Part shown: positions 1 through 64,000 of the stretch, in pieces
Layout of the letters: each line of letters opens with the position of its first letter
How positions within the stretch are numbered: position 1 is the first letter of the stretch
Origin: Micromonospora inositola
Lineage (GTDB): Bacteria > Actinomycetota > Actinomycetes > Mycobacteriales > Micromonosporaceae
Direction: 5' to 3'
NCBI RefSeq assembly: GCF_900090285.1
Contig: NZ_LT607754.1
Span: forward strand, 3,436,001-3,500,000
DNA length: 64,000 bases
The notes under the pieces: model-generated
Seen by the model: the letters and a program-made list of their open reading frames with translations, nothing else
Database searches by the model: none
Told to the model about the DNA's origin: nothing
Program-made: the position numbers and the translations under genes

Positions 1-863
<863 letters not shown>

Positions 864-868
<5 letters not shown>

Positions 869-1063
869 TCACGTGCAGGAGGTGTTCCTGCGGGGGCGTT
901 CCTCGCCGCCATCCAGCTGCTGCCGCCCCGCCAGCGGGCCGTGCTCCGTCCCTTCGCGCTGATCGTGTTGCGCCCGAAGGCGGGCCTCCTCGCCGCGATG
1001 GAGGTGTTCGAGGCACCCGGCCTGTTCGCTGCCTTCGCCCTCCCGGCGAGCCTGGACGCCTAG
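864..1063 (+). pseudogene. Decayed ECF sigma factor (SigX5-like)
   Basis: At 864-893 one frame encodes EDHVQEVFLR, the end of sigma region 2. From 899 another frame encodes FLAAIQLLPPRQRAVL, the start of sigma region 4, and runs on into a tail ending LFAAFALPASLDA with stop at 1061-1063. That tail resembles the end of the SnoaL-like C-terminal domain of large ECF sigma factors of the SigX5 type. The linker, most of region 4 and most of the C-terminal domain are gone, so the pieces are joined by deletions with at least one frame change. It lies directly next to the YczE remnant on the other strand. Its stop overlaps the protease gene end by four bases. Confidence 0.6.
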
Positions 1064-2202
1064 CGGCCCCTCGTCGTCATCTGCTCGCGCATGCTGCCGC
1101 GCTGCACCGCGCGGCTGATGTCGCTCGGCGAGACGATCCCGACCAGCCGCTGGTCGGTCACCACCAGCGCCCGGCCATCGGCGCACTCGCTGAGCCGGGG
1201 GAGCAGGTCGTTGAGCGCCTCGTCCGGGGCGGCGAGCACCAGCTCGTCGGCTCGGCAGGACACCTCGCCCAGCGTGGTGGTGGCCCGCCGCTCGGCGGGG
1301 ATGCCGCGGACCCGGTCCAGGGTGACCAGCCCGACCGGGTGGCCGTCCTCGGTCAGCGGCAGCGCCGAGTGCCGGTACGCGAAGAGGTAGTGGTCCACGA
1401 AGTCGGCGACGGTCATGTCGCCGGAAGCGGTCTGCGGCTGCGGCGTCATCACCTCGCCGACCCGCACCCCGCGCAGCGCGCTGCCCATCCGGGCCTGCCG
1501 TTCCTCCATGCCGGCCGCACCGATCAGGAACCAGCCGATCAGCGCCAGCCAGAGCCCGCCGACCCCGGCGCCGGTCAGGAACCGCCAGAGCCCGAAGGCG
1601 ATCAACAGGGCACCGAGGCCCCAGCCCGCGCGGGCCGCCACCACGGACGCCTTCGTCCGGTCACCGGTCGCCTTCCACACCGCGGCCCGCAGCAGCCGGC
1701 CGCCGTCCAGCGGCGCGGCCGGCAGCACGTTGAAGATCGCCAGCAGGATGTTGATGCCGGCCAGCCAGGACAGTGCGCCGAGCAGCAGCCCGTGCGCACC
1801 GGCCAGGGCGAGCACCACCGCGATGCCGCCGAAGAAGAACCCGATCAGCAGGCTGACCAGCGGCCCGACGCCGGCGATGCGCAACTCGGCGCCGGGGTCC
1901 CGCGCCTCACCCTTCAGCTCGGACACGCCGCCGAAGAGCCAGAGCGTGATCCCTCCGACGCCGATCCCGTTGCGTTTGGCCACCACCGCGTGGGCCACCT
2001 CGTGGGCGAGCAGGCCGACGAAGAAGACCACCGCCGCGCTCAGCCCCGCCAGCACGTACGCCCAGGTCGAGTGGCCGGGGTAGGAGCGTGGGAACAGACT
2101 GGCCGACAACGCCCAGGCGATCAGCAGGAAGATGACCAGGACGCTCCAGTTGACCCCGACGGGTACGCCCGCGATCCGGCCAAGCCGGAAGCTCGCCCTC
2201 AT
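1060..2202 (-). CDS. Site-2 protease family (M50) with paired CBS domains
   Basis: 380-residue integral membrane metalloprotease. The zinc motif HEVAH is at residues 67-71 in a transmembrane segment, and the second metal ligand motif LDGG is at 165-168, giving the S2P (M50) core over roughly residues 10-225. Two CBS repeats follow (about 245-370), which in this family (Rip3-like) probably regulate cleavage by binding nucleotides. S2P enzymes cut membrane-spanning substrates such as anti-sigma factors inside the bilayer. No anti-sigma partner is adjacent; the only sigma-like sequence nearby is the decayed gene at 864-1063. Next gene upstream on this strand is a hydrolase 50 bp away, possibly cotranscribed. 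Confidence 0.9.
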   Translation of the reverse strand: MRASFRLGRIAGVPVGVNWSVLVIFLLIAWALSASLFPRSYPGHSTWAYVLAGLSAAVVFFVGLLAHEVAHAVVAKRNGIGVGGITLWLFGGVSELKGEARDPGAELRIAGVGPLVSLLIGFFFGGIAVVLALAGAHGLLLGALSWLAGINILLAIFNVLPAAPLDGGRLLRAAVWKATGDRTKASVVAARAGWGLGALLIAFGLWRFLTGAGVGGLWLALIGWFLIGAAGMEERQARMGSALRGVRVGEVMTPQPQTASGDMTVADFVDHYLFAYRHSALPLTEDGHPVGLVTLDRVRGIPAERRATTTLGEVSCRADELVLAAPDEALNDLLPRLSECADGRALVVTDQRLVGIVSPSDISRAVQRGSMREQMTTRGR

Positions 2203-2251
2203 ACGTCCGTCATACCCCCGCGTCGCCCCGACATGCCACCGCCCGCGTCGC

Positions 2252-3103
2252 TCACCGGCGGGGAGCCTCGCTGACCACGTTCGGCGACACGGTGTTGGCC
2301 GCCTCCACCGCCCAGTCCAGCGCGTAGTCGGCCTCCTGCTCCCAGCCCGGCTCGCCGCCCACGAAGTGCGACCGGCCCGGGAACTCGTGGTAGGCGGTCA
2401 CCGCCCGGGAGCTCCGGTAGAGCTGGGCGTTCGCGGCGGCCAGCGACGGCGGCACCACATGGTCGGCGCCCCCGGTGGTCAGCAGCAGCGGCGCCCGGTC
2501 GTCCCGGTGGGTGTCCGCCTTGGCGGCGGAGTTCGGGTCCAGGTTGGCGAAGGCGCCCTCGAAGAAGACGTGTCCGGCAGCGGGGACGGCATACCGGTTC
2601 CAGGCCGCGTCGGAGTCCGACCGGCTCATCGTGTTGCCGAAGGCGTACGCGAAGTCGTCGGCGGTGAACGGCACCGCGCGGTGCCGGTTGGCCGGGCTGC
2701 GCAGGATGGAGAACCCGGAGCGTAGGGTGCTCAACGGCAGCTTCAGCACGCCCTTGACCGGTGCCGGGTCCACCCCGACGCCCGCCGCGCCGAGGCCGCG
2801 GGAGATCAGCAGCTGGGCGAACAGGCCGCCGAACGAGTGCCCCATGATGATGGGCGGCCGGGGCTGGTCCCGGATGATCGCTTCGTAGTGGTCGACGATG
2901 TCGGCGATCCGCTGCTGGGCGATCGGGGTCGGGTCCGCTCGCAGCGCCTCGACCTCGCCCTCCATGCCCGGCCAGGCCGGCGCGAGCACCCGGAAGCCCT
3001 GGGCCTCGTACCGGTCCACCCAGTGTTCCCAGCTGCGCGGAGTCATCCAGAGGCCGTGGATCAGCACGATCGTGTCGACCCGTCCGGTTGGCGCGCTGGC
3101 CAT
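2252..3103 (-). CDS. Alpha/beta hydrolase
   Basis: 283 residues with an alpha/beta-hydrolase fold: HG oxyanion motif at residues 16-17 (LIHGLW), nucleophile elbow GHSFGG with Ser90, an acid in TGGADHVVP and a catalytic-type His in GRSHFVGG near the C-terminus. No signal peptide is visible, so it is probably cytoplasmic. The substrate cannot be told from sequence; carboxylesterase or lipase-like activity on a small ester is the family default. It starts with ATG (MASAPTGR), and a GGGGAGGG stretch lies just upstream on this strand. Divergent from the ABC transporter at 3251. Confidence 0.85.
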   Translation of the reverse strand: MASAPTGRVDTIVLIHGLWMTPRSWEHWVDRYEAQGFRVLAPAWPGMEGEVEALRADPTPIAQQRIADIVDHYEAIIRDQPRPPIIMGHSFGGLFAQLLISRGLGAAGVGVDPAPVKGVLKLPLSTLRSGFSILRSPANRHRAVPFTADDFAYAFGNTMSRSDSDAAWNRYAVPAAGHVFFEGAFANLDPNSAAKADTHRDDRAPLLLTTGGADHVVPPSLAAANAQLYRSSRAVTAYHEFPGRSHFVGGEPGWEQEADYALDWAVEAANTVSPNVVSEAPRR

Positions 3104-3250
3104 GGTGCCCTCCCCGGTGGCGCGGACGTGGACCGGAGGCGCTTACCCGGCGCGGGCCGGAGCGCACCCGCCGGGACCTGACAAATGTCATGGTCGGAAG
3201 GTGACGCCCGCTCCGGGGACGGGACGGCCGCTCGCCGGAGCATTCTTGTC

Positions 3251-4210
3251 ATGACCGACACCGCACCGGCCGTCGAACTGGCCGGACTCACCAAGACCTT
3301 CGGCCCGGTGACCGCCGTCGACGGGCTCAGCCTCCGGATCGAACCCGGTGAGGTGGTGGCCTTCCTCGGCCCCAACGGGGCCGGCAAGACCACCACCGTG
3401 GACATGCTGCTCGGGCTGGCCCGCCCGGACGCCGGCAGCGTCCGGGTCCTCGGCGGCACCCCCGCCGACGCCGTCCGGCACGGCCGGGTCGCCGCCGTGA
3501 TGCAGACCGGCGGGCTGCTCAAGGACCTCACCGTCGCCGAGACGGTACGGATGACCGCGTGCTTCTACGGCCGGACCCGTCCGGTGGGCGAGGTGCTGGA
3601 CCGGGCCGGCATCGCGCCGATCGCCGACCGCCTGGTCGGCAAGTGCTCCGGTGGCCAGCAGCAGCGGCTGCGCTTCGCCCTGGCGCTGCTCCCGGACCCG
3701 GACCTGATGGTGCTCGACGAGCCGACCACCGGCATGGACGTCGAGGGGCGCCGGGACTTCTGGCAGGCCATCCGCGCCGACGCCCGCGCCGGCCGGACCA
3801 TCCTCTTCGCCACCCACTACCTGGACGAGGCCGACGCGTACGCGGACCGGATCGTGCTGGTGCGGCAGGGCCGGGTGGTCGCCGACGGCACCACCGCCGA
3901 GATCAAGAACCTGGCCGCCGGTCGGGTCGTCCGGGCCACCCTGCCGGACGCCGACCAGGCCGTGCTCGCCGCCCTGCCCGGCGTCCGGGCGGTCGAGGTG
4001 CGCGGCGACGCGGTGCTGGTCCGCACCGACGACTCGGACGAGGTCGCCCGGCACCTGCTCACCCGCACCGCCGCCCGGGACCTCGAGATCACCTCCCGCA
4101 ACCTCGAGGACGCCTTCCTCGCCCTCACCACCGACGGCCCGACGGCCGACAGCCCGATCGCCGCCCGTCCGACCGCCGCCCGTCCGACCGCCCACACCAT
4201 CGGAGCCTGA
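3251..4210 (+). CDS. ABC-2 exporter ATP-binding protein
   Basis: 319 residues from the ATG at 3251. All nucleotide-binding motifs are present: Walker A GPNGAGKTT (about residues 40-48), Q-loop, signature SGGQQQR, Walker B LMVLDEPT, and H-loop FATHYLDEA. The C-terminal part (about 225-300) is the usual extension of drug/lipid exporter ATPases of the DrrA/CcmA type. The last 25 residues are a low-complexity PTA-rich tail encoded by short near-repeats around 4155-4195. One base separates the stop from the permease ATG, so the two are translationally coupled. Substrate unknown; drug, lipid or peptide export is usual for this class. Confidence 0.93.
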   Translation: MTDTAPAVELAGLTKTFGPVTAVDGLSLRIEPGEVVAFLGPNGAGKTTTVDMLLGLARPDAGSVRVLGGTPADAVRHGRVAAVMQTGGLLKDLTVAETVRMTACFYGRTRPVGEVLDRAGIAPIADRLVGKCSGGQQQRLRFALALLPDPDLMVLDEPTTGMDVEGRRDFWQAIRADARAGRTILFATHYLDEADAYADRIVLVRQGRVVADGTTAEIKNLAAGRVVRATLPDADQAVLAALPGVRAVEVRGDAVLVRTDDSDEVARHLLTRTAARDLEITSRNLEDAFLALTTDGPTADSPIAARPTAARPTAHTIGA

Positions 4211-4211
4211 G

Positions 4212-5012
4212 ATGACCGTCGCCGCCCCGCCCGCCTCGTCCACCGCTCGCGCCGACCGGCGGCCGCCCGCCCTCGGCGGGTTCTCCACCGCCGTGCTGGC
4301 CATCGAGATCCGCCGGGTGCTGCGCAACCGCCGGACGCTGATCTTCATCCTGGTCATGCCGGCGGTCTTCTTCCTCCTCTTCGGACTCCCGCAGCGGGGA
4401 CAGGAGCTGCCCAACGGCCGCCCGGTCACCGGCTGGATCATGATCAGCCTCGCCGTCTACGGCGCCATGGTCGCCACCACCAGCGCCGGCGCCGCGGTGG
4501 CCACCGAACGGGCGCTGGGCTGGAGCCGGCAGCTCCGGCTCACCCCGCTGCGCCCGCCCGCGTACGTGGCGACGAAGGTGGCCACCGCCATGGTGCTCGG
4601 GCTAATCGCGGTGCTCGTGGAGTTCGCGGTCGGCGCGGCCGCCGGGGTCCGGCTGCCCGTCCAGGTCTGGCTGCTGTCCGGCCTCACCGCCTGGCTCGGC
4701 TCGCTGGTCTTCGCCGCCTTCGGGCTCTTCATCGGCTACCTCGCCCCGGCCGAGAACGTCATGCAGTTCATGGGCCCGATCCTGGCGATCCTGGCCATGC
4801 TCGGCGGTCTCTTCGTCCCGCTCGACCTGCTGCCGCACGCGCTCCAGCAGATCGCCAAGTTCACCCCGGTGTACGGGGTCGGCCAGCTCGCCCGGGCCCC
4901 GCTGACCGGGGCCGGGATGGACTGGGTGGCGCTGGCCAACCTGGCCGGCTGGACCGTGCTCTTCGGCCTCGGCGCGGCCCGGCTGTTCCGCCGCGACACC
5001 ACGCGGGTCTGA
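4212..5012 (+). CDS. ABC-2 type transport permease
   Basis: 266-residue membrane protein with six hydrophobic segments and the ABC-2 permease layout: an N-terminal cytoplasmic stretch (RRVLRNRRTLIF), first helix, large loop, then helices around residues 80-260. It forms the exporter channel with the ATPase encoded one base upstream. Followed after 29 bp by the sensor kinase, so transporter and two-component system look like one operon, an arrangement shared with Bacillus DesKR-type and LiaRS-like systems where the regulator controls the exporter. Confidence 0.92.
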   Translation: MTVAAPPASSTARADRRPPALGGFSTAVLAIEIRRVLRNRRTLIFILVMPAVFFLLFGLPQRGQELPNGRPVTGWIMISLAVYGAMVATTSAGAAVATERALGWSRQLRLTPLRPPAYVATKVATAMVLGLIAVLVEFAVGAAAGVRLPVQVWLLSGLTAWLGSLVFAAFGLFIGYLAPAENVMQFMGPILAILAMLGGLFVPLDLLPHALQQIAKFTPVYGVGQLARAPLTGAGMDWVALANLAGWTVLFGLGAARLFRRDTTRV

Positions 5013-5041
5013 CGGGGACGGCGGACGCTAGCGTGTTCAGG

Positions 5042-6175
5042 ATGCAGCTTCCGCCGGACCGGAACTATCTGGAGACCCGTCACTGGCGGGTCACCGGCTG
5101 GTTGCTCGCCGCGGTCTGGCTCTTCTTCCTCAATATCCCGCTGCTCGCCGCCCTGCACCAGCCCGAGCCGTGGCGACGGGTGGTCGGCGCGGCGACCCTG
5201 GTCGCCTTCGGCGTCTTGTACGTCTTCGTCTTTCAGTGGGCGCGCGGCCGGCGTCTGGAGCGCCGGGGGATCCCCGTCGCCCGGGCGTGGGCGGCCGTGG
5301 CTTTGCTGCTCGGGCTCGGGCTGGCCGGCATCCCAGGGACCGGCGGCGACTGGTTGACCACCCTGGTCTTCGTCGCCGCGGCGGCGGTGTTCCTGCTGCC
5401 GAGCCGGCAGTCGCTGGTGGTGGTCGCCCTCGCCGCGCTCACCCCGCCGGTGACGGCCGCGCTGGTGCCCGGCTGGGAGGCGGAGGGCACCGTGGTCTTC
5501 GCGGTGCTGCTCGCCTCCTTCGCCATGTTCGGGGTGACCCGGCTGACCCAGCGCAACAGCGAGCTCCAGGCCGCCCAGCAGGAGATCCGCCGGCTGGCGG
5601 TGGCCGAGGAGCGGGCGCGTACCGCCCGGGACCTGCACGACATCCTCGGCCACTCGCTGACCGTGGTGGCGGTGAAGGCCGAGCTGGCCGGCCGGCTGCT
5701 GGAACTGGACCCGGCCCGGGCGGCCACCGAGATCGCCGACGTGGAGCGGCTGGCGCGGGAGGCGCTGGCCGACGTGCGGGGCACCGTCGGGGCGTACCGG
5801 GGGATCAGCCTGGCCGGGGAACTGGCCGGCGCCCGCTCCGCGCTCGCCGCCGCGGGCATCGCCGCGGAGCTGCCGGACACGGCGCCGGAGCTGCCGGCGG
5901 AGCGGGACGAACTCTTCGGCTGGACGGTACGGGAAGGGGTGACCAACGTGGTCCGGCACAGCGGGGCGCGGCGCTGCGTGATCCGGGTGGAACCGGGCCT
6001 GGTCGAGGTCCGTGACGACGGGCGGGGACCCGAAGCGGCGTCGTCCGGGCCGGGCGGGCACGGGCTGGTCGGGCTGCGCGAGCGCGCCCGGCGGCTGGAT
6101 GCCGCGGTCACCGTCGGCCGTCGCCCGGACGGCCCGGGCTTTCTGCTCCGCGTCACCCTCCCGGTCGACCAGTGA
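5042..6175 (+). CDS. NarL-family sensor histidine kinase (DesK-like)
   Basis: 377 residues from ATG at 5042; a GTG at 5033 in frame is an alternative start. Roughly residues 20-165 hold five hydrophobic segments with no large extracellular domain, so it probably senses membrane state or an intramembrane signal. The HisKA_3 dimerisation box is DLHDILGHS with the phosphorylated His at about 199. The HATPase domain follows with N-box VREGVTNVVRHS, G1-type VRDDGRG and GGHGLVGLRERARR. The stop overlaps the response-regulator GTG (GTGA), so the two are coupled. It phosphorylates the regulator encoded next. Confidence 0.93.
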   Translation: MQLPPDRNYLETRHWRVTGWLLAAVWLFFLNIPLLAALHQPEPWRRVVGAATLVAFGVLYVFVFQWARGRRLERRGIPVARAWAAVALLLGLGLAGIPGTGGDWLTTLVFVAAAAVFLLPSRQSLVVVALAALTPPVTAALVPGWEAEGTVVFAVLLASFAMFGVTRLTQRNSELQAAQQEIRRLAVAEERARTARDLHDILGHSLTVVAVKAELAGRLLELDPARAATEIADVERLAREALADVRGTVGAYRGISLAGELAGARSALAAAGIAAELPDTAPELPAERDELFGWTVREGVTNVVRHSGARRCVIRVEPGLVEVRDDGRGPEAASSGPGGHGLVGLRERARRLDAAVTVGRRPDGPGFLLRVTLPVDQ

Positions 6176-6795
6176 CCGAGCCGATCCGGCTGCTGCTCGC
6201 CGACGACCAGGCGCTGGTCCGGGGCGCGCTGGCCGCGTTGCTCTCGCTGGAGCCGGACCTCACTGTGGTCGCGGAGGTGGGGCGGGGCGACGAGGTGGTC
6301 CCCGAGGCCCGCCGTACCACGCCCGACGTGGCCCTGCTCGACGTGGAGATGCCCGGCCTGGACGGGATCGCCGCGACCACCGCGCTGCGCGCCGCCGTGC
6401 CCGGCTGCCGGGTGCTGGTGGTGACCACCTTCGACCGTCCCGGCTACCTGCGGCGGGCGATGGAGGCCGGCGCGAACGGCTTCGTGGTGAAGGACACCCC
6501 GGCCCGGCAGCTCGCCGACGCGGTCCGCCGGGTGCACGCCGGGCTGCGGGTGGTCGATCCCACCCTGGCGGCGGAGACCCTGGCCACCGGGGCCAGTCCG
6601 CTGACCGAGCGAGAGACCGAGGTGCTGCGGACGGCCCGCGGCGGCGGCACGGTGGCCCAGCTCGCCGCCGTGCTGCACCTGTCCGAGGGGACGGTGCGCA
6701 ACCACCTCTCCGCGGCGATCGGCAAGACCGGCGCCCGGAACCGGGCCGACGCGGTGCGCGTCGCCGAGGAGAACGGCTGGCTGCTCGGCGAGTGA
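6172..6795 (+). CDS. LuxR/NarL-family response regulator (DesR-like)
   Basis: 207 residues, GTG start overlapping the kinase stop. Receiver domain (1-120) has the acidic pair DD (11-12), phospho-acceptor Asp57 in LLDVEMPG, and the conserved Lys in VVKDTPA. A LuxR-type helix-turn-helix occupies about 142-205 (LTERETEVLR, LSEGTVRNHLS). It most likely regulates the upstream ABC exporter operon. The downstream gene is convergent (amylase), and the 50 bp between them show no clear hairpin. Confidence 0.94.
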   Translation: MTEPIRLLLADDQALVRGALAALLSLEPDLTVVAEVGRGDEVVPEARRTTPDVALLDVEMPGLDGIAATTALRAAVPGCRVLVVTTFDRPGYLRRAMEAGANGFVVKDTPARQLADAVRRVHAGLRVVDPTLAAETLATGASPLTERETEVLRTARGGGTVAQLAAVLHLSEGTVRNHLSAAIGKTGARNRADAVRVAEENGWLLGE

Positions 6796-6845
6796 GCCTC
6801 AGGCGGTGGCCGTCGGGGCGGGCAGATCGGGCCGGGCGGGCCGGG

Positions 6846-8291
6846 TCAGGGCAGCTTCGCGCCGATGTGGACGGCGACCGCGTCATGGGCGTTGATGTTC
6901 GCCGCGAACCAGCCGTTGCCGTCCACCGTGATCACCGGCCCGCTGCACGAGCCGTTGCTGAAGTCGCCGTGGATGACGTCGCAGTACCGGCCGGCGGGCA
7001 GCCCCGTGTAGTAGGAGCGGCCGGTGATGGCGAAGTCCTCGTCGTTGATGGTCAGGTAGCCCTTGCCGGCCCGGCTGAACGCGATGTGCTGGTAGCCGTT
7101 GTCGTACCAGTTGGCCACCGCGGCGCCCTGGGTGGCGTTGTTGAACGCCACCATGTTGGCGATGACCCGCCAGCGGTGCTCGCACTGCCAGCCCGAGTAG
7201 CAGGTGGTGTTGAGCGTCTTGTTGTTGGCGTCCGAGGGCGGCCCCTGGTCCTTGTTGCTGAAGGTGAAGCTCGACATCACCGTCGGCGACCCGTACGGCC
7301 AGGCCAGCATGAACGCGTTCGCGAGCGCGTAGCTGCCGCCGTTCTTGTAGGTCAGCACCCCGCCGTCGCGCTGGGTGTCGTGGTTGTCCACGAAGACCGC
7401 GGCCGAGCCGGTGGGCAGGTAGCCCCACGCCGCACCGAAGTTCTTCAGGTACGCCAGCCGTTCGCTGTTGAACATCCGGGCGAGGTCCTTGCCGTACCGG
7501 AACTCGTGCACGTCGCCGTTGCCGGTGTACTCGGTCGGCTGGATCGGCTCCCCGGCGCCGTAGATCACCTCCTGCACGACGTACGCCGAGCGGGAGAGCT
7601 TGCCCTTGATGGCGGCGATGTCGGCGGCCGGCATGTGCTTGCTGGCGTCCAGCCGGAACCCGTCCACGCCGAGCGAGAGCAGGTCGTTGAGGTACCCCGC
7701 GATCTTTGACCGGACGTAGTCCGACTCCGTCCTGAGGTCCGACAGGTTGACCAGCTCGCAGTTCTGCACCTCGTACCGGTCGTTGTAGTTGACGATGTCG
7801 TCGCCGCCGTTGCGGCCGCAGTGGTGGAAGTCCTGGGTCTGGTAGATGCCCGGGTAGTCATAGTGCCCGTACGACGAGCCGGCCCAGCCCGTGCCGCCGT
7901 TGTCCTGGCCGGACATGTGGTTGATGACGGCGTCGACGACCACCTTCACGCCGGCGGCGTGGCAGGTGTTCACCATGGACTGGAACTGCGCCCGGGTGCC
8001 CTTGCGGGACTCGATCCGGTAGCTGACCGGCTGGTAGGCCACCCACCACTGGTTGCCCTTGACGTGCTCCTGCGGCGGCGAGACCTGGACGTAGCCGTAA
8101 CCCTGGGGGCCGAGCACGGTGGTGCACTCGCTGGCCACCGAGGGGCAGTTCCACTCGAAGAGCTGGGCGATGACCTTCCTGGTGCCCGACGGGGCCGCGG
8201 CAGCCGGGGGAGCCGCCACTGCGGTCGGTACGAGCAGGCTGGCGATCATGCCGAGGGCGAGGACCGCCGAGCGGCATCGGCGTCGATGCAT
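6846..8291 (-). CDS. Secreted alpha-amylase (GH13)
   Basis: 481 residues from ATG at 8291, preceded by an AGGAG ribosome site. Residues 1-35 are a typical Sec signal peptide (basic start, hydrophobic core, AVAAPPAAAA cleavage region). The GH13 barrel motifs are all present: region I VVDAVINHMSG, region II GFRLDASKH (nucleophile Asp), region III EVIYG (acid/base Glu) and region IV VDNHDT (stabilising Asp). The C-terminal part matches the all-beta domain C of streptomycete amylases; no starch-binding module follows. It hydrolyses alpha-1,4 glucans outside the cell. A promoter with an embedded palindrome lies at 8386-8415. Confidence 0.95.
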   Translation of the reverse strand: MHRRRCRSAVLALGMIASLLVPTAVAAPPAAAAPSGTRKVIAQLFEWNCPSVASECTTVLGPQGYGYVQVSPPQEHVKGNQWWVAYQPVSYRIESRKGTRAQFQSMVNTCHAAGVKVVVDAVINHMSGQDNGGTGWAGSSYGHYDYPGIYQTQDFHHCGRNGGDDIVNYNDRYEVQNCELVNLSDLRTESDYVRSKIAGYLNDLLSLGVDGFRLDASKHMPAADIAAIKGKLSRSAYVVQEVIYGAGEPIQPTEYTGNGDVHEFRYGKDLARMFNSERLAYLKNFGAAWGYLPTGSAAVFVDNHDTQRDGGVLTYKNGGSYALANAFMLAWPYGSPTVMSSFTFSNKDQGPPSDANNKTLNTTCYSGWQCEHRWRVIANMVAFNNATQGAAVANWYDNGYQHIAFSRAGKGYLTINDEDFAITGRSYYTGLPAGRYCDVIHGDFSNGSCSGPVITVDGNGWFAANINAHDAVAVHIGAKLP

Positions 8292-8385
8292 CGGGACTCC
8301 TGGGGGTACGGGGACGGGGGTGGCGCGGCGCGGGGGAGGGATCTCAGTGCCGGCTTCTTGCAGATCCGGCCTGAAATTTTCGGCA

Positions 8386-8415
8386 AGGTTACAAGCGTGT
8401 TGCAACAACTGTCAA
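8386..8415 (-). promoter_or_regulatory. Amylase promoter with palindromic operator in the spacer
   Basis: On the minus strand TTGACA (8415-8410) and TAACCT (8391-8386) are separated by 18 bp, a good vegetative promoter about 95 bp before the amylase ATG. The spacer contains the perfect palindrome TGTTGCAACA (8398-8407). Amylase and maltose genes of actinomycetes are repressed by LacI-family proteins of the MalR/Reg1 type that bind TTGCA-type inverted repeats, so this is a likely operator. The motif is seen; the regulator is inferred. Confidence 0.6.
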
Positions 8416-8590
8416 CGGATGGAAATGCGTCGTTGCGTAGTGCGCTACACGCGCGTCGGGCCGGGACGGTTCGACCGGCCGGCCGAGAAATTCGCCACCG
8501 GGCTGATCCGCTCGCCGTGCCGCTCCGTACCTGAGGAGGGAGCAGGGTCGGCCGGTGGGGGCGCCGCCGTGAGACACGATCGAGGAGCAG

Positions 8591-10168
8591 ATGGCCCGGG
8601 CAGAGCAGAACGAGAAGGCGGCGACCGTCCGGACCACCAGCACCAGTCGAGGTGCCCGGACCCGGTCGAAGTCCGCGATGGTCGCGCTGACCCTGTCCGC
8701 GCTCGCCCTCGCCTGGGCCGGCGTCGAGCTGGCCGGCGCGGGCACCATGATGTACGCGTACGGCTTCTTCTTCACCGAGTTCTTCGCCGGGGTGGTCGCC
8801 CTGGTCTCGCTCAGCCTCACCGTGATGATGGGGCTGCTCGCCACCGACCGGCTGGTGCTGCTGATCCGGCACCGGGTGCTGCTCCAGTCCGCGCACCGGG
8901 CCACCGGCATCCTCGGCGTGGCCGGGCTGGTCGTCCACGTCATCACCAAGATCTCGATCGGCCGGGCCGGGCCGACCGACGCCGTGGTGCCGTTCATCGG
9001 CGGCCGGGGGCTCTACGTCGGACTCGGCACGGTGGCCTCCTTCCTCATGGTCAGCGTGCTCTGGACCGGCCTGATCCGGGTCCGCTTCGCCGGCGTCGGT
9101 CCGAAGTGGCTCTGGCGGGCGCTGCACTCCATGGCGTACGTCTCCTGGCCGTTCGCCCTGATCCACGGCCTCAACGCCGGGCGACCGGCGAAGTCCTGGG
9201 TGGTGGTGAGCTACCTCGCCTGCGTGCTGCTGGTGGTGGCGGCGCTGCTGGTCCGCGTCTCCGTCCACCTCGGCAGGCGCAGCCGGGAGCAGCACCGGGC
9301 CGCCGCGCTGAACCAGGCGATGGCCGGCAGGCCGGCCGAGGAGAGCCGGAGACTCTTCGCCGGCCTGGTCCGCCGGCGCTCCGCCGAGGAGGAGCAGAGC
9401 CGCGCCGGCCGGGGCCGGGAGGGCGGCTGGGCGGAGACCACCGCGACCTCGTGGACCGCGCCGGCCGGCACCGCCCGCCGCCGCGACCCCGACCGGTTCG
9501 CCGTGCCGGTGGTGCCCGAGCCCGGCTCGCTGCGGGAGCCCGTCCGGGCGGCGACCCGGCGCCGGCGCGAGGAGGAGCTGGCGCCGGCCGCGGTACGGCG
9601 GGGCGAGGTCCCGGCGGCCCGCCGCCGGGACGACGAACGGCCGGCCCGGCGACGCGCCGCCGAGCCGGAGCCCGCCAGCCGGGGCCGGGCGGGCGAGCGG
9701 TCCGACCGCCGGTACCGGGACGAGGAAGAGGTTGCCTCCCGACGGTCCCGCGCCGAGGTGGACGCCCGCTACTCGGCGCCGCCGCGGCGGGCGGTCGCGC
9801 CGGAGGAGCCGTGGGACAGCCCGCGGCGGTGGGAGAGCAGCGAACGGCCGGTCTCCGCGGAGCCCAGCTCCGCCGGGCCGATCTCGGCCGGCCCGGTGTC
9901 GGCCGGGCCGATCTCCGCGGCGCCGCGCAGCGGCGGTGGTCGGCACAGCGTCGAGGACGAGGTGCCGGAGGAGCCGGACTACTGGCGGCCGCCGGCCCGG
10001 TACGTCCCGGACGACCTGCCGGTCGACGACACCCCCACCCTGGTCGACCTCGCCTCCCGGCGGGCGCTGCGGGCCTCCGGCGAGAGCCGGTCGTCCCGGC
10101 GGCGCCGGGCCAGCGCGGAGGCGGTCGACGGGGCGTACTGGGCCGGGCTGCGGGGTGAGGCCAGGTGA
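8591..10168 (+). CDS. Ferric-reductase-like heme membrane protein with long charged tail
   Basis: 525 residues. Residues 28-225 contain about six transmembrane helices. Two helices carry spaced histidine pairs, His102/His116 and His179/His192, the pattern of bis-heme b membrane proteins of the ferric reductase / MsrQ / YedZ superfamily. Residues 230-525 are a long Arg/Glu/Ala/Pro-rich cytoplasmic tail of low complexity with no recognisable flavin domain. The stop overlaps the start of the NuoF-like gene (ATGA-type), so the two are coupled. Likely role: transmembrane electron relay fed by the NADH-binding partner. The exact acceptor is unknown. Confidence 0.75.
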   Translation: MARAEQNEKAATVRTTSTSRGARTRSKSAMVALTLSALALAWAGVELAGAGTMMYAYGFFFTEFFAGVVALVSLSLTVMMGLLATDRLVLLIRHRVLLQSAHRATGILGVAGLVVHVITKISIGRAGPTDAVVPFIGGRGLYVGLGTVASFLMVSVLWTGLIRVRFAGVGPKWLWRALHSMAYVSWPFALIHGLNAGRPAKSWVVVSYLACVLLVVAALLVRVSVHLGRRSREQHRAAALNQAMAGRPAEESRRLFAGLVRRRSAEEEQSRAGRGREGGWAETTATSWTAPAGTARRRDPDRFAVPVVPEPGSLREPVRAATRRRREEELAPAAVRRGEVPAARRRDDERPARRRAAEPEPASRGRAGERSDRRYRDEEEVASRRSRAEVDARYSAPPRRAVAPEEPWDSPRRWESSERPVSAEPSSAGPISAGPVSAGPISAAPRSGGGRHSVEDEVPEEPDYWRPPARYVPDDLPVDDTPTLVDLASRRALRASGESRSSRRRRASAEAVDGAYWAGLRGEAR

Positions 10169-11631
10169 TGCGGACGACGGTGCCACCGGTCGCGTGCGTC
10201 GGCGAACCCCGGCTCACCGCCGGCTTCGCCGAGTTCGGCCGGCTCGACCTGCTCGCCCACGAGGAGGTGCACGGCCCGATCGGGCCGATGCAACCGGCCA
10301 GCCTGCTCCGGCTGGCCGAGGCTATCGACCTCAAGGGCAAGGGCGGCGCCGGTTTCCCCTTCGCCCGCAAGCTGCGTGCCGTGCTGGGGTCCTGCGAACG
10401 GCAGAGCCTCTCCGCCGTGGTGGTGGTCAACGCCACCGAGGGGGAGCCGGCGAGCTGGAAGGACAAGGTGCTGCTCACCCGGGCGCCGCACCTGATCCTC
10501 GACGGCGCGGCGCTGGCCGCGTACGCGCTGGACGCCGAGGAGATCGTGATCGGGGTGGCCGACGACGACGTGGGCCGGCCGTCGCTGACCGAGGCGCTGC
10601 AGGAGCGCCGGATGCCGGTGCCGACCAGCATCGTCACCGTGCCGCACCGGTTCATCTCCGGCGAGGGCGGCGCGCTGGTCAACGGCATCAACGGCCTGCC
10701 GCACATCCCGCCCGGGACCAAGAAGCGCTCCAGCGACTCCGGGGTCGGCGGGCTGCCCACCCTGCTCTCCAACGCCGAGACCTTCTCCCAGCTGGCGGTC
10801 GCCGCCCGGCTCGGCCCGTACGAGTACGCCGCACTCGGCACCGACGACGAACCGGGCACCGTGCTGCTCACCGTCACCGGGGCGGCCGCCCGACCGGCGG
10901 TGGTGGAGTGCGCCGCGGGCACCCCGCTGCGGGAGATCCTCGAGCTCTGCGAGGTGCCCGACGGGCCCGGGATCCTGATGGGCGGCTACCACGGCAAGTG
11001 GATCACTCCCGAGGCCGCGGACCGCGCGGAAATCTCCCGCAAGGGGCTGACCGCCGTCGGCGGCACCCTCGGCGCCGGCATCATCGTCCCGCTCGGCCGG
11101 GACACCTGCCCGCTCGGCGAGGCCGCCCAGGTGGTCCGCTACCTGGCCGGCGAGTCCGCCGGGCAGTGCGGGCCGTGCAAGATGGGCCTGCCCGACCTGG
11201 CCCGCGCCGTCGACCTCGCGGTCTCCGGCAGCGCCCCGGTCGAGATCGTCCGGGCCGCGGCCGGCGACGTGAAGGGGCGCGGCGCGTGCAGCCACCCGGA
11301 CGGCACCGCACGGTTCGCCCTCTCCGCGCTGGAGGTCTTCGCCGAGGACCTGCGGCTGCACACCACCGGCGAGGGCTGCGGCAAGCGGGTCACGGGCGTG
11401 ATGGGACTGCCCGGGGCGCCCGACGTGAACCCGCAGAAGCTCACCCTGGACTGGTCCCGGTGCGACGGGCACGGGCTCTGCGCGCACGTGGTGCCGGACT
11501 TCATCCGGCTCGACGCCAACGGTTACCCGGCCTTCCCGCCCACCCCGGTGCCGACCTGGCTGCGGGAGGGCGCGCTCAAGGCGGTCAAGGTCTGTCCCGA
11601 ACTCGCGCTCAGGCTCGCCAGGGCCGAGTAG
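10165..11631 (+). CDS. NuoF-like NADH-binding Fe-S flavoprotein with C-terminal ferredoxin
   Basis: 488 residues. The complex I 51-kDa (NuoF) fold is indicated by the glycine-rich GKGGAGFPF (about 58-66), the NATEGEPASWKD segment, a soluble-ligand-binding block (HGKWI) and an Fe-S region ESAGQCGPC (Cys335, Cys338) plus Cys375. Classical NuoF has ESCGxCxPC; here the first Cys is Ala, and Cys315 (DTCPLGE) lies nearby. Residues 425-485 form a single-cluster ferredoxin: Cys433-x5-Cys439 and Cys477-Pro. Not part of a nuo operon, so it is a stand-alone NADH dehydrogenase module. Context suggests it feeds the heme membrane protein, CcdA or the TlpA partner. Confidence 0.8.
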   Translation: MMRTTVPPVACVGEPRLTAGFAEFGRLDLLAHEEVHGPIGPMQPASLLRLAEAIDLKGKGGAGFPFARKLRAVLGSCERQSLSAVVVVNATEGEPASWKDKVLLTRAPHLILDGAALAAYALDAEEIVIGVADDDVGRPSLTEALQERRMPVPTSIVTVPHRFISGEGGALVNGINGLPHIPPGTKKRSSDSGVGGLPTLLSNAETFSQLAVAARLGPYEYAALGTDDEPGTVLLTVTGAAARPAVVECAAGTPLREILELCEVPDGPGILMGGYHGKWITPEAADRAEISRKGLTAVGGTLGAGIIVPLGRDTCPLGEAAQVVRYLAGESAGQCGPCKMGLPDLARAVDLAVSGSAPVEIVRAAAGDVKGRGACSHPDGTARFALSALEVFAEDLRLHTTGEGCGKRVTGVMGLPGAPDVNPQKLTLDWSRCDGHGLCAHVVPDFIRLDANGYPAFPPTPVPTWLREGALKAVKVCPELALRLARAE

Positions 11632-11651
11632 CCGACCGAGAGGAGACGCGG

Positions 11652-12236
11652 ATGTCGCGTCGTACGTCAGCGCCGACCCGGGCGGTCCGGTCCGGACGCC
11701 TGGTCACCGCGGCCGTGCTGGTCGCCGCGCTGCTGGGCGCGGCCTCCTGCGCGGTCGGCCCGGAGCCGGGGGCGCCGGTGGGCGCGGTCGCCGCCGCCTC
11801 GCCCGCCGCCGCGCCGGTGGTCCCGGCCCGGGTGCCGGAAACGCTGAAGTTCACCGCGAAGACCCTCGACGGTACGCGGTTCTCCGCCGCCGAGCTGGCC
11901 GGCAAGCCGGTGGTGCTCTGGTTCTGGGCGCCCTGGTGCGCCACCTGCGCCAGTCAGGCGTGGACGGTCGCCGAGATCGCGCCGAAGTACCGGGACACCG
12001 TGCCGATCGTCGGCGTCGCCGGCCTGGGCGAGCAGCAGGCGATGAACGAGTTCGTCACCGAGTTCGACCTGGCCGGCACCCCCCAGCTCGACGATCGGGC
12101 CGGCACGCTGTGGCGCCGGTTCGAGGTGGTCGAGCAGAGCACCTTCCTGATCATCGACCGGAACGGCCGGGTCGTCCACCAGGGCTTCCTCGACGGCGAG
12201 TCCCTCAGCCGGCGGGTCGCCGCGCTGGCCGGATGA
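11652..12236 (+). CDS. TlpA/ResA-like thioredoxin-fold lipoprotein
   Basis: 194 residues from ATG at 11652, preceded by an AGGAG ribosome site. The N-terminus is basic then hydrophobic and ends in a lipobox LLGAASC, so the protein should be lipid-anchored outside the membrane. After an Ala/Pro linker the redoxin domain (about 60-194) contains the active site FWAPWCATC. Such proteins reduce or exchange disulfides in exported proteins or apocytochrome c. The stop overlaps the ccdA start (ATGA), and CcdA is the usual electron donor for this class, which supports an extracytoplasmic reductant pair. Confidence 0.88.
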   Translation: MSRRTSAPTRAVRSGRLVTAAVLVAALLGAASCAVGPEPGAPVGAVAAASPAAAPVVPARVPETLKFTAKTLDGTRFSAAELAGKPVVLWFWAPWCATCASQAWTVAEIAPKYRDTVPIVGVAGLGEQQAMNEFVTEFDLAGTPQLDDRAGTLWRRFEVVEQSTFLIIDRNGRVVHQGFLDGESLSRRVAALAG

Positions 12237-13213
12237 TGACCACCCCGCTGCTGCTCGCGCTGACCGCCGGCATGCTCGGCGCGGTCAACCCGTGCGGCTT
12301 CGCGATGCTGCCCGCGTACCTGTCGCTGCTGGTCGCCGGCCCGCCGGACAGGCGCGGCGCGGTCGGCCGCGCGCTCACCGCGACCGCCGGGCTGACCCTC
12401 GGCTACGTCGTGGTGTTCGGCGCGTTCGGCCTCGCCCTGGCGCCGCTGGCGGACCGGCTGCGCCCCCGGCTGCCCTGGACCACCGTGACGCTCGGCCTGC
12501 TGCTGGCCGCCGTCGGCTGCTGGCTGCTCGCCGGCCAGCGGCTGCCCACCCCGCGCCCGTTCGCCCGGGCGCCCCGGCTGAGCCGTTCCTGGGCGTCCAT
12601 GGCGCTCTTCGGCATGGCGTACGCGCTGGCCTCGTTGACGTGCACGATCGCCCCGTTCCTGGCCATTGTGGTGACCAGCCTCCAGGCCGGCTCGACGCTG
12701 CGCGGGCTGGCGCTCTTCGGGGCGTACGCGGTCGGGATGGGGCTGGTGGTCGCGGTGGCCGCGCTCGGCGTGGCGCTGCTGCGCGGCCAGGTGGTGGCCC
12801 GGCTGCGCGGCGCCGGCGCGCTCGTGCCCCGGCTGAGCGGCCTGGTGCTGCTCGTCGCCGGCGGCTACGTCGCCTGGTACGGCTGGTACGAGGTCCGGCT
12901 CGCGCTGGGCCGGCACGACGCCTTCGGCGACCCGGTCGTGGTGGCCGCGGGCCGGGTCCAGCAGGCCCTGTCCGCCGGGCTGGACGCGGCCGGCCCGGCG
13001 GTCCTCGCGGTGGCCCTGGTCGCGCTGCTGCTGGTGGCCCTGCCGCGGCGGGCGACGGCCGCGGCCCGGCGCGGCGGGCCCGCCGTCAGCCTGGACCCGG
13101 ATCGGGTCCCGCGGCGCGCGCAGGGAGGTGCCGAGCCGGGCCGGGACGACGAACGGCGGGCGTCGGGAGGACCCGACGCCCGCCGTTCGGGTGCGGTCAG
13201 CGGACCGGCGTGA
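12233..13213 (+). CDS. ccdA: CcdA/DsbD-like transmembrane thiol-disulfide transporter
   Basis: 326 residues, ATG overlapping the TlpA stop; a second ATG follows directly. Six or more hydrophobic helices. The two conserved cysteines of the CcdA family are in NPCGF (near the N-terminus) and in LTCTIAPF (helix 4), and they shuttle electrons from cytoplasmic thioredoxin to outer partners. The protein is longer than usual CcdA (about 240 residues): the last 50 residues are a hydrophilic Arg/Gly/Pro tail whose coding sequence contains the terminator hairpin at 13150-13189. The stop lies 17 bp into the convergent serS gene, so the tail may be an accidental extension. Confidence 0.88.
   Translation: MMTTPLLLALTAGMLGAVNPCGFAMLPAYLSLLVAGPPDRRGAVGRALTATAGLTLGYVVVFGAFGLALAPLADRLRPRLPWTTVTLGLLLAAVGCWLLAGQRLPTPRPFARAPRLSRSWASMALFGMAYALASLTCTIAPFLAIVVTSLQAGSTLRGLALFGAYAVGMGLVVAVAALGVALLRGQVVARLRGAGALVPRLSGLVLLVAGGYVAWYGWYEVRLALGRHDAFGDPVVVAAGRVQQALSAGLDAAGPAVLAVALVALLLVALPRRATAAARRGGPAVSLDPDRVPRRAQGGAEPGRDDERRASGGPDARRSGAVSGPA
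13150..13189. terminator. Bidirectional terminator between ccdA and serS
   Basis: Perfect 18-bp inverted repeat (13150-13167 with 13172-13189) and a 4-base loop AGGA. It sits where the two convergent genes meet, inside the last codons of ccdA and just beyond the serS stop. No T-run follows, as is usual in high-GC actinobacteria. Confidence 0.75.
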
Positions 13214-14483
13214 GCCGGTCGGCGCCCAGCTTGTCGTGGAGCACCTCCGGCACCAGCACCGAGCCGTCGGGCTGCTGGAAGTGCTCCAGGATGGCCGGGA
13301 AGAGCCGGCTGGTGGCCAGCGCCGAGCCGTTCAGCGTGTGCACGAACCGGGTCTGCTTGCCGCCCGGCTCCCGGTAGCGGATCGCCGCCCGGCGGGCCTG
13401 GTAGTCGCCGCCCCAGGAGACCGACGACACCTCCTTGTACTTGCCGGTGCTCGGCATCCAGACCTCGACGTCGAGGGTCTTCTTCATCGCGGCGCTGGCG
13501 TCGCCGGCCGCGAGCAGGCTGGTCTGGTAGTGCAGCCCCAACTGCTCGACCAGGCCCTCCACGTGGGCGACCATCGCCTCCAGGGCGGCGTCCGCCTGCT
13601 CGGGCAGGGTGAACTGGAAGATCTCCACCTTGTTGAACTGGTGGCCGCGTACGGTGCCCCGCTCGTCGGAGTGCGAGCCGGCGGCCTCGCGGCGGTAGCA
13701 CGGGGTATAGGCGAACGCCTTCAGCGGCAGCTTCGCCGTCTCCAGGATCTCGTCCTGGTACGCCCCGAGGATCGCCGTCTCCGCGGTGGGCAGCAGGAAC
13801 TGCCCGCGCGGGGCGGACTCCCGGTCCAGGTGGTAGACGTCGTCGTAGAACTTCGGGAACTGGCCGGCGGCGAAGCCGGCGCTGTCCAGCAGCAGGTGCG
13901 GCGGGAGCAGGAACTCGTACCCGGCCTGGATGTTCTGCTCGATCAGCCAGTTGACCAGCGCCCACTCCAGCCGGGCGCCCATGCCGGTGTACATCCAGAA
14001 GCCCGAACCGCCGAGCTTGACGCCCCGCTCGTGGTCGACCAGGCCGAGCGCGCGGGACAGCTCGATGTGGTCGCGGACCTTCTCGATGACCGGCGGCTCG
14101 CCGAAGGTCTTCACCACCCGGTTGGCCTCCTTGCCGCCGGGCACGACGTCGTCGGCGGGCAGGTTGGGCAGCTCGCTCATCGCGGTGCGGAGCCGGGACT
14201 GCACCTCGTCCAGCTGGGACTCCAGCTCGGCGAGCTGCTTGCGCTCGGCCTCCGGCGCGACGGACTCCGGCGCGGTGCCGGCCCGCTTCGCCTGCGCGTA
14301 CGCCCGAGCCTCCGCCTTGCGGCGCTGCCGCTCGGCGTCGATCTCGCTGATCAGGGCGCGGCGCTCCTGGTCGAGCCGCTGGATCTCGTCCAGCGCCCGG
14401 TTGACCTCGGCGGGATCCAGACGCTTCGCCAGCGCGGTCGCCACCGCCTCGCGATCCTTCCGGATCAACTCCATGTCGAGCAT
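13197..14483 (-). CDS. serS: Seryl-tRNA synthetase
   Basis: 428 residues, the usual length. N-terminal long antiparallel coiled coil (about 30-110) that grips the tRNA-Ser arms, then a class II catalytic core. Motif 2 is visible as RGTVRGHQFNKVEIFQF and the class II motif 1 region precedes it; the C-terminal motif 3 region includes ALATSRLFPAILEHFQ. It charges tRNA-Ser with serine, and also tRNA-Sec where present. Single gene, convergent with ccdA. Confidence 0.97.
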   Translation of the reverse strand: MLDMELIRKDREAVATALAKRLDPAEVNRALDEIQRLDQERRALISEIDAERQRRKAEARAYAQAKRAGTAPESVAPEAERKQLAELESQLDEVQSRLRTAMSELPNLPADDVVPGGKEANRVVKTFGEPPVIEKVRDHIELSRALGLVDHERGVKLGGSGFWMYTGMGARLEWALVNWLIEQNIQAGYEFLLPPHLLLDSAGFAAGQFPKFYDDVYHLDRESAPRGQFLLPTAETAILGAYQDEILETAKLPLKAFAYTPCYRREAAGSHSDERGTVRGHQFNKVEIFQFTLPEQADAALEAMVAHVEGLVEQLGLHYQTSLLAAGDASAAMKKTLDVEVWMPSTGKYKEVSSVSWGGDYQARRAAIRYREPGGKQTRFVHTLNGSALATSRLFPAILEHFQQPDGSVLVPEVLHDKLGADRLTPVR

Positions 14484-14576
14484 GCTGCTCGTACGCCTCC
14501 GTCCAGGCAGTCAGGTGGGACCACCAGATGCTACCGTCGCGGCCCCGTCCGGCCGTCCCGCACCCGGGACCGGCGG

Positions 14577-15668
14577 TCAGAGCCGGACGGGCATGAGGAC
14601 GGAGAAGGCGTGCTCGTCGTCCGGGCGGCGCACGGCCAGCGGGGCGATCGGCCCGTCCAGCTCCAGCAGGAGCTGCCCCCGGTCACCGGCGTCGAGGGCG
14701 TCGAGCAGGTACTCCCGATTCACCCCGACCCGGACGGCGTCCGCCTCCGGCGCCTCGTCCGGCCCGACCACCCGCAGCCCGCCCCGCTCGTCCAACCCCA
14801 GCACGGTCACCTCGGCGCGTACCCCGTCGTGCTCCTTCACCAGCACCGGCGCGCCCTCGGCGGTCATCGCGGCGCGCAACGCCACCACGTCCACCACCAC
14901 CCGGTGCGCCGGCGCGCCGGTGACATGGCCGTGCAGCAGCCGGCGGTAGTCCGGGAAGTCGTACGGCAGGGGAGCGGTGCGCACCGTGCGGCCGGCGACG
15001 GAGACCTCGACGGTCTCCCGGTCGACGGTGACGTGCGCGTCCGGGGTGATCCCGGCGCCGGTGTCCAGCAGGGCGCGCGCCTCGTCGACGAAGCCGACCG
15101 GGACGAGCACCCGCACCGGCGGGCCGTCCATCTTCCACCCGGTCCGGGCCACCGCCAGCCGGTGCCGGTCGGTGGCGACCAGCCGTACGCCGTCCGGCTC
15201 GACCTCCAGCAGCACCGCGGACAGCGCCGGCAGTTCCGGATCGGCGCCGACGGCGAAGCGGACCGCGTCGACGGCGGCGGCGAGGTCGGCACGGTGCAGC
15301 ACGAGACGGGTGGTCATCGGGGTCTCCTCGGGGTCGATCAGGGCACGGACCCGGGAGAGCTCACGGCGGGCGTCGGCGAGGCCGTCCTCCAGCCGGCGCA
15401 GGTGCGCGTCCAGCAGCCGGCCGACCACCGCCGGCTCGGACCGGTGCCGCAGCGCGGCGCCGATCTCGGCCAGCGGCATGCCGACCCGGCGCAGCCCGGC
15501 CACCAGCCGAGCCGGCGCCACCTGGTCGTCGGTGTACCAGCGGTAGCCGGTCACCGGGTCGACCTGCGCGGGCACCAGCACGCCGGAACGGTCGTAGAAC
15601 CGCAGCGCGCTCACGGTCAGCCCGCTGGCCCGGGCCAGCTCGCCGATGCTGCGCAGTTCGCTCTCCAC
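14577..15668 (-). CDS. MerR-type regulator fused to DnaN-like sliding-clamp domains
   Basis: 363 residues from GTG at 15668. Residues 5-75 form a MerR winged helix (SIGELARASGLTVSALRFYD, GYRWYTDDQ) followed by the helical dimerisation segment to about 118. From about 122 the sequence is like bacterial beta sliding clamp (DnaN) domains 2 and 3: VRLVATDRHRLAVART, then YDFPDYRRLL, NREYLLDAL and a C-terminus FSVLMPVRL matching the DnaN end. DnaN domain 1 is absent. In ordinary MerR proteins this region binds the inducer, so the clamp fold may serve as a ligand or partner module. Neighbours do not reveal the target. Similar fusions are known as annotated families in actinobacteria, but I know of no assigned function. 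Confidence 0.85.
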   Translation of the reverse strand: MESELRSIGELARASGLTVSALRFYDRSGVLVPAQVDPVTGYRWYTDDQVAPARLVAGLRRVGMPLAEIGAALRHRSEPAVVGRLLDAHLRRLEDGLADARRELSRVRALIDPEETPMTTRLVLHRADLAAAVDAVRFAVGADPELPALSAVLLEVEPDGVRLVATDRHRLAVARTGWKMDGPPVRVLVPVGFVDEARALLDTGAGITPDAHVTVDRETVEVSVAGRTVRTAPLPYDFPDYRRLLHGHVTGAPAHRVVVDVVALRAAMTAEGAPVLVKEHDGVRAEVTVLGLDERGGLRVVGPDEAPEADAVRVGVNREYLLDALDAGDRGQLLLELDGPIAPLAVRRPDDEHAFSVLMPVRL

Positions 15669-15703
15669 GACGACCGATCCTGGGCCCTCAACCCGGTCGA
15701 GGG

Positions 15704-16891
15704 TCAAGCCGTCGGGCCCGCGTCGACCACGCGGAACGTCATCCCCGCCTTGACCAGGCGCTCCAGCAGGGCGTCGCCCATCGCGGTGACCGGGGTCACC
15801 TGCCCGGAGGTCGGCGGCAGGTCGTCGCACGCCAGGCAGAGCGCGGACTCGGCGAGCATCTTCGCGGTCTCGTCGTACCCGGGGTCGCCGCCGGCCACCT
15901 CGGTGAGCACCTTCCGGCCGCCGCCGAAGCCGAGGAAGCGCACCGTGAACCAGGACTTCGCCCGCTGCTCGGCGGTCGGCCCCTGGCCGGAGGCGAGCCG
16001 GCCGAGCAGCCAGCGCCGGGTCGGCGGCAGCTTCACCAGCCCGACCAGGCCGGCCATCCCGACGCCGGCGACCAGGATCGTCGGCAGCCGCTTCACCGCG
16101 GCGAAGTGCCGGTAGCGGAAGTCCGGGCCGTACTCCGGGCGGGCCGCCGCCGACCGGCGGACCACCTGCGGGTCGATGGTCGGCAGCGGCACCACCCACC
16201 TGCCCAGCTCCTTGGACCGGCCCACCTTCCCGGGCACCGCGCGGACCCGGCGGCCCTCCGGGCGCGGCTCGACCGCCTTGCGCGCCTTCGCGGCCCGGCT
16301 CATCTCCCCGGTCCGGGAGAACGCGGTCAGCGCCGAGTGGTACGTGCCGGCGGAGAACCGGCCGCCGGCCCGGACGAAGCCGTCCACGGTGATCGGCCCG
16401 TCCGACGGGAGCTGCTTGACGGTGTACCAGGCGCCGAGGTCGTGCGGGATCGAGTCGAAGCCGCAGGCGTGCACCAGCCGCGCGCCGGTGCGGACCGCCT
16501 CGGCGTGGTGCCGCACGTACATCAGGTCGACGAACTCCGGCTCGCCGGTGATGTCCAGGTAGTCGGTGCCGGCGGCGGCGCAGGCCGCGACCAGCGGCTC
16601 CCCGTGGTGGATGTACGGGCCGACGGTGCTGGCCACCACCCGGGCGCTCGCGGCGACCGCGCGCAGCGACTCCGGGTCGGTCACGTCGGCGGTCAGCAGC
16701 GGCAGACCGGACAGCGCCGGGTCGATCGCGGCGAGCCGGTCCCGCACCGCGGCCAGCTTGCCCGGGTTGCGGCCGGCGAGGGCCCAGCGCAGTCCGGTGG
16801 GGGCGTGCCGGGCCAGGTACTCGGCGGTCAGCGCGCCGGTGAAGCCGGTCGCGCCGAACAGGACGAGGTCGTGCGGGCGGTCGTCGCGCAT
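15704..16891 (-). CDS. Saccharopine-dehydrogenase-like oxidoreductase (trans-acting enoyl reductase type)
   Basis: 395 residues. Begins with a Rossmann motif LVLFGATGFTGALTAEYL (about 10-27) and the GRNPGKL segment typical of NAD(P)-binding saccharopine-reductase-like proteins. Actinobacterial relatives include the trans-acting enoyl reductase Rv2953 used in phthiocerol/glycolipid synthesis. A role in lipid or polyketide reduction is possible but no biosynthetic cluster is next to it. Separated by only 35 bp from the MerR-DnaN gene on the same strand, so cotranscription is likely. Confidence 0.8.
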   Translation of the reverse strand: MRDDRPHDLVLFGATGFTGALTAEYLARHAPTGLRWALAGRNPGKLAAVRDRLAAIDPALSGLPLLTADVTDPESLRAVAASARVVASTVGPYIHHGEPLVAACAAAGTDYLDITGEPEFVDLMYVRHHAEAVRTGARLVHACGFDSIPHDLGAWYTVKQLPSDGPITVDGFVRAGGRFSAGTYHSALTAFSRTGEMSRAAKARKAVEPRPEGRRVRAVPGKVGRSKELGRWVVPLPTIDPQVVRRSAAARPEYGPDFRYRHFAAVKRLPTILVAGVGMAGLVGLVKLPPTRRWLLGRLASGQGPTAEQRAKSWFTVRFLGFGGGRKVLTEVAGGDPGYDETAKMLAESALCLACDDLPPTSGQVTPVTAMGDALLERLVKAGMTFRVVDAGPTA

Positions 16892-16922
16892 CCGCCGAGT
16901 GTGCCACCCGAGGGCGCGCGGG

Positions 16923-18074
16923 TCACGGGGCGAAGACCGCCCGGACGCAACCGTCCGCCCGCTCGCGGAACAGCGCGTAACCGTGGGCGCCCCGCTCCAG
17001 CGGCAGACGGTGGGTGGCCAGGTGCTCGGTGCGCAGCTCGTCGCGGGCCATCCGGTCCAGCAGCATCGGGATCCAGCGCTGCCCGTGCTGCCGGGCGCTG
17101 CGGACGGTGAGCCCCTTGTTCATCACCGCGCCGAGCGGGAACGTGTCGACGAACCCGGTCCAGGTGCCGAGGACGACCACCGTGCCGCTCTTGCGGCAGG
17201 CGTGCACCGCCTCGCGGAGCGCCAACGGCCGGTCCGCCCCGCCGCCGAGCCGGCCGCCGAGCAGCCCCGGTGGCTCCGGTTCCATGCCGACCGCCTCCAC
17301 GCACACGTCCGGGCCCCGACCGCCGCTGCGTTCCCGCAGCTCCGCCGGGACGTCGACGTACCGGTAGTTGAGCGGCTCCGCGCCGACGTGCCGGTCGACC
17401 ATGCGCAGCCGGTCGTCGTACCGGTCGATGACGATGACCCGGTCCGCGCCGTGCAACAGGGCGGCCCGGGCGGTGAGCTGCCCGACCGCCCCCGCACCCC
17501 AGACCGCGACCACGTCACCCGGCCCGATTTCGCCCAGCTCGGCGCCCATCCAGCCGGTCGGCGCGGCGTCCGAGGCGAACACCGCCCGGTCGTCGCTGAC
17601 CCGGTCGGGCACGGTGAACGCGCCCACGTCGGCGTACGGCACCCGGACGTACTCGGCGTGGCTGCCGGCGAAGCCGCCCAGCGGGGCGGGGTGGCCGTAG
17701 CAGCCGCCGGTGGGCTGGCCCCAGGCCGACTCGGTCGCGGCCGCGCCGGTGCTGCCGTTGTCGCAGCAGGCGAAGAGGCCCTGCCGGCAGAACCAGCAGG
17801 CGCCGCAGGCGACCGCCGCGCAGACCACGACCCGGTCGTCGAGCCGGTGCCGCCGTACCTCCGGGCCGACCTCGACCACCTCGCCGAGGAACTCGTGGCC
17901 GAGCACGTCCCCGGCCGCGAGGAACGGGATCCGCCCGCCCAGCAGCGGCAGGTCCGCACCGCAGGTGGCGCTGCGCCGGACCCGGACGATCATGTCGTGC
18001 GCGTTGCGCAGCTCCGGGTCGGGCACCTGCCGTACCGCCAGCGCGTCGACGCCCTCCCAGCACAGCGCCCTCAC
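16923..18074 (-). CDS. Zinc-dependent alcohol dehydrogenase (formaldehyde dehydrogenase-like)
   Basis: 383 residues from GTG at 18074. GroES-like domain with the catalytic-zinc site (SATCGADLPL, GHEFLGEVVEVG) and a structural-zinc cluster of four cysteines (VVCAAVACGACWFCRQGLFACC). The Rossmann part has VWGAGAVGQL. Sequence style resembles the glutathione-independent formaldehyde dehydrogenase/threonine dehydrogenase branch. It oxidises an alcohol or aldehyde adduct with NAD(P). Its GTG overlaps the stop of the upstream small gene, so the two form a coupled pair. Confidence 0.9.
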   Translation of the reverse strand: MRALCWEGVDALAVRQVPDPELRNAHDMIVRVRRSATCGADLPLLGGRIPFLAAGDVLGHEFLGEVVEVGPEVRRHRLDDRVVVCAAVACGACWFCRQGLFACCDNGSTGAAATESAWGQPTGGCYGHPAPLGGFAGSHAEYVRVPYADVGAFTVPDRVSDDRAVFASDAAPTGWMGAELGEIGPGDVVAVWGAGAVGQLTARAALLHGADRVIVIDRYDDRLRMVDRHVGAEPLNYRYVDVPAELRERSGGRGPDVCVEAVGMEPEPPGLLGGRLGGGADRPLALREAVHACRKSGTVVVLGTWTGFVDTFPLGAVMNKGLTVRSARQHGQRWIPMLLDRMARDELRTEHLATHRLPLERGAHGYALFRERADGCVRAVFAP

Positions 18075-18514
18075 CCGGCGGCCCCCGGGCGGTCCAGCCG
18101 CGACCGGTCCGCGCGGAGCACCTCGCCGGTCTCGGCGAGCTGCTTGGCCTCCCGCAGCGCCTGCCGGATCAGCAGCCCAGGGTCGTCGCCGACCAGGTGG
18201 GCGGCCAGGCCGGGCAGCGGCGGCGAGTCGCCGAGCGGCCGGGCGGCCAGCTCGGTGCCGCGCCCCCCGGGCGCCGGGCGGGCGTGCAGTTCGACTGCGC
18301 CGTCGAGCCGGCGCAGCGGCTCCGGCCACCGTCCCTCGGGCAGCACCGCCTCCGGCGGGCCGGCCACGGTCACCACCTGCCACCGCGCGGGTCGCGGGTC
18401 GGTGCCGGCCACCCGCGGCCAGCTCCGGTGCCGGGGTACGACCAGCGCCCGGACCGCCGTCGCCCCCACCCCGCCCACCGCGAGGGCGATCGTGCCCCGG
18501 GTCAGCCGTCCCAT
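18071..18514 (-). CDS. Hypothetical SRPBCC-like protein coupled to alcohol dehydrogenase
   Basis: 147 residues, ATG at 18514, stop overlapping the dehydrogenase GTG by four bases. A hydrophobic N-terminal segment (about residues 5-22) may be a membrane anchor. The body WQVVTVAGPPEAVLP ... LRRLDGAVELHARPAP ... GTELAAR looks like a compressed SRPBCC (START-like) cyclase/carrier domain, followed by a helical REAKQLAETGEVL motif at the C-terminus. The pairing with a Zn dehydrogenase suggests a shared substrate, but none can be named. The family call is inference from pattern. Confidence 0.7.
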   Translation of the reverse strand: MGRLTRGTIALAVGGVGATAVRALVVPRHRSWPRVAGTDPRPARWQVVTVAGPPEAVLPEGRWPEPLRRLDGAVELHARPAPGGRGTELAARPLGDSPPLPGLAAHLVGDDPGLLIRQALREAKQLAETGEVLRADRSRLDRPGAAG

Positions 18515-18700
18515 CCGTACCACCTGCCCCTCGCCTCGTCCCGGGTCGGCGGGCGGCCGGTCACGCGCGGCCGACCGCCCGCGAATGTCCAGCATCGGGG
18601 CGGTCCGGGTGAAGCCGGCTCGCCCCGAAGGGGTGAACCGGCGCGGGCCGGGTAACCGCTCGCCGCACGACCGGGAGCGGACGCGACGGGGAGGGGCCGC

Positions 18701-21589
18701 ATGCCGGAGGAGCGCGACCGCGTCGGGACCGCCGACGCTCCGCCGCTGCTGGCGTCGCGGCTGTCGCCCGCCGTCCTGCCCGAGCCGGTGGTGGTCCGGC
18801 CGCGGCTGCTGGACCGGCTGGACCAGGGGGTCGCCGGGCCGGTCACTCTGGTGCGCGCGCCCGCCGGCTGGGGCAAGACGACGCTGCTCGCCTCGTGGGC
18901 GCGGGCGTCCCGGGCCGAGCCGCCGCCCGCCTGGGTCGCGGTGGAGGCGGGCGACACCGGGGAGCGGCTCTGGTCGTACCTGGCGGCGGCGCTGCGGGGG
19001 GTCGTCGAGGGCACGCCGGAGGACGGGCCGCGCCCCCCGGTGCCGAACGCCCCGCCCCGCCCGGACCAGCTCGAACTGCTCGCGGCGGCGCTCGCCGCCC
19101 GGGAGCGCCCGGTGCTGCTGGTCCTGGACGACCTGCACCGGGTCACCGATCCGGCCGCGCTGACCGGGCTGGAGTTCCTGCTGCGCCACGCCGAGCAGCG
19201 GCTGCGGCTGGTGGTCGGCGCCCGGACCGACCTGCCGCTGGCCCTGCACCGCTGGCGGCTGGCCGGCGAGCTGACCGAGGTCGGCCCGGACGAGCTGGCC
19301 TTCACCGACGAGGAGGTGGCCGACCTGCTGGTCGCGCACGGGGTGCCGCTGCCGGCCGCCGCGCTGCCCCGGCTGGCCGAACGCACCGGGGGCTGGCCGG
19401 CCGGGCTGCGCTTCGCCGCGCTGGCGCTGCGCGCCCAGCCGGACCCGGCCCGCTGGGTGGAGCGGTTCGGCGGCGACCAGCCGGACGTCGCCGGGTACCT
19501 GCGCGAGGAGGTGCTCGCCCCGCTCGCCCCGGACGCCCGGGACGTGCTGCGGCGCGGCGCGGTCGCCGCCGCCGTCTGCGCCGACCTGGCCGACGCGGTC
19601 ACCGGCCGGGCGGACTCGGGGCAGCTGCTGGCCGCCCTGGCCCGGGACGGCGGGTTCCTGCGGCAGGACGGGGGCAGCCCGCCCTGGTACCGCTGTCACC
19701 CCCTCCTGGCCGACCTGCTCCGCGACGAGCTGGGCCGGCTCCCCGCCGACGAGCTGCGCGACCTGCACGCCCGGGTGGCCGACTGGTACGCGGGGAACGG
19801 CCGGCCGGCGGAGGCGCTGCGGCATGCGTTGGCCGGGGGCGCCTGGGACCGGGCCACCGAGCTGCTCATCGGGGACTGGCCGGAGCTGGCGCCGTACGAC
19901 CGGGACCTGCCCACGGCTCCGCCGCCCGCCGACCCGCCCGCCGAGGCGGTCCGGCGGGACCCGGAACTCGCGCTGGCGTGCGCGGCGGAACGGGCGTACG
20001 CCGGGGACGGAACGGCCGCCGCCGGGCATCTGCGGCGGGCCGTGGAGCAGGCCCGCGGGCTGCCCGCGCCGCGCCGCGACCGGTTCCGGCGGCTGGCCAC
20101 CGCGGTGGAACTCACCCTGGCCCGCCTGGCCGACGACCATGAGGAGGTACGGCGGGCCGCCGCCCGGCTGCTCGCCACCCGCACCGCGCCCGGTCCGGGC
20201 GACGACCCGCGGGCGGGGGCCGGCGAGGACGCCGACGCCCGGGCCGTCGCCGGCACGGCGCTCGGCCTGGTCGAGCTGGCCGAGGGGGAGCCGCGCGTGG
20301 CCGGGGACCGGTTCGCCGAGGCGCTGGCCGCGGCGCGGCAGGCCGGCCGGCCCCGGACGGAGCTGGTCTGCCTCAGCCGGTCGGCCCTGCTCGACGCGGT
20401 CCGGGGCGACCTGCCGTCGGCCGACCGGTGCGCGCGGGAGGCGCTGGCCCTGCCGCCCTGCCAGGGGTGGTCCTGCCGGGTGGACTGCGGGCACGCGTAC
20501 CTGGCGCTGGCGCTCGTGGCGTTGCACCGGGACGAGCCGGCGGAGGCGGCGGCGAACCTGGCCCTCGCCGGGCCGGCCGCCGGGGAGCCCGGGGTCGCCG
20601 CGCTGGCCGCGCTCTGCCGGGCGGAACTGCTCGCCGACAGCGGCGAGCCGGCCGCCGCCCTCCGGACGCTGGTCGAGGCCCGGGCGGGGCTGGTCGACGG
20701 CCGGGACGGTTCGGCCGTGCGGCCCGCCGCGGAGCTGACCGCCTGGCTGACCGCCACCGAGGCCCAGCTGCGCGCCGCCGTCGGCGACCTCGACACCGCC
20801 CGTGGCCTGCTGGTCGAGGCGCTGCACCGGGCGGACGCCGACGCCGCCCGGGAGTTGGCCGACGGCGGGCTGCCGCCTGCGCCATCCGGGCCCGGCGAGG
20901 CGGCGGGCCCGGATGGCTCCCGGTGGGGCAGGGCAGGGCGGTGGGGGGACGACCGGATGCCGGGCCGCGGGGACGGCGTCCGGCGGTCGAGCGGGGAGGC
21001 GGCGGCGCTGGGGGTGGCGCTGGCCCGGGTGGAGTTGCGGGCCGGTGATCCGCGGGCCGCCGCGCACGCGGTGCCGGACTGGTCGGCCCCGGAGGCGGAG
21101 TCCTGGCCGCTGCCGGTGCGCCTCGCCGCCGGCGTGCTCGACGCGGTCCTGGCCCGGGCGGGTGGCGACGACCGGCGGGCCGGCCGGCTCGTGGAGCGGG
21201 TGCTCGACCTGGCCGAGCCGGCGGGGTACCGCCGGGTCTTCACCCGGGCCGAGCCCGGGTTGCGCGACCTGCTCGCCGTCCACCTGGACTCCGGCACCGC
21301 GCACTGGCCGACGGTGAGCGACCTGGTTCGCGGCGCGGACGAGCGGCGCGCGGACGATTCGGTGGACCGGCCGGGTGGGTCGGAGGGGGCGTTGGACGAG
21401 CCGCTCACCGAGCGGGAGCTGACCATCCTGCGGTACCTGCAGAGCATCCTGTCCAACGTGGAGATCGCCAGCGAGCTGTCTCTCTCGGTCAACACGGTGA
21501 AGACGCACGTGCGCAACATCTACCGCAAGCTCGACGCGACCCGCCGGCGCGAGGCGGTCCGGCGGGCCCGTGAGCTGAGGTTGATCTGA
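18701..21589 (+). CDS. Large LuxR-family (LAL/MalT-type) ATPase regulator
   Basis: 962 residues. Walker A APAGWGKTT at 53-61 and Walker B VLLVLDDLHRV near residues 140-150 define the STAND-type ATPase domain. A winged-helix and a long TPR-like helical region follow (about 350-880), with an Arg/Gly-rich insertion near 725-765. The C-terminus is a LuxR HTH (about 898-958: LTERELTILRYLQ, SVNTVKTHVRNIYRKL). MalT-type proteins activate transcription when ATP and an inducer are bound. The target is unknown; it is divergent from the small SRPBCC/dehydrogenase pair, a natural candidate. Confidence 0.92.
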   Translation: MPEERDRVGTADAPPLLASRLSPAVLPEPVVVRPRLLDRLDQGVAGPVTLVRAPAGWGKTTLLASWARASRAEPPPAWVAVEAGDTGERLWSYLAAALRGVVEGTPEDGPRPPVPNAPPRPDQLELLAAALAARERPVLLVLDDLHRVTDPAALTGLEFLLRHAEQRLRLVVGARTDLPLALHRWRLAGELTEVGPDELAFTDEEVADLLVAHGVPLPAAALPRLAERTGGWPAGLRFAALALRAQPDPARWVERFGGDQPDVAGYLREEVLAPLAPDARDVLRRGAVAAAVCADLADAVTGRADSGQLLAALARDGGFLRQDGGSPPWYRCHPLLADLLRDELGRLPADELRDLHARVADWYAGNGRPAEALRHALAGGAWDRATELLIGDWPELAPYDRDLPTAPPPADPPAEAVRRDPELALACAAERAYAGDGTAAAGHLRRAVEQARGLPAPRRDRFRRLATAVELTLARLADDHEEVRRAAARLLATRTAPGPGDDPRAGAGEDADARAVAGTALGLVELAEGEPRVAGDRFAEALAAARQAGRPRTELVCLSRSALLDAVRGDLPSADRCAREALALPPCQGWSCRVDCGHAYLALALVALHRDEPAEAAANLALAGPAAGEPGVAALAALCRAELLADSGEPAAALRTLVEARAGLVDGRDGSAVRPAAELTAWLTATEAQLRAAVGDLDTARGLLVEALHRADADAARELADGGLPPAPSGPGEAAGPDGSRWGRAGRWGDDRMPGRGDGVRRSSGEAAALGVALARVELRAGDPRAAAHAVPDWSAPEAESWPLPVRLAAGVLDAVLARAGGDDRRAGRLVERVLDLAEPAGYRRVFTRAEPGLRDLLAVHLDSGTAHWPTVSDLVRGADERRADDSVDRPGGSEGALDEPLTERELTILRYLQSILSNVEIASELSLSVNTVKTHVRNIYRKLDATRRREAVRRARELRLI

Positions 21590-21663
21590 CGGCGGAGCCG
21601 TCCGCCAGGGTTGATCTGACGGCGCAGCCGTCCGCCAGGGTTGATCTGACGGCGCAGCCGGCG
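21579..21663. repeat. 30-bp tandem repeat across the LuxR stop
   Basis: Units start GGTTGATCTGACGGCG at 21579, 21609 and 21639; the first two are full 30-mers differing at one base, the third is partial. The first unit contains the last two codons and stop of the LuxR gene, so the end of the gene has been copied twice behind itself. Confidence 0.9.
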
Positions 21664-21685
21664 GGTCGGCGCTGGCCGGACCTGA

Positions 21686-22276
21686 TCAGGTGTTCGCCGC
21701 GGCGTCCACCGCGGCCAGCAGGTCCGCCAGGTCGTAGCCGCCGTCGTGGCGGACCTCGTTGACGAACAGGGTCGGGGTCCCGTTGACGCCGCTGCGGATG
21801 CCGCCGACGAAGTCCCGCCGGACCCGATCCGCGTCCGCGTGCCCCTTCACCTCCGCGTCGACCTCGTCGGGCGGCAGCCCGAGCTGTTCGACGCCGAGCG
21901 ACAGGTGCACCGGGTCGAGCTGGTCCTGGTGCTCGTAGAGCCAGTCGTGCATCTCCCAGAACCGGCCGCGCCGCCCGGCGGCCTCGGCCGCCTCCGCCGC
22001 GCTCTCCGCGTACGGGTGCACGTTGGCGATCGGGAAGTGCCGGTAGACCAGCCGGACCTGGTCCGCGCGCTGACGCCGCACCTCGGTCAGGTTCGCGTAC
22101 GCGGCTCCGCAGAACCGGCACTGGAAGTCGCCGTACTCGACGAGGGTGACCGGCGCGTCCACCGGCCCGCGGGCGTGGTCGGCCTCGGTCACCGGGATCC
22201 GCAGCTTCGCGGTGGTGACCTGGAGCGGCGTGGTCATCCGGCCACCACCCGCCGATCCGTCTCCAGCCGCAGTCAT
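21686..22276 (-). CDS. DsbA-family thioredoxin-like protein
   Basis: About 196 residues from ATG at 22276; GTG at 22291 and ATG at 22237 are alternatives, the last giving MTTPLQVTTAKLRIPV. No signal peptide or membrane anchor is visible. The thioredoxin fold with a helical insertion is shown by VTLVEYGDFQCRFC (active site CRFC) and the cis-Pro loop VNGTPTLFVN. Related cytoplasmic Thioredoxin_4 proteins act in thiol-disulfide exchange or resemble the NhaA-fused form. Separated by 80 bp from the BON gene, which is upstream on this strand. Confidence 0.88.
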   Translation of the reverse strand: MTAAGDGSAGGGRMTTPLQVTTAKLRIPVTEADHARGPVDAPVTLVEYGDFQCRFCGAAYANLTEVRRQRADQVRLVYRHFPIANVHPYAESAAEAAEAAGRRGRFWEMHDWLYEHQDQLDPVHLSLGVEQLGLPPDEVDAEVKGHADADRVRRDFVGGIRSGVNGTPTLFVNEVRHDGGYDLADLLAAVDAAANT

Positions 22277-22355
22277 GCATTCCACCCTCACTCCGGAGGG
22301 GGTGAGCCGGGATCACCCCGGCCGGGTGGTTCCGCCGGCCACCCGGCCGGCCCGG

Positions 22356-23033
22356 TCAGCGGCCCACCGCGACGTGGTTGTGCACCTCGCGGATGCCGGG
22401 CGCCGACCAGACGACCCGTTCGATCTCCTCGCGCTCGGGCACCGAGTGCACCAGGCCCTCCAGCACGACGGCGTCGCCGTGCACCCGGACGCTGATTCCC
22501 TCGGCCTCGGTCGCGCCGTTGCGGGCCAACGCGTCCACGATCCGCTCGGCCAGGTCGCGACCGTCGGCTCGGACCGCCGGCCGGACGGTGATGCCGTTGC
22601 TCACCCCGCGTACGCCGGTCAGTCGGCCGACCGCGCGCTCGGCGGCGCGGCGCTGGTACTCCCATTCGATCTCGCCGTGCAGGGTGACCCAGCCGTCCGC
22701 CACGGTCACGTCGAGGGCCTCGATCGGCACGAATGCGTCCCACTCCAGGGCTCGGGTGGCCGCCATGGCGATCTCCGGGTCGCTCTTCTCGGCCGCGGTG
22801 GCGATGCGGACCGCCAGGTCGTTGGCGACCGCCCGGACCCGCGACACCCGGTGCGCGGCCCGCTCGGCGGCCCACTTCTTGGCGTAGCTGTCCACCCAAC
22901 CGGTCAGGGTCACCACCCCGTCGGTGACGGTCACCCCGATCTCGTTGGGGCGTACCCGGGGCTCCCAGGTCAGCTCGTCGAGGACGTCGGTCTGGATGTC
23001 CTGGTCGGTCCGGGTGACGGTTGCGGTGGCCAT
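22356..23033 (-). CDS. Triple BON-domain protein
   Basis: 225 residues consisting of three BON repeats (about 10-75, 85-152 and 155-222), each with the pattern hydrophobic-strand, VTLxGxV turn and helix (VTDGVVTLTGWVDS, VADGWVTLHGEIEW, VHGDAVVLEGLVHS). BON domains bind membranes or phospholipids and occur in osmotic-shock and envelope proteins. No signal peptide is seen, so the site of action is unclear. A good GAAGGAGTGACCG ribosome site precedes ATG at 23033. Two copies of a 17-base motif lie upstream (23113-23153). Confidence 0.9.
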   Translation of the reverse strand: MATATVTRTDQDIQTDVLDELTWEPRVRPNEIGVTVTDGVVTLTGWVDSYAKKWAAERAAHRVSRVRAVANDLAVRIATAAEKSDPEIAMAATRALEWDAFVPIEALDVTVADGWVTLHGEIEWEYQRRAAERAVGRLTGVRGVSNGITVRPAVRADGRDLAERIVDALARNGATEAEGISVRVHGDAVVLEGLVHSVPEREEIERVVWSAPGIREVHNHVAVGR

Positions 23034-23112
23034 CGGTCACTCCTTCACGGATCGGCATTCGCGGAGGGTTCGCCCACCCACTGGCATGGACGCCGCCACG
23101 ACCGATCCTGTC

Positions 23113-23153
23113 CCCACCCCGGGTGACCCGCCCTCACCCACCCCGGGTGACCC
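23113..23153. repeat. Two copies of a 17-base motif upstream of the BON gene
   Basis: The sequence CCCACCCCGGGTGACCC occurs exactly at 23113-23129 and 23137-23153, 24 bp apart (about two helical turns). Each copy contains the dyad CACCC-C-GGGTG. Placed 80-120 bp before the BON start, they could be paired operator sites. Confidence 0.6.
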
Positions 23154-23220
23154 ACTCCCGCCGGGTGGGGACGGCTGTCGTCGCCCGGCCCGGCCGCCCC
23201 TCATCCGGCCGGACGACGAA

Positions 23221-23252
23221 CGGCGGTGCCCCCGGGGTTGGGGACACCGCCG
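23221..23252 (-). terminator. Terminator after the small membrane protein gene
   Basis: Inverted repeat CGGCGGTGCCCCC (23221-23233) with GGGGACACCGCCG (23240-23252), one internal mismatch, just beyond the stop at 23271 on the minus strand. Confidence 0.55.
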
Positions 23253-23270
23253 CGTCGTCGGCGCGTCGGG

Positions 23271-23675
23271 TCAGCCGTCCAGGCCGACCGGGGAGTTGGG
23301 CCGGTCCACGTCGACGAACTCGATCTCGTCGGCGTCCCGGTTGCGGCTGCCGGCGGCCCGGGCGGCGGTGCCGGCGGCCCAGCCGAGTGCCGCGCCGAGC
23401 AGCGCGGCGCTGATCAGCAGGGACCAGGGCAGCGCCGGACGGCGGCCGGCGAGCGCGTCGAAGGCGAGGGTGGCCCGGCGGCGGGCCTCATCGGCGGCGG
23501 CGCCGACCAGGTCAGTGGCGTCGTCGGCCAGGCCAGAGCCGCCGCGACGGGCGGACCGGGCGGTGTCCCGGACGCTGTCACCGGCGGAGCTGACGGCGGA
23601 AGCCAGGTGCTGCCACGCCTGATCCGCGATCCGCTCGGGCTTGCTGCGGCGGTCCAGCAGGGTGGTTCCGAACAT
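23271..23675 (-). CDS. Hypothetical single-pass membrane protein
   Basis: 134 residues from ATG at 23675, preceded by GAGGAGG at proper spacing. Residues 1-85 are helical and Ala/Arg/Asp-rich (AVSSAGDSVRDTARSARRGG), like small actinobacterial stress or chaperone-like proteins; residues 93-112 are a transmembrane helix (SLLISAALLGAALGWAAGTA). The acidic tail ends DEIEFVDVDRPNSPVGLDG. No family recognised. Its surroundings are envelope and stress genes (BON, small lipoprotein), which suggests an envelope role. Confidence 0.75.
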   Translation of the reverse strand: MFGTTLLDRRSKPERIADQAWQHLASAVSSAGDSVRDTARSARRGGSGLADDATDLVGAAADEARRRATLAFDALAGRRPALPWSLLISAALLGAALGWAAGTAARAAGSRNRDADEIEFVDVDRPNSPVGLDG

Positions 23676-23803
23676 GGTGCTTACCTCCTCGGGGTGCCGA
23701 AGCCCGGGGGCCACTTCGGACTCCGGCGGCTGTCCGGCGCGTGACTGTTCGCTTACCCGCCAGTGCCCGTCCGGGCGCCGGCGCAAACCATCCGCCGGTC
23801 CGC

Positions 23804-23947
23804 TCAGCGGACCGAGACCGTCGAGGCCCCACGGGCGAAGTCGTCATCGTCGTCGTCATCGTCGTCGCCCGCGCCACCGAAGCCACAGGCCAGTACGAGA
23901 GCGAGCAGGGCGCCGACGCCGGCCAGCCCGAGCAGTCTCCTGATCAT
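23804..23947 (-). CDS. Tiny Asp-rich lipoprotein
   Basis: 47 residues, ATG at 23947, TGA at 23804-23806, with GGAGAGG eight bases or so before the start. MIRRLLGLAGVGALLALVLACG is a textbook lipoprotein signal: two Arg, hydrophobic core and lipobox LVLAC with Cys21. The mature part is only 27 residues and carries nine consecutive aspartates (GDDD..DDF) then a short tail ending STVSVR. The polyaspartate suggests divalent-cation binding at the outer membrane face, which is inference. GAC/GAT alternate within the Asp run. Confidence 0.65.
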   Translation of the reverse strand: MIRRLLGLAGVGALLALVLACGFGGAGDDDDDDDDDFARGASTVSVR

Positions 23948-24272
23948 CGATCATCCTCTCCGTCCGGGGCACTCCCGGCCGATGCTAGGCGCCGGGGTCA
24001 ACGGAACGCGCCGATGTCCGGGTGCGCGCCCCGTGGGTGCGGGACCGCTACCCTGGTGCGGCGGATCGGCCGGCCCCGGTCGATCGTTGGAGAACGAGAA
24101 ACCCGGACGTCGGGAAGATGGGAACCAGAAGGTCTGGAATGGGCTGCCCAGGTGTGCCCGATCCGCGAATTGCTCATCCCGAGGGGTGGCGACCGAGGCC
24201 GTCGGAGGAATACTCTCGGTCGCGGCCCGCGTACTGATGAGGCGCCCGTCCCGGGCGAGTGGAGGTGCTCGC
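23948..24272. other. Intergenic region between small lipoprotein and STAS gene
   Basis: About 325 bp between divergent genes. It is less GC-rich than the flanks around 24090-24220 and should hold promoters for both sides, but I see no convincing -35/-10 pair, hairpin or conserved ORF. Readable frames here have no coherent hydrophobicity or motif. Confidence 0.5.
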
Positions 24273-24635
24273 GTGAGCCTGTCGATCGTGAAGTCGGTGC
24301 TGTCGGGTGGTGTCATCCAGATCGCCCCGCGAGGTGAAATCGACGTCGACACCGCGTACGAGGTGCGCGAGGCGATCGCGGAGGTGCTCGCGAAGGGCCG
24401 TCCGTCCCGGATCGAGCTGAACATGCGGTTGGTCACCTTCATCGACTCCGTGGGCATCAGCGCGATGGTCGCCGGCTTCCAGACCTGCGAGGTCAGCGGG
24501 GTGAAGCTGGTCGTGACCGAGCCGAGCCGGTTCGTGCACCGGCAGCTCTGGGTCACCGGCCTGCTCGGTCTCTTCGGCGCCCCCGAGCCCTACTTCGCCG
24601 GGACCGCGACCCCCGAGGTGCTCCCCGGCGCCTGA
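24273..24635 (+). CDS. STAS-domain anti-sigma factor antagonist
   Basis: 120 residues from GTG at 24273, with GGAGG seven bases upstream; an in-frame ATG at 24237 is less likely because that ribosome site would lie inside the gene. The STAS fold is shown by GEIDVDTAYEVREAI and the phosphorylation loop FIDSVGISAMV with the conserved Ser of the SpoIIAA/RsbV family. Such proteins release a sigma factor from its anti-sigma kinase when unphosphorylated. No partner kinase is nearby. Confidence 0.9.
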   Translation: MSLSIVKSVLSGGVIQIAPRGEIDVDTAYEVREAIAEVLAKGRPSRIELNMRLVTFIDSVGISAMVAGFQTCEVSGVKLVVTEPSRFVHRQLWVTGLLGLFGAPEPYFAGTATPEVLPGA

Positions 24636-24677
24636 GCGCGCCGACCGGTCACGGCTCCCGACCCGCGCCGGCTGGGG

Positions 24678-25505
24678 TCAGCCCTCGGGCGCGCCAAGCC
24701 CGGAGAGGTCGACGTCGGAGACCTCGGTCACCGCCCGCACGGCGGTGACCGACGCGTACCCGTCGGCGAGCAGGGCCAGGTCGGTGCCGGGCTGGACGGC
24801 CTGCCCGGGCTCCTCGAGCGAGGTGCGGACGAAACCGTGTCCCGACTCGGCGACCGTCATCTGCACCTGGCCGAAGCTGGCCAGGCTCCCCTTCCGCACC
24901 CCGCGCAGCCGGCCGTGTGGCAGGTCGGGCGCGTTGACGTTGAGCACGCTCTCCACCGGCCCGGCCAGCAGCCGGGGCAGCAGGTCGAGGGCGACCCGGG
25001 CGGCCGTGGACCAGTGCCGCTCCGCGTCGCGTGCCCGGGCGGCGGCCACCGCGGCGCCGCCGCTGGCCGCGGTGGCCTCCCCGGCCGAGAGCACGTCGAG
25101 GGAGACCGCCATCGCGCGGCAGCCGTTCGCGGCGGCGGTGAACGCGGCGCCGACGGTGCCCGAGTGCAGCACCGCGCGGCCGGCGTTCGCGCCCCGGTTG
25201 ATCCCGGAGAGCACCACCGTCGGCGGTGGCCCGAACGCTCCGTGCACCGCGATCAGCGCGATGAAACCGGGCGAGCCGCCCACCCCGTACGCCGGCACGT
25301 CGGGCAGCTCCGACAGCGGGTGCTCGCGGACCACCACGTGCCCCTCCCGCTCCACCGCGGTCATCGCGGCGCTGGTGCCGCTCGCCTCCTCCAGCGGCGC
25401 GGCGACCACCACGTCCAGTCCGCGGTCCGCCGCCGCCCGGGCCAGCCAGCCGATGCCCGGCGCGGCGATGCCGTCGTCGTTGGTGACCAGCACCCGCAGC
25501 GTCAT
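24678..25505 (-). CDS. surE: 5'/3'-nucleotidase SurE
   Basis: 275 residues. N-terminus VLVTNDDGIAAPG holds the metal-binding NDDG of SurE, with the later SGINRGANAGRAVLHSGTVGAA block containing the family metal and phosphate ligands. SurE dephosphorylates nucleoside 5'/3'-monophosphates. Its start ATG overlaps the stop of the upstream sugar-kinase gene, so the two are translationally coupled. Confidence 0.95.
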   Translation of the reverse strand: MTLRVLVTNDDGIAAPGIGWLARAAADRGLDVVVAAPLEEASGTSAAMTAVEREGHVVVREHPLSELPDVPAYGVGGSPGFIALIAVHGAFGPPPTVVLSGINRGANAGRAVLHSGTVGAAFTAAANGCRAMAVSLDVLSAGEATAASGGAAVAAARARDAERHWSTAARVALDLLPRLLAGPVESVLNVNAPDLPHGRLRGVRKGSLASFGQVQMTVAESGHGFVRTSLEEPGQAVQPGTDLALLADGYASVTAVRAVTEVSDVDLSGLGAPEG

Positions 25506-26482
25506 CGTTCGGCCGCCCGCTCGGCCAGCTCGTCGGGGGTGGTCCGCTCCTGCGGCCGGCTGCCCGCCGGCACCAGCCGGACCCGCTCCACCAGTCCGGT
25601 GATCGAGTCCAGCCGCCCGGTGCCGAGCCCGTGCCGGGTCACGTTCAGCGCGCCGGCCGCCGCCCCGGTCCGGATGGCGGTGCGCACGTCACCGCCGCGG
25701 GCCGTCACGGCGGCCACCCCGGCGGTCATCGAGTCGCCCGCGCCGCGCGGGTCGGCCGCCTCCAGGCGGGGCATCTCCACCTCGAAGACCTCCCCGTCCA
25801 CCAAAGCCAGCGCCGGCCGGTCGGCGCGGCTCACCACGACGTTCTCGGCGCCGGTCGCGTGCAGGTCGTACATCGCGCGGGTGAGCTGCTCGTCGTCGTC
25901 GCCCTCGGCCCGCCCGTCGTTGATCAGCTCCTCGTGGCTGACCTTGAGGAAGAAGACGCCGCTCGCCAGCACCGCGGTGAGATGCTCGCCGGCCAGGTCC
26001 ACCACCACCCGGCTGCCGTTGGCGCCCAGGTCGGCGGCGAAGCGCCGGTACAGGTCGGCCGGGACCAGGGCCGGGTCGTTCGGCCCGCTGAGCACGCTGA
26101 CCGGGGCCCGCAGCCCTTCGCCGAGGGCCAGGTTGTACAGCTCGTCCAGCTCGTGCCGGCTGAGCGGGTGGCCCGGCAGGTCGACGATCTCGTGTCGGGT
26201 GCCGTCCCGCCGGTCGTGCACGTACCCGCCGCTGCCACCCGAGTCGCGGACCACCACCTTGAGGTCGACGCCCTCGCTGACCAGCAGCGGCTCCAGGACC
26301 TGACCGATCTCGCCGCCGAGGCTGGCGCAGAGCACCACCTCCACCCCGAGCGATATGATCATCCGGGCCTGCCAGACCCCCTGCCCGCCGGGGTGCAGGT
26401 GCAGTTCCGGGTGGTCGGCCGGCTGGTCGACGGTCACGGTGAGCCGGGGCGTCGGCGCGAAGACCATCACGTGCCCGCTCAT
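25502..26482 (-). CDS. PfkB-family sugar kinase (1-phosphofructokinase-like)
   Basis: 326 residues. The PfkB signature DPRGAGDSMTAG (about 255-266) supplies the anion hole and catalytic Asp, and the N-terminal GGQGVWQAR block is the substrate-binding region. The arrangement is nearest to FruK/LacC-type hexose-phosphate kinases, but no PTS genes accompany it. The stop overlaps the surE start by four bases. Cytoplasmic phosphorylation of a sugar or sugar phosphate is the secure part of this call. Confidence 0.88.
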   Translation of the reverse strand: MSGHVMVFAPTPRLTVTVDQPADHPELHLHPGGQGVWQARMIISLGVEVVLCASLGGEIGQVLEPLLVSEGVDLKVVVRDSGGSGGYVHDRRDGTRHEIVDLPGHPLSRHELDELYNLALGEGLRAPVSVLSGPNDPALVPADLYRRFAADLGANGSRVVVDLAGEHLTAVLASGVFFLKVSHEELINDGRAEGDDDEQLTRAMYDLHATGAENVVVSRADRPALALVDGEVFEVEMPRLEAADPRGAGDSMTAGVAAVTARGGDVRTAIRTGAAAGALNVTRHGLGTGRLDSITGLVERVRLVPAGSRPQERTTPDELAERAAER

Positions 26483-26624
26483 CCGCCGTACCCGTCCATG
26501 CGTGCCGCCTCCTCGTCCCGCCGGGGGCCCGGATTCCCCGCCAGTCCCGCGTCATGCCGGGGCGTTGCCAGCCCGCCCGCGGTACGGGACGATCGTGCGG
26601 ACCGCCGACGGCGAGGGGGACGGT

Positions 26625-27092
26625 GTGCTCAGCCGCGAGACGTTCAGCTACACCGTGCAGGCGCGCTGTACGCGGGCCGAGGCGGTCGCGCTCCTCGGCG
26701 ACCTGACCCGCCAGGGTGAGCTGCACCCGCTGATCGCCGGCGTGCGCCGGCTGACGCCCCGCCCCGGCGCGCTGGCCAGCTACGCGATCACCGACCGGCT
26801 GGCGGTCGGGCCGCTGCGCTTCCCGGTCACCTACCGGGCCGACGTGCTGATCGCCACCGAGGACGAGGTGGTGACCGTGGCCCGGCAGCGCCCGGCCACC
26901 ACCGTGCGCAACCACACCCGGCTGCGGGACGAGCCGGGCGGCGTGACGCGCATCGACGTGGAGATCACCCTCTCCGCGCCGGCGCCCCTGTTCGGGTACG
27001 CCTTCCGGCAGGCCCGGGCGGCCCACCTCGGGCTGGCCAGCCGGCTCGGCGCGGCGCTGGACCGCGGCCCGGACGCGCCCGCCGTGAGCTGA
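26625..27092 (+). CDS. SRPBCC family protein
   Basis: 155 residues from GTG at 26625, preceded by AGGGGGA; an in-frame GTG at 26595 is possible. The START-like/SRPBCC pattern is visible: FSYTVQARCTRAEAVALLGDLTRQGELHPLIAGVRRL, then beta strands with alternating hydrophobic residues and a C-terminal helix (FRQARAAHLGLASRLGAAL). These proteins bind hydrophobic ligands in a deep cavity. Function unknown. Divergent from the pfkB-surE pair. Confidence 0.78.
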   Translation: MLSRETFSYTVQARCTRAEAVALLGDLTRQGELHPLIAGVRRLTPRPGALASYAITDRLAVGPLRFPVTYRADVLIATEDEVVTVARQRPATTVRNHTRLRDEPGGVTRIDVEITLSAPAPLFGYAFRQARAAHLGLASRLGAALDRGPDAPAVS

Positions 27093-27142
27093 CCGGTCGT
27101 CGCTCCGCGCGGACGCCCGCGACCCGGGCCGACCGTCGTCGG

Positions 27143-27652
27143 TCAGGACCGGCGTGCCGCGGCCACCGGGTGGCGCCGGGCCGGGGCCGCGGCACGCAGC
27201 CGGCCCCACGGCTTGTAGGTGGAGAGCACGGTGGCGACGAGCAGCAGCGTGCTGGAGACCGCCGGCGGGATCACCAGGTCCAGCCGGTCCCGGATGGTCA
27301 CCGCCGCGCCCAGCTCGCCGAGCCCGCGCACGGTCGGGGTCAGCAGCAGCAGGACCAGGCCGAGCATCACCGTGGTGAGCGCGAACTTGACCAGCACCCA
27401 GCGCCAGCGCAGCAGACCCCACGGGGTGAGCAGCGCGCTGACCACCCCGACCAGCCAGACCACGACGCTCAGCGGCGCGAAGAGGTACGTGACGACGAGC
27501 CCCGCGGCCGGGTAGACCACCTCGGGGTCGGCGCCGCGCAGCCCGGCGACGCCCAGCATCAGCAGCACCAGGTCCGCGCCGAGCCAGCCCAGCGAGGTGA
27601 CCAGGTGCAGGGTCAGCAGGGCCTTGCGGGCGGCGGGGGAGAGTCGGCTCAT
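27143..27652 (-). CDS. Four-helix hypothetical membrane protein
   Basis: 169 residues from ATG at 27652. Four transmembrane segments (about 15-37, 50-72, 83-103, 127-148) with a basic C-terminal tail. The segments LHLVTSLGWLGADLVLLMLG and WRWVLVKFALTT resemble DUF2269-type small integral membrane proteins found in actinobacteria. No catalytic motif. Convergent with the SRPBCC gene. Confidence 0.75.
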   Translation of the reverse strand: MSRLSPAARKALLTLHLVTSLGWLGADLVLLMLGVAGLRGADPEVVYPAAGLVVTYLFAPLSVVVWLVGVVSALLTPWGLLRWRWVLVKFALTTVMLGLVLLLLTPTVRGLGELGAAVTIRDRLDLVIPPAVSSTLLLVATVLSTYKPWGRLRAAAPARRHPVAAARRS

Positions 27653-27729
27653 GCCCACGATGCTGGTCCGGCGGCCCGGCCGCGTCGTGGGGCCGGCGGC
27701 GACATCCGGCGTACGTCGGCGGACGTAGC

Positions 27730-27761
27730 GGGGGTGACCCGTCCGGCGACGGGTCACCCCC
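27730..27761 (-). terminator. Terminator after the riboswitch-controlled gene
   Basis: Perfect 12-bp inverted repeat GGGGGTGACCCG (27730-27741) with CGGGTCACCCCC (27750-27761), 8-base loop, directly after the stop at 27767 on the minus strand. Confidence 0.75.
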
Positions 27762-27766
27762 TCGGC

Positions 27767-28840
27767 TCAGTAGACCGACAGGTGCACGTGGTTGGTGTGA
27801 TCGCTGGACGGGTCGCCGTTGCCGCCGCTGTACGCCTTCCAGCCGCTGCTCGGCAGCCAGATCTGCTTGAACCAGATCACGTAGAGCACAGCCAGCGCGT
27901 CGGAGTTGCGGACGAAGTAGGCCGCCAGGTTGTTGCCGTACGTCCGGTCGCCGCCGGAGGCGACCCCGCCGAAACCGCCGGACTGCGCGGCGAAGTCGCA
28001 TGCCCGGCCCTTCGGGTGCTCACCGGATCCGCTGGGCCGGTAGCAGGAGACGTACCGGGTGAAGCCGGCCGACTTGGCCTCGTTGAGCGCGTGCAGCGTG
28101 CGCGGGGTGATGCAGCCGTCGGCCGGGGTGGGGTCGTTGACGCTGCACGATTCGGGCGGCCAGGAGCCGTCGGAGTTGCGCGGCGCCGGGTCGGCGTTCG
28201 CGGTGGAGGTGCCCCGGACCGTGCCGCCGCTGTCGCTGCTGCTCTGGGCGCGGTCGTTCGCCACCTCCAGGGCGCGTTCGGCCTGCTGCTTGCGCTTGGC
28301 CATCACCGCGACCTGCTTGCGCTGTTCCTGGATCTCGGCGTTCAGCGCCGTCCGGGTCGTCGTCGCCCGGTCCCGGGTCTCGATCAGGTCGCGCAACGCC
28401 CGGTCCTCGTGGGCGGCGACCTGGCCCAGCGCGGCGGCGCGATCCATGAAGCCTTCCGGGCTGTCGCTGTTGAGCAGCGCCGCCGCGGTGCCGAGCCGGC
28501 CGGTCCGGTACGCGACCCCGGCGATCTCGCCGACCTTGGTGTCGCGGACGCTCAGCTCGGCGTTGGTCGTGGTGAGCTGGTCGGTGAGCTGCTTCTGCCG
28601 TCCGACCGAGCGGGCCAGCGCCGCCTTCGCCTCCAGCCAGCCCTTGCTGGCCGCGTCGAGCTGGGCGCGCAGCGCCGGGGTGCCGCCCTCGTCGTCGCCG
28701 GGGGCGGCGGCGAGCAGGCCGGCCCGGGGCGCGGCCGCGGCGGGGCCGACCGGGGCGGTCGCGACGCCGAGCGCGAGCGTCGCCACGAGCAGGGCCGCCA
28801 ACCGGGCGGCCGTCCGTCGTACTGGTGCCACTGCTGGCAT
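27767..28840 (-). CDS. Secreted coiled-coil protein with ARB_07466-like C-terminal domain
   Basis: 357 residues, ATG at 28840 after GGAAGGAAA. Signal peptide in residues 1-37 (AAAAPRAG cleavage region). A long alpha-helical coiled coil (about 55-195) is followed by a linker and a C-terminal domain (about 235-357) with CSVNDPTPADGCITPRTL, HPKGRACDF and a final SSDHTNHVHLSVY. The HxxGxAxDF and HVH pattern resembles metal-type peptidase folds and the ARB_07466 family in actinobacteria, often found in cell-wall lytic proteins. Location and the upstream c-di-AMP riboswitch point to wall remodelling tied to osmotic state. Confidence 0.82.
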   Translation of the reverse strand: MPAVAPVRRTAARLAALLVATLALGVATAPVGPAAAAPRAGLLAAAPGDDEGGTPALRAQLDAASKGWLEAKAALARSVGRQKQLTDQLTTTNAELSVRDTKVGEIAGVAYRTGRLGTAAALLNSDSPEGFMDRAAALGQVAAHEDRALRDLIETRDRATTTRTALNAEIQEQRKQVAVMAKRKQQAERALEVANDRAQSSSDSGGTVRGTSTANADPAPRNSDGSWPPESCSVNDPTPADGCITPRTLHALNEAKSAGFTRYVSCYRPSGSGEHPKGRACDFAAQSGGFGGVASGGDRTYGNNLAAYFVRNSDALAVLYVIWFKQIWLPSSGWKAYSGGNGDPSSDHTNHVHLSVY

Positions 28841-28851
28841 TCAGGTTTCCT

Positions 28852-28975
28852 TCCGTCAGCCGCCGACCGGGTTAGCTGACGGGTTCGGGACGGAAGATCC
28901 CTACCGCTGGCGCGGATGCACCCCACGAACATGGTTCCCCGGTTCGCCGCGGGCGGCGATTAGGCGGCGGCCACC
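28852..28975 (-). ncRNA. c-di-AMP riboswitch (ydaO-yuaA)
   Basis: The minus-strand leader carries the conserved ydaO signature blocks in order: GGGGAACCA (28940-28932), GGGGTGCATCCGCGCC (around 28925-28910), GGTAGGGATCTTCCGTCC (28905-28888) and CCGAACCCGTCAGCTAACC (about 28887-28869), ending in the closing stem near 28855. The last element lies about 15 bases before the start of a secreted cell-wall protein, its classic actinobacterial context. In this class high c-di-AMP turns expression off. The call is from remembered consensus. Confidence 0.93.
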
Positions 28976-29119
28976 GCAGGCGCCGGAGGGCGCCGCCCGG
29001 CGGAGGCCGGGGCCGAGCCTACCGGTGGTGCCCCGTCCCGGCCCGGTGAGCGAAGGGCGCGATCGGGAGCAAAACCGGCACAGGTGCACAATACTCACTC
29101 TGATTTAAGTTTGCCCTAA

Positions 29120-30040
29120 TTACCACTCGACTGCACCACAGGCCCCGGCTGACGCTCCGGGCTCGATCTGCAACGTGGCGTGATCGATCCCGAAGTCCTC
29201 GTGCAGCGCGGCCCGGGCGGCGGCCAGCACCTCGCCCACGTCGGCCCCGGGCGCCATGGTCAGGTGCGCCGAGGCCACTTCCATGCCGGAGGTCAACGTC
29301 CAGACGTGCAGGTCGTGCACCTCGGCGACGCCGGGCACCGCGGCCAGCCGGTCGTGCACCGCGGTCACCTGGAGGTGCTCCGGGGCGGCCTGCACCAGGA
29401 TGCGCACCGCGGCCCGCCCCAGCCGCCAGGTGCGCGGCAGGATGAACAGCCCGATCCCGACGGCGACCAGCGGGTCCGCCCACCACCAGTCGGTGAGCGC
29501 GATGACCAGCGCGGCGCCGATCACCCCGAGCGAGCCGAGCAGGTCGCCCAGCACCTCCAGGTACGCCCCGCGCAGGTTGATGCTCTCCTGCGCCCCGGCA
29601 CGCAGCAGGGCGAAGGCGGCGATGTTGGCCAGCAGGCCGAGCACCGCCACCGCGAGCATGGGACCGGCCAGCACCTCCGGCGGCTCGCCGAACCGGCGTA
29701 CCGCCTCGACCAGCACGTAGATCGCGACCGCGCCGAGCAGCACGGCGTTGGCCAGGGCGGCCAGCACCTCCAGCCGGTAGAGCCCGAAGGTGCGCTGCGG
29801 GTCGGTGTCGGCGTGTCGGGTGGCGGTGATCGCGGCCAGGGCCATGCCGATGCCCAGCACGTCGGTGAACATGTGCCCGGCGTCCGAGAGCAGGGCGAGC
29901 GAGCCGGTCGCGAACGCGGCGACCGCCTCGACCAGCATCAGGGCGCTGAGCAGCCCGAACGCGGCCCAGAGTCGACCCCGGTGGCGGGACGCGGCGTTGG
30001 TCACCGCCCCGCTGTGGTCATGACCTGCGCCCACGCCCAC
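29120..30040 (-). CDS. Cation diffusion facilitator (CzcD-like Zn/Co/Cd exporter)
   Basis: About 306 residues from GTG at 30040 (GTG 30034 also possible). A further upstream GTG at 30082 is rejected because it would overlap the promoter at 30070-30098. N-terminal His motif GHDHSG, then six transmembrane helices with the CDF metal site SDAGHMFTDVLG in helix 2 and a matching EVLGDLLGS in helix 5. A cytoplasmic C-terminal domain follows (about 215-300). Exports divalent metals, usually Zn2+, using proton antiport. Confidence 0.93.
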   Translation of the reverse strand: MGVGAGHDHSGAVTNAASRHRGRLWAAFGLLSALMLVEAVAAFATGSLALLSDAGHMFTDVLGIGMALAAITATRHADTDPQRTFGLYRLEVLAALANAVLLGAVAIYVLVEAVRRFGEPPEVLAGPMLAVAVLGLLANIAAFALLRAGAQESINLRGAYLEVLGDLLGSLGVIGAALVIALTDWWWADPLVAVGIGLFILPRTWRLGRAAVRILVQAAPEHLQVTAVHDRLAAVPGVAEVHDLHVWTLTSGMEVASAHLTMAPGADVGEVLAAARAALHEDFGIDHATLQIEPGASAGACGAVEW

Positions 30041-30069
30041 ACCCTTTCGCCCCTCGCCCCGGCGGGGCC

Positions 30070-30098
30070 AATCTATGCTCACATCGCTATGTATGCAA
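30070..30098 (-). promoter_or_regulatory. Promoter of the cation exporter, with imperfect dyad
   Basis: TTGCAT (30098-30093) and TAGATT (30075-30070) spaced 17 bp on the minus strand. The spacer and flank (30079-30102) form an imperfect 24-bp dyad with TCAC/GTGA ends and a central AT-rich part, as expected for an ArsR- or MerR-type metal repressor site. Motifs seen; regulator inferred. Confidence 0.55.
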
Positions 30099-30139
30099 GT
30101 GACTGACCGGCGTCCGCCCGCTCGCGGTCAAAGCCCTGC

Positions 30140-32290
30140 TCAGCCCAGCGGGTCGAGGGTGGTGAGCCGTTGCGTGGCCCGGGAGAGCGCCACGTAGAGG
30201 GTCCGTACGCCGGAGCCCGGCTCCGCCCGGATCTCGCTCGGCGCGACCAGCACGACCCCGTCGTACTCCATGCCCTTGGCCTGCAGGCTCGTCACCACCT
30301 GGAGCCGGGAGCCGCCCAGGTCGGCGAGCCAGCCGGCCACCTCGTCCCGGCGCGGCACCGGGGTGATCACACCGACCGTCCCCTCGACCTCGGCCAGCAG
30401 GGCCCCGGCCGCCTCGACGGTGGCCGCCGCCAGTTCGGCGGCCGGCACGGTCCGCTCCACCGGGTCGACCCCGGTGGAGCGCACCGCGGTGGGCAGCGGC
30501 AGGTCCGGGTAGAGCCGGCGGATCTCCGCCGCCGCCACCGCGAAGATCTCCGCCGAGTTGCGGTAGTTGGTGGTCAGCGTGAACTGGTGCCGGCGGCGTC
30601 GCCCCAACGCCTGGTCCCGGGCCCGGGTCAGCTCCTCCGGGTCGCCGGTCCACGCGGTCTGCGCCGGGTCGCCCACCACCGTCCAGGAGGCCAGCCGGCC
30701 GCGCCGGCCGATCATGCGCCACTGCATCGGCGAGACGTCCTGCGCCTCGTCGACCACCACGTGCGCGTACTCCCGGTAGTCCTCCGGCCGCTCCCGGGCC
30801 GCGGCCCGGGCGGCCCGCTGCCGGTCGGCGAAGGTGCTCAGCTCGCGGACCCCGCCGGCGAGCTGGAACGGGTCGCGCTTCGCCTTCGCCGGCCGCACCG
30901 GCTTGCCGAGCAGCGCGTCCAGCTCGTCCAGCAGGGCGATGTCCGCGACGGTCAGCCCCGCGCCGTCCAGGCTCCGGTACGCCTGGGTCAGCAGCCGGAT
31001 CTCGCTGCCTGCGAGGATGCCGCCGGCGTACCGGCGCAGCCGCTCCGGACGGGCCAGCCAGCCGAGCACGTGCCGGGGATGCAGCCGGGGCCACCAGGCC
31101 TTCAGGAACTCCCGGAACTCCGGCCGGTCGATGATCTCGTCCTCGAACGCGCGCTGCTCCGGCAGCCGGCCGACCCGCAGCTGGCGGGCCTGGGCGTACA
31201 GCGCCGCGAGGACCCCGTCGAAACCGGCCCGGCGCACCTCGTTGCGGCGCGCGCCCCGCGGCAGCGCCCGGTCCCGGATGCCGTCCAGCTCCCGGCGCTC
31301 CAGCCGGAGCAGCTCGCCCCGGTAGAGCAGCCGCAGCTCGGCCGGCGAGTCCGGCACCGTGTCCCGGACCGCGCGCTCCAGCACCCGGCGCATCCGCAGC
31401 GACCCCTTCACCGCCGCCACGTCGGGCGGGTCCGTCCGGGTCGCCGACATGCCCGGGAAGAGCGAGCCGAGCGAGTGCAGGGTGGCCGTCTCCTCGCCGA
31501 GCGAGGGCAGCACCGAGGCGATGTACTCCACGAAGACGCTCGACGGGCCGACCACCAGGATGCCGCCGCCGGCGTACCGGCTGCGGTCGGAGTAGAGCAG
31601 GTACGCCGCCCGGTGCAGCGCCACCGCCGTCTTGCCGGTGCCCGGGCCGCCGGAGACGACCGTGACGCCCGAGCCCGGGGAGCGGATCGCCTCGTCCTGC
31701 TCCCGCTGGATGGTGGCGACGATGTCCCGCATGCCCCGGCCGGTGGCCCGGGACAGGGTGGCCAGCAGCGCGCCGTCGCCGACCACCGCCAGGTCCGGCG
31801 GCGCCGACTCCGGGTCGAGCAGGTCGTCCTCGATCCGGGTCACCTTCTCCGCGGAGGACTGGATGGTGCGCCGCCGCACCACGCCCATCGGCTCGGCCGG
31901 GGTGGCCTGGTAGAAGGCCGCGGCGGCCGGCGCCCGCCAGTCGACCACCAGGCTCTCGGCGTGCTCGCCGCGCACGCCGAGCCGCCCGACGTGCAACACC
32001 TGCCGGGTACGCAGGTCGAGCCGGCCGAAGACCAGGCCCTCGTGCTCGGCGTCCAGCGCGTGCCGGCGCTGCGCGGCGTGGAAGACCATCGCGTCCCGTT
32101 CGACCAGCGCCCCGAAGTTGCCCACCCGGGCCAGCCGGTAGCCCTCCCGCTCGGCGTCGACGGCCGAGCGGCGCAGCTCCGCCAGCCGGGCGTACACCTG
32201 GTCGAGATGCCGCTGTTCGGCGGCCATCTCCTGTTCCAGGGTGGTCTGGTCGGTCAACGCGGCAACTCCTGCGGTCAGGGCGGCGGGCAC
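30140..32290 (-). CDS. HelD-like RNA polymerase-recycling motor ATPase
   Basis: 716 residues. N-terminal coiled-coil arm (about 15-60: EQRHLDQVYARLAEL) and globular segment, then a UvrD-like superfamily 1 helicase core: Walker A SGGPGTGKTAVAL, Walker B-like VVDEAQDVSPMQWRMIGRR and a C-terminal motif set ending VTSLQAKGMEYDGVVLVAPSEI. The long N-terminal arm and the two-part core match actinobacterial class II HelD proteins, which pull stalled RNA polymerase from DNA and can give rifampicin tolerance. No strong homology to UvrD DNA-repair subdomains is seen. Upstream is 80 bp with no clear operator. Confidence 0.85.
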   Translation of the reverse strand: MPAALTAGVAALTDQTTLEQEMAAEQRHLDQVYARLAELRRSAVDAEREGYRLARVGNFGALVERDAMVFHAAQRRHALDAEHEGLVFGRLDLRTRQVLHVGRLGVRGEHAESLVVDWRAPAAAAFYQATPAEPMGVVRRRTIQSSAEKVTRIEDDLLDPESAPPDLAVVGDGALLATLSRATGRGMRDIVATIQREQDEAIRSPGSGVTVVSGGPGTGKTAVALHRAAYLLYSDRSRYAGGGILVVGPSSVFVEYIASVLPSLGEETATLHSLGSLFPGMSATRTDPPDVAAVKGSLRMRRVLERAVRDTVPDSPAELRLLYRGELLRLERRELDGIRDRALPRGARRNEVRRAGFDGVLAALYAQARQLRVGRLPEQRAFEDEIIDRPEFREFLKAWWPRLHPRHVLGWLARPERLRRYAGGILAGSEIRLLTQAYRSLDGAGLTVADIALLDELDALLGKPVRPAKAKRDPFQLAGGVRELSTFADRQRAARAAARERPEDYREYAHVVVDEAQDVSPMQWRMIGRRGRLASWTVVGDPAQTAWTGDPEELTRARDQALGRRRRHQFTLTTNYRNSAEIFAVAAAEIRRLYPDLPLPTAVRSTGVDPVERTVPAAELAAATVEAAGALLAEVEGTVGVITPVPRRDEVAGWLADLGGSRLQVVTSLQAKGMEYDGVVLVAPSEIRAEPGSGVRTLYVALSRATQRLTTLDPLG

Positions 32291-32374
32291 AGTGGCTGAA
32301 TGAGGGTACGGGCCGGCGTTCCGGCCCGCGCCGGGGCCATGCCGGTCCGGGGACCCGCCCGTCCGGGTTGCCCG

Positions 32375-33334
32375 TTATCCGACCGTTCCCACCCCGGCCA
32401 CCGGGCCGTCGCCGGCCCGGCTCGCGCTCGGCGCCGGCCGCTCCAGCACCTGCCGGAGCACCGCCGCGAGGGCCGCGTTCACCTCGTCCGGCCGCTCCAT
32501 CATCAGCATGTGCCCGGCACCCGGGCAGACGGTCAGCTCGGTGGTCGGCAGCGCGGCGGCGATCGACTCCGCGCAGGGCGGCGGGGTGAGCCGGTCCCGG
32601 TCGCCGACCAGCGCGGCGGCCGGCAGGTGGCCCAGCGCGGCCAGGGTGTCCAGCCGGTGCTGGGCCCCGATCGAGGCGCGGAACCCGCCGATCGAGCGCA
32701 ACGAGGCGTGTGCCACCGCCGAGGTGACCAGCCGGATGTCCGCCGGGTCGCAGCGGTCGCCGAAGAGCATCCAGCGAATGCTGGGGCGCAGTGCGCGCAG
32801 CAGCGCCCGGGGTGGCCGCCAGGACCCGCACCGGGCCAGCACCCCGGCGCCGGTGGTCTCGGCGAGCCGGATCAACCGGGCGATCCGGGGCGACAGCCCG
32901 TAGACGGTGTGCGTGTGCCCCTCGGCGGTGGTCGAGACGAAGACCAGGCCGGCGGTACGGGCGGCGAACTGGCCGGGGTGGCGGTGGGCGTACTCCATCA
33001 CGCTCATCCCGCCCATCGAGTGCCCGACCAGCACCACCTTCCCGGCCGGGGCGACCTCGTCCACCACCGCCGCCAGGTCGTCGCCGAGCTGGGCCAGGGT
33101 GGCCGTACGCAGCGCCATGCAGCTGGACCGGCCGTGCCCCCGGGCGTCGTAGGTGACCACCCGGACCCGGTCGCCGAACCGCTCCCGGATCTCGGCGAGC
33201 TGGCGGTGCCAGCTGCGGCCGTCCAGCGTCCAGCCGTGCAGCAGGATCGCCGTCACCTCGGCGTCGGCCGGCCCGGCCACCGCCACGTGCAGGCGTACGT
33301 CGTCGGGAAGCCGTACCTCCAGGTGCTCCGGCAT
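32375..33334 (-). CDS. Alpha/beta hydrolase
   Basis: 319 residues from ATG at 33334 after GGGGGAGGTGG. Oxyanion HGW (LLHGWTLDG, about 32-40), nucleophile GHSMGG with Ser about 105, an acid in the LVGDRDRLTP block, and His in PGAGHMLMMERP. Hydrophobic residues after the nucleophile suggest a hydrophobic substrate pocket. Substrate unknown. Divergent from the carbonic anhydrase gene. Confidence 0.85.
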   Translation of the reverse strand: MPEHLEVRLPDDVRLHVAVAGPADAEVTAILLHGWTLDGRSWHRQLAEIRERFGDRVRVVTYDARGHGRSSCMALRTATLAQLGDDLAAVVDEVAPAGKVVLVGHSMGGMSVMEYAHRHPGQFAARTAGLVFVSTTAEGHTHTVYGLSPRIARLIRLAETTGAGVLARCGSWRPPRALLRALRPSIRWMLFGDRCDPADIRLVTSAVAHASLRSIGGFRASIGAQHRLDTLAALGHLPAAALVGDRDRLTPPPCAESIAAALPTTELTVCPGAGHMLMMERPDEVNAALAAVLRQVLERPAPSASRAGDGPVAGVGTVG

Positions 33335-33464
33335 CGCCACCTCCCCCGGGCCGGCCGGTGTTCCTCGCACCGGTTGACCCGGCGGTAACACCGGCTACCC
33401 GTCATGACAACACGCCAACCGTGGTGGTGAGAAGATTCGCAACCGGCCCCGTACGGTCGGATCG

Positions 33465-34109
33465 GTGACCAGGCTGGAGGGCATGCCGCCGCCGCGCCCG
33501 ACACCGGCCGCCGGAGCGGGCCGGAGCCCGCGTGCGGCCCTGGCCGAGCTGCTCGCCGGGAACCGCCGCTTCGTCAGCGGCCAGCCGGTGCACGGCCACG
33601 ACGTGACCGCCGCGGCGGCGGTCGCCTCGGGCGACCAGCAGCCGTACGCCGTGGTGCTGGGCTGCATCGACTCGCGGGTGCCGCTGGAGGCGATCTTCGA
33701 CCAGACGTTCGGGTCGATCTGCGTGATCCGCACCGGCGCGCACGTGCTCGACCGGGCGGTCTGCGGCTCGATCGAGTACGTGGTGGGGCAACTCGGGGTG
33801 CCGCTGGTCATGGTGCTCGGGCACGAGCGCTGCGGCGCGGTCGGCTCGGCGGTGGAGACGCTGCGCACGGGGGAGCGGCCGGGCGGCTCGCTGGCGTACG
33901 TGGTGGACCAGATCGCGCCGGCGGTGGTCGAGGCGGGCGTGGACGACCCCCGGGCGCACCCGATGGCCGTCCGCCGGCACGTGCTGCGCACGGTGGCCAC
34001 GCTGCGCGCCGACGACCTGCTGGCCGGCCCGGTCGCCGCCGGGCGGGTCGCCGTGGTCGGCGCGCTCTACGACCTGGCCACCGGCACCGTGGCCCTGCTG
34101 GAGGAGTGA
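33465..34109 (+). CDS. Beta-class carbonic anhydrase
   Basis: 214 residues from GTG at 33465; ATG at 33483 (MPPPRPTP) is also plausible. Metal site is complete: Cys in GCIDSRVP, the Asp-Arg dyad in the same loop, and HERCGA supplying His and second Cys. Residues around 60-110 (CVIRTGAHVL) and C-terminal helices fit the fold. Converts CO2 and bicarbonate; cytoplasmic, likely supplying bicarbonate for carboxylases such as the one at 41278. Confidence 0.94.
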   Translation: MTRLEGMPPPRPTPAAGAGRSPRAALAELLAGNRRFVSGQPVHGHDVTAAAAVASGDQQPYAVVLGCIDSRVPLEAIFDQTFGSICVIRTGAHVLDRAVCGSIEYVVGQLGVPLVMVLGHERCGAVGSAVETLRTGERPGGSLAYVVDQIAPAVVEAGVDDPRAHPMAVRRHVLRTVATLRADDLLAGPVAAGRVAVVGALYDLATGTVALLEE

Positions 34110-34126
34110 CCGGCCGCGGAAACGAC

Positions 34127-34160
34127 GAACCGCCCGCCGGGATCACCCGACGGGCGGTTC
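34127..34160. terminator. Bidirectional terminator
   Basis: Inverted repeat GAACCGCCCG (34127-34136) with CGGGCGGTTC (34151-34160); the loop holds a further four-base pairing (CGGG with CCCG). Lies between the convergent carbonic anhydrase and the small gene ending at 34183. Confidence 0.75.
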
Positions 34161-34182
34161 ATGGTGTCGCGGGGTGAGGGAC

Positions 34183-34512
34183 TCAGCCCTCGAAGACACC
34201 GGCCTCGACGAGACGCTTCTCGGTGGTGTCCCAGCCGTGCTCCGGGTGAGCGGCGGCGAGGCCGTTGATCTCCGCCCGGATCTTGGCGGCGTGGCCGGCG
34301 GCGGCCAGCACCCGGATCTCCTCGACGAAGGCCTCGGAGTCGGTGCGCAGGTGCGCGGTCTTGCCGTTGGTCAGGTTCCGCACGTAGGCGTGCTTGCCGC
34401 CGTTCAGCGGGATGAGGTACTTGAACTCGCCCAGCACGCTGAGTGCGCCACCCTGGCCAGCCTGGCCGGCCCGGACTGACGCGCGCGCGGTCTTAGAGGT
34501 GTTGCTCGCCAC
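34183..34512 (-). CDS. Small hypothetical basic protein
   Basis: 109 residues from GTG at 34512, AAGGAG eight bases upstream. Begins MASNTSKTARASVRAGQAGQGG, flexible and basic, then a compact domain FKYLIPLNGGKHAYVRNLTNGKTAHLRTDSEAF and a C-terminal helix-turn with GWDTTEKRLVEAGVFEG. No signal peptide or transmembrane segment. The family is not recognised; conserved small actinobacterial proteins of this style are often hypothetical. Convergent with carbonic anhydrase across a strong terminator, divergent from DUF3145. Confidence 0.75.
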   Translation of the reverse strand: MASNTSKTARASVRAGQAGQGGALSVLGEFKYLIPLNGGKHAYVRNLTNGKTAHLRTDSEAFVEEIRVLAAAGHAAKIRAEINGLAAAHPEHGWDTTEKRLVEAGVFEG

Positions 34513-34834
34513 GGAGGTACTCCTTGCAGACGTACGGGAGGACTTAAACGTCCGGGGGCTGTTGCGGGTGACGCCCGGATGAGCCTCGGCCCGCGAAGAT
34601 GTACGGCGGCACAGAACCGCCCATGAAACTGTACACGACCGCGACACCTGGCTGGTCGTCGCGCCGTCATGGTGGTCAACGGGGTCACCCGGCCGGCTAT
34701 TCCGGCCCGACCCGCCGGCGAATTTTCCGATTCCCTGGCGCACCATCCGTCACAAGGGTCATCATGTGTTGCAGAGGCCACTCGGGTGGACGAGGTCGTA
34801 GGGGAAGACGCACCTCGCTCTCCGGGAGGTCACC
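34513..34834. other. Intergenic region between divergent small gene and DUF3145
   Basis: About 320 bp. Only ribosome sites at both ends are clear. Short dyads occur but no confident operator, RNA gene or ORF could be read. Confidence 0.5.
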
Positions 34835-35326
34835 GTGCCAACGCGTGGCGTCGTATACGTCCACTCGACCCCGCTCGCCGTGTGCTCACACGTCGAGTGG
34901 GCGATCGCGCGCGTCCTCGCCGCGCCGGTCGACCTGCAGTGGACGGCTCAGCCCGTCGACCCCGGCGCCCGCCGGGCCGAGTGCGGGTGGACCGGTAGCC
35001 CGGGGACGGGCGCCGAGCTGGCTGCTGCCCTCCGGCAGTGGCCCATGATCCGTTTCGAGGTGACCGAGGAAGCCAGCCCCGGCGCCGACGGCGAGCGGTT
35101 CATGTACGTCCCGGGACGTGGCCTGTTCCGGGCCACCGTCGGCGCGGCCGGCGACATCCAGCTCGGCGAGGACCGGCTGCGCAGCATCATGGCGTCCGCC
35201 CGCGCCCCGGAGGCTCTCGCGCACGCCCTGGACAAGGCGCTCGGCACCGCCTGGGACGCCGAGCTGGAGCCCTACCGGTACGCCGGCGACGGCGCCCCGG
35301 TGACGCTGCTCACCCGGGTCGGCTGA
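34835..35326 (+). CDS. DUF3145 family protein
   Basis: 163 residues from GTG at 34835 after GGGAGGTCACC. Starts GVVYVHSTPLAVCSHVEWAIARVL and contains a central beta-rich region (ERFMYVPGRGLFRATV, GEDRLRSIM), matching the DUF3145 family found in actinobacteria. No transmembrane segments or catalytic motif. Function unknown. Confidence 0.9.
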   Translation: MPTRGVVYVHSTPLAVCSHVEWAIARVLAAPVDLQWTAQPVDPGARRAECGWTGSPGTGAELAAALRQWPMIRFEVTEEASPGADGERFMYVPGRGLFRATVGAAGDIQLGEDRLRSIMASARAPEALAHALDKALGTAWDAELEPYRYAGDGAPVTLLTRVG

Positions 35327-35365
35327 CCGAAGGTCAAGTTGCCCGGTACGCGGTGAACTGGTGGG

Positions 35366-37093
35366 ATGGGTCGCGTGTCGACCACCCCTCGACGTGCTTT
35401 CGTCGCGCTCGCCGCACTGACCGCGCTGCTCGTCTCCGGGTGCGCGAAGGAGCCGGGCGGACCGCGTCTCGCCGCGTCGCCGAGCCCCTCCTCGACCGCC
35501 CCCGCCCCCACCCCGCCCACCGCTGACCCGGCCACCCGGGCGGCGGCCCTGGTCCGCACGCTCGCCGACGAGGACCTGGTCGGCCAGGTGCTGATGCCGT
35601 ACGCCTACGGCAGCTCAGCGACCAAGGTGTCGCCCGGGTCGGCCGCCGGCAACCGGGCCCTCGCCGGGGTCGACACCCCCGCGGAGATGGTGGCGAAGTA
35701 CCGGCTGGGCGGGCTGATCCTGGTCGGCTTCAGCGCCGACGACCCCACCTCCGGCAACCAGGCCACCACCAACGTCGACAACCCCAAGCAGGTCCGGGAG
35801 CTGACCAGCGGGCTGCGGGAGGCCGCCGGGAAGCTCCCCGCCGGGCCGGCTCCCTTCCTGATCGGCACCGACCAGGAGTACGGCGTGGTCACCCGGATCA
35901 CCGACGGGGTGACCCTGCTGCCCAGCCCGATGGCCGCCGGGGCGGCCGGGAGGCCGGCGCTGACCGAGGCGGCCTGGCGGGCCGCCGGCGCCGAACTCGC
36001 CGCGATGGGGATCAACCTCGACTTCGCCCCGGTCGCCGACGTGCTGGTCACCCGCAGCACCGTGATCGGCTCGCGCTCCTTCGGCGCCGACCCGGCCAAC
36101 GCCTCCGGCCAGGTGGGCGGCGCAGTGCGGGGCCTGCAGTCCGAGGGGGTGGCGGCCAGCGTCAAGCACTTCCCCGGGCACGGCCTGACCGCCACCGACT
36201 CGCACAAGGACGTGCCGGTGATCGGCCAGTCCCGCGCCGTGCTGGACCGGACGGCGTTCCCGCCGTTCCGCGCCGGCATCGACGCCGGCGCCATGGCGGT
36301 CATGTCGGCCCACCTCGACGTCAAGGCGGTCGACCCGGGCACCCCGGCCACCTTCTCCCACAAGCTCCTCACCGACGTGCTGCGCGGCCAGCTCGGCTTC
36401 CAGGGCGTGGTGATCACCGACGGGATGAACATGCCGCCGGCCAAGCGCTGGTCGCCCGGCGAGGCGGCGGTGCGCGCCCTCATCGCGGGCAACGACCTCA
36501 TCCTGATGACCCCGAACGTGAGCCAGGCGTACGACGGGCTGCTCGCCGCGCTCCGCGACGGCTCGCTGCCCCGGGACCGGCTGGTGGAGGCGGCCACCCG
36601 GGTGCTCACCATGAAGTTCAAGCTGGCCGACCGGCCGACCCCGGAGCTGTCCGGGCTGAACGGCCCGGAGCACCGCAAGGCGGCGGCCGACCTGGCCGCG
36701 GCGGCGGTCACCGTGCTGCGCGGCCGGTGCGGCGGCCCGGTGGCCGGGCCGGTCACCGTCACCTCCTCCAGCGGGCGGGACCGGACCCGTGCCACGCTCA
36801 CCGACGCGCTCACCGCGGCCGGGGTGAAGGTGGTGCCGAGCGGCGGCACGGTCGTCCACCTCGTCGGGTACGGCGACGGCGCCGACGACCTGCGCGCCGA
36901 CGCCGCGGTGACGGTGGCCATGGACACCCCGTACGTGCTGGCCGCCGCGAAGTCGCCGACGCTGCTGGCAACGTACTCGTCCAGCCGGGCGTCGATGACC
37001 GCGCTGGCCGGGGTGCTCGCCGGCAAGGCCCGACCGGGCGGCCGGTCGCCGGTCCCGGTGACCGGGCTGCCCGCCACCACCTGCGGCACCTGA
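35366..37093 (+). CDS. GH3-family beta-N-acetylhexosaminidase-like lipoprotein
   Basis: 575 residues. Signal ends with lipobox LLVSGC (Cys26 region), then a Pro/Ser/Thr linker. The GH3 barrel includes the family motif KHFPGHG followed by TDSHKD, and the expected nucleophile Asp in VVITDGMNM. This matches NagZ-like and related enzymes that cleave N-acetylglucosamine from wall fragments or other beta-linked sugars. A C-terminal immunoglobulin-like or flexible segment (about 455-575) follows. Membrane-anchored, outside. Confidence 0.92.
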   Translation: MGRVSTTPRRAFVALAALTALLVSGCAKEPGGPRLAASPSPSSTAPAPTPPTADPATRAAALVRTLADEDLVGQVLMPYAYGSSATKVSPGSAAGNRALAGVDTPAEMVAKYRLGGLILVGFSADDPTSGNQATTNVDNPKQVRELTSGLREAAGKLPAGPAPFLIGTDQEYGVVTRITDGVTLLPSPMAAGAAGRPALTEAAWRAAGAELAAMGINLDFAPVADVLVTRSTVIGSRSFGADPANASGQVGGAVRGLQSEGVAASVKHFPGHGLTATDSHKDVPVIGQSRAVLDRTAFPPFRAGIDAGAMAVMSAHLDVKAVDPGTPATFSHKLLTDVLRGQLGFQGVVITDGMNMPPAKRWSPGEAAVRALIAGNDLILMTPNVSQAYDGLLAALRDGSLPRDRLVEAATRVLTMKFKLADRPTPELSGLNGPEHRKAAADLAAAAVTVLRGRCGGPVAGPVTVTSSSGRDRTRATLTDALTAAGVKVVPSGGTVVHLVGYGDGADDLRADAAVTVAMDTPYVLAAAKSPTLLATYSSSRASMTALAGVLAGKARPGGRSPVPVTGLPATTCGT

Positions 37094-37213
37094 CCGGCGG
37101 CCCGCCGCTGTCGCCCGCCGGGCCGGCCTTCGGCCGCGATGGGCCGAGCGGGTCCCGCCCGACTGGTAGCGTTCGGGCCGTCCGCCGCCGCAGGAAACGG
37201 GGGGTCGAGCGCC

Positions 37214-38206
37214 GTGACGCGACCGGAGCCGGCACTCTCCGTGGTGGTGCCGATGTTCAACGAGGAGAGCGTCCTGCCGCTGCTGGCCGAGCGGTTGCGC
37301 GGCGTGCTCGACGGCCTCGGCGAGGCGTACGAGGTGGTGGCGGTCGACGACGGCAGCACCGACGGCACCGTCGCCGGGCTGACCGCCCTGCGCGCGGGCT
37401 GGCCGGAGCTGCGGGTGCTGCGGCTGCGCCGCAACAGCGGCCACCAGGCGGCCCTGGTCGCCGGGCTGTTCCGCGCCCGCGGCGGGTACGTCGTCAGCAT
37501 TGACGCCGACCTCCAGGACCCGCCCGAGGTGATCGTCGAGATGCTCCGCCGGGCCCGCGCCGACGAGCTGGACATCGTCTACGGCGTCCGGGCCGACCGG
37601 AGCCGGGACAGCGCGTTCAAACGGTGGACCGCGGCCGGCTACTACCGGCTCATGCGGCGGCTGGTCGGCCAGCAGGTGCCCGCCCAGGCCGGCGACTTCC
37701 GGCTGCTCAGCCGAGTCGCCGTGGAGGCGCTGCGGGAGCTTCCCGAGCGCAACCCGGTGCTCCGCCTGGTGGTGCCCTGGCTCGGCTTCCCCAGCGGGGA
37801 GGTCGGCTACGAGCGGCAGGAACGCGCCGCCGGGCGGACCAAGTACCCGCTGTCCCGGATGGCCGGCCTGGCCGCGGAGAGCGTCACCAGCTTCTCCGCC
37901 GCGCCGCTGCGGGTGGCCACCTGGCTGGGGCTGGCCGGGGTGGCTGTCTGCGGGGTGCTGGTGGTGGTGGCGGTGCTCGCCTGGTTCGCCGGCGCCACGG
38001 TGAGCGGCTGGCCGTCGCTCTACGTGGCGATCCTCTTCCTCGGCGCGGTGCAGCTGCTCTGCCTCGGCCTGCTCGGCGAGTACGTCGCCCGGATCTACAC
38101 GGCGGTGCAGGGCCGGCCCGCGTACTTCGTGGCCGGCGACAGCGCCGCCGCCGAACCGGCGGCCCCCGGCCGGGACGTCGTCGAGCTGGCCGACACGCTG
38201 CGGTGA
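37214..38206 (+). CDS. GT2 glycosyltransferase (polyprenyl-phosphate sugar transferase-like)
   Basis: 330 residues from GTG at 37214. Catalytic domain VVVPMFNEESVLPLL (NEE), VDDGSTDGT and DADLQDPPE, with the basic RxxRxxS segment typical of DPM1/GtrB enzymes. Two C-terminal transmembrane helices (about 235-305) match GtrB-type transferases that load a sugar on a polyprenyl phosphate at the inner face. Stop overlaps the next gene start by four bases, so the pair probably acts together. Confidence 0.92.
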   Translation: MTRPEPALSVVVPMFNEESVLPLLAERLRGVLDGLGEAYEVVAVDDGSTDGTVAGLTALRAGWPELRVLRLRRNSGHQAALVAGLFRARGGYVVSIDADLQDPPEVIVEMLRRARADELDIVYGVRADRSRDSAFKRWTAAGYYRLMRRLVGQQVPAQAGDFRLLSRVAVEALRELPERNPVLRLVVPWLGFPSGEVGYERQERAAGRTKYPLSRMAGLAAESVTSFSAAPLRVATWLGLAGVAVCGVLVVVAVLAWFAGATVSGWPSLYVAILFLGAVQLLCLGLLGEYVARIYTAVQGRPAYFVAGDSAAAEPAAPGRDVVELADTLR

Positions 38207-40482
38207 CCACGCTCGCCACCGGGGACGCCGCCCCGTCGGCCGTGGGGCCGCGCCGCCGTCGGGCCGCCGTCCGGTTCGCCCCGGCCCTCGCCGGCTACGC
38301 GGCCGTCGCGGCCGTCCTGCTCACCACCGGCACGCCCGCGCCCGACCTCGGCCGGTGGACGGCGTACGCCCTGCTGGCCGTACTGCTGCCCGGGACCCTG
38401 GTGTTCCGGGCCCTGCGCCGCCGGCCGCACACCCTGGTCGAGGACCTGGCCATGGGCGCGGCAGTCGGACTGGTGCTGGAGCTGACCGCCTGGGCGGCGT
38501 TCACCGCCGTCGGGGCGCCCGGCTGGCTGCGCCTCTGGCCGCTGGCGGTGCTGGCGCCGTTCGCCGCCGTGCCGGCGCTGCGCCGGCACTGGCGGGTCCG
38601 CTACGACACCGTCGCCCCGGCCGGCTGGGCCTTGGCGCTGACCGCGGTGGTCGCCGGCTTCACCCTCTACCTGTACGAGTCGTTCCTGACCGTCAACCCG
38701 GTGCTTCCCACCGACGAGGGGCAGGCGCAGTACATCGACCTGGCGTTCCAGCTCTCCCTCGCCGGGGCGGCCACCCACCAGGTGCCGCTCGAGGTGCCGC
38801 AGGTGGCCGGGGAGCCGCTGCACTACCACTGGTTCGGCTTCGCCCACCTGGCGGCGACCAGCCTGGTCAGCGGCGTCGACCTGCCGACGGTCTTCTTCCG
38901 GCTCGCCGTGCCGGCGCTCTGCGCGCTTGCGGCCGTGCTGGTCGCCGTGGTCGGCTGGCGGATCACCGGCCGGCCGTACGCCGGGGTGGTCGCCGCGGCG
39001 CTGCTGTTCACCGTCGGCGAGTTCGGCTTCGAGAACGGGTGGCGGCAGCTCTTCGGCACCCAGGCCACCTTCATCGTCTGGGGCAGCCCGTCGATGACGT
39101 ACAGCTGGGTGCTGCTGCTGCCGCTGATCGCGGCGCTCGGGGAGATCGTCGGGCGGGCCCGCGGGGTGGCCGTGCCCCCGCTCGGGCGCGGCGCCTGGGT
39201 GCTCGCGGCGCTCTTCCTGGCCGCCTCCACCGGGGCGAAGGCCAGCACGGTGCCGGTGGTGCTGGCCGCGCTCGCGTTCACCGCCGTGCTGCTGCTGGCG
39301 GTCCGGCGCCGGCTGCCCCGCGCGGTGCTCGTCGCCGCCGGTCTGACCCTCGCGGCGCAGGTCTTCGCCACGGCCGTGCTCTTCGCCTTCGAGAGCCACG
39401 GCATCACCGTCGATCCGTTCTCCGGGCTGCGGACGTACCTGCCCGAGGGCCGCTCCGCCGGGGTCACCGTGGTGCTCTGGGCGGCGGTCCTCCTGGCCTT
39501 CCTGCTCAGCCTCCAGCTCCGGCTGGCCGGCGTCCCGGCGCTGCTGCGGCTGCGCCGCGGGCGGCTCGAGCCGGTGCAGCTCCTCCTGCTCGGCGGCGCG
39601 CTCGCCGGGCCGGCGATCTACCTGCTGGTCGGCCACCCGGGCAGCAGCAACCAGTACTTCACCCGGACCGGCTTCGCCTTCGGCGTCCTTCTCTCCGCCT
39701 GGGGCTGGGTCGAGGTGGCCGACCGGGCCGCCCTGTCGGCCCGGGGACGGCTGCTGCTCGGGGTGGGCACCGCCGGGTTCGCCGTGCTGCTCACCGCGGT
39801 CCAGCTCGGCTCGGCGACCAGCACGCCCGCGATCCCCGCGTACGCCCCGGTGCTGCCGCTGCTCCGGTGGGCCGTCGCGCTGACGCTGGTGGCGCTGCTG
39901 GTGGCCCTGTGCTGGCCGGCGCTGGTCGGGCGCTGGCCCGGGCTGGCCGGTCGGGGCGGGCTGCTGCTGCTCACCGCCGTGCTGGTCGCCGGCGCGCCGG
40001 GCCTCGTCATGGACGCGGCCGCCGCCCGGCAGCAACCCAACGGTGGGGCGTACCCGGTGGTGCCGATGCCCGCCTCCCGGGTCGAGGCGGCCCGCTGGGT
40101 CCACGCGCACAGCGACCCGGACGACGTGGTCGCCACCAACGTGCACTGCCGGGCCGTGGTGGACGGCTGGTGCGACGCCCGCACCTTCTGGCTGAGCGGC
40201 TACGCCGAGCGCGCGGTGCTGGTGGAGGGGTGGGCGTTCGCGCCCCGGATGGTCGGGCTGCCCGAGGGCCCGTACGCCCCGTTCTGGGACGCCGACCGGC
40301 TGCGCGCGAACGACGCCGCGTTCACCGCCCCGACCGCCTCCGGGCTGGCCGCGCTGCGCGACCGGTACGGGGTGCGCTGGCTGGTCGCCGACCGCGGGGT
40401 CGAACCGGAGTCGCCGACGCTGCGTACCCTGGCCGACCTTCGTTTCGAGAACTCCCGGACGGCCGTCTACCGGCTGCGCTGA
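38203..40482 (+). CDS. Polytopic membrane protein (GT-C-like)
   Basis: 759 residues from GTG overlapping the GT2 stop. About twelve to fourteen hydrophobic segments over residues 25-620 and a hydrophilic C-terminal part of about 120 residues (VARWVHAHSDPDDVVATNVHC ... WLSGYAERAVLVEG) that probably faces out. The architecture is like GT-C glycosyltransferases or YfhO-type proteins that accept polyprenyl-linked sugars, consistent with the coupled GT2 gene. A clear catalytic DE or DD pair was not proven; acidic loops such as PTDEGQAQYIDLAF and LHYHWFG are candidates. Confidence 0.78.
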   Translation: MTTLATGDAAPSAVGPRRRRAAVRFAPALAGYAAVAAVLLTTGTPAPDLGRWTAYALLAVLLPGTLVFRALRRRPHTLVEDLAMGAAVGLVLELTAWAAFTAVGAPGWLRLWPLAVLAPFAAVPALRRHWRVRYDTVAPAGWALALTAVVAGFTLYLYESFLTVNPVLPTDEGQAQYIDLAFQLSLAGAATHQVPLEVPQVAGEPLHYHWFGFAHLAATSLVSGVDLPTVFFRLAVPALCALAAVLVAVVGWRITGRPYAGVVAAALLFTVGEFGFENGWRQLFGTQATFIVWGSPSMTYSWVLLLPLIAALGEIVGRARGVAVPPLGRGAWVLAALFLAASTGAKASTVPVVLAALAFTAVLLLAVRRRLPRAVLVAAGLTLAAQVFATAVLFAFESHGITVDPFSGLRTYLPEGRSAGVTVVLWAAVLLAFLLSLQLRLAGVPALLRLRRGRLEPVQLLLLGGALAGPAIYLLVGHPGSSNQYFTRTGFAFGVLLSAWGWVEVADRAALSARGRLLLGVGTAGFAVLLTAVQLGSATSTPAIPAYAPVLPLLRWAVALTLVALLVALCWPALVGRWPGLAGRGGLLLLTAVLVAGAPGLVMDAAAARQQPNGGAYPVVPMPASRVEAARWVHAHSDPDDVVATNVHCRAVVDGWCDARTFWLSGYAERAVLVEGWAFAPRMVGLPEGPYAPFWDADRLRANDAAFTAPTASGLAALRDRYGVRWLVADRGVEPESPTLRTLADLRFENSRTAVYRLR

Positions 40483-40504
40483 CCCCCCGCCGCCGGCGGT
40501 CGGC

Positions 40505-41221
40505 TCAGCCCTCGGTCGGGCGGTGGGCCCGGAGCATCAGCGAGACGCCGGGCAGCGACCGCACCGGCAGGTACCGCTCGGCGGTGATGATCGTGCGCAG
40601 CCCGAGGTTGACCATCGGGTGCAGGTCGTCCAGGTCACTGCCGGTGGACCGGCGGCGCCGCCAGGCCGCGACCGGGCGCAGCACCACGTTCCAGCTCCAC
40701 AGCTCGTCGACGACCAGGCCGGCCTTCTCCATGACGGCGCGCAGCGAGGCGCGGTCGTAGCGGCGCACGTGCCCCACCGCCACGTCGTGCGCGGACCAGA
40801 GCCGCATGTCGCACGGCACCGCGATCAGCGCGGTCGCGCCGGGGCGCAGGGCGCGGCGGATCTCGGCGGCGGCGAGGTGGTCCTCGTCGAAGTGTTCCAG
40901 GATGTCGAAGGCGACCACCAGACCCAGGCTGGCCGACCCGACCGGCAGGTGGCGGGCGTCCGCCCGGATCACGTCGAGGCCGCGTTCCCGGGCCACCCCG
41001 GCGCCCTCGGCGCTGTACTCCAGGGCCAGCGGCTGCCAGCCGTGCGCCCGCAGCACCCGGGTGTTGCCGCCGCCGGCCGCGCCGATGTCCAGTGCCCGCT
41101 CCGGCCGCGTCCCGGTCGCCGCCAGCCGGTGCAGCGCCCGTCCGAGCAGGGCGCGCCGCTCCCGGTACCACCAGTGGGTGTCCTCGAGCGCGGCGAGCTT
41201 GCGGATCTCGGTCGCTTCCAC
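40505..41221 (-). CDS. Class I SAM-dependent methyltransferase
   Basis: 238 residues from GTG at 41221. SAM site ALDIGAAGGGNTRVL (motif I), then LALEYSAEG, DARHLPVGSASLGLVVAFDILEHF (motif II-III), typical of UbiE-like or small-molecule methyltransferases. It lies next to the glycosyltransferase pair but on the opposite strand, so the link is only positional. The FAS terminator at 41238-41260 sits directly upstream of its start. Substrate unknown. Confidence 0.88.
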   Translation of the reverse strand: MEATEIRKLAALEDTHWWYRERRALLGRALHRLAATGTRPERALDIGAAGGGNTRVLRAHGWQPLALEYSAEGAGVARERGLDVIRADARHLPVGSASLGLVVAFDILEHFDEDHLAAAEIRRALRPGATALIAVPCDMRLWSAHDVAVGHVRRYDRASLRAVMEKAGLVVDELWSWNVVLRPVAAWRRRRSTGSDLDDLHPMVNLGLRTIITAERYLPVRSLPGVSLMLRAHRPTEG

Positions 41222-41237
41222 GCGGACACGGTAACAA

Positions 41238-41260
41238 GGCCCCTCCGGCACGGAGGGGCC
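41238..41260 (-). terminator. Terminator after the FAS-II/accD operon
   Basis: Perfect 10-bp inverted repeat (41238-41247 and 41251-41260) with a three-base loop, followed on the minus strand by TTGTTAC, a short T-rich tail. It also sits 17 bp before the methyltransferase start. Flanking GTAACAA (41231-41237) and TTGTTAC (41275-41281) form an outer dyad. Confidence 0.75.
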
Positions 41261-41277
41261 CTGTCCAATCCCGTTTG

Positions 41278-42714
41278 TTACAGCGGGATGTTGCCGTGCG
41301 CGCCCCGGGCGGCCGGCGCCGCGGCGAGCGCCTCGGCGATCCGGCGCCGGGTCTCCTCCGGCTTGATCATGTCGTCCACCACGCCGATCTCCAGCGCCCG
41401 GTTGACGCCACCGGCGACCCGGGTCTGCTCCTCGATCAGCTGGGCGCGCAGCGCCTCCCGCTCCTCGGCGGGGGCGGCGGCCAGCTTCTTGCGGTGCAGG
41501 ATGTTGACCGCCGCGCTGGCGCCCATGACCGCGACCTCGGCGTTCGGCCAGGCGAAGACCGCGGTGGCGCCGAGCGACCGGGAGTTCATCGCGATGTACG
41601 CGCCGCCGTACGCCTTGCGGGTCACCAGCGTCACCCGCGGCACCACCGCCTCGGCGAACGCGTGCAGCAGCTTCGCGCCGCGCCGGACCACGCCGTCCCA
41701 CTCCTGGCCCAGGCCGGGCAGGTAACCGGGGACGTCGACCAGCACGATCAGCGGCACCCCGAGCGAGTCGCACATCCGCACGAACCGCGCGGCCTTCTCC
41801 GCGCTGGACGCGTCCAGGCAGCCACCCAGCCGCAGCGGGTTGTTGGCGATCACGCCGACCGTGCGGCCGGCGAACCGGCCGAGCGTGGTGACGATGTTCG
41901 GCGCCCACTTGGCGTGCAGCTCCACGCCCGGGGCGTCGAGCAGCGCCTTGACCACCGGCTTCACGTCGTACGCCCGGTTGGTCTCGGCCGGCATCTTCGC
42001 GGCCAGGTCGTGCCCGTCCGTCGCGCCGGCCGGCACGTCGTCCGGGGACAGCCGCCCCTGGTGACCCAGCAGCGCGGCGAGCTTGCGCGACTCGACCATC
42101 GCCGCCTCGTCGTCGGCGCAGGTCACGTGCACGACGCCCGAGCGCCGGCCGTGCGGCTCGGGGCCGCCGAGGCGCTCCATGTCGACCTGCTCGCCGGTGA
42201 CGCTGCGGACCACCTCGGGGCCGGTGACGAAGATCCGGCCGGCGCCGCTCATCACCACGATGTCGGTCAGCGCCGGGCCGTACGCGGCGCCGCCGGCGGC
42301 CGGGCCCAGCACCACCGAGATCTGCGGCACCCGGCCGGAGGCCCGGACCATGGCGGCGAAGACCTGCCCGACGGCGTCGAGCGCGACGACGCCCTCGGCC
42401 AGCCGGGCGCCGCCGGAGTGCCAGAGGCCGAGCACCGGCACCCGCTCCCGGACGGCGGTGTCGATGGCGTCGACGACGTGCCGGCACCCGTCGGTGCCCA
42501 TCGCGCCGCCCATCCTGGTGGCGTCGGTGGCGAACGCGATCGCCGGCGTGCCGTCGATCTCACCCCGAGCCCAGAGCGCCCCGGAGGTGTCCCGCGGCGA
42601 GGCCAGGCGCAGCGTGCCGGCGTCGAACAGGGCCCGGAGCCGGACCTCGGGATCTCGGTAGTCCACAGTCGCGCTGTCCGCACTGACGGCGGTGGTGGTC
42701 ACTTGTGCCTCCAA
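41278..42714 (-). CDS. Acyl-CoA carboxylase carboxyltransferase (beta) subunit
   Basis: 478 residues, close to the normal single-chain carboxyltransferase length. The crotonase-like motifs are present: VPVLGLWHSGGARLAEGVVAL (N-half) and RGAKLLHAFAEAVVPRVTLVTRKAYGGAYIAMNS (C-half, oxyanion glycines). It transfers CO2 from biotin to acetyl- or propionyl-CoA, supplying malonyl (or methylmalonyl) units. Being last in a fab operon mirrors Mycobacterium tuberculosis accD6. No biotin carboxylase gene is in the window. Strong choice for AccD-type, exact substrate uncertain. Confidence 0.9.
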   Translation of the reverse strand: MEAQVTTTAVSADSATVDYRDPEVRLRALFDAGTLRLASPRDTSGALWARGEIDGTPAIAFATDATRMGGAMGTDGCRHVVDAIDTAVRERVPVLGLWHSGGARLAEGVVALDAVGQVFAAMVRASGRVPQISVVLGPAAGGAAYGPALTDIVVMSGAGRIFVTGPEVVRSVTGEQVDMERLGGPEPHGRRSGVVHVTCADDEAAMVESRKLAALLGHQGRLSPDDVPAGATDGHDLAAKMPAETNRAYDVKPVVKALLDAPGVELHAKWAPNIVTTLGRFAGRTVGVIANNPLRLGGCLDASSAEKAARFVRMCDSLGVPLIVLVDVPGYLPGLGQEWDGVVRRGAKLLHAFAEAVVPRVTLVTRKAYGGAYIAMNSRSLGATAVFAWPNAEVAVMGASAAVNILHRKKLAAAPAEEREALRAQLIEEQTRVAGGVNRALEIGVVDDMIKPEETRRRIAEALAAAPAARGAHGNIPL

Positions 42715-42724
42715 GGCTGTGGTC

Positions 42725-43951
42725 TCAGGCCCGCGTGAAGACGAGAGCCACGTTGTGACCGCCGAAGCCGAACGAGTTGTTCAGCGCGGCGGGGATGTCC
42801 ATGTGGCGCGCCTTGTGGGCGACCACCTCCAGGTCGAGACCGTCGTCCGGGTCGTCCAGGTTGATCGTCGGCGGCACCACTCCGTCACGGATCGCCAGGA
42901 TGGTGGCGATCGACTCCAGCGCGCCAGCCGCGCCGAGCAGGTGCCCGGTCATCGACTTGGTGGCGGTCAGCACCGGGTGGTCGCCGAGCGCCTGGTGCAG
43001 CGCCTTGATCTCGGCCATGTCACCGACCGGGGTCGAGGTGGCGTGCGCGTTGACGTGCACGATGTCCTGGCGGGCGACGCCCGCGTCGGCGATGGCCTTC
43101 GCGATGGCCCGGATCGCGCCAGCGCCCTCCGGGTGCGGCTGCACGATGTCGTAGCCGTCGGAGGTGAGGCCGGCGCCGGCCAGCCGGCCGTACACCCGGG
43201 CGCCCCGGGCGGCGGCGTGGTCGGCCCGTTCCAGGACGATCACCCCCGCGCCCTCGCCGAGCACGAAACCGTCCCGGCCCTTGTCCCAGGGGCGGGAGGC
43301 CCGCTCCGGCTCGTCGTTGCGGGTCGACATGGCCCGCATCGAGGCGAAACCGGCGATCGGCAGCGAATGGATGACCGCCTCGGTGCCGCCGGCCATCACC
43401 ACGTCGGCGCGACCGGCCCGGATCATGTCGAGCCCGAGCGCGATCGCCTCCGCGCCGGTCGCGCAGGCGCTGGCCACCGAGTGCACGCCCGCCTGGGCGC
43501 CCAGCTCCAGCCCCACCCAGGCGGCGGGACCGTTCGGCATCAGCATCGGAATGGTGTGCGGGGAGACCCGGCGCGGACCGGACGCCTCCAGGATGTCGTC
43601 CTGAGCGAGCAGGGTCAGGGCGCCGCCGATGCCGGAGCCGACGCTCACGCCCAACCGCTCCGGGTCGAGCCCGGAGTCGGCCAGGCCGGCGTCCGCCCAG
43701 GCCTGCTGCGCCGCAATGATCGCGATCGCCTCGGAACGGTCCAACCGGCGCAGCTTGACCCGGTCCAGCAGCCCGGCCGGATCCACCGCCAGCGAAGCGG
43801 CGATCCGGACCGGCAACTGCTCGGCCCACTCCTGGGTGAGCGCACTCACCCCGGAGCGGCCGGCGAGCATGGCGTCCCAGGTCGACGCGACGTCCCCGCC
43901 CAGCGGGGTGGTCGCGCCGAGCCCGGTGACGACGACGTCGATGCGACTCAT
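42725..43951 (-). CDS. fabF: 3-oxoacyl-ACP synthase II
   Basis: 408 residues. Condensing-enzyme triad: Cys in SVASACATGAEAIAL, His in VNAHATSTPVGD and His in SMTGHLLGAAGAL. Catalyses decarboxylative Claisen condensation of malonyl-ACP with acyl-ACP in chain elongation. Follows acpP by one base gap and precedes accD by ten bases, so part of one operon. Confidence 0.97.
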   Translation of the reverse strand: MSRIDVVVTGLGATTPLGGDVASTWDAMLAGRSGVSALTQEWAEQLPVRIAASLAVDPAGLLDRVKLRRLDRSEAIAIIAAQQAWADAGLADSGLDPERLGVSVGSGIGGALTLLAQDDILEASGPRRVSPHTIPMLMPNGPAAWVGLELGAQAGVHSVASACATGAEAIALGLDMIRAGRADVVMAGGTEAVIHSLPIAGFASMRAMSTRNDEPERASRPWDKGRDGFVLGEGAGVIVLERADHAAARGARVYGRLAGAGLTSDGYDIVQPHPEGAGAIRAIAKAIADAGVARQDIVHVNAHATSTPVGDMAEIKALHQALGDHPVLTATKSMTGHLLGAAGALESIATILAIRDGVVPPTINLDDPDDGLDLEVVAHKARHMDIPAALNNSFGFGGHNVALVFTRA

Positions 43952-43952
43952 A

Positions 43953-44192
43953 TCAGGACTGCGCCTCGATGTAGGTGACGGCGTCCCCGACGGTCTTGAG
44001 GTTCTGCACCTCGTTGTCCGGGATCTTGACGCCGAACTTCTCCTCGGCCGCCACCACGACCTCCACCATGGAGAGGGAGTCGACGTCGAGGTCGTCGGTG
44101 AAGGACTTACCCTCGGCCACGTCGTCCGGGTTCACCCCGGCAACCTCTTCGAGGATCTCGGCGAGGCCGGCGGTGATCTCGTCACGGGTCAT
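43953..44192 (-). CDS. acpP: Acyl carrier protein
   Basis: 79 residues, acidic four-helix protein. The phosphopantetheine site is the Ser in DVDSLSMVEVV (Ser about 40). Carries growing acyl chains between FabD, FabH and FabF, which flank it in the operon. Confidence 0.97.
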   Translation of the reverse strand: MTRDEITAGLAEILEEVAGVNPDDVAEGKSFTDDLDVDSLSMVEVVVAAEEKFGVKIPDNEVQNLKTVGDAVTYIEAQS

Positions 44193-44276
44193 TGCGGTTG
44201 GTTCCTCTCATCGGGGGTTCTCGACGGCCGGCGTTGCCGGTCGTCACTCCTCGGCGCGTGCGCGCCCAGGGGGTCT

Positions 44277-45221
44277 TCAGGGGCAGCGGACGACCTGGCC
44301 GGCGTAGGTCAGGCCGCCGCCGAAGCCGAACAGCAGCACCGGGGCGCCCGCGGGCACCTCCCGCCGCTCGACCAGCTTGGACAGGGCCAGCGGCACGCTC
44401 GCCGCCGAGGTGTTGCCGGACTCGACGATGTCCTTGGCGATGATCGCGTCCGGGATGTTCAGCCGCTTGACGATGCCGTCGATGATCCGGGCGTTGGCCT
44501 GGTGCGGCACGAACGCGGCCAGCTCCGACGGCGCGACCCCGGCCTTCTCGCACGCCTGCAGCGCCAGCGGGGCCAGCGCGGTGGTGGCCCAGCGGAAGAC
44601 CGCCTGCCCCTCCTGCGCGATGTACGGCCGCCAGCCCTCGATGCGGACCGCGTCGCTCTTCTCCGGCACCGAGCCCCAGACCACCGGGCCCACCCCGGCG
44701 GGCTCGCCCTCGGCGGCGGCGGTCACCACGGCCGCGCCGGCGCCGTCGCCGAAGATGATGCAGGTGGAGCGGTCGGTCCAGTCGGTGAAGTCGGAGAGCT
44801 TCTCGGCGCCGATTACGATCGCGTTGCGCGCCGCCCCGGCCCGGATCGCGTGGTCGACGGTGCCGAGGGCGTACGCGAAGCCGGAGCAGGCGGTGTTGAT
44901 GTCGTACGCGGCCGGGGCGGTGATGCCGAGCTTGGCGGCGACCCGGCAGGCCACGTTCGGGCTGCGGTCGACCGAGGTACAGGTGGCCACCACGACGAGG
45001 TCGATGTCGGCGGCGGTGAGGCCGGAGTTGGCCAGCGCCTTGCCGGCGGCGGCCGTGGCCATGTCGGCCACCGTCTCGTCGCCGGCGATCCGCCGGGTGA
45101 CGATGCCGACCCGGTCCCGGATCCACTCGTCGTTGGTGTCCACGAGCTGGGCGAGGTCGTCGTTGGTCACCACCCGGGAAGGCTGGTAGTGGCCCATCGA
45201 GACGATCCGACTGCCTGCCAT
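44277..45221 (-). CDS. fabH: 3-oxoacyl-ACP synthase III
   Basis: 314 residues from ATG at 45221, sharing one base with the fabD stop (TAATG). Catalytic Cys in DINTACSGFAYAL, His in FVPHQANARII and Asn in ESGNTSAAS. FabH starts chains by condensing an acyl-CoA (acetyl-, isobutyryl- or similar) with malonyl-ACP; actinobacterial enzymes often make branched iso/anteiso chains. Confidence 0.97.
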   Translation of the reverse strand: MAGSRIVSMGHYQPSRVVTNDDLAQLVDTNDEWIRDRVGIVTRRIAGDETVADMATAAAGKALANSGLTAADIDLVVVATCTSVDRSPNVACRVAAKLGITAPAAYDINTACSGFAYALGTVDHAIRAGAARNAIVIGAEKLSDFTDWTDRSTCIIFGDGAGAAVVTAAAEGEPAGVGPVVWGSVPEKSDAVRIEGWRPYIAQEGQAVFRWATTALAPLALQACEKAGVAPSELAAFVPHQANARIIDGIVKRLNIPDAIIAKDIVESGNTSAASVPLALSKLVERREVPAGAPVLLFGFGGGLTYAGQVVRCP

Positions 45222-46390
45222 TAGTGCTGTCCTCCGATGCGGGCGAGCGGCTGGCCCGGTGCGACCGGGTCGTCGTGGTGGGCGAGCCACTCGGTGAGCA
45301 GCCCGCTGTCGTGCGCGGTCACCTCGACCGGACCCTGCCGGGTGGCGACGTGACCGATGACCTGGCCGACGCGCAGGTCCGCGCCCTCGGCCAGCTCGGC
45401 GGCCGGCTCGAAGGTGCCGGCGGCGGGGGAGACCACCACCCGGAACTGGATCACCGGCTCGTGGCCGCCCAGGCCGCTGTGCCGGGCGATCAGGTCCCGT
45501 GCGGCGGGCAGGTCGTCGGGGGTGTTCAGGGTGACGATCTCGGGGACGCCGGTGGCCTTCAGCTCCCGCTTGACCAGGCCGGCAAGGGTGCCGGCGGGGG
45601 GCAGCTCGATCACCCCGGTGACACCAAGGTCGGCCAGGGTGCGCATGCACAGGTCCCAGCGGACCGGCGCGGTCACCTGCCGGACCAGCCGCTGCACCAT
45701 CTCCCGGCCGTGGTTGACCGCCGAGCCGTCGAGGTTGGAGAGCAGGATCCGGGCGGGGTCGGTCGGGGTGATCCCGGCGGCGACGCCGGCCAGCGCGGCC
45801 TCGGCCGGGGCCATGTACGGGGTGTGGAAGGCGCCGGCCACCTGGAGTCGGATCACCCGGGTCTTCGCCGGCGGCTCGGCGGCCAGCTTGTCCAGCCCGT
45901 CGACCGCGCCCGCGGCGACGACCTGGCCGGCGCCGTTGCGGTTGGCCGGGTGCAGCCCGTGTGCCTCGATCGCGGCGAGCACCTCGTCCGGGTCGCCGCC
46001 GAGCACGGCGGCCATCCCGGTGGGCTCCAGCGCGCAGGCGGCGGCCATCTCCCGACCGCGTACGCCGGCGAGGGTGATCGCCGCCTCGGCGGGCAGCACC
46101 CCGGCGAGGGCGGCGGCGCCCAGCTCACCGACGCTGTGCCCGGCGGTCACCGCCACGTCGTACATCGGCAGGTGCTCGGCGGCGAGCAGCGCGGCCGCGA
46201 CCAGCAGGGGCTGGGTGCGGGCGGTGTCCTTGATCTCCTCGGCGTCGGCCTTCGTGCCGAGGTGGACCAGGTCGACGCCGGCCAGCGCGGACCACCAGCG
46301 CAGCCGCGCCTCGGAGCCGGTCAGGTCGAGCCAAGGGGTCAGGAAGCCGGGTTTCTGGGAACCCTGGCCGGGCGAGAGTACGGCGAGCAC
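45221..46390 (-). CDS. fabD: Malonyl-CoA:ACP transacylase with carrier-like C-terminal domain
   Basis: 389 residues. N-terminal GQGSQKPG and the nucleophile elbow GHSVGELG give the FabD core to about residue 300. An extra 80 residues (about 308-388) follow: a beta-rich GTFEPAAE, RVGQVIGHVA, VTAHDSGLLTEW and VAPGQPLARIG, the shape of a biotinyl/lipoyl carrier (hammerhead) fold but without the Met-Lys-Met modification site. Standard FabD proteins are about 310 residues. Moves malonyl groups to AcpP. The operon operator lies just upstream. Confidence 0.9.
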   Translation of the reverse strand: MLAVLSPGQGSQKPGFLTPWLDLTGSEARLRWWSALAGVDLVHLGTKADAEEIKDTARTQPLLVAAALLAAEHLPMYDVAVTAGHSVGELGAAALAGVLPAEAAITLAGVRGREMAAACALEPTGMAAVLGGDPDEVLAAIEAHGLHPANRNGAGQVVAAGAVDGLDKLAAEPPAKTRVIRLQVAGAFHTPYMAPAEAALAGVAAGITPTDPARILLSNLDGSAVNHGREMVQRLVRQVTAPVRWDLCMRTLADLGVTGVIELPPAGTLAGLVKRELKATGVPEIVTLNTPDDLPAARDLIARHSGLGGHEPVIQFRVVVSPAAGTFEPAAELAEGADLRVGQVIGHVATRQGPVEVTAHDSGLLTEWLAHHDDPVAPGQPLARIGGQH

Positions 46391-46456
46391 GCTTATGACT
46401 CTGACTGATACTCGTGGGTCGCGCTGTAACGGGCGACACCAAACCGCACTAGAACC

Positions 46457-46475
46457 TTTGGAGGATTCCTACAAA
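46457..46475. promoter_or_regulatory. Probable FasR operator
   Basis: Near-perfect palindrome TTTGNAGGA-N-TCCTNCAAA (TTTGTAGGAATCCTCCAAA on the minus strand). It lies about 67 bp before fabD and covers the stop codon of the regulator gene. Position and symmetry match a FasR site as described for Streptomyces; the identity is inferred. Confidence 0.65.
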
Positions 46476-47734
46476 AATCGGCGGTGATCATCACCGGCCT
46501 GTGACGTTTTCCTCACGCCTGGGGTCATTGTCTGGGTCGGGACGGGTGCGACCCCCGGGACGACCGGGTCCAGCCGACCCACGGTCAGCGCCACCTGGAG
46601 GGCGAACGCGTCGCGGGGCGTCAGCGGCGAGAAGCCGGTCACCTCCGCGATCCGCTTCAGCCGGTAGCGGACGGTGTTCGGGTGCACGAAGAGCGCCCGG
46701 GCGGCACTCTCCAGCGTGCCCCCGGCGGCGAAGAACGCGTCCAGGGTCTCCAGCAGCTCGCCACCGGCCCGGACCAGCGTGGCGTACACGTCGTGCCGGA
46801 GCCGGCGGCGAGCCTCCGCGTCGCCGGCCAGGGCCCGCTCGGGCAGCAGGTCGGCGGCCGGCACCGGGCGCGGCGCGGCCGGCCAGGCCGGCGCCGCGCG
46901 GAAGCCGGCCAGCGCGGCCCGCGCCGAGTCCGTCGCCTCGTCCAGGCTGAGTACGGCCGGACCGACCACCACCGGCCCGTCGCCGAACGCCGTGAGCAGC
47001 TTCTCCGTCGCAGCCATCGGGTCGGCCGCCCCGCCGAGCACGATGACCAGCCGGTCGCCGTGCACGCCGCCGATCACCTCCACCCCGATCCGCCGGGCCT
47101 GCCGGTAGACGGTGTGCAGCACGGCGGCCACCTCGCCCCCCGGGGAGCGGCCCACCGCCACCGCCACCGGCGGCGCGTCCGTCCAGCCCAGCGCCGCCGC
47201 CCGGCTGGCCAGCACGTCCGGCGAGTCGCCGCGCAGCAGGGCGTCAACCAGCAGGGCCTGCAACCGGGCGTCCCACGAGCCGCGCGACTCGGCGGCGCGG
47301 GCGTAGACCCGGGCGGCGGCGAAGGCGATCTCCCGCGAGAAGCGCAGCACCGCCTCGCGCAGCTGCTCCTCCTCGCCCTTCGCGGCCAGGTGCGACACCT
47401 GCTCCTCGACCACGTCGATGGTCACCTTGATCAACGCGACGGTCTGCTGGAGGCTGATCGAGCGGGCCAGGGCCTGGGGGGCGGTGGCGAAGACCTCGTC
47501 GGAGACCTCCTGGGTGCTGTCGGCGGTGCCGCCACCTTCCCGCAGCCACTGCACCAGCGACCGGGCGCCCGCCTGGGCGACCAGCATGACCCAGGAGCGC
47601 TGGTCCGCCGGGAGTTCCCGGAACCAGGGCAGCGTCTCGTCCATCCGGGCCACGCTGGCGGTGGCCAACGCCCCCGCCGCCCGTTCGATCCGGCGCAGCG
47701 TGGCCGACAGGTCGCTACCGCCCGGCTCGCTCAC
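46469..47734 (-). CDS. fasR: PucR-family regulator of fatty-acid synthesis
   Basis: 421 residues from GTG at 47734; a GTG at 47770 with a longer N-terminus is possible. N-terminal helical domain, GGDEF-like central part (about 170-265) and a C-terminal PucR helix-turn-helix (AARALFVHPNTVRYRLKRIAEVTGFSPLTPRDAFAL). It sits directly before fabD, as FasR does in Streptomyces, and activates the fab operon there, probably sensing acyl products. Stop lies inside the operator palindrome. Confidence 0.9.
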   Translation of the reverse strand: MSEPGGSDLSATLRRIERAAGALATASVARMDETLPWFRELPADQRSWVMLVAQAGARSLVQWLREGGGTADSTQEVSDEVFATAPQALARSISLQQTVALIKVTIDVVEEQVSHLAAKGEEEQLREAVLRFSREIAFAAARVYARAAESRGSWDARLQALLVDALLRGDSPDVLASRAAALGWTDAPPVAVAVGRSPGGEVAAVLHTVYRQARRIGVEVIGGVHGDRLVIVLGGAADPMAATEKLLTAFGDGPVVVGPAVLSLDEATDSARAALAGFRAAPAWPAAPRPVPAADLLPERALAGDAEARRRLRHDVYATLVRAGGELLETLDAFFAAGGTLESAARALFVHPNTVRYRLKRIAEVTGFSPLTPRDAFALQVALTVGRLDPVVPGVAPVPTQTMTPGVRKTSQAGDDHRRFL

Positions 47735-47838
47735 CGCTCCAGCCTGACACGCCCTGAGCAGGGCCTCCACACCGAGGGGTCGGTCGGCGGGGATGCGCTC
47801 GACCCCGGGGGCGGCGGCACCCGTCAGAATGATCTCCC

Positions 47839-47988
47839 GTGACCGACCACGACCTCGCCGCGCTGGCCCGCGACATCGACGCCACCTGCCGGCTCACCGG
47901 ACGCTTCGTGCTCCGCTCCGGCCGCGTCGCCGACGCCCTGCGCGCCCTGCTCACCCGCGCCAACCTGGACGCCCACCGCCGAGCTTGA
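47839..47988 (+). pseudogene. pyrE N-terminal remnant
   Basis: GTG at 47839 encodes MTDHDLAALARDIDATCRLTGRFVLRSGRVAD, matching the start of orotate phosphoribosyltransferase (typically ...LTGxFxLRSGxxSxEYFDKY...). After about 33 residues the homology stops and a short unrelated tail ends at TGA 47986-47988. The PRPP-binding motif is missing, so it is a truncated copy. The functional pyrE must be elsewhere. Confidence 0.7.
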
Positions 47989-48466
47989 GCGGCCGCCGGC
48001 GGCCCGGTCCGCCGGACGATCTCCGCCGCAGGCCGATCCGGTACGCGGCGCACAGCCCGTCGGCCCCGGCCAGTACGGTGTCAGGGCACGTCGGGGCGAC
48101 CTGCCCGACGGGCGACGGCGAGCGTGAGGAGACCGGGATGGGGCACGGGGAGGCCGAGCACGGCTGCGCCCAGGGCGAGCCCTGCCGGCCGGGCCACCAC
48201 GAACAAGCGGCGTCCGCCAAGCACCCCCGCCGGCTCAGCGGGGCGACGCACCAGGGGGAGCCGACCGCCGGGCGCGGGCCCGACCGTGTCGACGACGACC
48301 CGCCCGCCCCGCGCCAGCGCGGGCCCGAGCCGGACGAGCTGGCTCCGCCCGAGCCTGCGGCCGCCCAGGGCTGCCGCAGCGACCTGGCCGGCTGGGCCGG
48401 GGCGCACCGGCACGGCCCGGTCCGGCCCCGCAGCCGGACGCTCCGCCGGGAACGGCCGCCCCACCG

Positions 48467-48506
48467 CTGGTGCTGACCCTGGTCGACTGGTGCTGACCCT
48501 GGTCGA
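48467..48506. repeat. 20-bp tandem duplication inside a gene remnant
   Basis: CTGGTGCTGACCCTGGTCGA occurs at 48467-48486 and again at 48487-48506 without a gap. A 20-bp insertion breaks the reading frame, as expected in a pseudogene. Confidence 0.85.
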
Positions 48507-48621
48507 CGCCGACCGGCTCACCGTGCACGCGGCCCGGACGTTCCCGCTCGCGGAGGCCGCGGAGGCTCAGCGGCTGGTGGAGCCGGGGCACGTCCGGGGC
48601 AAGGTGGTGTTGGAGGTCTGA
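48487..48621 (+). pseudogene. Zn-type quinone oxidoreductase C-terminal remnant
   Basis: The frame ending at TGA 48619-48621 gives ...ADRLTVHAARTFPLAEAAEAQRLVEPGHVRGKVVLEV, the signature end of medium-chain NADP quinone oxidoreductases. No upstream portion of the family with a nucleotide-binding motif is readable in frame; a 20-bp tandem duplication (48467-48506) interrupts the preceding sequence. Only the tail survives. Confidence 0.65.
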
Positions 48622-48663
48622 GCGGGGGCCGGAGCCGCCGGCCGGTCGCCGTCGGCGACCCGC

Positions 48664-49317
48664 TCAACGGGTGCGGCGCCGGATCAGCAGCGCGATGCCG
48701 GCAAGGCCGGTCGTGATGACCACCATCACCCCGACGTTGAGCAGCAGCAGCCGCTGGAGTTCGTCCATCGCGTCGTTGATGTCCTGCACCGGGTTCAGCG
48801 CCTCCTCCGGGATGACCCGTTCGCCGCCGCCCACGCCGCCACTGACCGTGTCGAACTGCCGCTCCAGCGGCACCCCGACGCTGCGCAGCGTCTCGGACAT
48901 GTTGAGCCGGCCGAAGAACCAGCCGGCCCGGGTCTTGCTGAGGTCGGGCTGCTTGGCCGGCCGGTAGACCCGGGGGCCGCCCTTGGCCAGCGGGTAGAGG
49001 TCGTAGGTGTGCATCGGCACGTCCCCGGCGAGCACCACGACCGTGTACTTCGGACCGAGGTTCTTCGCCTCCGGCCCGCGCTGCTGGCCGGTACGGCCGA
49101 GCCAGCTCACCTGGTCGATGACGGCGACGACCTCGGTCGGCCGGGTGTCGGCCCGCAGCCGCAGCGGCTGGTCGAGCCGGTAGCCGCTGATGTCCACTCC
49201 GGCGGGTGGCAGCTTGGGCCCCGCCGCCTGGGCCGTGCCGGCGAACGCCAGCGAGCAGGCGATGGCTGTCAGCGCACCCGTCACCGCGGCCAGCAGCCGC
49301 CTCACCTTCCGGACCAT
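48664..49317 (-). CDS. Exported membrane-anchored hypothetical protein
   Basis: 217 residues from ATG at 49317 after GAGGAGG. Signal peptide (MVRKVRRLLAAVTGALTAIAC...AQAA, about 1-32), an outside domain (about 35-185) with conserved-looking stretches WLGRTGQQRGPEAKNLGPKYTVVVLAGD and YRPAKQPDLSKTRAGWFFGRLNMSETLRSVGVPL, and a C-terminal transmembrane helix (about 190-212) with basic end RRRTR. No known family recognised. Divergent from the CopC-like gene across a 224-bp spacer. Confidence 0.78.
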   Translation of the reverse strand: MVRKVRRLLAAVTGALTAIACSLAFAGTAQAAGPKLPPAGVDISGYRLDQPLRLRADTRPTEVVAVIDQVSWLGRTGQQRGPEAKNLGPKYTVVVLAGDVPMHTYDLYPLAKGGPRVYRPAKQPDLSKTRAGWFFGRLNMSETLRSVGVPLERQFDTVSGGVGGGERVIPEEALNPVQDINDAMDELQRLLLLNVGVMVVITTGLAGIALLIRRRTR

Positions 49318-49541
49318 CGCCGCCTCCTCGCCCCGTTCGATGGGTGGCTTCCGCTGCAGGTCACACGTTGATCGGCCGACGAGGGTGGTCAAGCCCACAG
49401 ACCGGGTGCCCACCTCAAAGACTCCGCAGAACGTCGCTCGGTTGCAGCTGCTGGAAGAGTAATTGGAACTATCTGCGATCTGTGACCGACTAACGAGCGG
49501 CCGTTGATCAGCGGGCGGATCGTACCTTTGCGGAGGGACTC

Positions 49542-50162
49542 ATGGGGGGCAGTGTGGCACGCGTGGCGCGTACCTGGCTGGCGGTTCTGGGCGTGGCGGT
49601 CGGTGTGTCGGTGATGCTGCCGGCCACCCCGGCGGCCGCGCACAATTCGCTGACCGGCAGCGACCCGCGGAACGGGGCACGACTGGCGGTTGCGCCGAAG
49701 CGGATCGAGCTCCGCTTCCTCGCCACCCCGACCCCCGCTACGACGAAGATCACAGTCACCGGGCCGGAGAACGTGCCGGCGACGGGCGGCGCGCCGACGT
49801 TCACCGGCAACCGGGTGAGTGTGCCGTTCAAGCCCGGCGCGGCCGGCCTCTACATTGTCGGTTACCGGGTCGGATCGACCGACGGCCACCCGGTGACCGG
49901 CGAGATCCGCTTCACCGTCACCACCGGCCTGCCGGCCGAGCCGCCGTCGGCGACTACCACCGCCAGCAGTGCCGTGTCGGCCAGCGCCCTGCCGACCGGT
50001 GCCGCGGCCAGCTCGGCCGCCGTCCCGCCGGCCAGCCCCGCGCTCGCCGCCGACCGCCGCTCCGACGACGGATCGGGCTGGCTCTGGGCGCTCGGCGCCG
50101 TCGCGCTGCTCGCGCTGCTCGGCGGGGCGTTCCTGCTCCGCCGCCGCGCCGCGCGCGACTGA
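49542..50162 (+). CDS. CopC-domain copper-binding protein
   Basis: 206 residues, ATG after GCGGAGGG. Signal peptide ends PAAAHNSL, leaving the His expected at the mature N-terminus of CopC. Beta-sandwich CopC pattern: GSDPRNGARLAVAPKRIELRF ... GNRVSVPFKPGAAGLYIVGYRVGSTDGHPVTGEIRFTV (SxDGHPVxGxIxF signature). Pro/Ala/Ser linker, then a transmembrane helix (about 178-198) and RRRAARD. Usually fused with or next to CopD or YcnI; neither is adjacent. Binds extracytoplasmic Cu. Confidence 0.88.
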   Translation: MGGSVARVARTWLAVLGVAVGVSVMLPATPAAAHNSLTGSDPRNGARLAVAPKRIELRFLATPTPATTKITVTGPENVPATGGAPTFTGNRVSVPFKPGAAGLYIVGYRVGSTDGHPVTGEIRFTVTTGLPAEPPSATTTASSAVSASALPTGAAASSAAVPPASPALAADRRSDDGSGWLWALGAVALLALLGGAFLLRRRAARD

Positions 50163-50260
50163 CCGCCACCCGGTGGGTGCGGGCCGCCCTGCCGTTGCCC
50201 GGATCGTCCCTGCCGGTCGGGCGAGGTGTTCGACGGTGGGACCGACACTCCGCCGCGGCC

Positions 50261-50331
50261 CCTTTGCTCTGCTGCACTGGACGCAACACCGAGCGCCGTC
50301 CACTGTTGCGTGGGCTGCAGCAGAGCAAAGG
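50261..50331. repeat. 71-bp inverted-repeat element
   Basis: Perfect 16-bp terminal arms CCTTTGCTCTGCTGCA (50261-50276) and TGCAGCAGAGCAAAGG (50316-50331). A second, inner dyad ACGCAACA (50281-50288) / TGTTGCGT (50304-50311) makes a two-tier cruciform or RNA hairpin. Intergenic between convergent copC and gltX, apart from the gltX terminator. Looks like a REP/MITE-like mobile element. Confidence 0.75.
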
Positions 50332-50371
50332 ATGGACAGCGGTGTGCTGAGGGCGCGGCCACGCCGTACGA

Positions 50372-50405
50372 CGAAGGGCCCGCCGGACGACCGGCGGGCC
50401 CTTCG
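50372..50405. terminator. Terminator after gltX
   Basis: Perfect 15-bp inverted repeat CGAAGGGCCCGCCGG (50372-50386) with its complement (50391-50405), loop ACGA. It follows the gltX stop (50416) on the minus strand. Confidence 0.8.
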
Positions 50406-50415
50406 GATGTCGGGG

Positions 50416-51825
50416 TCAGACCAGGCGGACCCGGGCGGCGCGCAGCCGGGTCAGGGCGCGCTCGCGGCCGAGCACCTCCAGGGACTCGAAGAGCGGCAGC
50501 CCGACGGTGCGGCCGGTGACCGCGACCCGGACCGGCGCCTGGGCCTTGCCCAGCTTCAGGCCGCGCTCCGTGCCGACCGCCTCCAGGGTGGACTTGAGCG
50601 ACTCCGCGTCCCAGGACTCCAGCGCGTCGAAGGCAGCGATCGCGGCGTCCAGCAGCTCGGCCGCGCCCTCCTTCATCGCCTTCGCCCAGGCCGCCTCGTC
50701 GATCAGCGGGTCGGCCAGGAAGAGGAAGTCGACGTTCGGCACGATCTCGCTGAGCACCGCGATCCGGGTCTGGGCCAGCGGCGCCACCGCGGCGAACGCG
50801 GCCGGGTCGAACTCCTCCGGCTGCCACGGCGGCGGGGCGATGGTGCCGGTGCCGGTCAGCCACGGCTGGCAGGCTGCGATGAACTCCTCGACCGGCAGTG
50901 CGCGGATGTACTCGCCGTTGAAGGCGCGCAGCTTCTTCTCGTCGAAGAACGCGGGGGAGGGGTTCACCTCCTCCAGCCGGAACTCCTCCTCGATCACCGA
51001 CCAGGGCACGATCTCCCGGTCGCCGGAGGGGGCCCAGCCGAGCAGCATCAGGTAGTTGCGCATCGCGGCGGCGAGGTAGCCCTCGTCCCGGTACGCCTCC
51101 AGGGCGACCTTGTCCCGCCGCTTGGAGAGCTTCTGCCGCTTCTCGTTGACCACCACCGGCACGTGCGCCCAGATCGGCGGCTTGACCCCGAGGGCGTCCC
51201 AGAGGAGCTGCTGCTTCGGCGTGTTGGGCAGGTGCTCCTCGGCCCGGATCACGTGGGTGATCCCCATCGTCATGTCGTCGACCACGTTGGCGAGGAGGAA
51301 GACCGGCGAGCCGTCGCCGCGAGCGATCACGAAGTCCTCGATCAGCTTGTTCTCGAAGGTCGGCTCGCCACGGATCAGGTCGACCACCACGGTCTCGCCC
51401 TCGTCCGGCGTACGGAAGCGCAGCGCGCGCCCCTCGCCCGGGCCGAGGCCCCGGTCCCGGCAGAACCCGTCGTAACCCTGGTACTGCGAGCCGGTCCGCG
51501 CCTGCACGTCCTCCCGGGTGCAGTCGCAGTAGTACGCCCGGCCGGCGTCGTACAGCCGCTGGGCGGCGGCCCGGTGCTCGCCGGCGTACGACGACTGGAA
51601 GTACGGGCCCTCGTAGCTGCCCCGCTCGATGCCGATCCAGTCCAGCGCCGACAGGATGCCCTCGGTCCATTCGGGCTTGTTGCGGGCCGCGTCGGTGTCC
51701 TCGATGCGGAGCACGAACACCCCGCCCTGCTGCTTGGCGTAGATCCAGTTCTGCAGCGCCGAGCGGGCGCCGCCGACGTGGAACATACCGGTCGGGGAAG
51801 GGGCGAAGCGTACACGTACCGTCAC
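50416..51825 (-). CDS. gltX: Glutamyl-tRNA synthetase
   Basis: 469 residues, normal length for a discriminating or non-discriminating GluRS. Class I HIGH equivalent is [16 protein letters not shown] near the start; the KMSKS loop is [11 protein letters not shown]. The C-terminal helical domains bind the anticodon. Charges tRNA-Glu, supplying also heme and, if non-discriminating, the tRNA-Gln amidation route. Confidence 0.97.
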
Positions 51826-51873
51826 GTCCCCCAGCCTACGGCCGGCCGCGACCGCTTTCCGCCAGGGGGCCGG

Positions 51874-53151
51874 TCAGGGCACCGAACGGATCTTGAGCAC
51901 CAGCGCGCTGCCGAGCAGGGTGACCGCCGCGGTGACCGCGTAGAGCGTGGGGTAGCCGCCCAGGTGCACCACGATCGGGGCGGAGATGGCCGGCCCGAGC
52001 ACCTGCGGCGCCGAGTTCGCGATGTTGATCACGCCGAGGTCCTTTGCCCGGTCGGTGGCCGCCGGCAGCACCTGGGTGATCAGCGCCGCGTCCACCGCAA
52101 GGTAGACGCCGTAGCCGGCGCCGAGCAGCAGCGCGGCGGCCACCGCCATCGACCAGACCGGCGCCACGGCGAGCAGCAGCGCCGCCACCGCCATGATCAC
52201 ACCCGAGGTGATCACGAAGACCTTGCGCCGGCCGGACCGGTCGGACAGTCGGCCGGCGACCACGGCGGTGAGCATCATGCCGAGCGTGTAGAGCAGGATC
52301 AGCACCAGCAGCGCGCCCTCGGGGTCCGGGTGGCGCACCCCGTCGGTGAGGAAGTACAGCAGGTAGAGGGTGCCCAGCGCGTTGCCGGTCTGGACCAGGA
52401 ACCGGGTGAACCAGGCCCAGGCGAAGTCGGGGTGCCGGCGTGGGCTGATCCACATCGAGGCGAGCAGCCCGCGCAGCCGCAGCGCCGGCCGGTGCTCCCG
52501 GGGCAGCGGGTCGTCGGCGGTGAGCAGCGCGAACGGCAGCGACAGCAGCAGCATCACCAGGGCGATGGCGGCGTACCCGGCGGCGTTGCCGGTGACCAGC
52601 GCGGTGACCAGCACCGCCCCGACCACCAGGCCGAGCGCCTGCGGGATGCCGACCCAGCCGGAGACGCCGCCGCGCTGGGCGACCGGCACCCGGTCCGGGA
52701 TGGCGGCGGTCAGGCTGGCCAGCATCGCGTTGAAGCAGACCTGCGCGGCCACCCAGCCGAGTGCCACCCCGGCGACGGTGTCCTGCCGGGCCAGCAGCAC
52801 CAGCGCCAGGGCGCCGAGCACCGCGCCGGAGGCGGTCCAGACGTGCCGCCGGCCGAGGCGCCGGCTGGCCACCCGGATCACCGTCCGGTCCGACAGCGCC
52901 CCGGCGAGCGGGTTGGCCAGCACCGCGGCGAGCGCGCCCAGCCCGGTGACGACCGCGAGCATCGCCTCCTTGTCGCCCGGCGCGATCCGCTCGATCTGCT
53001 GGGGCAGCAGCACCTGGATCGGGGTGAAGAAGGCCATCCAGACGCCCAGGTTGGCCGCGAAGATCAGCGCGATCCAGCTCCGCCGGACCGGCACGGTCGG
53101 TTCGGCGAGCGCCGCCGGCAGCGAGGCCGGCGTCGGGTTCATCGTGGTCAC
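51874..53151 (-). CDS. MFS transporter, GPH/sugar-type
   Basis: 425 residues from GTG at 53151, which overlaps the beta-glucosidase stop (GTGA); ATG 53142 gives MNPTPASLP. Twelve hydrophobic segments and loop motifs such as NPLAGALSDRTVIRVASRRLGRRHVWTASG and GRLSDRSGRRKVFV. Coupled to a beta-glucosidase gene, so it likely imports a beta-glucoside or oligosaccharide that the enzyme cleaves inside the cell. Confidence 0.9.
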   Translation of the reverse strand: MTTMNPTPASLPAALAEPTVPVRRSWIALIFAANLGVWMAFFTPIQVLLPQQIERIAPGDKEAMLAVVTGLGALAAVLANPLAGALSDRTVIRVASRRLGRRHVWTASGAVLGALALVLLARQDTVAGVALGWVAAQVCFNAMLASLTAAIPDRVPVAQRGGVSGWVGIPQALGLVVGAVLVTALVTGNAAGYAAIALVMLLLSLPFALLTADDPLPREHRPALRLRGLLASMWISPRRHPDFAWAWFTRFLVQTGNALGTLYLLYFLTDGVRHPDPEGALLVLILLYTLGMMLTAVVAGRLSDRSGRRKVFVITSGVIMAVAALLLAVAPVWSMAVAAALLLGAGYGVYLAVDAALITQVLPAATDRAKDLGVINIANSAPQVLGPAISAPIVVHLGGYPTLYAVTAAVTLLGSALVLKIRSVP

Positions 53152-54479
53152 GGCTTGATCACCTGGTCGCGGAACCAGCCGTACGACGACTTGGGCGTCC
53201 GCCGTTGGGTGGCGTAGTCGACGTGCACCAGGCCGAACCGCTTGGTGAAGCCCTCGGCCCACTCCCAGTTGTCCAACAGCGACCAGACGAAGTACCCGGT
53301 CACGTCGACGCCCTCGTCGATCGCGGCCCGCACGGCGCGCAGGTGCCCGTCCAGGTACGCGATCCGCTCGGGGTCGTCGACCCGGCCCTCGGCGTCCGGC
53401 ACGTCGTCGTACGCGCAGCCGCTCTCGGTGACCTGGATCGGCGGCAGCGCGTCGCCGTACCGGTCGCGCAGCCCGACGAGCAGGTCGCGCAGGCCGTCCG
53501 GGGCCACCGGCCAGTCGAAGGCGGTCCGCGGGTACCCCTCCAGCGGGACGATCTCGAACGGCAGCGGCGAGTCCGGTTCGGCAGCCCGGATCCCCGTCGG
53601 GTTGTAGTAGTTCACCCCGAGCACGTCGATCGGCGCGGCGATCAGGTCGAGGTCGCCGTCGCGCACCACGCCCGGGTCGAAGTCGGGCCCCTCCGGGTAG
53701 CCGAGACCGAGCAGCGGGTCGGTGAAGAGCCGGTTGTGCAGCGCGTCGTACGCCGCCCCGGCCGCCCGGTCGGCGTCGGTGTCGCCGGCCGGCCGCACCG
53801 GGGAGTAGTTGTTCGCGATGGCGACCGGGCTGGCGCTGCGCGCCCGGAGCGCCGACACCGCGAGGCCGTGCCCGAGCAGTTGGTGGTGGGCCACCGGGAA
53901 GGCGTCGAAGAGCAGCATCCAGCCCGGGGCGTGCACGCCCATGCCGTGCCCGAGGCTCATGTGGATGAACGGCTCGTTGAGGGTGATCCAGAGCTTCACC
54001 CGGTCGCCGAGGCGGGCGGCGACCAGGTCGGCGTACTCGGCGAAGCGGGCGGCGGTGTCCCGGTTGAGCCAGCCGCCGGCGTCCTCCAGGGCCTGCGGCA
54101 GGTCCCAGTGGAAGAGGGTGGCGACCGGGTCGATGCCCCGGCCGAGCAGTTCGTCCACCAGCCGTTCGTAGAAGTCCAGCCCGGCGGGGCTGGCCGCCCC
54201 GACCCCGGTGGGCTGTACCCGGGGCCAGGCGATCGAGAACCGGTACGCGGACACCCCGAGCCCCGCCAGCAGCGCGACGTCCTCGCGGTACCGGTGGTAG
54301 TGGTCGCAGGCCACGTCGCCGGTGCTGCCGTCGGCGATCCGCCCGGGGGAGTGGGCGAAGGTGTCCCAGATGGAGGGTCCGCGGCCGTCGGCGTCGACCG
54401 CGCCCTCGATCTGGTAGGCGGAGGTGGACACCCCCCAGCGGAACCCGGCGGGGAACTCCGGCATCGGCGCGGTCGTCAT
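53148..54479 (-). CDS. GH1 beta-glucosidase
   Basis: 443 residues. Active-site motifs: acid/base TLNEPF (Glu) and nucleophile in VTESGCAYDD (usual ITENG form). N-terminal signature FPAGFRWGVSTSAYQIEGA. No signal peptide, so it acts in the cytoplasm. Hydrolyses beta-glucosides and cello-oligosaccharides. Stop overlaps the MFS start, forming an uptake-hydrolysis pair; no LacI-family regulator gene is adjacent. Confidence 0.95.
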   Translation of the reverse strand: MTTAPMPEFPAGFRWGVSTSAYQIEGAVDADGRGPSIWDTFAHSPGRIADGSTGDVACDHYHRYREDVALLAGLGVSAYRFSIAWPRVQPTGVGAASPAGLDFYERLVDELLGRGIDPVATLFHWDLPQALEDAGGWLNRDTAARFAEYADLVAARLGDRVKLWITLNEPFIHMSLGHGMGVHAPGWMLLFDAFPVAHHQLLGHGLAVSALRARSASPVAIANNYSPVRPAGDTDADRAAGAAYDALHNRLFTDPLLGLGYPEGPDFDPGVVRDGDLDLIAAPIDVLGVNYYNPTGIRAAEPDSPLPFEIVPLEGYPRTAFDWPVAPDGLRDLLVGLRDRYGDALPPIQVTESGCAYDDVPDAEGRVDDPERIAYLDGHLRAVRAAIDEGVDVTGYFVWSLLDNWEWAEGFTKRFGLVHVDYATQRRTPKSSYGWFRDQVIKP

Positions 54480-54665
54480 TCGCCCTCCCAGAACGCGAAG
54501 CGTGTTCGGGACTCTAGGACGCGAGCCGCCGATGCGCTATAGGCCGGGCGGCGCTGGCGGCGCAAGGGTTTTCGGCGTGTCTTTTCCAAACCCGTCCGGG
54601 TAAGTCCGAATTACCGCATACAGTCGGAATATCGCGGATGTGTCCTTAGTGGGGGAAAGACAGAA

Positions 54666-55112
54666 ATGATCCTCGTGGAACGCAGTGCGCACGTGATGGC
54701 GCCGGTGGAAGCGGTCTGGGACGTCGTGCAGCGGGCCGAGCAGTTGCCGGCCTGGCTGGCGGGAGTTCGCGCGGCGGAGGTCCTCTCGGGGGAGGGCTTC
54801 GGCCGGCGACAGCTGGTCCAGGCCGGGCGCGGCGCGGCGCACGAGGCCGAGGTGATCGCCTACCAGGAGCCGACCCTGATCGGGTGGCGCGAACGGGCCA
54901 AGGGCGCCGGTGCCCGGGCCGAGGCGCGCACCGAGATCTACGTACAGCTGACCCCGGACGAGGAGGAGGGCGGGACGATCGTGCGGCTCATCGTCGTACG
55001 GTGGCCCGCCGGCCCGGTGAAGGCCGCCCTGCTCCGGCTCGGCCTGCGTCGGGTCGGCGCCGACCTGGAGGACTCGCTGGCCCGACTGACCGACCTGGCC
55101 GCCGTCGGCTGA
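54666..55112 (+). CDS. SRPBCC family protein
   Basis: 148 residues, ATG after GGGGGAAAGACAGAA. MILVERSAHVMAPVEAVWDVVQRAEQLPAWLAGV is the standard polyketide_cyc2 start; the following strands (EVIAYQEPTLIGWRERAKG, TEIYVQLTPDEEEGGTIVRLIV) and C-terminal helix complete the fold. Binds a hydrophobic small molecule; substrate unknown. Upstream AT-rich stretch 54597-54640 with a GTCCGAATT/AGTCGGAATAT near-repeat. Confidence 0.88.
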   Translation: MILVERSAHVMAPVEAVWDVVQRAEQLPAWLAGVRAAEVLSGEGFGRRQLVQAGRGAAHEAEVIAYQEPTLIGWRERAKGAGARAEARTEIYVQLTPDEEEGGTIVRLIVVRWPAGPVKAALLRLGLRRVGADLEDSLARLTDLAAVG

Positions 55113-55142
55113 CGGGCCCGGCCCGGCGTCGCCCGCGATGGT

Positions 55143-55179
55143 GATGGTCCGGCGTCCCCGCCAGGGACGCCGGACCATC
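55143..55179 (+). terminator. Terminator after the SRPBCC gene
   Basis: Perfect 15-bp inverted repeat GATGGTCCGGCGTCC (55143-55157) with its complement (55165-55179), 7-base loop. Confidence 0.75.
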
Positions 55180-55208
55180 GTCGATTCCGCCGCCACCCCC
55201 GCGCGCGC

Positions 55209-55278
55209 CGATCATGGACTTGTGGCGCCCGATTCGACACCCTCCTGCCCTTTGTCAACCACCACAACTCCATGATCG
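55209..55278. repeat. 70-bp inverted-repeat element
   Basis: Left arm CGATCATGGACTTGTGG (55209-55225) and right arm (55262-55278) are complementary over 17 bases with one mismatch; the 36-base loop is CG-poor for this genome. Intergenic between the SRPBCC and aceE terminators. Repeats with this arm sequence are, as far as I recall, common in Micromonospora. Confidence 0.7.
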
Positions 55279-55290
55279 ACGAGGGAAGGC

Positions 55291-55324
55291 GAAGGGCCCG
55301 GCGCGGGATCGCGCCGGGCCCTTC
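55291..55324. terminator. Terminator after aceE
   Basis: Perfect 15-bp inverted repeat GAAGGGCCCGGCGCG (55291-55305) with complement (55310-55324), loop GGAT, after the aceE stop (55336) on the minus strand. Confidence 0.8.
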
Positions 55325-55335
55325 TCGCGTACGAC

Positions 55336-58080
55336 CTAGCTGTCGCCGCCGGTCTCGCCGACCGGGGCGGCGTTGACGTCCTCCAGCGCGTACTTCTTGG
55401 CGGCCTCGGCCGGCACGTTCGCCGGCACCGCGCCGCGCAGCGCGAGCTGCCGCAGCGTCGCGACCGCCACCGACTCGGCGTCGACGTGGAAGTGCCGGCG
55501 CAGCGCGTGCCGGGTGTCCGACATGCCGAAGCCGTCGGTGCCGAGCGAGGTGTAGTCGCCGGGCACCCAGCGGGAGATCAGGTCCGGCACCGCGCGCATC
55601 CAGTCGCTGACCGCGACCTTCGGCCCGTCGGCGTCGGCCAGCTTCTGCTGGATGTACGGCACCCGCTGCTCGCCGCCCGGGTTGAGCAGGTTGTGCTCCT
55701 CGCACTCCACCGCGTCCCGGCGCAGCTCGGTCCAGGAGGTCACCGACCAGACGTCGGCGGCCACGCCCCAGTCCGCGGCGAGCACCTGCTGCGCCTTCAG
55801 CGCCCACTGCATGCCGGTGCCGGAGGCCAGGATGTTCGCCTTCGGCGCGTCCCCGTCCACCTGCGGCGCGGGGGAGTAGCGGTAGATGCCCTTGAGGATG
55901 CCCTCGACGTCCACGCCCTTCGGCTCGGCCGGCTGGAAGATCGGCTCGTTGTAGACCGTCAGGTAGTAGAAGACGTTCTCCTGCGCCTCGCCGTACATCC
56001 GGTGCAGGCCGTTCTCCATGATGTGCGCGATCTCGAACGCGAACGCCGGGTCGTAGGCGACCACCGCCGGGTTGGTGGCGGCGATCAGCAGCGAGTGGCC
56101 GTCCTCGTGCTGGAGGCCCTCACCGTTGAGCGTGGTCCGCCCGGCGGTCGCGCCGAGCAGGAAGCCCCGCGCCATCTGGTCCGCCGCCGCCCACAGCCCG
56201 TCGGCGGTCCGCTGGAACCCGAACATCGAGTAGAAGATGTACATCGGGATCATCGGCTCGCCGTGCGTGGCGTACGAGCTGCCGACGGCGGTGAACGAGG
56301 CGACCGAGCCGGCCTCGTTGATCCCCTCGTGCAGGATCTGTCCGTCGGTGGCCTCCTTGTACGACAGGAACAGCTCCCGGTCCACCGAGGTGTACCGCTG
56401 GCCGTGCAGCGAGTAGATCTTCGCCGTCGGGAAGAGCGAGTCCATGCCGAAGGTACGGGCCTCGTCCGGGATGATCGGCACCCAGCGCCTGCCGAACTCC
56501 TTGTCCTTCATCACGTCCTTGAGCAGGCGGACGAAGGCCATCGTGGTGGCCACCTTCTGCTTGCCCGAGCCGCGCTTGACGTCGGAGAACCGCTCGGGGC
56601 CGGGGATCTGCAGCCGCTTGCCGGTGGTCCGCCGGGACGGCAGGTACCCGCCGAGCTGCTGCCGCCGCTCCTTGAGGTACTGGATCTCGTCGGACTTCTC
56701 ACCCGGGTTGTAGTACGGCGGCAGGTAGGGGTTGTCCTCCAGCTGCTTGTCGGGGATGTCCAGGTAGAGCCGGTCGCGGAAGAGCTTCAGGTCCTCCAGC
56801 GTCAGCTTCTTCATCTGGTGGGTGGCGTTGCGGGCCTCGAAGTGCGAGCCCAGCGTCCAGCCCTTGATCGTCTTGGCCAGGATCACCGTCGGCTGACCGG
56901 TGTGCTCCATCGCCGCCTTGTAGGCCGCGTATAGCTTGCGGTAGTCGTGCCCACCCCGCTTGAGGTTCCAGATCTCGTCGTCGCTCAGGTGCTCGACCAT
57001 CTTGCGGGTCCGCGGGTCGCGGCCGAAGAAGTGCTCCCGGACGTACGCCCCGGACTCCGCCTTGTAGGTCTGGTAGTCACCGTCGGGCGTGGTGTTCATC
57101 AGGTTGACCAGTGCGCCGTCGGTGTCCGCCGCGAGCAGCGGGTCCCACTCCCGGCCCCACACCACCTTGATCACGTTCCAGCCGGCGCCCCGGAAGAACG
57201 CCTCCAGCTCCTGCATGACCTTGCCGTTGCCGCGGACCGGACCGTCCAGGCGCTGCAGGTTGCAGTTGATCACGAAGGTGAGGTTGTCCAGCTCCTCGCG
57301 GGCGGCCACCCCGATCGCGCCCAGCGACTCGACCTCGTCCATCTCGCCGTCGCCGAGGAACGCCCAGACGTGCTGCTGGGAGGTGTCCTTGATGCCGCGG
57401 TGGTGCAGGTACCGGTTGAACCGGGCCTGGTAGATCGCGTTGATCGGGCCGAGGCCCATCGAGACGGTGGGGAACTCCCAGAAGTCCGGCATCAGCCGCG
57501 GGTGCGGGTACGACGGCAGGCCGCCGCCCGGGTGCGACAGCTCCTGGCGGAAGCCGTCGAGCTGGTCCTCGCTGAGCCGGCCCTCGAGGAACGCCCGGGC
57601 GTACATGCCGGGGGAGGCGTGACCCTGGTAGAAGATGTGGTCGCCGCCGCCCGGGTGGTCCTTGCCGCGGAAGAAGTGGTTGAAGCCCACCTCGTAGAGC
57701 GACGCCGAGCTGGCGAAGGTGGAGATGTGGCCGCCGACGCCGATCTCGGGACGCTGCGCCCGGTGCACCAGCATGGCGGCGTTCCACCGGATGTACGCCC
57801 GGACCCGCCGCTCGATGTGCTCGTCTCCCGGGAACCACGGCTCGCGCTCCGGGGGGATGGAGTTGATGTAGTCGGTGGTGGTCAGGGACGGCACCCCGAC
57901 CTGGCGCTCGCGGGCCCGCTCCAGCAGGCGCAGCATGACGTACCGGGCGCGTTTGGTCCCGCGCTCGTCGATGACACCGTCGAGCGACTCGACCCATTCG
58001 CCGGTCTCTTCAGGGTCGATGTCCGGAAGCTGGCTCGGCAGACCAGCGGTGATCACCGGGCGCTTGCGTTCCGTAGCCAC
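55336..58080 (-). CDS. aceE: Pyruvate dehydrogenase E1 component (homodimeric)
   Basis: 914 residues, the actinobacterial AceE length. ThDP-binding motif [36 protein letters not shown] (GDG...N), a central [13 protein letters not shown] segment, and C-terminal transketolase-like domain with [17 protein letters not shown]. Decarboxylates pyruvate and passes the acetyl group to E2. E2/E3 genes are not adjacent, as is typical for actinobacteria. A preceding 180-bp region holds no clear feature. Confidence 0.97.
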
Positions 58081-58260
58081 AGGCGTTCCCTCGGTTGTGT
58101 GTGGGATAGGTCTCTAGCGCCATCCTGCCCCCTGGTGGCGCCCGTCGTCACGTCTCCCTCCCCCAGACGCGACGCTGAACACAGGTACCCACCAGTAACT
58201 TTGCGCGATCACCGGGTGCGCCAGGATCCGCCGCTCGCCACCAGGGGCTACCCTGCCGGC

Positions 58261-58523
58261 ATGCGGTGGCGGTGGCGACCGGTGACCCTGGGCGCGACGA
58301 CGGCGGTGGCGGGGGTGGCCGTCGGCGCGGTCTTCGGCGCCGTCGTGGTGCGGGACGGCCCGTGGGGGTACGGGGCACGCCCCGCTCCGCCGCCCCGTTC
58401 CCGTACACGCCGCCGCATCCGGACGGCGGCGGGCACATGCCGTCGTACGACTGCGGCGGCAGCGGTGGTGACCACGGCGGCGGCGGCGGTGGCGACTGTG
58501 GCGGGAGCGGCGGCGGTTCCTGA
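58261..58523 (+). pseudogene. Frameshifted small Gly/Cys/His-rich exported protein
   Basis: Frame from ATG 58261: MRWRWRPVTLGATTAVAGVAVGAVFGAVV, a membrane or signal segment. From about 58395 the other frame (+2) gives PFPYTPPHPDGGGHMPSYDCGGSGGDHGGGGGGDCGGSGGGS and stops at 58521-58523. That looks like one native protein split by a one-base slip near the run CCGCCGCCCC at 58388-58397. Left alone, the first frame runs on to 58557 as basic low-complexity sequence overlapping YjbQ. May be a true pseudogene or an assembly indel. Confidence 0.55.
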
Positions 58524-58546
58524 GCCGCTGCGGCAGAATGCGCCGT

Positions 58547-58951
58547 ATGCGCAGTGAGGTGATCACCGTCCAGACCGGGTCCCGGCCGACCGTCCGGGAC
58601 ATCACCGCCGAGGCCGAGCGGTTCGTCTCCGGTCAGGGCGACGGCCTGCTGCACGTCTTCGTGCCGCACGCCACCGCCGGCCTGGCCGTCATCGAGACGG
58701 GTTCCGGCTCCGACGACGACCTGCTGCGGACGATCGACGACCTGCTCCCCGCCGACGAGCGCTGGCAGCACCGGCACGGCTCACCCGGTCACGGGCGCGA
58801 TCACGTGCTCCCGGCGTTCGTCCCGCCGTACGCGACCCTGCCGGTGGTCGACGGGCGGCTGGCGCTCGGCACCTGGCAGTCGATCTGCCTGGTCGACACC
58901 AACGGCGACAACCCCAGCCGGAAGGTCCGCTTCTCCTTCCTCCCGGGCTGA
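58547..58951 (+). CDS. YjbQ family (UPF0047) protein
   Basis: 134 residues from ATG at 58547; ATG at 58538 in frame is possible. The family His clusters are visible: LHVFVPHATAGLAVIETG and HGSPGHGRDHVLPAF, and the end LALGTWQSICLVDTNGDNPSRKVRFSFL. E. coli YjbQ has secondary thiamine-phosphate synthase activity in suppressors; its true role is unclear. Cytoplasmic. Confidence 0.93.
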   Translation: MRSEVITVQTGSRPTVRDITAEAERFVSGQGDGLLHVFVPHATAGLAVIETGSGSDDDLLRTIDDLLPADERWQHRHGSPGHGRDHVLPAFVPPYATLPVVDGRLALGTWQSICLVDTNGDNPSRKVRFSFLPG

Positions 58952-59211
58952 CGGGCCCGGTACGGCAGGTCGCGGTGTCCGGTGCTCCGCACACCCCGAC
59001 CTTTCCGCGGTGGTGTTGACCGGTCCGGCCGGACCGGTCAGGGCCGCGCTCACCGCGGCCCTCCTCCCGCTCGGCGCTCTCTTCGCCCACCACGCCACCC
59101 GCCCCACCCCACCCCCGGGTTGTGGTGGGGGTCAGGCGGCGGTGAGCGCGAGCTGGGTTACGCGGATCTTGGTGAACAGGGCGCAATTGGATGGCAAGTA
59201 GGATGTGAGGC
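58952..59211. other. Intergenic region before the MarR gene
   Basis: About 260 bp after yjbQ. A GC-rich stretch ends in CCCCACCCCACCCCCGGG with a GGGGGT complement (59097-59130), a weak hairpin. AT-richer sequence at 59168-59205 (CAATTGGATGGCAAG) is probably the MarR promoter but a clean -35/-10 was not found. Confidence 0.45.
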
Positions 59212-59694
59212 ATGGCGCAACCCACCGCCCCCACCGCCGGCCCCGACGCGGGCGACCGCTCCGGCCTGGCCGGGGACGCGGTGCGCCGGATCATGCACAT
59301 CGCCTCCGCGATCCGGCACTACCAGGACGTGGAGATCTCCGAGCTGGGCCTCACCCCGGCCGTCGCCCGGGCGCTGCACGAGCTGGACCCGGACCGGCCG
59401 CTGCCCGCCCGGGACCTTGCCGAGCAACTGCGCTGCGACCGCTCCAACGTCACCGGCCTGGTCGACAAGCTGGAGCAGGCCGGCCTGGTGGAGCGGCGGG
59501 TCGACCCCGCCGACCGGCGGCAGAAGACGCTGGTGGTGACCGACGCCGGCCGGCGGATGCGGGACCGGGTGCACCAGGTGATGTCCGATTCGCGACTGCT
59601 CGGCAGCCTCACCACCGGTGAGCTGGCCGCCCTGCGTGAGCTGGTCTGGAAGGTCTCCGACGGCGGCTGCCCGGAGCAGTGCGGCGACGAGTGA
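59212..59694 (+). CDS. MarR-family transcriptional regulator
   Basis: 160 residues, ATG after GTGAGGC. Winged helix: [70 protein letters not shown], with the classic DRR wing. Ends with [12 protein letters not shown], three unusual residues including two Cys. Homodimeric repressor, usually of small-molecule response; the E1 gene starts 51 bp downstream and is a candidate target. Confidence 0.93.
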
Positions 59695-59745
59695 TCGTCG
59701 GCGGGCGGATCGTGTCCGGGTGGGCGAGGGGGCCCTTCGTCGGTA

Positions 59746-62370
59746 ATGCTGTCCGACGTGACCACCCCGCAAGATCTCGACGACCGGTTCCGGGAGGCTC
59801 TGGGCGCGCTCGGCGTCCCCGCCCGGCGGCGTGACCTCGACGAGCCGCTCACCGAGGGCGCGCCGCTGACCGGAGCCCAGGCGCTGGCCCTCTTCGACGC
59901 CCAGGTCACCAGTCGGCTGCTGGACCTCGCCGGGCGGTGGCTGCGCAGCTTCGGTGAGGGGTTCTACACGATCGGCTCCGCCGGTCACGAGAGCAACGCG
60001 GCGGTGGCCGCCGCCCTCCGGCCCACCGACCCCGCCCTCCTGCACTACCGCTCCGGGGCCTTCTACTGCCTCCGTGCCGCCCAGGCCGCCGGTACCTTCC
60101 CGCCCGGGATCGCGGACGGTCCGTCGACCGGCCCGGGGTCCGTCGGCGTTCCGGTCGACGGCGCCGACTCCACCGACGGCGGCGGGTCGGCCGACGCCGG
60201 GCGGTCGGTCGAGGATGCGGTCGAGCCGCCGCCTTCCGGGACCGCGTCACCGGAGCACGGCCGGGAGTCCGCCGCAGCCACCACGTCGCCGGCCCGGGAC
60301 CGGGACGCCCCCGCCGACGAGGCGGCCACCGTGCCGGCCGGCGCCGGGGTGGCGGTCGACGCGACGGGTGAGGCGGTGGTCGGTGAGCGGGTCCCGGTCG
60401 CCGAGGACGCGTACGCGGAGGCGGCGCGGGACGTGCTGCGGGGGATGGTCGCCTCGGCGCGGGAGCCGATCGCCGGTGGCCGGCACAAGGTGTTCGGCCG
60501 GGCCGACCTGGCCGTCATCCCCACCACCTCCACCATCGCCTCGCACCTGCCCCGGGCGGTCGGCCTGGGGCTGGCCCTGGAACGGCTGCGCCGGGTGGGC
60601 GGCGGGCGACGGGCCGGGTCCGCGGCGTCGACCGGCGAGGCGACCGGCTCGCCGTGGCCGCCGGACGCGATCGTGGTCTGCTCGTTCGGCGACGCCTCGG
60701 TCAACCACGCCAGCGCCACCGCCGCGTTCAACACCGCCGGCTGGTACGACCACACTGGGCTGCGCATCCCGGTCCTCTTCGTCTGCGAGGACAACGGCCT
60801 CGGCATCAGCGTCCGCTCGCCGCAGGGCTGGGTGGCGGCGACGCTGCGCGCCAAGCCGGGGATCCGCTACTTCGCCGCCGACGGCGCCGACCCGGTCGAG
60901 GCGTACCGGGTGGCGGGGGAGGCGGCGGCGTGGGTGCGCCGGCACCGGCGGCCCGCCGTGCTGCACCTGACCACCGTGCGGCTGATGGGGCACGCCGGGG
61001 CGGACGCGGAGACCGCGTACCGGAGCCCGGCGGAGATCGCCGCCGACGCCGCGCGGGACCCGCTGCTGGCCACCGCGCGGCTGCTGGTCGAGGGGGGCTT
61101 CGCCACCGGCGAGGAGCTGCTGGCCCGGTACGACGAGCGGGGCTGGCAGGTCCGCCGGGTGGCCGAGGAGGTGCTCGACGAGCCGAAGCTCGCCTCCCCG
61201 GCCGAGGTGGTGGCGGCGCTGGCCCCGCGCCGACCGGTGCGGATCTCCCGCGCCGTGGCCGACGCGGCGGCCCGGGCGGCCGGGCCGAACGCGGGCGCGC
61301 GCGCCGAGGCGTTCGGCGGCAAGCCGCCGGAGCTGGCCGGCCCGCTCACCCTGGCGCAGAGCATCAACGCGGCGCTGGCCGACGGGATGCTGGACCACCC
61401 CGGGATGGCCGTGTTCGGCGAGGACGTCGCCGCCAAGGGCGGGGTGTACGGGGTGACGAAGGGGCTGCGGGACAGGTTCGGCGCGGCCCGGGTCTTCGAC
61501 ACGCTCCTCGACGAGACCTCGATCCTCGGGCTGGGCCTCGGCGCGGGGGCCGCCGGGATGCTGCCGGTGCCGGAGATCCAGTACCTGGCGTACCTGCACA
61601 ACGCCGAGGACCAGCTGCGTGGCGAGGCGGCCACCATGCAGTTCTTCTCCGGCGGGGCGTTCCGCAACCCGATGGTGGTGCGGGTCGCCGGGCTGGCGTA
61701 CCAGGAGGGGTTCGGCGGGCACTTCCACAACGACAACTCGGTGGCCGTACTGCGGGACGTGCCCGGCCTGTTGATCGCGGTGCCGGCGCGGCCGGACGAT
61801 GCCGCGCCCATGCTGCGGACCTGCCTGGCCGCCGCGGCGGTGGACGGCAGCGTCGGCGTCTTCCTGGAGCCGATCGCGCTCTACCACACCCGGGACCTCT
61901 ACACCGACGGCGACGGGGAGTGGCTGAGGGAGTACGCCGAACCGGGCGCGTGGGCGGCCGGCCACGTCCCGATCGGCCGGGCCCGGGTGTACGGGGTCGG
62001 CTCGGCCGAGGACGTCACCATCATCACCTTCGGTAACGGGGTGCGGATGTCGCTGCGGGCGGCGGCCACCCTCGCCGACGAGGGGATCGGCAGCCGGGTG
62101 GTGGACCTGCGCTGGCTCGCCCCGCTGCCGGTGGCGGACATCATCCGGGAGGCCTCGGCCACCGGCCGGGTGCTGGTCGTCGACGAGACCCGTCGGTCGG
62201 GCGGGGTGGGCGAGGGGGTGATCGCCGCGCTGGTCGACGCCGGGTACGTCGGCGCGGCGCGGCGGGTGGCCGGCGTCGACTCTTTTGTACCATTAGGTCC
62301 GGCAGCACGTCAGGTTCTGGTCTCCGAGGAAGCCATTACCCAGGGTGCCCGTACGCTGCTGGCACGGTAA
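59746..62370 (+). CDS. Fused alpha/beta 2-oxoacid dehydrogenase E1
   Basis: 874 residues; start ATG 59746 (GTG 59758 also possible). N-terminal half is the E1-alpha ThDP domain ([31 protein letters not shown]); the C-terminal half from about 515 is E1-beta ([47 protein letters not shown]). An acidic, Gly/Ser/Pro-rich low-complexity insert of about 105 residues (about 118-220) splits the alpha domain. Decarboxylates a branched-chain or other 2-oxo acid; E2/E3 are not here. Confidence 0.88.
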
Positions 62371-62432
62371 ATTCCGTTCCACCCGGTGCGCCACTTGCGC
62401 GGGGAGCCACAACTGTGTGGACTTGGCCCGAC

Positions 62433-62448
62433 GGCGTCGTACGACGCC
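62433..62448. promoter_or_regulatory. 16-bp perfect palindrome before DUF3052 gene
   Basis: GGCGTCGTACGACGCC is fully self-complementary, 34 bp before the start GTG. A short dyad CCACA-N4-TGTGG (62407-62420) lies just upstream. Could be an operator for the DUF3052/peroxiredoxin genes. Confidence 0.5.
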
Positions 62449-62481
62449 GCGAGCAGGGATGAGATGAGGAGGCACGCGACA

Positions 62482-62919
62482 GTGAGCGCGACCGCTGGTC
62501 AGGCCGCCGACGGGGTACGCAGCCTGGCGGACCGGTTCGGGATCGAGCCGGGGATGGTCGTCATGGAGATGGGGTACGACGACGATGTCGACCAGGATCT
62601 CCGGGACGCCCTGACCGACCGCTGTGGAGAGCTGGTCGACGAGGACACCGACGAGGTGGTCGACTCGGTGCTCGTCTGGTACCGCGACGGCGACGGTGAT
62701 CTCTTCGAGCTTCTCGTCGACGCCCTCGGGCCGCTGGCCGACAACGGGGTGGTGTGGCTCCTGACGCCCAAGGCGGGGCGGGACGGCCACGTCGAGCCGA
62801 GCGAGGTCGCGGAGAGTGCGCAGACCGCCGGCCTCCAGCAGACCTCCACCATCAACGCGGGCCGCGACTGGAGCGGCGCGCGCCTGGTGCTCCGGCGCGG
62901 GTCCAAGGCGAAGAAGTAG
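62482..62919 (+). CDS. DUF3052 family protein
   Basis: 145 residues from GTG at 62482, with GAGGAGG nine bases upstream; an ATG at 62464 would place that site inside the gene. Acidic: VDQDLRDALTDRCGELVDEDTDEVVDSVLVWYRDGDGDLFELLVDAL, then DWSGARLVLRRGSKAKK. DUF3052 is a conserved actinobacterial family, unknown function. 81 bp before the peroxiredoxin. Confidence 0.9.
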   Translation: MSATAGQAADGVRSLADRFGIEPGMVVMEMGYDDDVDQDLRDALTDRCGELVDEDTDEVVDSVLVWYRDGDGDLFELLVDALGPLADNGVVWLLTPKAGRDGHVEPSEVAESAQTAGLQQTSTINAGRDWSGARLVLRRGSKAKK

Positions 62920-63000
62920 CGACTGTCCACGCCCCGGCGGCCCGCGCCGCCGGGTGTGGCAGGCTGATTGTCTCCAGACTCGACCCCCCGAGGAGCTCGC

Positions 63001-63468
63001 ATGACCATCGAGGTTGGCGCCGAGGCGCCGGACTTCGTGCTGAAGGACCAGAACAACCAGGAGGTCCGGCTCTCCGACTTCCGCGGCAAGCGCACCGTGC
63101 TGCTGGTCTTCTACCCGCTCGCCTTCACCGGCATCTGCCAGGGCGAGCTGTGCGAGGTGCGGGACAACCTCAACGAGTACGTCAACGACGACGTCCAGGT
63201 GCTGACCGTCAGCGTCGACTCGGTCTACGCCCACAAGATCTGGGCCGACCGGGAGGGCTACCAGTTCCCGCTGCTGGCCGACTTCTGGCCGCACGGCGCG
63301 GTGGCCCAGGCGTACGGCGTCTTCAACGACGTCGCGGGCATCGCCAACCGGGGCACCTTCGTGATCGACAAGGCTGGCGTGGTCCGCTTCGCCGAGATGA
63401 ACATGCCGGGCGAGGCGCGGGACCAGCAGGGCTGGCGCAAGGCGCTCGCCGAGACCGCCGCCGCGTGA
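63001..63468 (+). CDS. AhpE-like peroxiredoxin
   Basis: 155 residues, ATG after GAGGAGCTCGC. Peroxidatic Cys in PLAFTGICQGELC (TxxC motif). AhpE enzymes normally have Asp where this protein has a second Cys four residues later (GELC vs GELD). C-terminal domain DRRGTFVIDKAGVVRFAEMN-type end. Reduces peroxides; the reductant may be mycoredoxin. The extra Cys could form a local disulfide. Confidence 0.94.
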   Translation: MTIEVGAEAPDFVLKDQNNQEVRLSDFRGKRTVLLVFYPLAFTGICQGELCEVRDNLNEYVNDDVQVLTVSVDSVYAHKIWADREGYQFPLLADFWPHGAVAQAYGVFNDVAGIANRGTFVIDKAGVVRFAEMNMPGEARDQQGWRKALAETAAA

Positions 63469-63551
63469 TCCCAGAACCGGGCATACCGTTCGACCGGGCC
63501 GGTGACCGGCAGGTAAGCTTGCCAGCCACCGGCCCGCCGTACGGGCGTTCC

Positions 63552-63626
63552 GGGCGCGTAGCTCAGCGGGAGAGCACTCGCCTTACAAGCGAGGGGTCGC
63601 AGGTTCGAAACCTGCCGCGCCCACCA
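63552..63626 (+). tRNA. tRNA-Val(UAC)
   Basis: Cloverleaf readable: acceptor GGGCGCG (63552-63558) pairs with CGCGCCC (63616-63622), D arm GCTC-GAGC, anticodon arm CTCGC-CTTACAA-GCGAG with TAC anticodon, T arm GCAGG-TTCGAAA-CCTGC, discriminator A at 63623 and encoded CCA (63624-63626). Confidence 0.97.
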
Positions 63627-63629
63627 CCA

Positions 63630-64000
63630 ACTGACCAGGGAAAACCTGCTCCACACCCTGTTCGTGCTGCACGGCAGCGAAACGGGCGGTGGGCAGCAGG
63701 TGCGTCGGGACGGTGACGGGTTCCGGCTTGGGGGCCGGGGTGAGGGCGGCCGGCGGTGCCGGCTGGGTGACCTGCTCGGCTATCTGGACGCGGATCGGCT
63801 CAGCCGGCGCAGAGGCCGGCGGGGTGTCCTGCGACCCGGCCGGAGCCGGGGCGAGGACGAGCTTGACCAGCGCCATGAACGCCTGGGCCGGGACAGCCGA
63901 GAGAAGCCAGCCGGACGGGCCGGACTTGGCGACCGCGAGTTTGCGCGGCCAAGGACAGGCTGGCGGCGTACCGGGATCGTGGCTGTGCCGGTGTCGTGGG
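63630..64000 (-). CDS. Possible partial protein with Pro-rich tail, near tRNA
   Basis: On the minus strand one frame is open from the window edge through ACPWPRKLAVAKSGPSGWLLSAVPAQAFMALVKLVLAPAPAG into a Pro/Ala-rich tail and then reads into the tRNA gene (stop at 63583-63585). The hydrophobic WLLSAVPAQAFMALVKLVL segment plus Pro-rich tail is like C-termini of DUF2637/Spd-type membrane proteins of integrative elements. The final coding end is unclear, and the reading through the tRNA is an artefact. Partial; low certainty. Confidence 0.35.

Follow-up and report, generated by a model that had tools for sequence, protein, structure and literature searches.

The closest described relatives of the locus reported here are found among flavinylation gene clusters. 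In Actinobacteria, 31 such clusters pair an MsrQ-like cytochrome with a NuoF-like protein of family PF10589, and the part of that study drawn on here proposes NAD(P)H use for at least a subset of the MsrQ-like clusters (PMC8238504). Histidine pairs with the spacing His-X12/14-His are the pattern stated, in the excerpted text of PMC5676040, for the MsrQ/NOX-type membrane domain. Among thiol-redox proteins, DsbE of Mycobacterium tuberculosis (Rv2878c) is described, in the extracts of two papers, as lying in an operon with Rv2877c, its proposed membrane partner (PMC3853704, PMC3792642).

The window analyzed here is a 64,000-nucleotide stretch of the Micromonospora inositola genome (NZ_LT607754.1, positions 3,436,001 to 3,500,000), and positions below are counted from its first letter. 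It holds four co-directional genes on the + strand, which overlap or are closely spaced at the positions that the first-pass annotation gave them. Gene 1 (8591-10168) encodes 525 aa. Gene 2 (10165-11631) encodes 488 aa when counted from a GTG, while an alternative ATG at 10168 overlaps the preceding stop codon by one base. Gene 3 (11652-12236) encodes 194 aa, and gene 4 (12233-13213), joined to it through an ATGA overlap, encodes 326 aa; the sole gap in the cluster is 20 nt. The four genes look like two modules rather than one pathway. Module 1 (8591-11631, + strand) consists of an MsrQ/NOX-type membrane protein and a NuoF-like protein that carries a fused ferredoxin, and module 2 (11652-13213, + strand) of a DsbE/DsbF-like lipoprotein and a CcdA-like protein. 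We consider it reasonably probable that genes 1 and 2 form an NAD(P)H electron exporter and that genes 3 and 4 are a separable DsbE-CcdA-like thiol module. At the 3' end, before a convergent gene that we read as serS, lies a perfect inverted repeat with 18-nt arms and a 4-nt loop (13150-13189, no strand assigned), which is absent from the terminators called by a T-run scan. Median NG86 dN/dS ratios against 12 Micromonospora relatives are 0.17 for the NuoF-like gene, 0.38 for both TlpA and CcdA, and 0.50 for the membrane domain of gene 1, values that look like purifying selection.

The gene identities first proposed from the letters hold, through Pfam matches for genes 2 to 4 and, for gene 1, through invariant histidines and the PF01794 matches of its relatives. 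Gene 1 (8591..10168, + strand) encodes an MsrQ/ferric-reductase-like membrane protein with six long predicted helices within residues 1-267 (AF2 pLDDT 85.5). Two histidine pairs, His102-X13-His116 (8894..8938, + strand) and His179-X12-His192 (9125..9166, + strand), are invariant in 77/77 aligned rows and fit the MsrQ-type His-X12/14-His pattern as given in the excerpted PMC5676040; this pattern and the modeled fold predict a bis-heme protein with two b hemes. The top Foldseek matches of the model are SpNOX, NOX5 and STEAP4 with probabilities of 0.99-1.00, yet with E of at least 0.011 and TM of 0.33-0.40; the first five matches are all NOX or STEAP (probability 0.98-1.00), none with an E below 0.001. 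PF01794 (Ferric_reduct) is matched by 11/36 aligned relatives, the window protein not among them, and close homologues are named either 'ferric reductase-like transmembrane' or 'hypothetical protein'. The weak E-values of the fold match, together with the finding that the gene 1 product itself matches no Pfam family, speak against the exporter reading. A 280-residue C-terminal tail rich in Arg, Ala, Glu and Pro (9326..10165, + strand; 20% Arg, 16% Ala) is probably disordered, and the gene-call length of relatives varies from 177 to 682 aa. In the Pfam scan, no FAD- or NADPH-binding domain was found in the polypeptide, which comprises only the membrane domain and the low-complexity tail.

Gene 2 (10168..11631 from the ATG, + strand) encodes a NuoF-like NAD(P)H dehydrogenase with a ferredoxin fused at its C-terminus (PF01512, PF10589, PF13459). 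Its model (AF2 pLDDT 89.1) matches NfnB, HydB and the complex I 51-kDa subunit in Foldseek, and it scores 145 bits, below the 558.65 cut-off of the NCBIfam NuoF model. The N3-type motif reads A332-x2-C335-x2-C338 (11158..11178, + strand), with the first ligand Cys replaced by Ala. Across 200 rows of the NuoF-like family, which include near-copies, this Cys is kept in none (191 Ala, 7 Ser, 1 Thr, 1 gap), and the four-Cys N3 signature of complex I NuoF is thus absent from the family; the genome's own NuoF-type protein, encoded elsewhere and taken by us as the complex I one, keeps it. The fourth Cys ligand is retained within C375-x-H377 (GRGACSHPDG; 11287..11295, + strand) beside a new conserved His, H377, which is present in 195/200 family rows and is Leu in the genome's own NuoF. 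H399 and C405 (11359..11379, + strand), also newly conserved (199/200 and 191/200 rows; Tyr and Ala in the own NuoF), are, like H377, candidates for replacing the lost cluster ligand. The single-cluster ferredoxin carries C433-x2-H436-x2-C439 ... C477 (11443..11613, + strand; PF13459). Since rows were defined as fused by possession of the three ferredoxin cysteines, these are invariant by construction, His436 excepted.

The fused branch may also differ in its electron donor. The second NADH-site glutamate of NuoF presumably repels NADPH, and its position is Gly, Ala or Ser in 171/171 fused rows. NADPH is therefore a plausible donor; the loss also leaves room for another donor altogether, a point against the exporter reading. 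A literature search on this glutamate and NADPH use returned no paper. NAD(P)H as the donor, the cofactors and the direction of electron flow are what we infer from these features. The relay of NADH, Fe-S and membrane heme in the first-pass annotation is supported as a prediction, with NAD(P)H as the likely donor.

Module 1 recurs in Micromonosporaceae, Streptomyces and Streptosporangiales. Gene 1 accompanies the NuoF-like gene in 76/80 named loci (the best 80 of 571 relatives) and in 111 of 120 loci found by tblastn, where TlpA is present in 55 and CcdA in 45. Part of the locus sample was drawn from the top of a longer match list; of 200 loci, 7 without a usable NuoF gene call were dropped, and 184 of the remaining 193 have gene 1. 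We clustered the NuoF-like proteins into 55 groups by single linkage at 80%, groups that are not independent events, and only 2 of them have an adjoining TlpA/CcdA. A search for the gene order across actinobacteria, which the first-pass annotation had proposed, thus bore out the gene 1-gene 2 pair and failed for the TlpA/CcdA linkage, and we rejected a four-gene pathway conserved across actinobacteria.

What stands beside the pair differs between lineages. ApbE is the partner class in 17 groups, proteins of the DUF1996/DUF4142/Lipoprotein_15 type in 13 (3 of them weak) and TlpA/CcdA in 2, while 23/55 groups have none of these within 5.5 kb. No group carries two classes; the classes track clades, and their mutual exclusiveness is therefore no statistical test. 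The weak assignments concern L111-L114 with L117, whose partner gene resembles the DUF1996 proteins in an N-terminal region alone (a Pfam scan of the L112 and L117 genes found no match), and L142, where the partner gene is 4.6 kb away. Between the partner gene and gene 1 at L236, L251 and L252 lies a gene call on the opposite strand. The secreted neighbors include 16 genes of the DUF1996 cluster, which are spread over 12 groups and without exception share the strand of the pair, and 9 DUF4142 genes in 9 groups, 8 of them on the same strand. We found no paper treating DUF4142, DUF1996 or Lipoprotein_15 together with a cytochrome, and none in a search on five guessed neighboring Streptomyces coelicolor locus tags.

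The state of the ferredoxin follows the same division, as it is fused in 166/167 non-ApbE loci versus 0/17 ApbE loci. In 15/17 ApbE loci, a small gene or motif of a similar ferredoxin is found no more than 4 kb from the NuoF-like gene, in 14 of them just downstream, and the separate small ferredoxin gene of one such locus (L260) matches PF13459. An FMN_bind gene beside ApbE in L259 and L260 was considered and rejected; the small upstream proteins are without such a domain. None of the four window genes is an ApbE or FMN-binding gene, and the three FMN_bind matches and the ApbE matches at four places in the same genome are all distant from the cluster.

These neighborhoods suggest that the gene 1-gene 2 pair may export electrons in a general way, with a different outside partner from lineage to lineage. 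Its outlets would be ApbE flavinylation genes in some lineages, secreted DUF1996, DUF4142 or Lipoprotein_15 proteins in others, and a DsbE-like protein in Micromonospora and Actinoplanes-type genera. The groups with no outside partner of these classes, 23/55, leave room for a small-molecule acceptor such as O2, Fe(III) or a quinone. They would also suit a two-subunit enzyme resembling NADPH oxidases or ferric reductases, in which the outer heme reduces O2 or Fe(III) chelates with no protein partner, and so would the SpNOX, NOX5 and STEAP4 matches of gene 1 and the description of MsrQ with Fre as a NOX-mimicking architecture in the excerpted PMC5676040. We regard such an enzyme as unlikely, given that the recurrent secreted neighbors of the DUF1996 cluster and DUF4142 types suggest protein partners in several lineages. 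The swapping pattern would also fit a reading in which TlpA is the acceptor in Micromonospora, a possibility that bears on module 2.

Gene 3 (11652..12236, + strand) encodes a TlpA/DsbE-like lipoprotein with a lipobox-type Cys33, redoxin-family Pfam matches and a WCATC active site, whose two cysteines are residues 96 and 99. Its nearest solved relatives are DsbF (3ios, E 9.7e-32) and MPT53/DsbE (1lu4, E 2.4e-22), and it adjoins a CcdA-like gene, the combination expected of a DsbE/DsbF protein paired with CcdA. That gene, gene 4 (12233..13213, + strand), encodes a membrane protein with Cys21 (NPCGF) and Cys137 (SLTC) that scores 27.7 bits against PF02683, barely over the 27.1 cut-off. The NPCGF motif is found in 42/45 linked CcdA copies, and the best segments of the remaining 3 begin past it; identities of linked copies, being taken from tblastn, are local identities.

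The first-pass annotation had joined all four genes into a single pathway, which the distribution of module 2 does not support: TlpA occurs at 55/120 loci, CcdA at 45/120 and the two adjoin the pair in 2/55 groups, and the module is also found unlinked. In 13 Micromonospora genomes read for an unlinked ccdA, 12 have an adjoining tlpA, and 4 of the genomes are without the NuoF-like gene (genomes without the pair being defined by that gene alone, as no match at E <= 1e-60). On the NuoF tree, linked ccdA undergoes about 9 state changes. Of 53 rows scored for linked TlpA and CcdA, with G296 and G347 excluded as contig ends and G448, G434 and G417, which the second-copy search left uncovered, scored as having no second ccdA, 49 Micromonospora loci have a linked TlpA match and all 49 possess a CcdA of this type, 41 linked and 8 elsewhere. 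The 3 loci whose genomes have no such CcdA are also without a linked TlpA, although a single joint deletion would look alike. TlpA thus appears tied to CcdA. Among 12 loci without an intact linked ccdA, 8 have a second ccdA elsewhere, and a sign test on this replacement falls short of significance (median p 0.125).

A direct route in which the membrane hemes reduce TlpA, CcdA serves as helper and NADH keeps exported disulfides reduced would account for the close packing of the four genes, in this order, in most genomes of Micromonospora and several of the Actinoplanes type. It would also fit the absence of TlpA/CcdA from any NuoF group with another partner, as if one slot were being filled, and the intact linked TlpA kept by 7/8 genomes with only an unlinked ccdA. 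We nevertheless think this route quite improbable: TlpA is missing from 53 of the 55 NuoF groups that have the pair, TlpA-CcdA occur in genomes without a NuoF-like gene, and TlpA follows CcdA. We also know of no precedent for transfer from a one-electron heme to a two-electron disulfide.

The first-pass annotation further considered c-type apocytochromes as recipients. This delivery is unlikely because the cytochrome c maturation set, an operon of the HemL-...-ResA-CcdA-ResB-CcsB type, is separate in 7/7 genomes read (this one and 6 others). In M. inositola, ResB (C1:1613156) has its own ResA and CcdA (locus L182), and the ResB linkage of system II is not found at the four-gene cluster. That TlpA-CcdA reduce apocytochromes with electrons supplied by the gene 1-gene 2 pair was suggested by the TlpA and CcdA names and by a genome-wide PF02683 search that had listed gene 4 only. 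The canonical CcdA had escaped that search and reaches 30.1 bits against PF02683 on a direct scan, and this and the separate maturation operons make such a role for the cluster exceedingly improbable. Gene 4 as the genome's only CcdA, hence the cytochrome c one, was accordingly rejected.

In the exporter reading that we prefer, electrons would pass from NAD(P)H to bound FMN, an atypical Fe-S cluster, the fused ferredoxin and two predicted hemes to the outside, while genes 3 and 4 would form a separable thiol-redox module likely fed by cytosolic thioredoxin via CcdA. In Micromonospora and Actinoplanes-type genera, the two modules probably serve a common envelope process with no heme-to-disulfide transfer. 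A bolder version, in which the pair is a universal plug-in with lineage-specific outlets, is run by NADPH, has its cluster held by three Cys plus the new His/Cys and, in Micromonospora, reduces the DsbE-like protein directly from the outer heme, strikes us as very doubtful when taken as a whole. If the exporter reading is true, an uncharacterized path for electrons from NAD(P)H to the envelope is common to many actinobacteria, the antibiotic producers Streptomyces and Micromonospora among them. It would be recognizable by the three-Cys NuoF motif (A-x2-C-x2-C ... GRGACxHPDG) and the fused ferredoxin. The swapped neighbors, among them DUF1996, DUF4142 and Lipoprotein_15, whose function is unknown according to Pfam, are candidates for what the exporter powers. 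TlpA-CcdA would then be a movable module, a caution against inferring a pathway from gene adjacency.

Compared with known systems, module 2 contains the same two protein types as system II ResA-CcdA, whose canonical set is encoded in the separate operon at L182. It resembles M. tuberculosis DsbE/DsbF, the nearest relatives of its TlpA among solved structures, and this TlpA may be an oxidant like them or a reductant. The extracts of the mycobacterial papers name neither NuoF nor MsrQ-like genes together with the DsbE/DsbF pairs. Gene 2 shares its fold and its Complex1_51K and NADH_4Fe-4S domains with complex I NuoF, HydB and NfnB, and unlike complex I NuoF it is missing the first N3 Cys, has no NuoE gene in its operon and is fused to a ferredoxin. 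With MsrPQ plus Fre and SpNOX, as described in the excerpted PMC5676040, module 1 has in common two His-X12/14-His pairs, a predicted six-helix membrane domain and a proposed cytosolic flavoprotein donor; those systems use an FNR-type flavoprotein, whereas here the donor would be a NuoF-ferredoxin protein, the two parts are separate polypeptides and the operon has no MsrP. The nearest likeness is to the flavinylation clusters of PMC8238504, as far as its available text describes them, which share the MsrQ-like membrane cytochrome and the NuoF-like protein; the two genes stand side by side at this locus, the arrangement by which such systems are recognized. Among the best matches in the open-licence literature, no further paper on this pair in actinobacteria was found. 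Because that text prints the pairing for 31 clusters, the system, which the first-pass annotation took as the best candidate in the window for an undescribed one, is not wholly undescribed. Those clusters are defined by ApbE and FMN-binding genes, whereas here there are none in the operon, the ferredoxin is fused and other outside genes take that place. What is new is the variant of the MsrQ-like/NuoF-like clusters seen here, which has a fused ferredoxin, no ApbE and outside partners that can be exchanged.

The four genes at 8591-13213 of the window (C1:3436001-3500000, where C1 is the single contig of the 6.7-Mb genome) are co-directional. As the first-pass annotation had noted, they overlap or lie close together, with overlaps of 1 (or 4) nt and 4 nt and a sole gap of 20 nt between gene 2 (NuoF-like, 10165-11631) and gene 3 (tlpA, 11652-12236). 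Read from the sequence, a divergent alpha-amylase-like gene lies upstream on the opposite strand; upstream of it, open frames at 5033-6175 and 6172-6795 resemble a sensor kinase and a response regulator, respectively; and a convergent serS-like gene lies downstream. A perfect inverted repeat with 18-nt arms (13150-13189) falls within the 3' end of ccdA (gene 4, 12233-13213), ahead of serS, and may serve as a terminator for both genes; it is not among the entries of a T-run terminator scan.

A single pathway made of all four genes is not supported by comparison across genomes. In an orthologue survey of 296 genomes of the phylum, close NuoF-like orthologues (47-89% identity) were from Micromonospora and one other genus, Streptomyces-like by leuS synteny. 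The gene is in 53/61 Micromonospora genomes, and a match at E <= 1e-60 was present in 51/101 genomes of the family, 5 of them with a ~42% paralogue only. A tblastn search around 120 NuoF-like genes (20 + 100) detected gene 1 (8591-10168) at 111 loci, TlpA at 55 and CcdA at 45. In a named scan of the best 80 of 571 relatives, gene 1 adjoined the NuoF-like gene in 76, the four misses comprising three loci near contig ends and one (L266) without a usable gene call; TlpA appeared in only 13 of these loci, from Micromonospora, Actinoplanes, Paractinoplanes, Pseudosporangium and Spirilliplanes. TlpA-CcdA also occurs apart from the pair formed by genes 1 and 2: in Micromonospora, 13 unlinked loci with ccdA of the same type were examined (L163-L175), tlpA adjoining in 12, and four of these genomes (G309, G319, G336, G341) lack a NuoF-like match at E <= 1e-60. 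Unlinked TlpA-CcdA often sits near hemE-, hemY-, hemQ- and msrB-like genes, as read from sequence (L163, L164, L166-L169, L172, L175).

The 53 Micromonospora loci with the pair show how the second module behaves. Linked TlpA and CcdA were present in 41 and linked TlpA with CcdA elsewhere in 8; three had neither gene linked, with no such CcdA found anywhere in those genomes, and one retained just a remnant of ccdA. Linked and unlinked copies of ccdA were seldom found together (2/42 vs 8/11, Fisher p 7e-6, a value that ignores shared descent and a count in which 3 rows lay outside the unlinked-ccdA search). On the NuoF tree the linked state changes about 9 times, 6 of them forced by well-supported branches. 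Across 6 independent pairs, unlinked ccdA on average moved opposite to linked ccdA in 4.4 and in parallel with it in 0.0; with a median sign-test p of 0.125, replacement of a lost linked copy by an unlinked one is suggestive only. Linked TlpA without a ccdA neighbour was intact in 7/8 cases and, together with the distribution over the 53 loci, this indicates that TlpA seems to need a CcdA, whether encoded beside it or elsewhere. Individual loci showed a ccdA remnant without tlpA (L055), a degraded tlpA (L077), and ccdA beside a tlpA lacking its active-site part (L089). The route first proposed, in which electrons pass from the pair straight to TlpA, is in our estimate improbable: TlpA-CcdA does travel with the pair in two lineages, but the dependence of TlpA on CcdA fits the ordinary path from cytosolic thioredoxin through CcdA to TlpA better than one from the hemes.

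The CcdA-like protein has one cysteine within NPCGF and one within SLTC, the usual CcdA pair. The TlpA protein, predicted to be a lipoprotein (Cys33), carries a WCATC site; among solved structures it is closest to M. tuberculosis DsbF (3ios, E 9.7e-32) and MPT53/DsbE (1lu4, E 2.4e-22). Both DsbE and DsbF are reported as oxidants, and DsbE shares an operon with Rv2877c, its proposed membrane partner, in passages of PMC3853704 and PMC3792642. The suggestion that the operon sends reducing power to c-type apocytochromes was not upheld; a role in cytochrome c maturation is very unlikely, given a separate ResA-CcdA-ResB-CcsA/B-type operon. This operon holds the only ResB match in the genome and reads HemL, phosphoglycerate-mutase-like, ResA-like, CcdA, ResB and CcsA/B-type, an order that is seen in 7/7 ResB loci examined and is listed for M. 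tuberculosis (PMC3792642, in part). Its canonical CcdA scores 30.1 bits when scanned directly, so the genome-wide search, which had given the window's CcdA alone, was incomplete.

Gene 1 accompanies the NuoF-like gene at most loci. Its AF2 model (36 sequences, mean pLDDT 85.5) has six long helices in residues 1-267, taken as membrane helices; the C-terminal 280 residues are rich in Arg/Ala/Glu/Pro, and total length differs among species. All 77 of 77 rows keep the four histidines of H102-X13-H116 and H179-X12-H192, a spacing that conforms to the His-X12/14-His pattern for searching bacterial NOX proteins (PMC5676040, in part). PF01794 was reached by 11/36 aligned sequences and by no part of the window protein. 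The assignment is therefore based on the histidines, the fold and the database names of some close homologues. The top Foldseek matches were S. pneumoniae NOX, NOX5 and STEAP4 (probability 0.99-1.00, E >= 0.011, TM 0.33-0.40). Beside these matches stands the alternative of a two-subunit enzyme reducing O2 or Fe(III), which we consider unlikely; we prefer a pair that carries electrons outward to an acceptor.

In the gene 2 product, an FMN-binding Complex1_51K domain and an NADH_4Fe-4S domain are followed by a single-cluster ferredoxin at the C-terminus. It is distinct from complex I NuoF, scoring 145 bits against a profile cut-off of 558.65; a second, distant NuoF-type match (C1:1560444-1561583) is taken as the genome's complex I subunit. 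We compared residues across 200 aligned family members and the genome's own NuoF. At the first N3 cysteine position (A332 in A332-x2-C335-x2-C338 ... C375), Cys occurred in 0/200 rows (Ala 191, Ser 7, Thr 1, gap 1), and the remaining three cysteines were kept in 199, 198 and 197. His377 (195/200), His399 (199/200) and Cys405 (191/200) are almost invariant in the family and all missing from the genome's own NuoF. C315 (window 11107-11109), 20 residues N-terminal to C335, is present in 199/200 rows and in the own NuoF. FMN-site Asn89, Glu92 and Glu94 are retained barring gaps, with Asp in place of Glu92 twice. In the GEE motif, the second Glu, which presumably excludes NADPH in E. coli NuoF (a literature search found no paper for this exclusion), is Gly/Ala/Ser in 171/171 fused-ferredoxin rows and Glu in 15/29 remaining rows.

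Neighbours of the pair are exchanged between lineages. We clustered genes within 5.5 kb at 193 loci, representing 59 NuoF groups (80% identity; gene 1 in 55), setting aside lineage-wide synteny (leuS in Streptomyces) and promiscuous-looking clusters (regulators, short-chain dehydrogenases and others). Recurrent neighbours were ApbE (18 groups, gene 1 in 17; PF02424 in 5/5 scanned), a DUF1996 cluster (12 groups; Pfam DUF1996 in 5/7 scanned, with no match in the L112 and L117 members), DUF4142 (9 groups; Pfam in 3/3 scanned) and Lipoprotein_15 (4 groups; Pfam in 2/2 scanned), all on the same strand except one of nine DUF4142 genes. Over the 55 groups, 23 had none of these partner classes, 17 ApbE, 13 (3 weak) DUF1996/DUF4142/Lipoprotein_15 combinations and 2 TlpA/CcdA, with two classes together in 0/55; because the classes follow clades, we treat this as a pattern and attach no statistical test. 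DUF4142, DUF1996 and Lipoprotein_15, families of unassigned function, may be partners of the pair. DUF4142 and DUF1996 proteins, some with Lipoprotein_15, adjoin it in L137, L203, L204, L241, L251, L252 and L257.

The ferredoxin is fused to the NuoF-like protein in 0/17 ApbE loci vs 166/167 others. Of the 17, 15 have a ferredoxin-like gene or motif standing apart from the NuoF-like gene but no more than 4 kb away: 14 directly downstream and 1 upstream on the opposite strand. None was found within 4 kb in the other two. That the ferredoxin can be either fused or encoded nearby supports an order running from NuoF core through ferredoxin to membrane cytochrome. Small Ser/Thr-rich, secreted-looking proteins just upstream of ApbE in L263, L265 and L268 terminate in STSGAS, resembling the [S/T]GA[S/T]-like flavinylation site given in PMC8238504 (in part); an FMN-binding domain is not apparent in them by eye, and they are possibly minimal ApbE substrates. 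Their counterparts in L259, L260 and L264 have different C-terminal ends.

The data show the domain make-up, its conservation and the exchange of partners; from these we infer the cofactors, direction of flow and acceptor as follows. NAD(P)H would reduce the FMN of gene 2, from which single electrons would cross the odd iron-sulfur cluster and then the ferredoxin domain, enter gene 1 at its inner heme, move on to the outer heme and leave for an outside acceptor, either lineage-specific or a small molecule. On balance we favour this outward transfer by the pair, with TlpA-CcdA as a neighbour probably engaged in the same envelope chemistry.

The suggestion of an undescribed system holds in part. 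MsrQ-like clusters are published as broadly conserved in Actinobacteria, 31 of them including a NuoF-like PF10589 protein and all 31 being flavinylation clusters owing to the search design (PMC8238504, in part). The available main text of that paper has 0 occurrences of TlpA and DUF4142, and the available text of the follow-up, PMC11334425, 0 of NuoF. Flavinylated export probably runs in parallel within the window's genome, because three more Ferric_reduct + NAD_binding_1 proteins (L176, L177, L178) each adjoin FMN_bind and ApbE matches. A fourth ApbE match (C1:463331) has no FMN_bind match nearby, and five DUF4142 matches lie away from the operon. As far as our searches go, the branch seen here, with a fused ferredoxin, no ApbE, partners of its own and an altered cluster motif, is undescribed.
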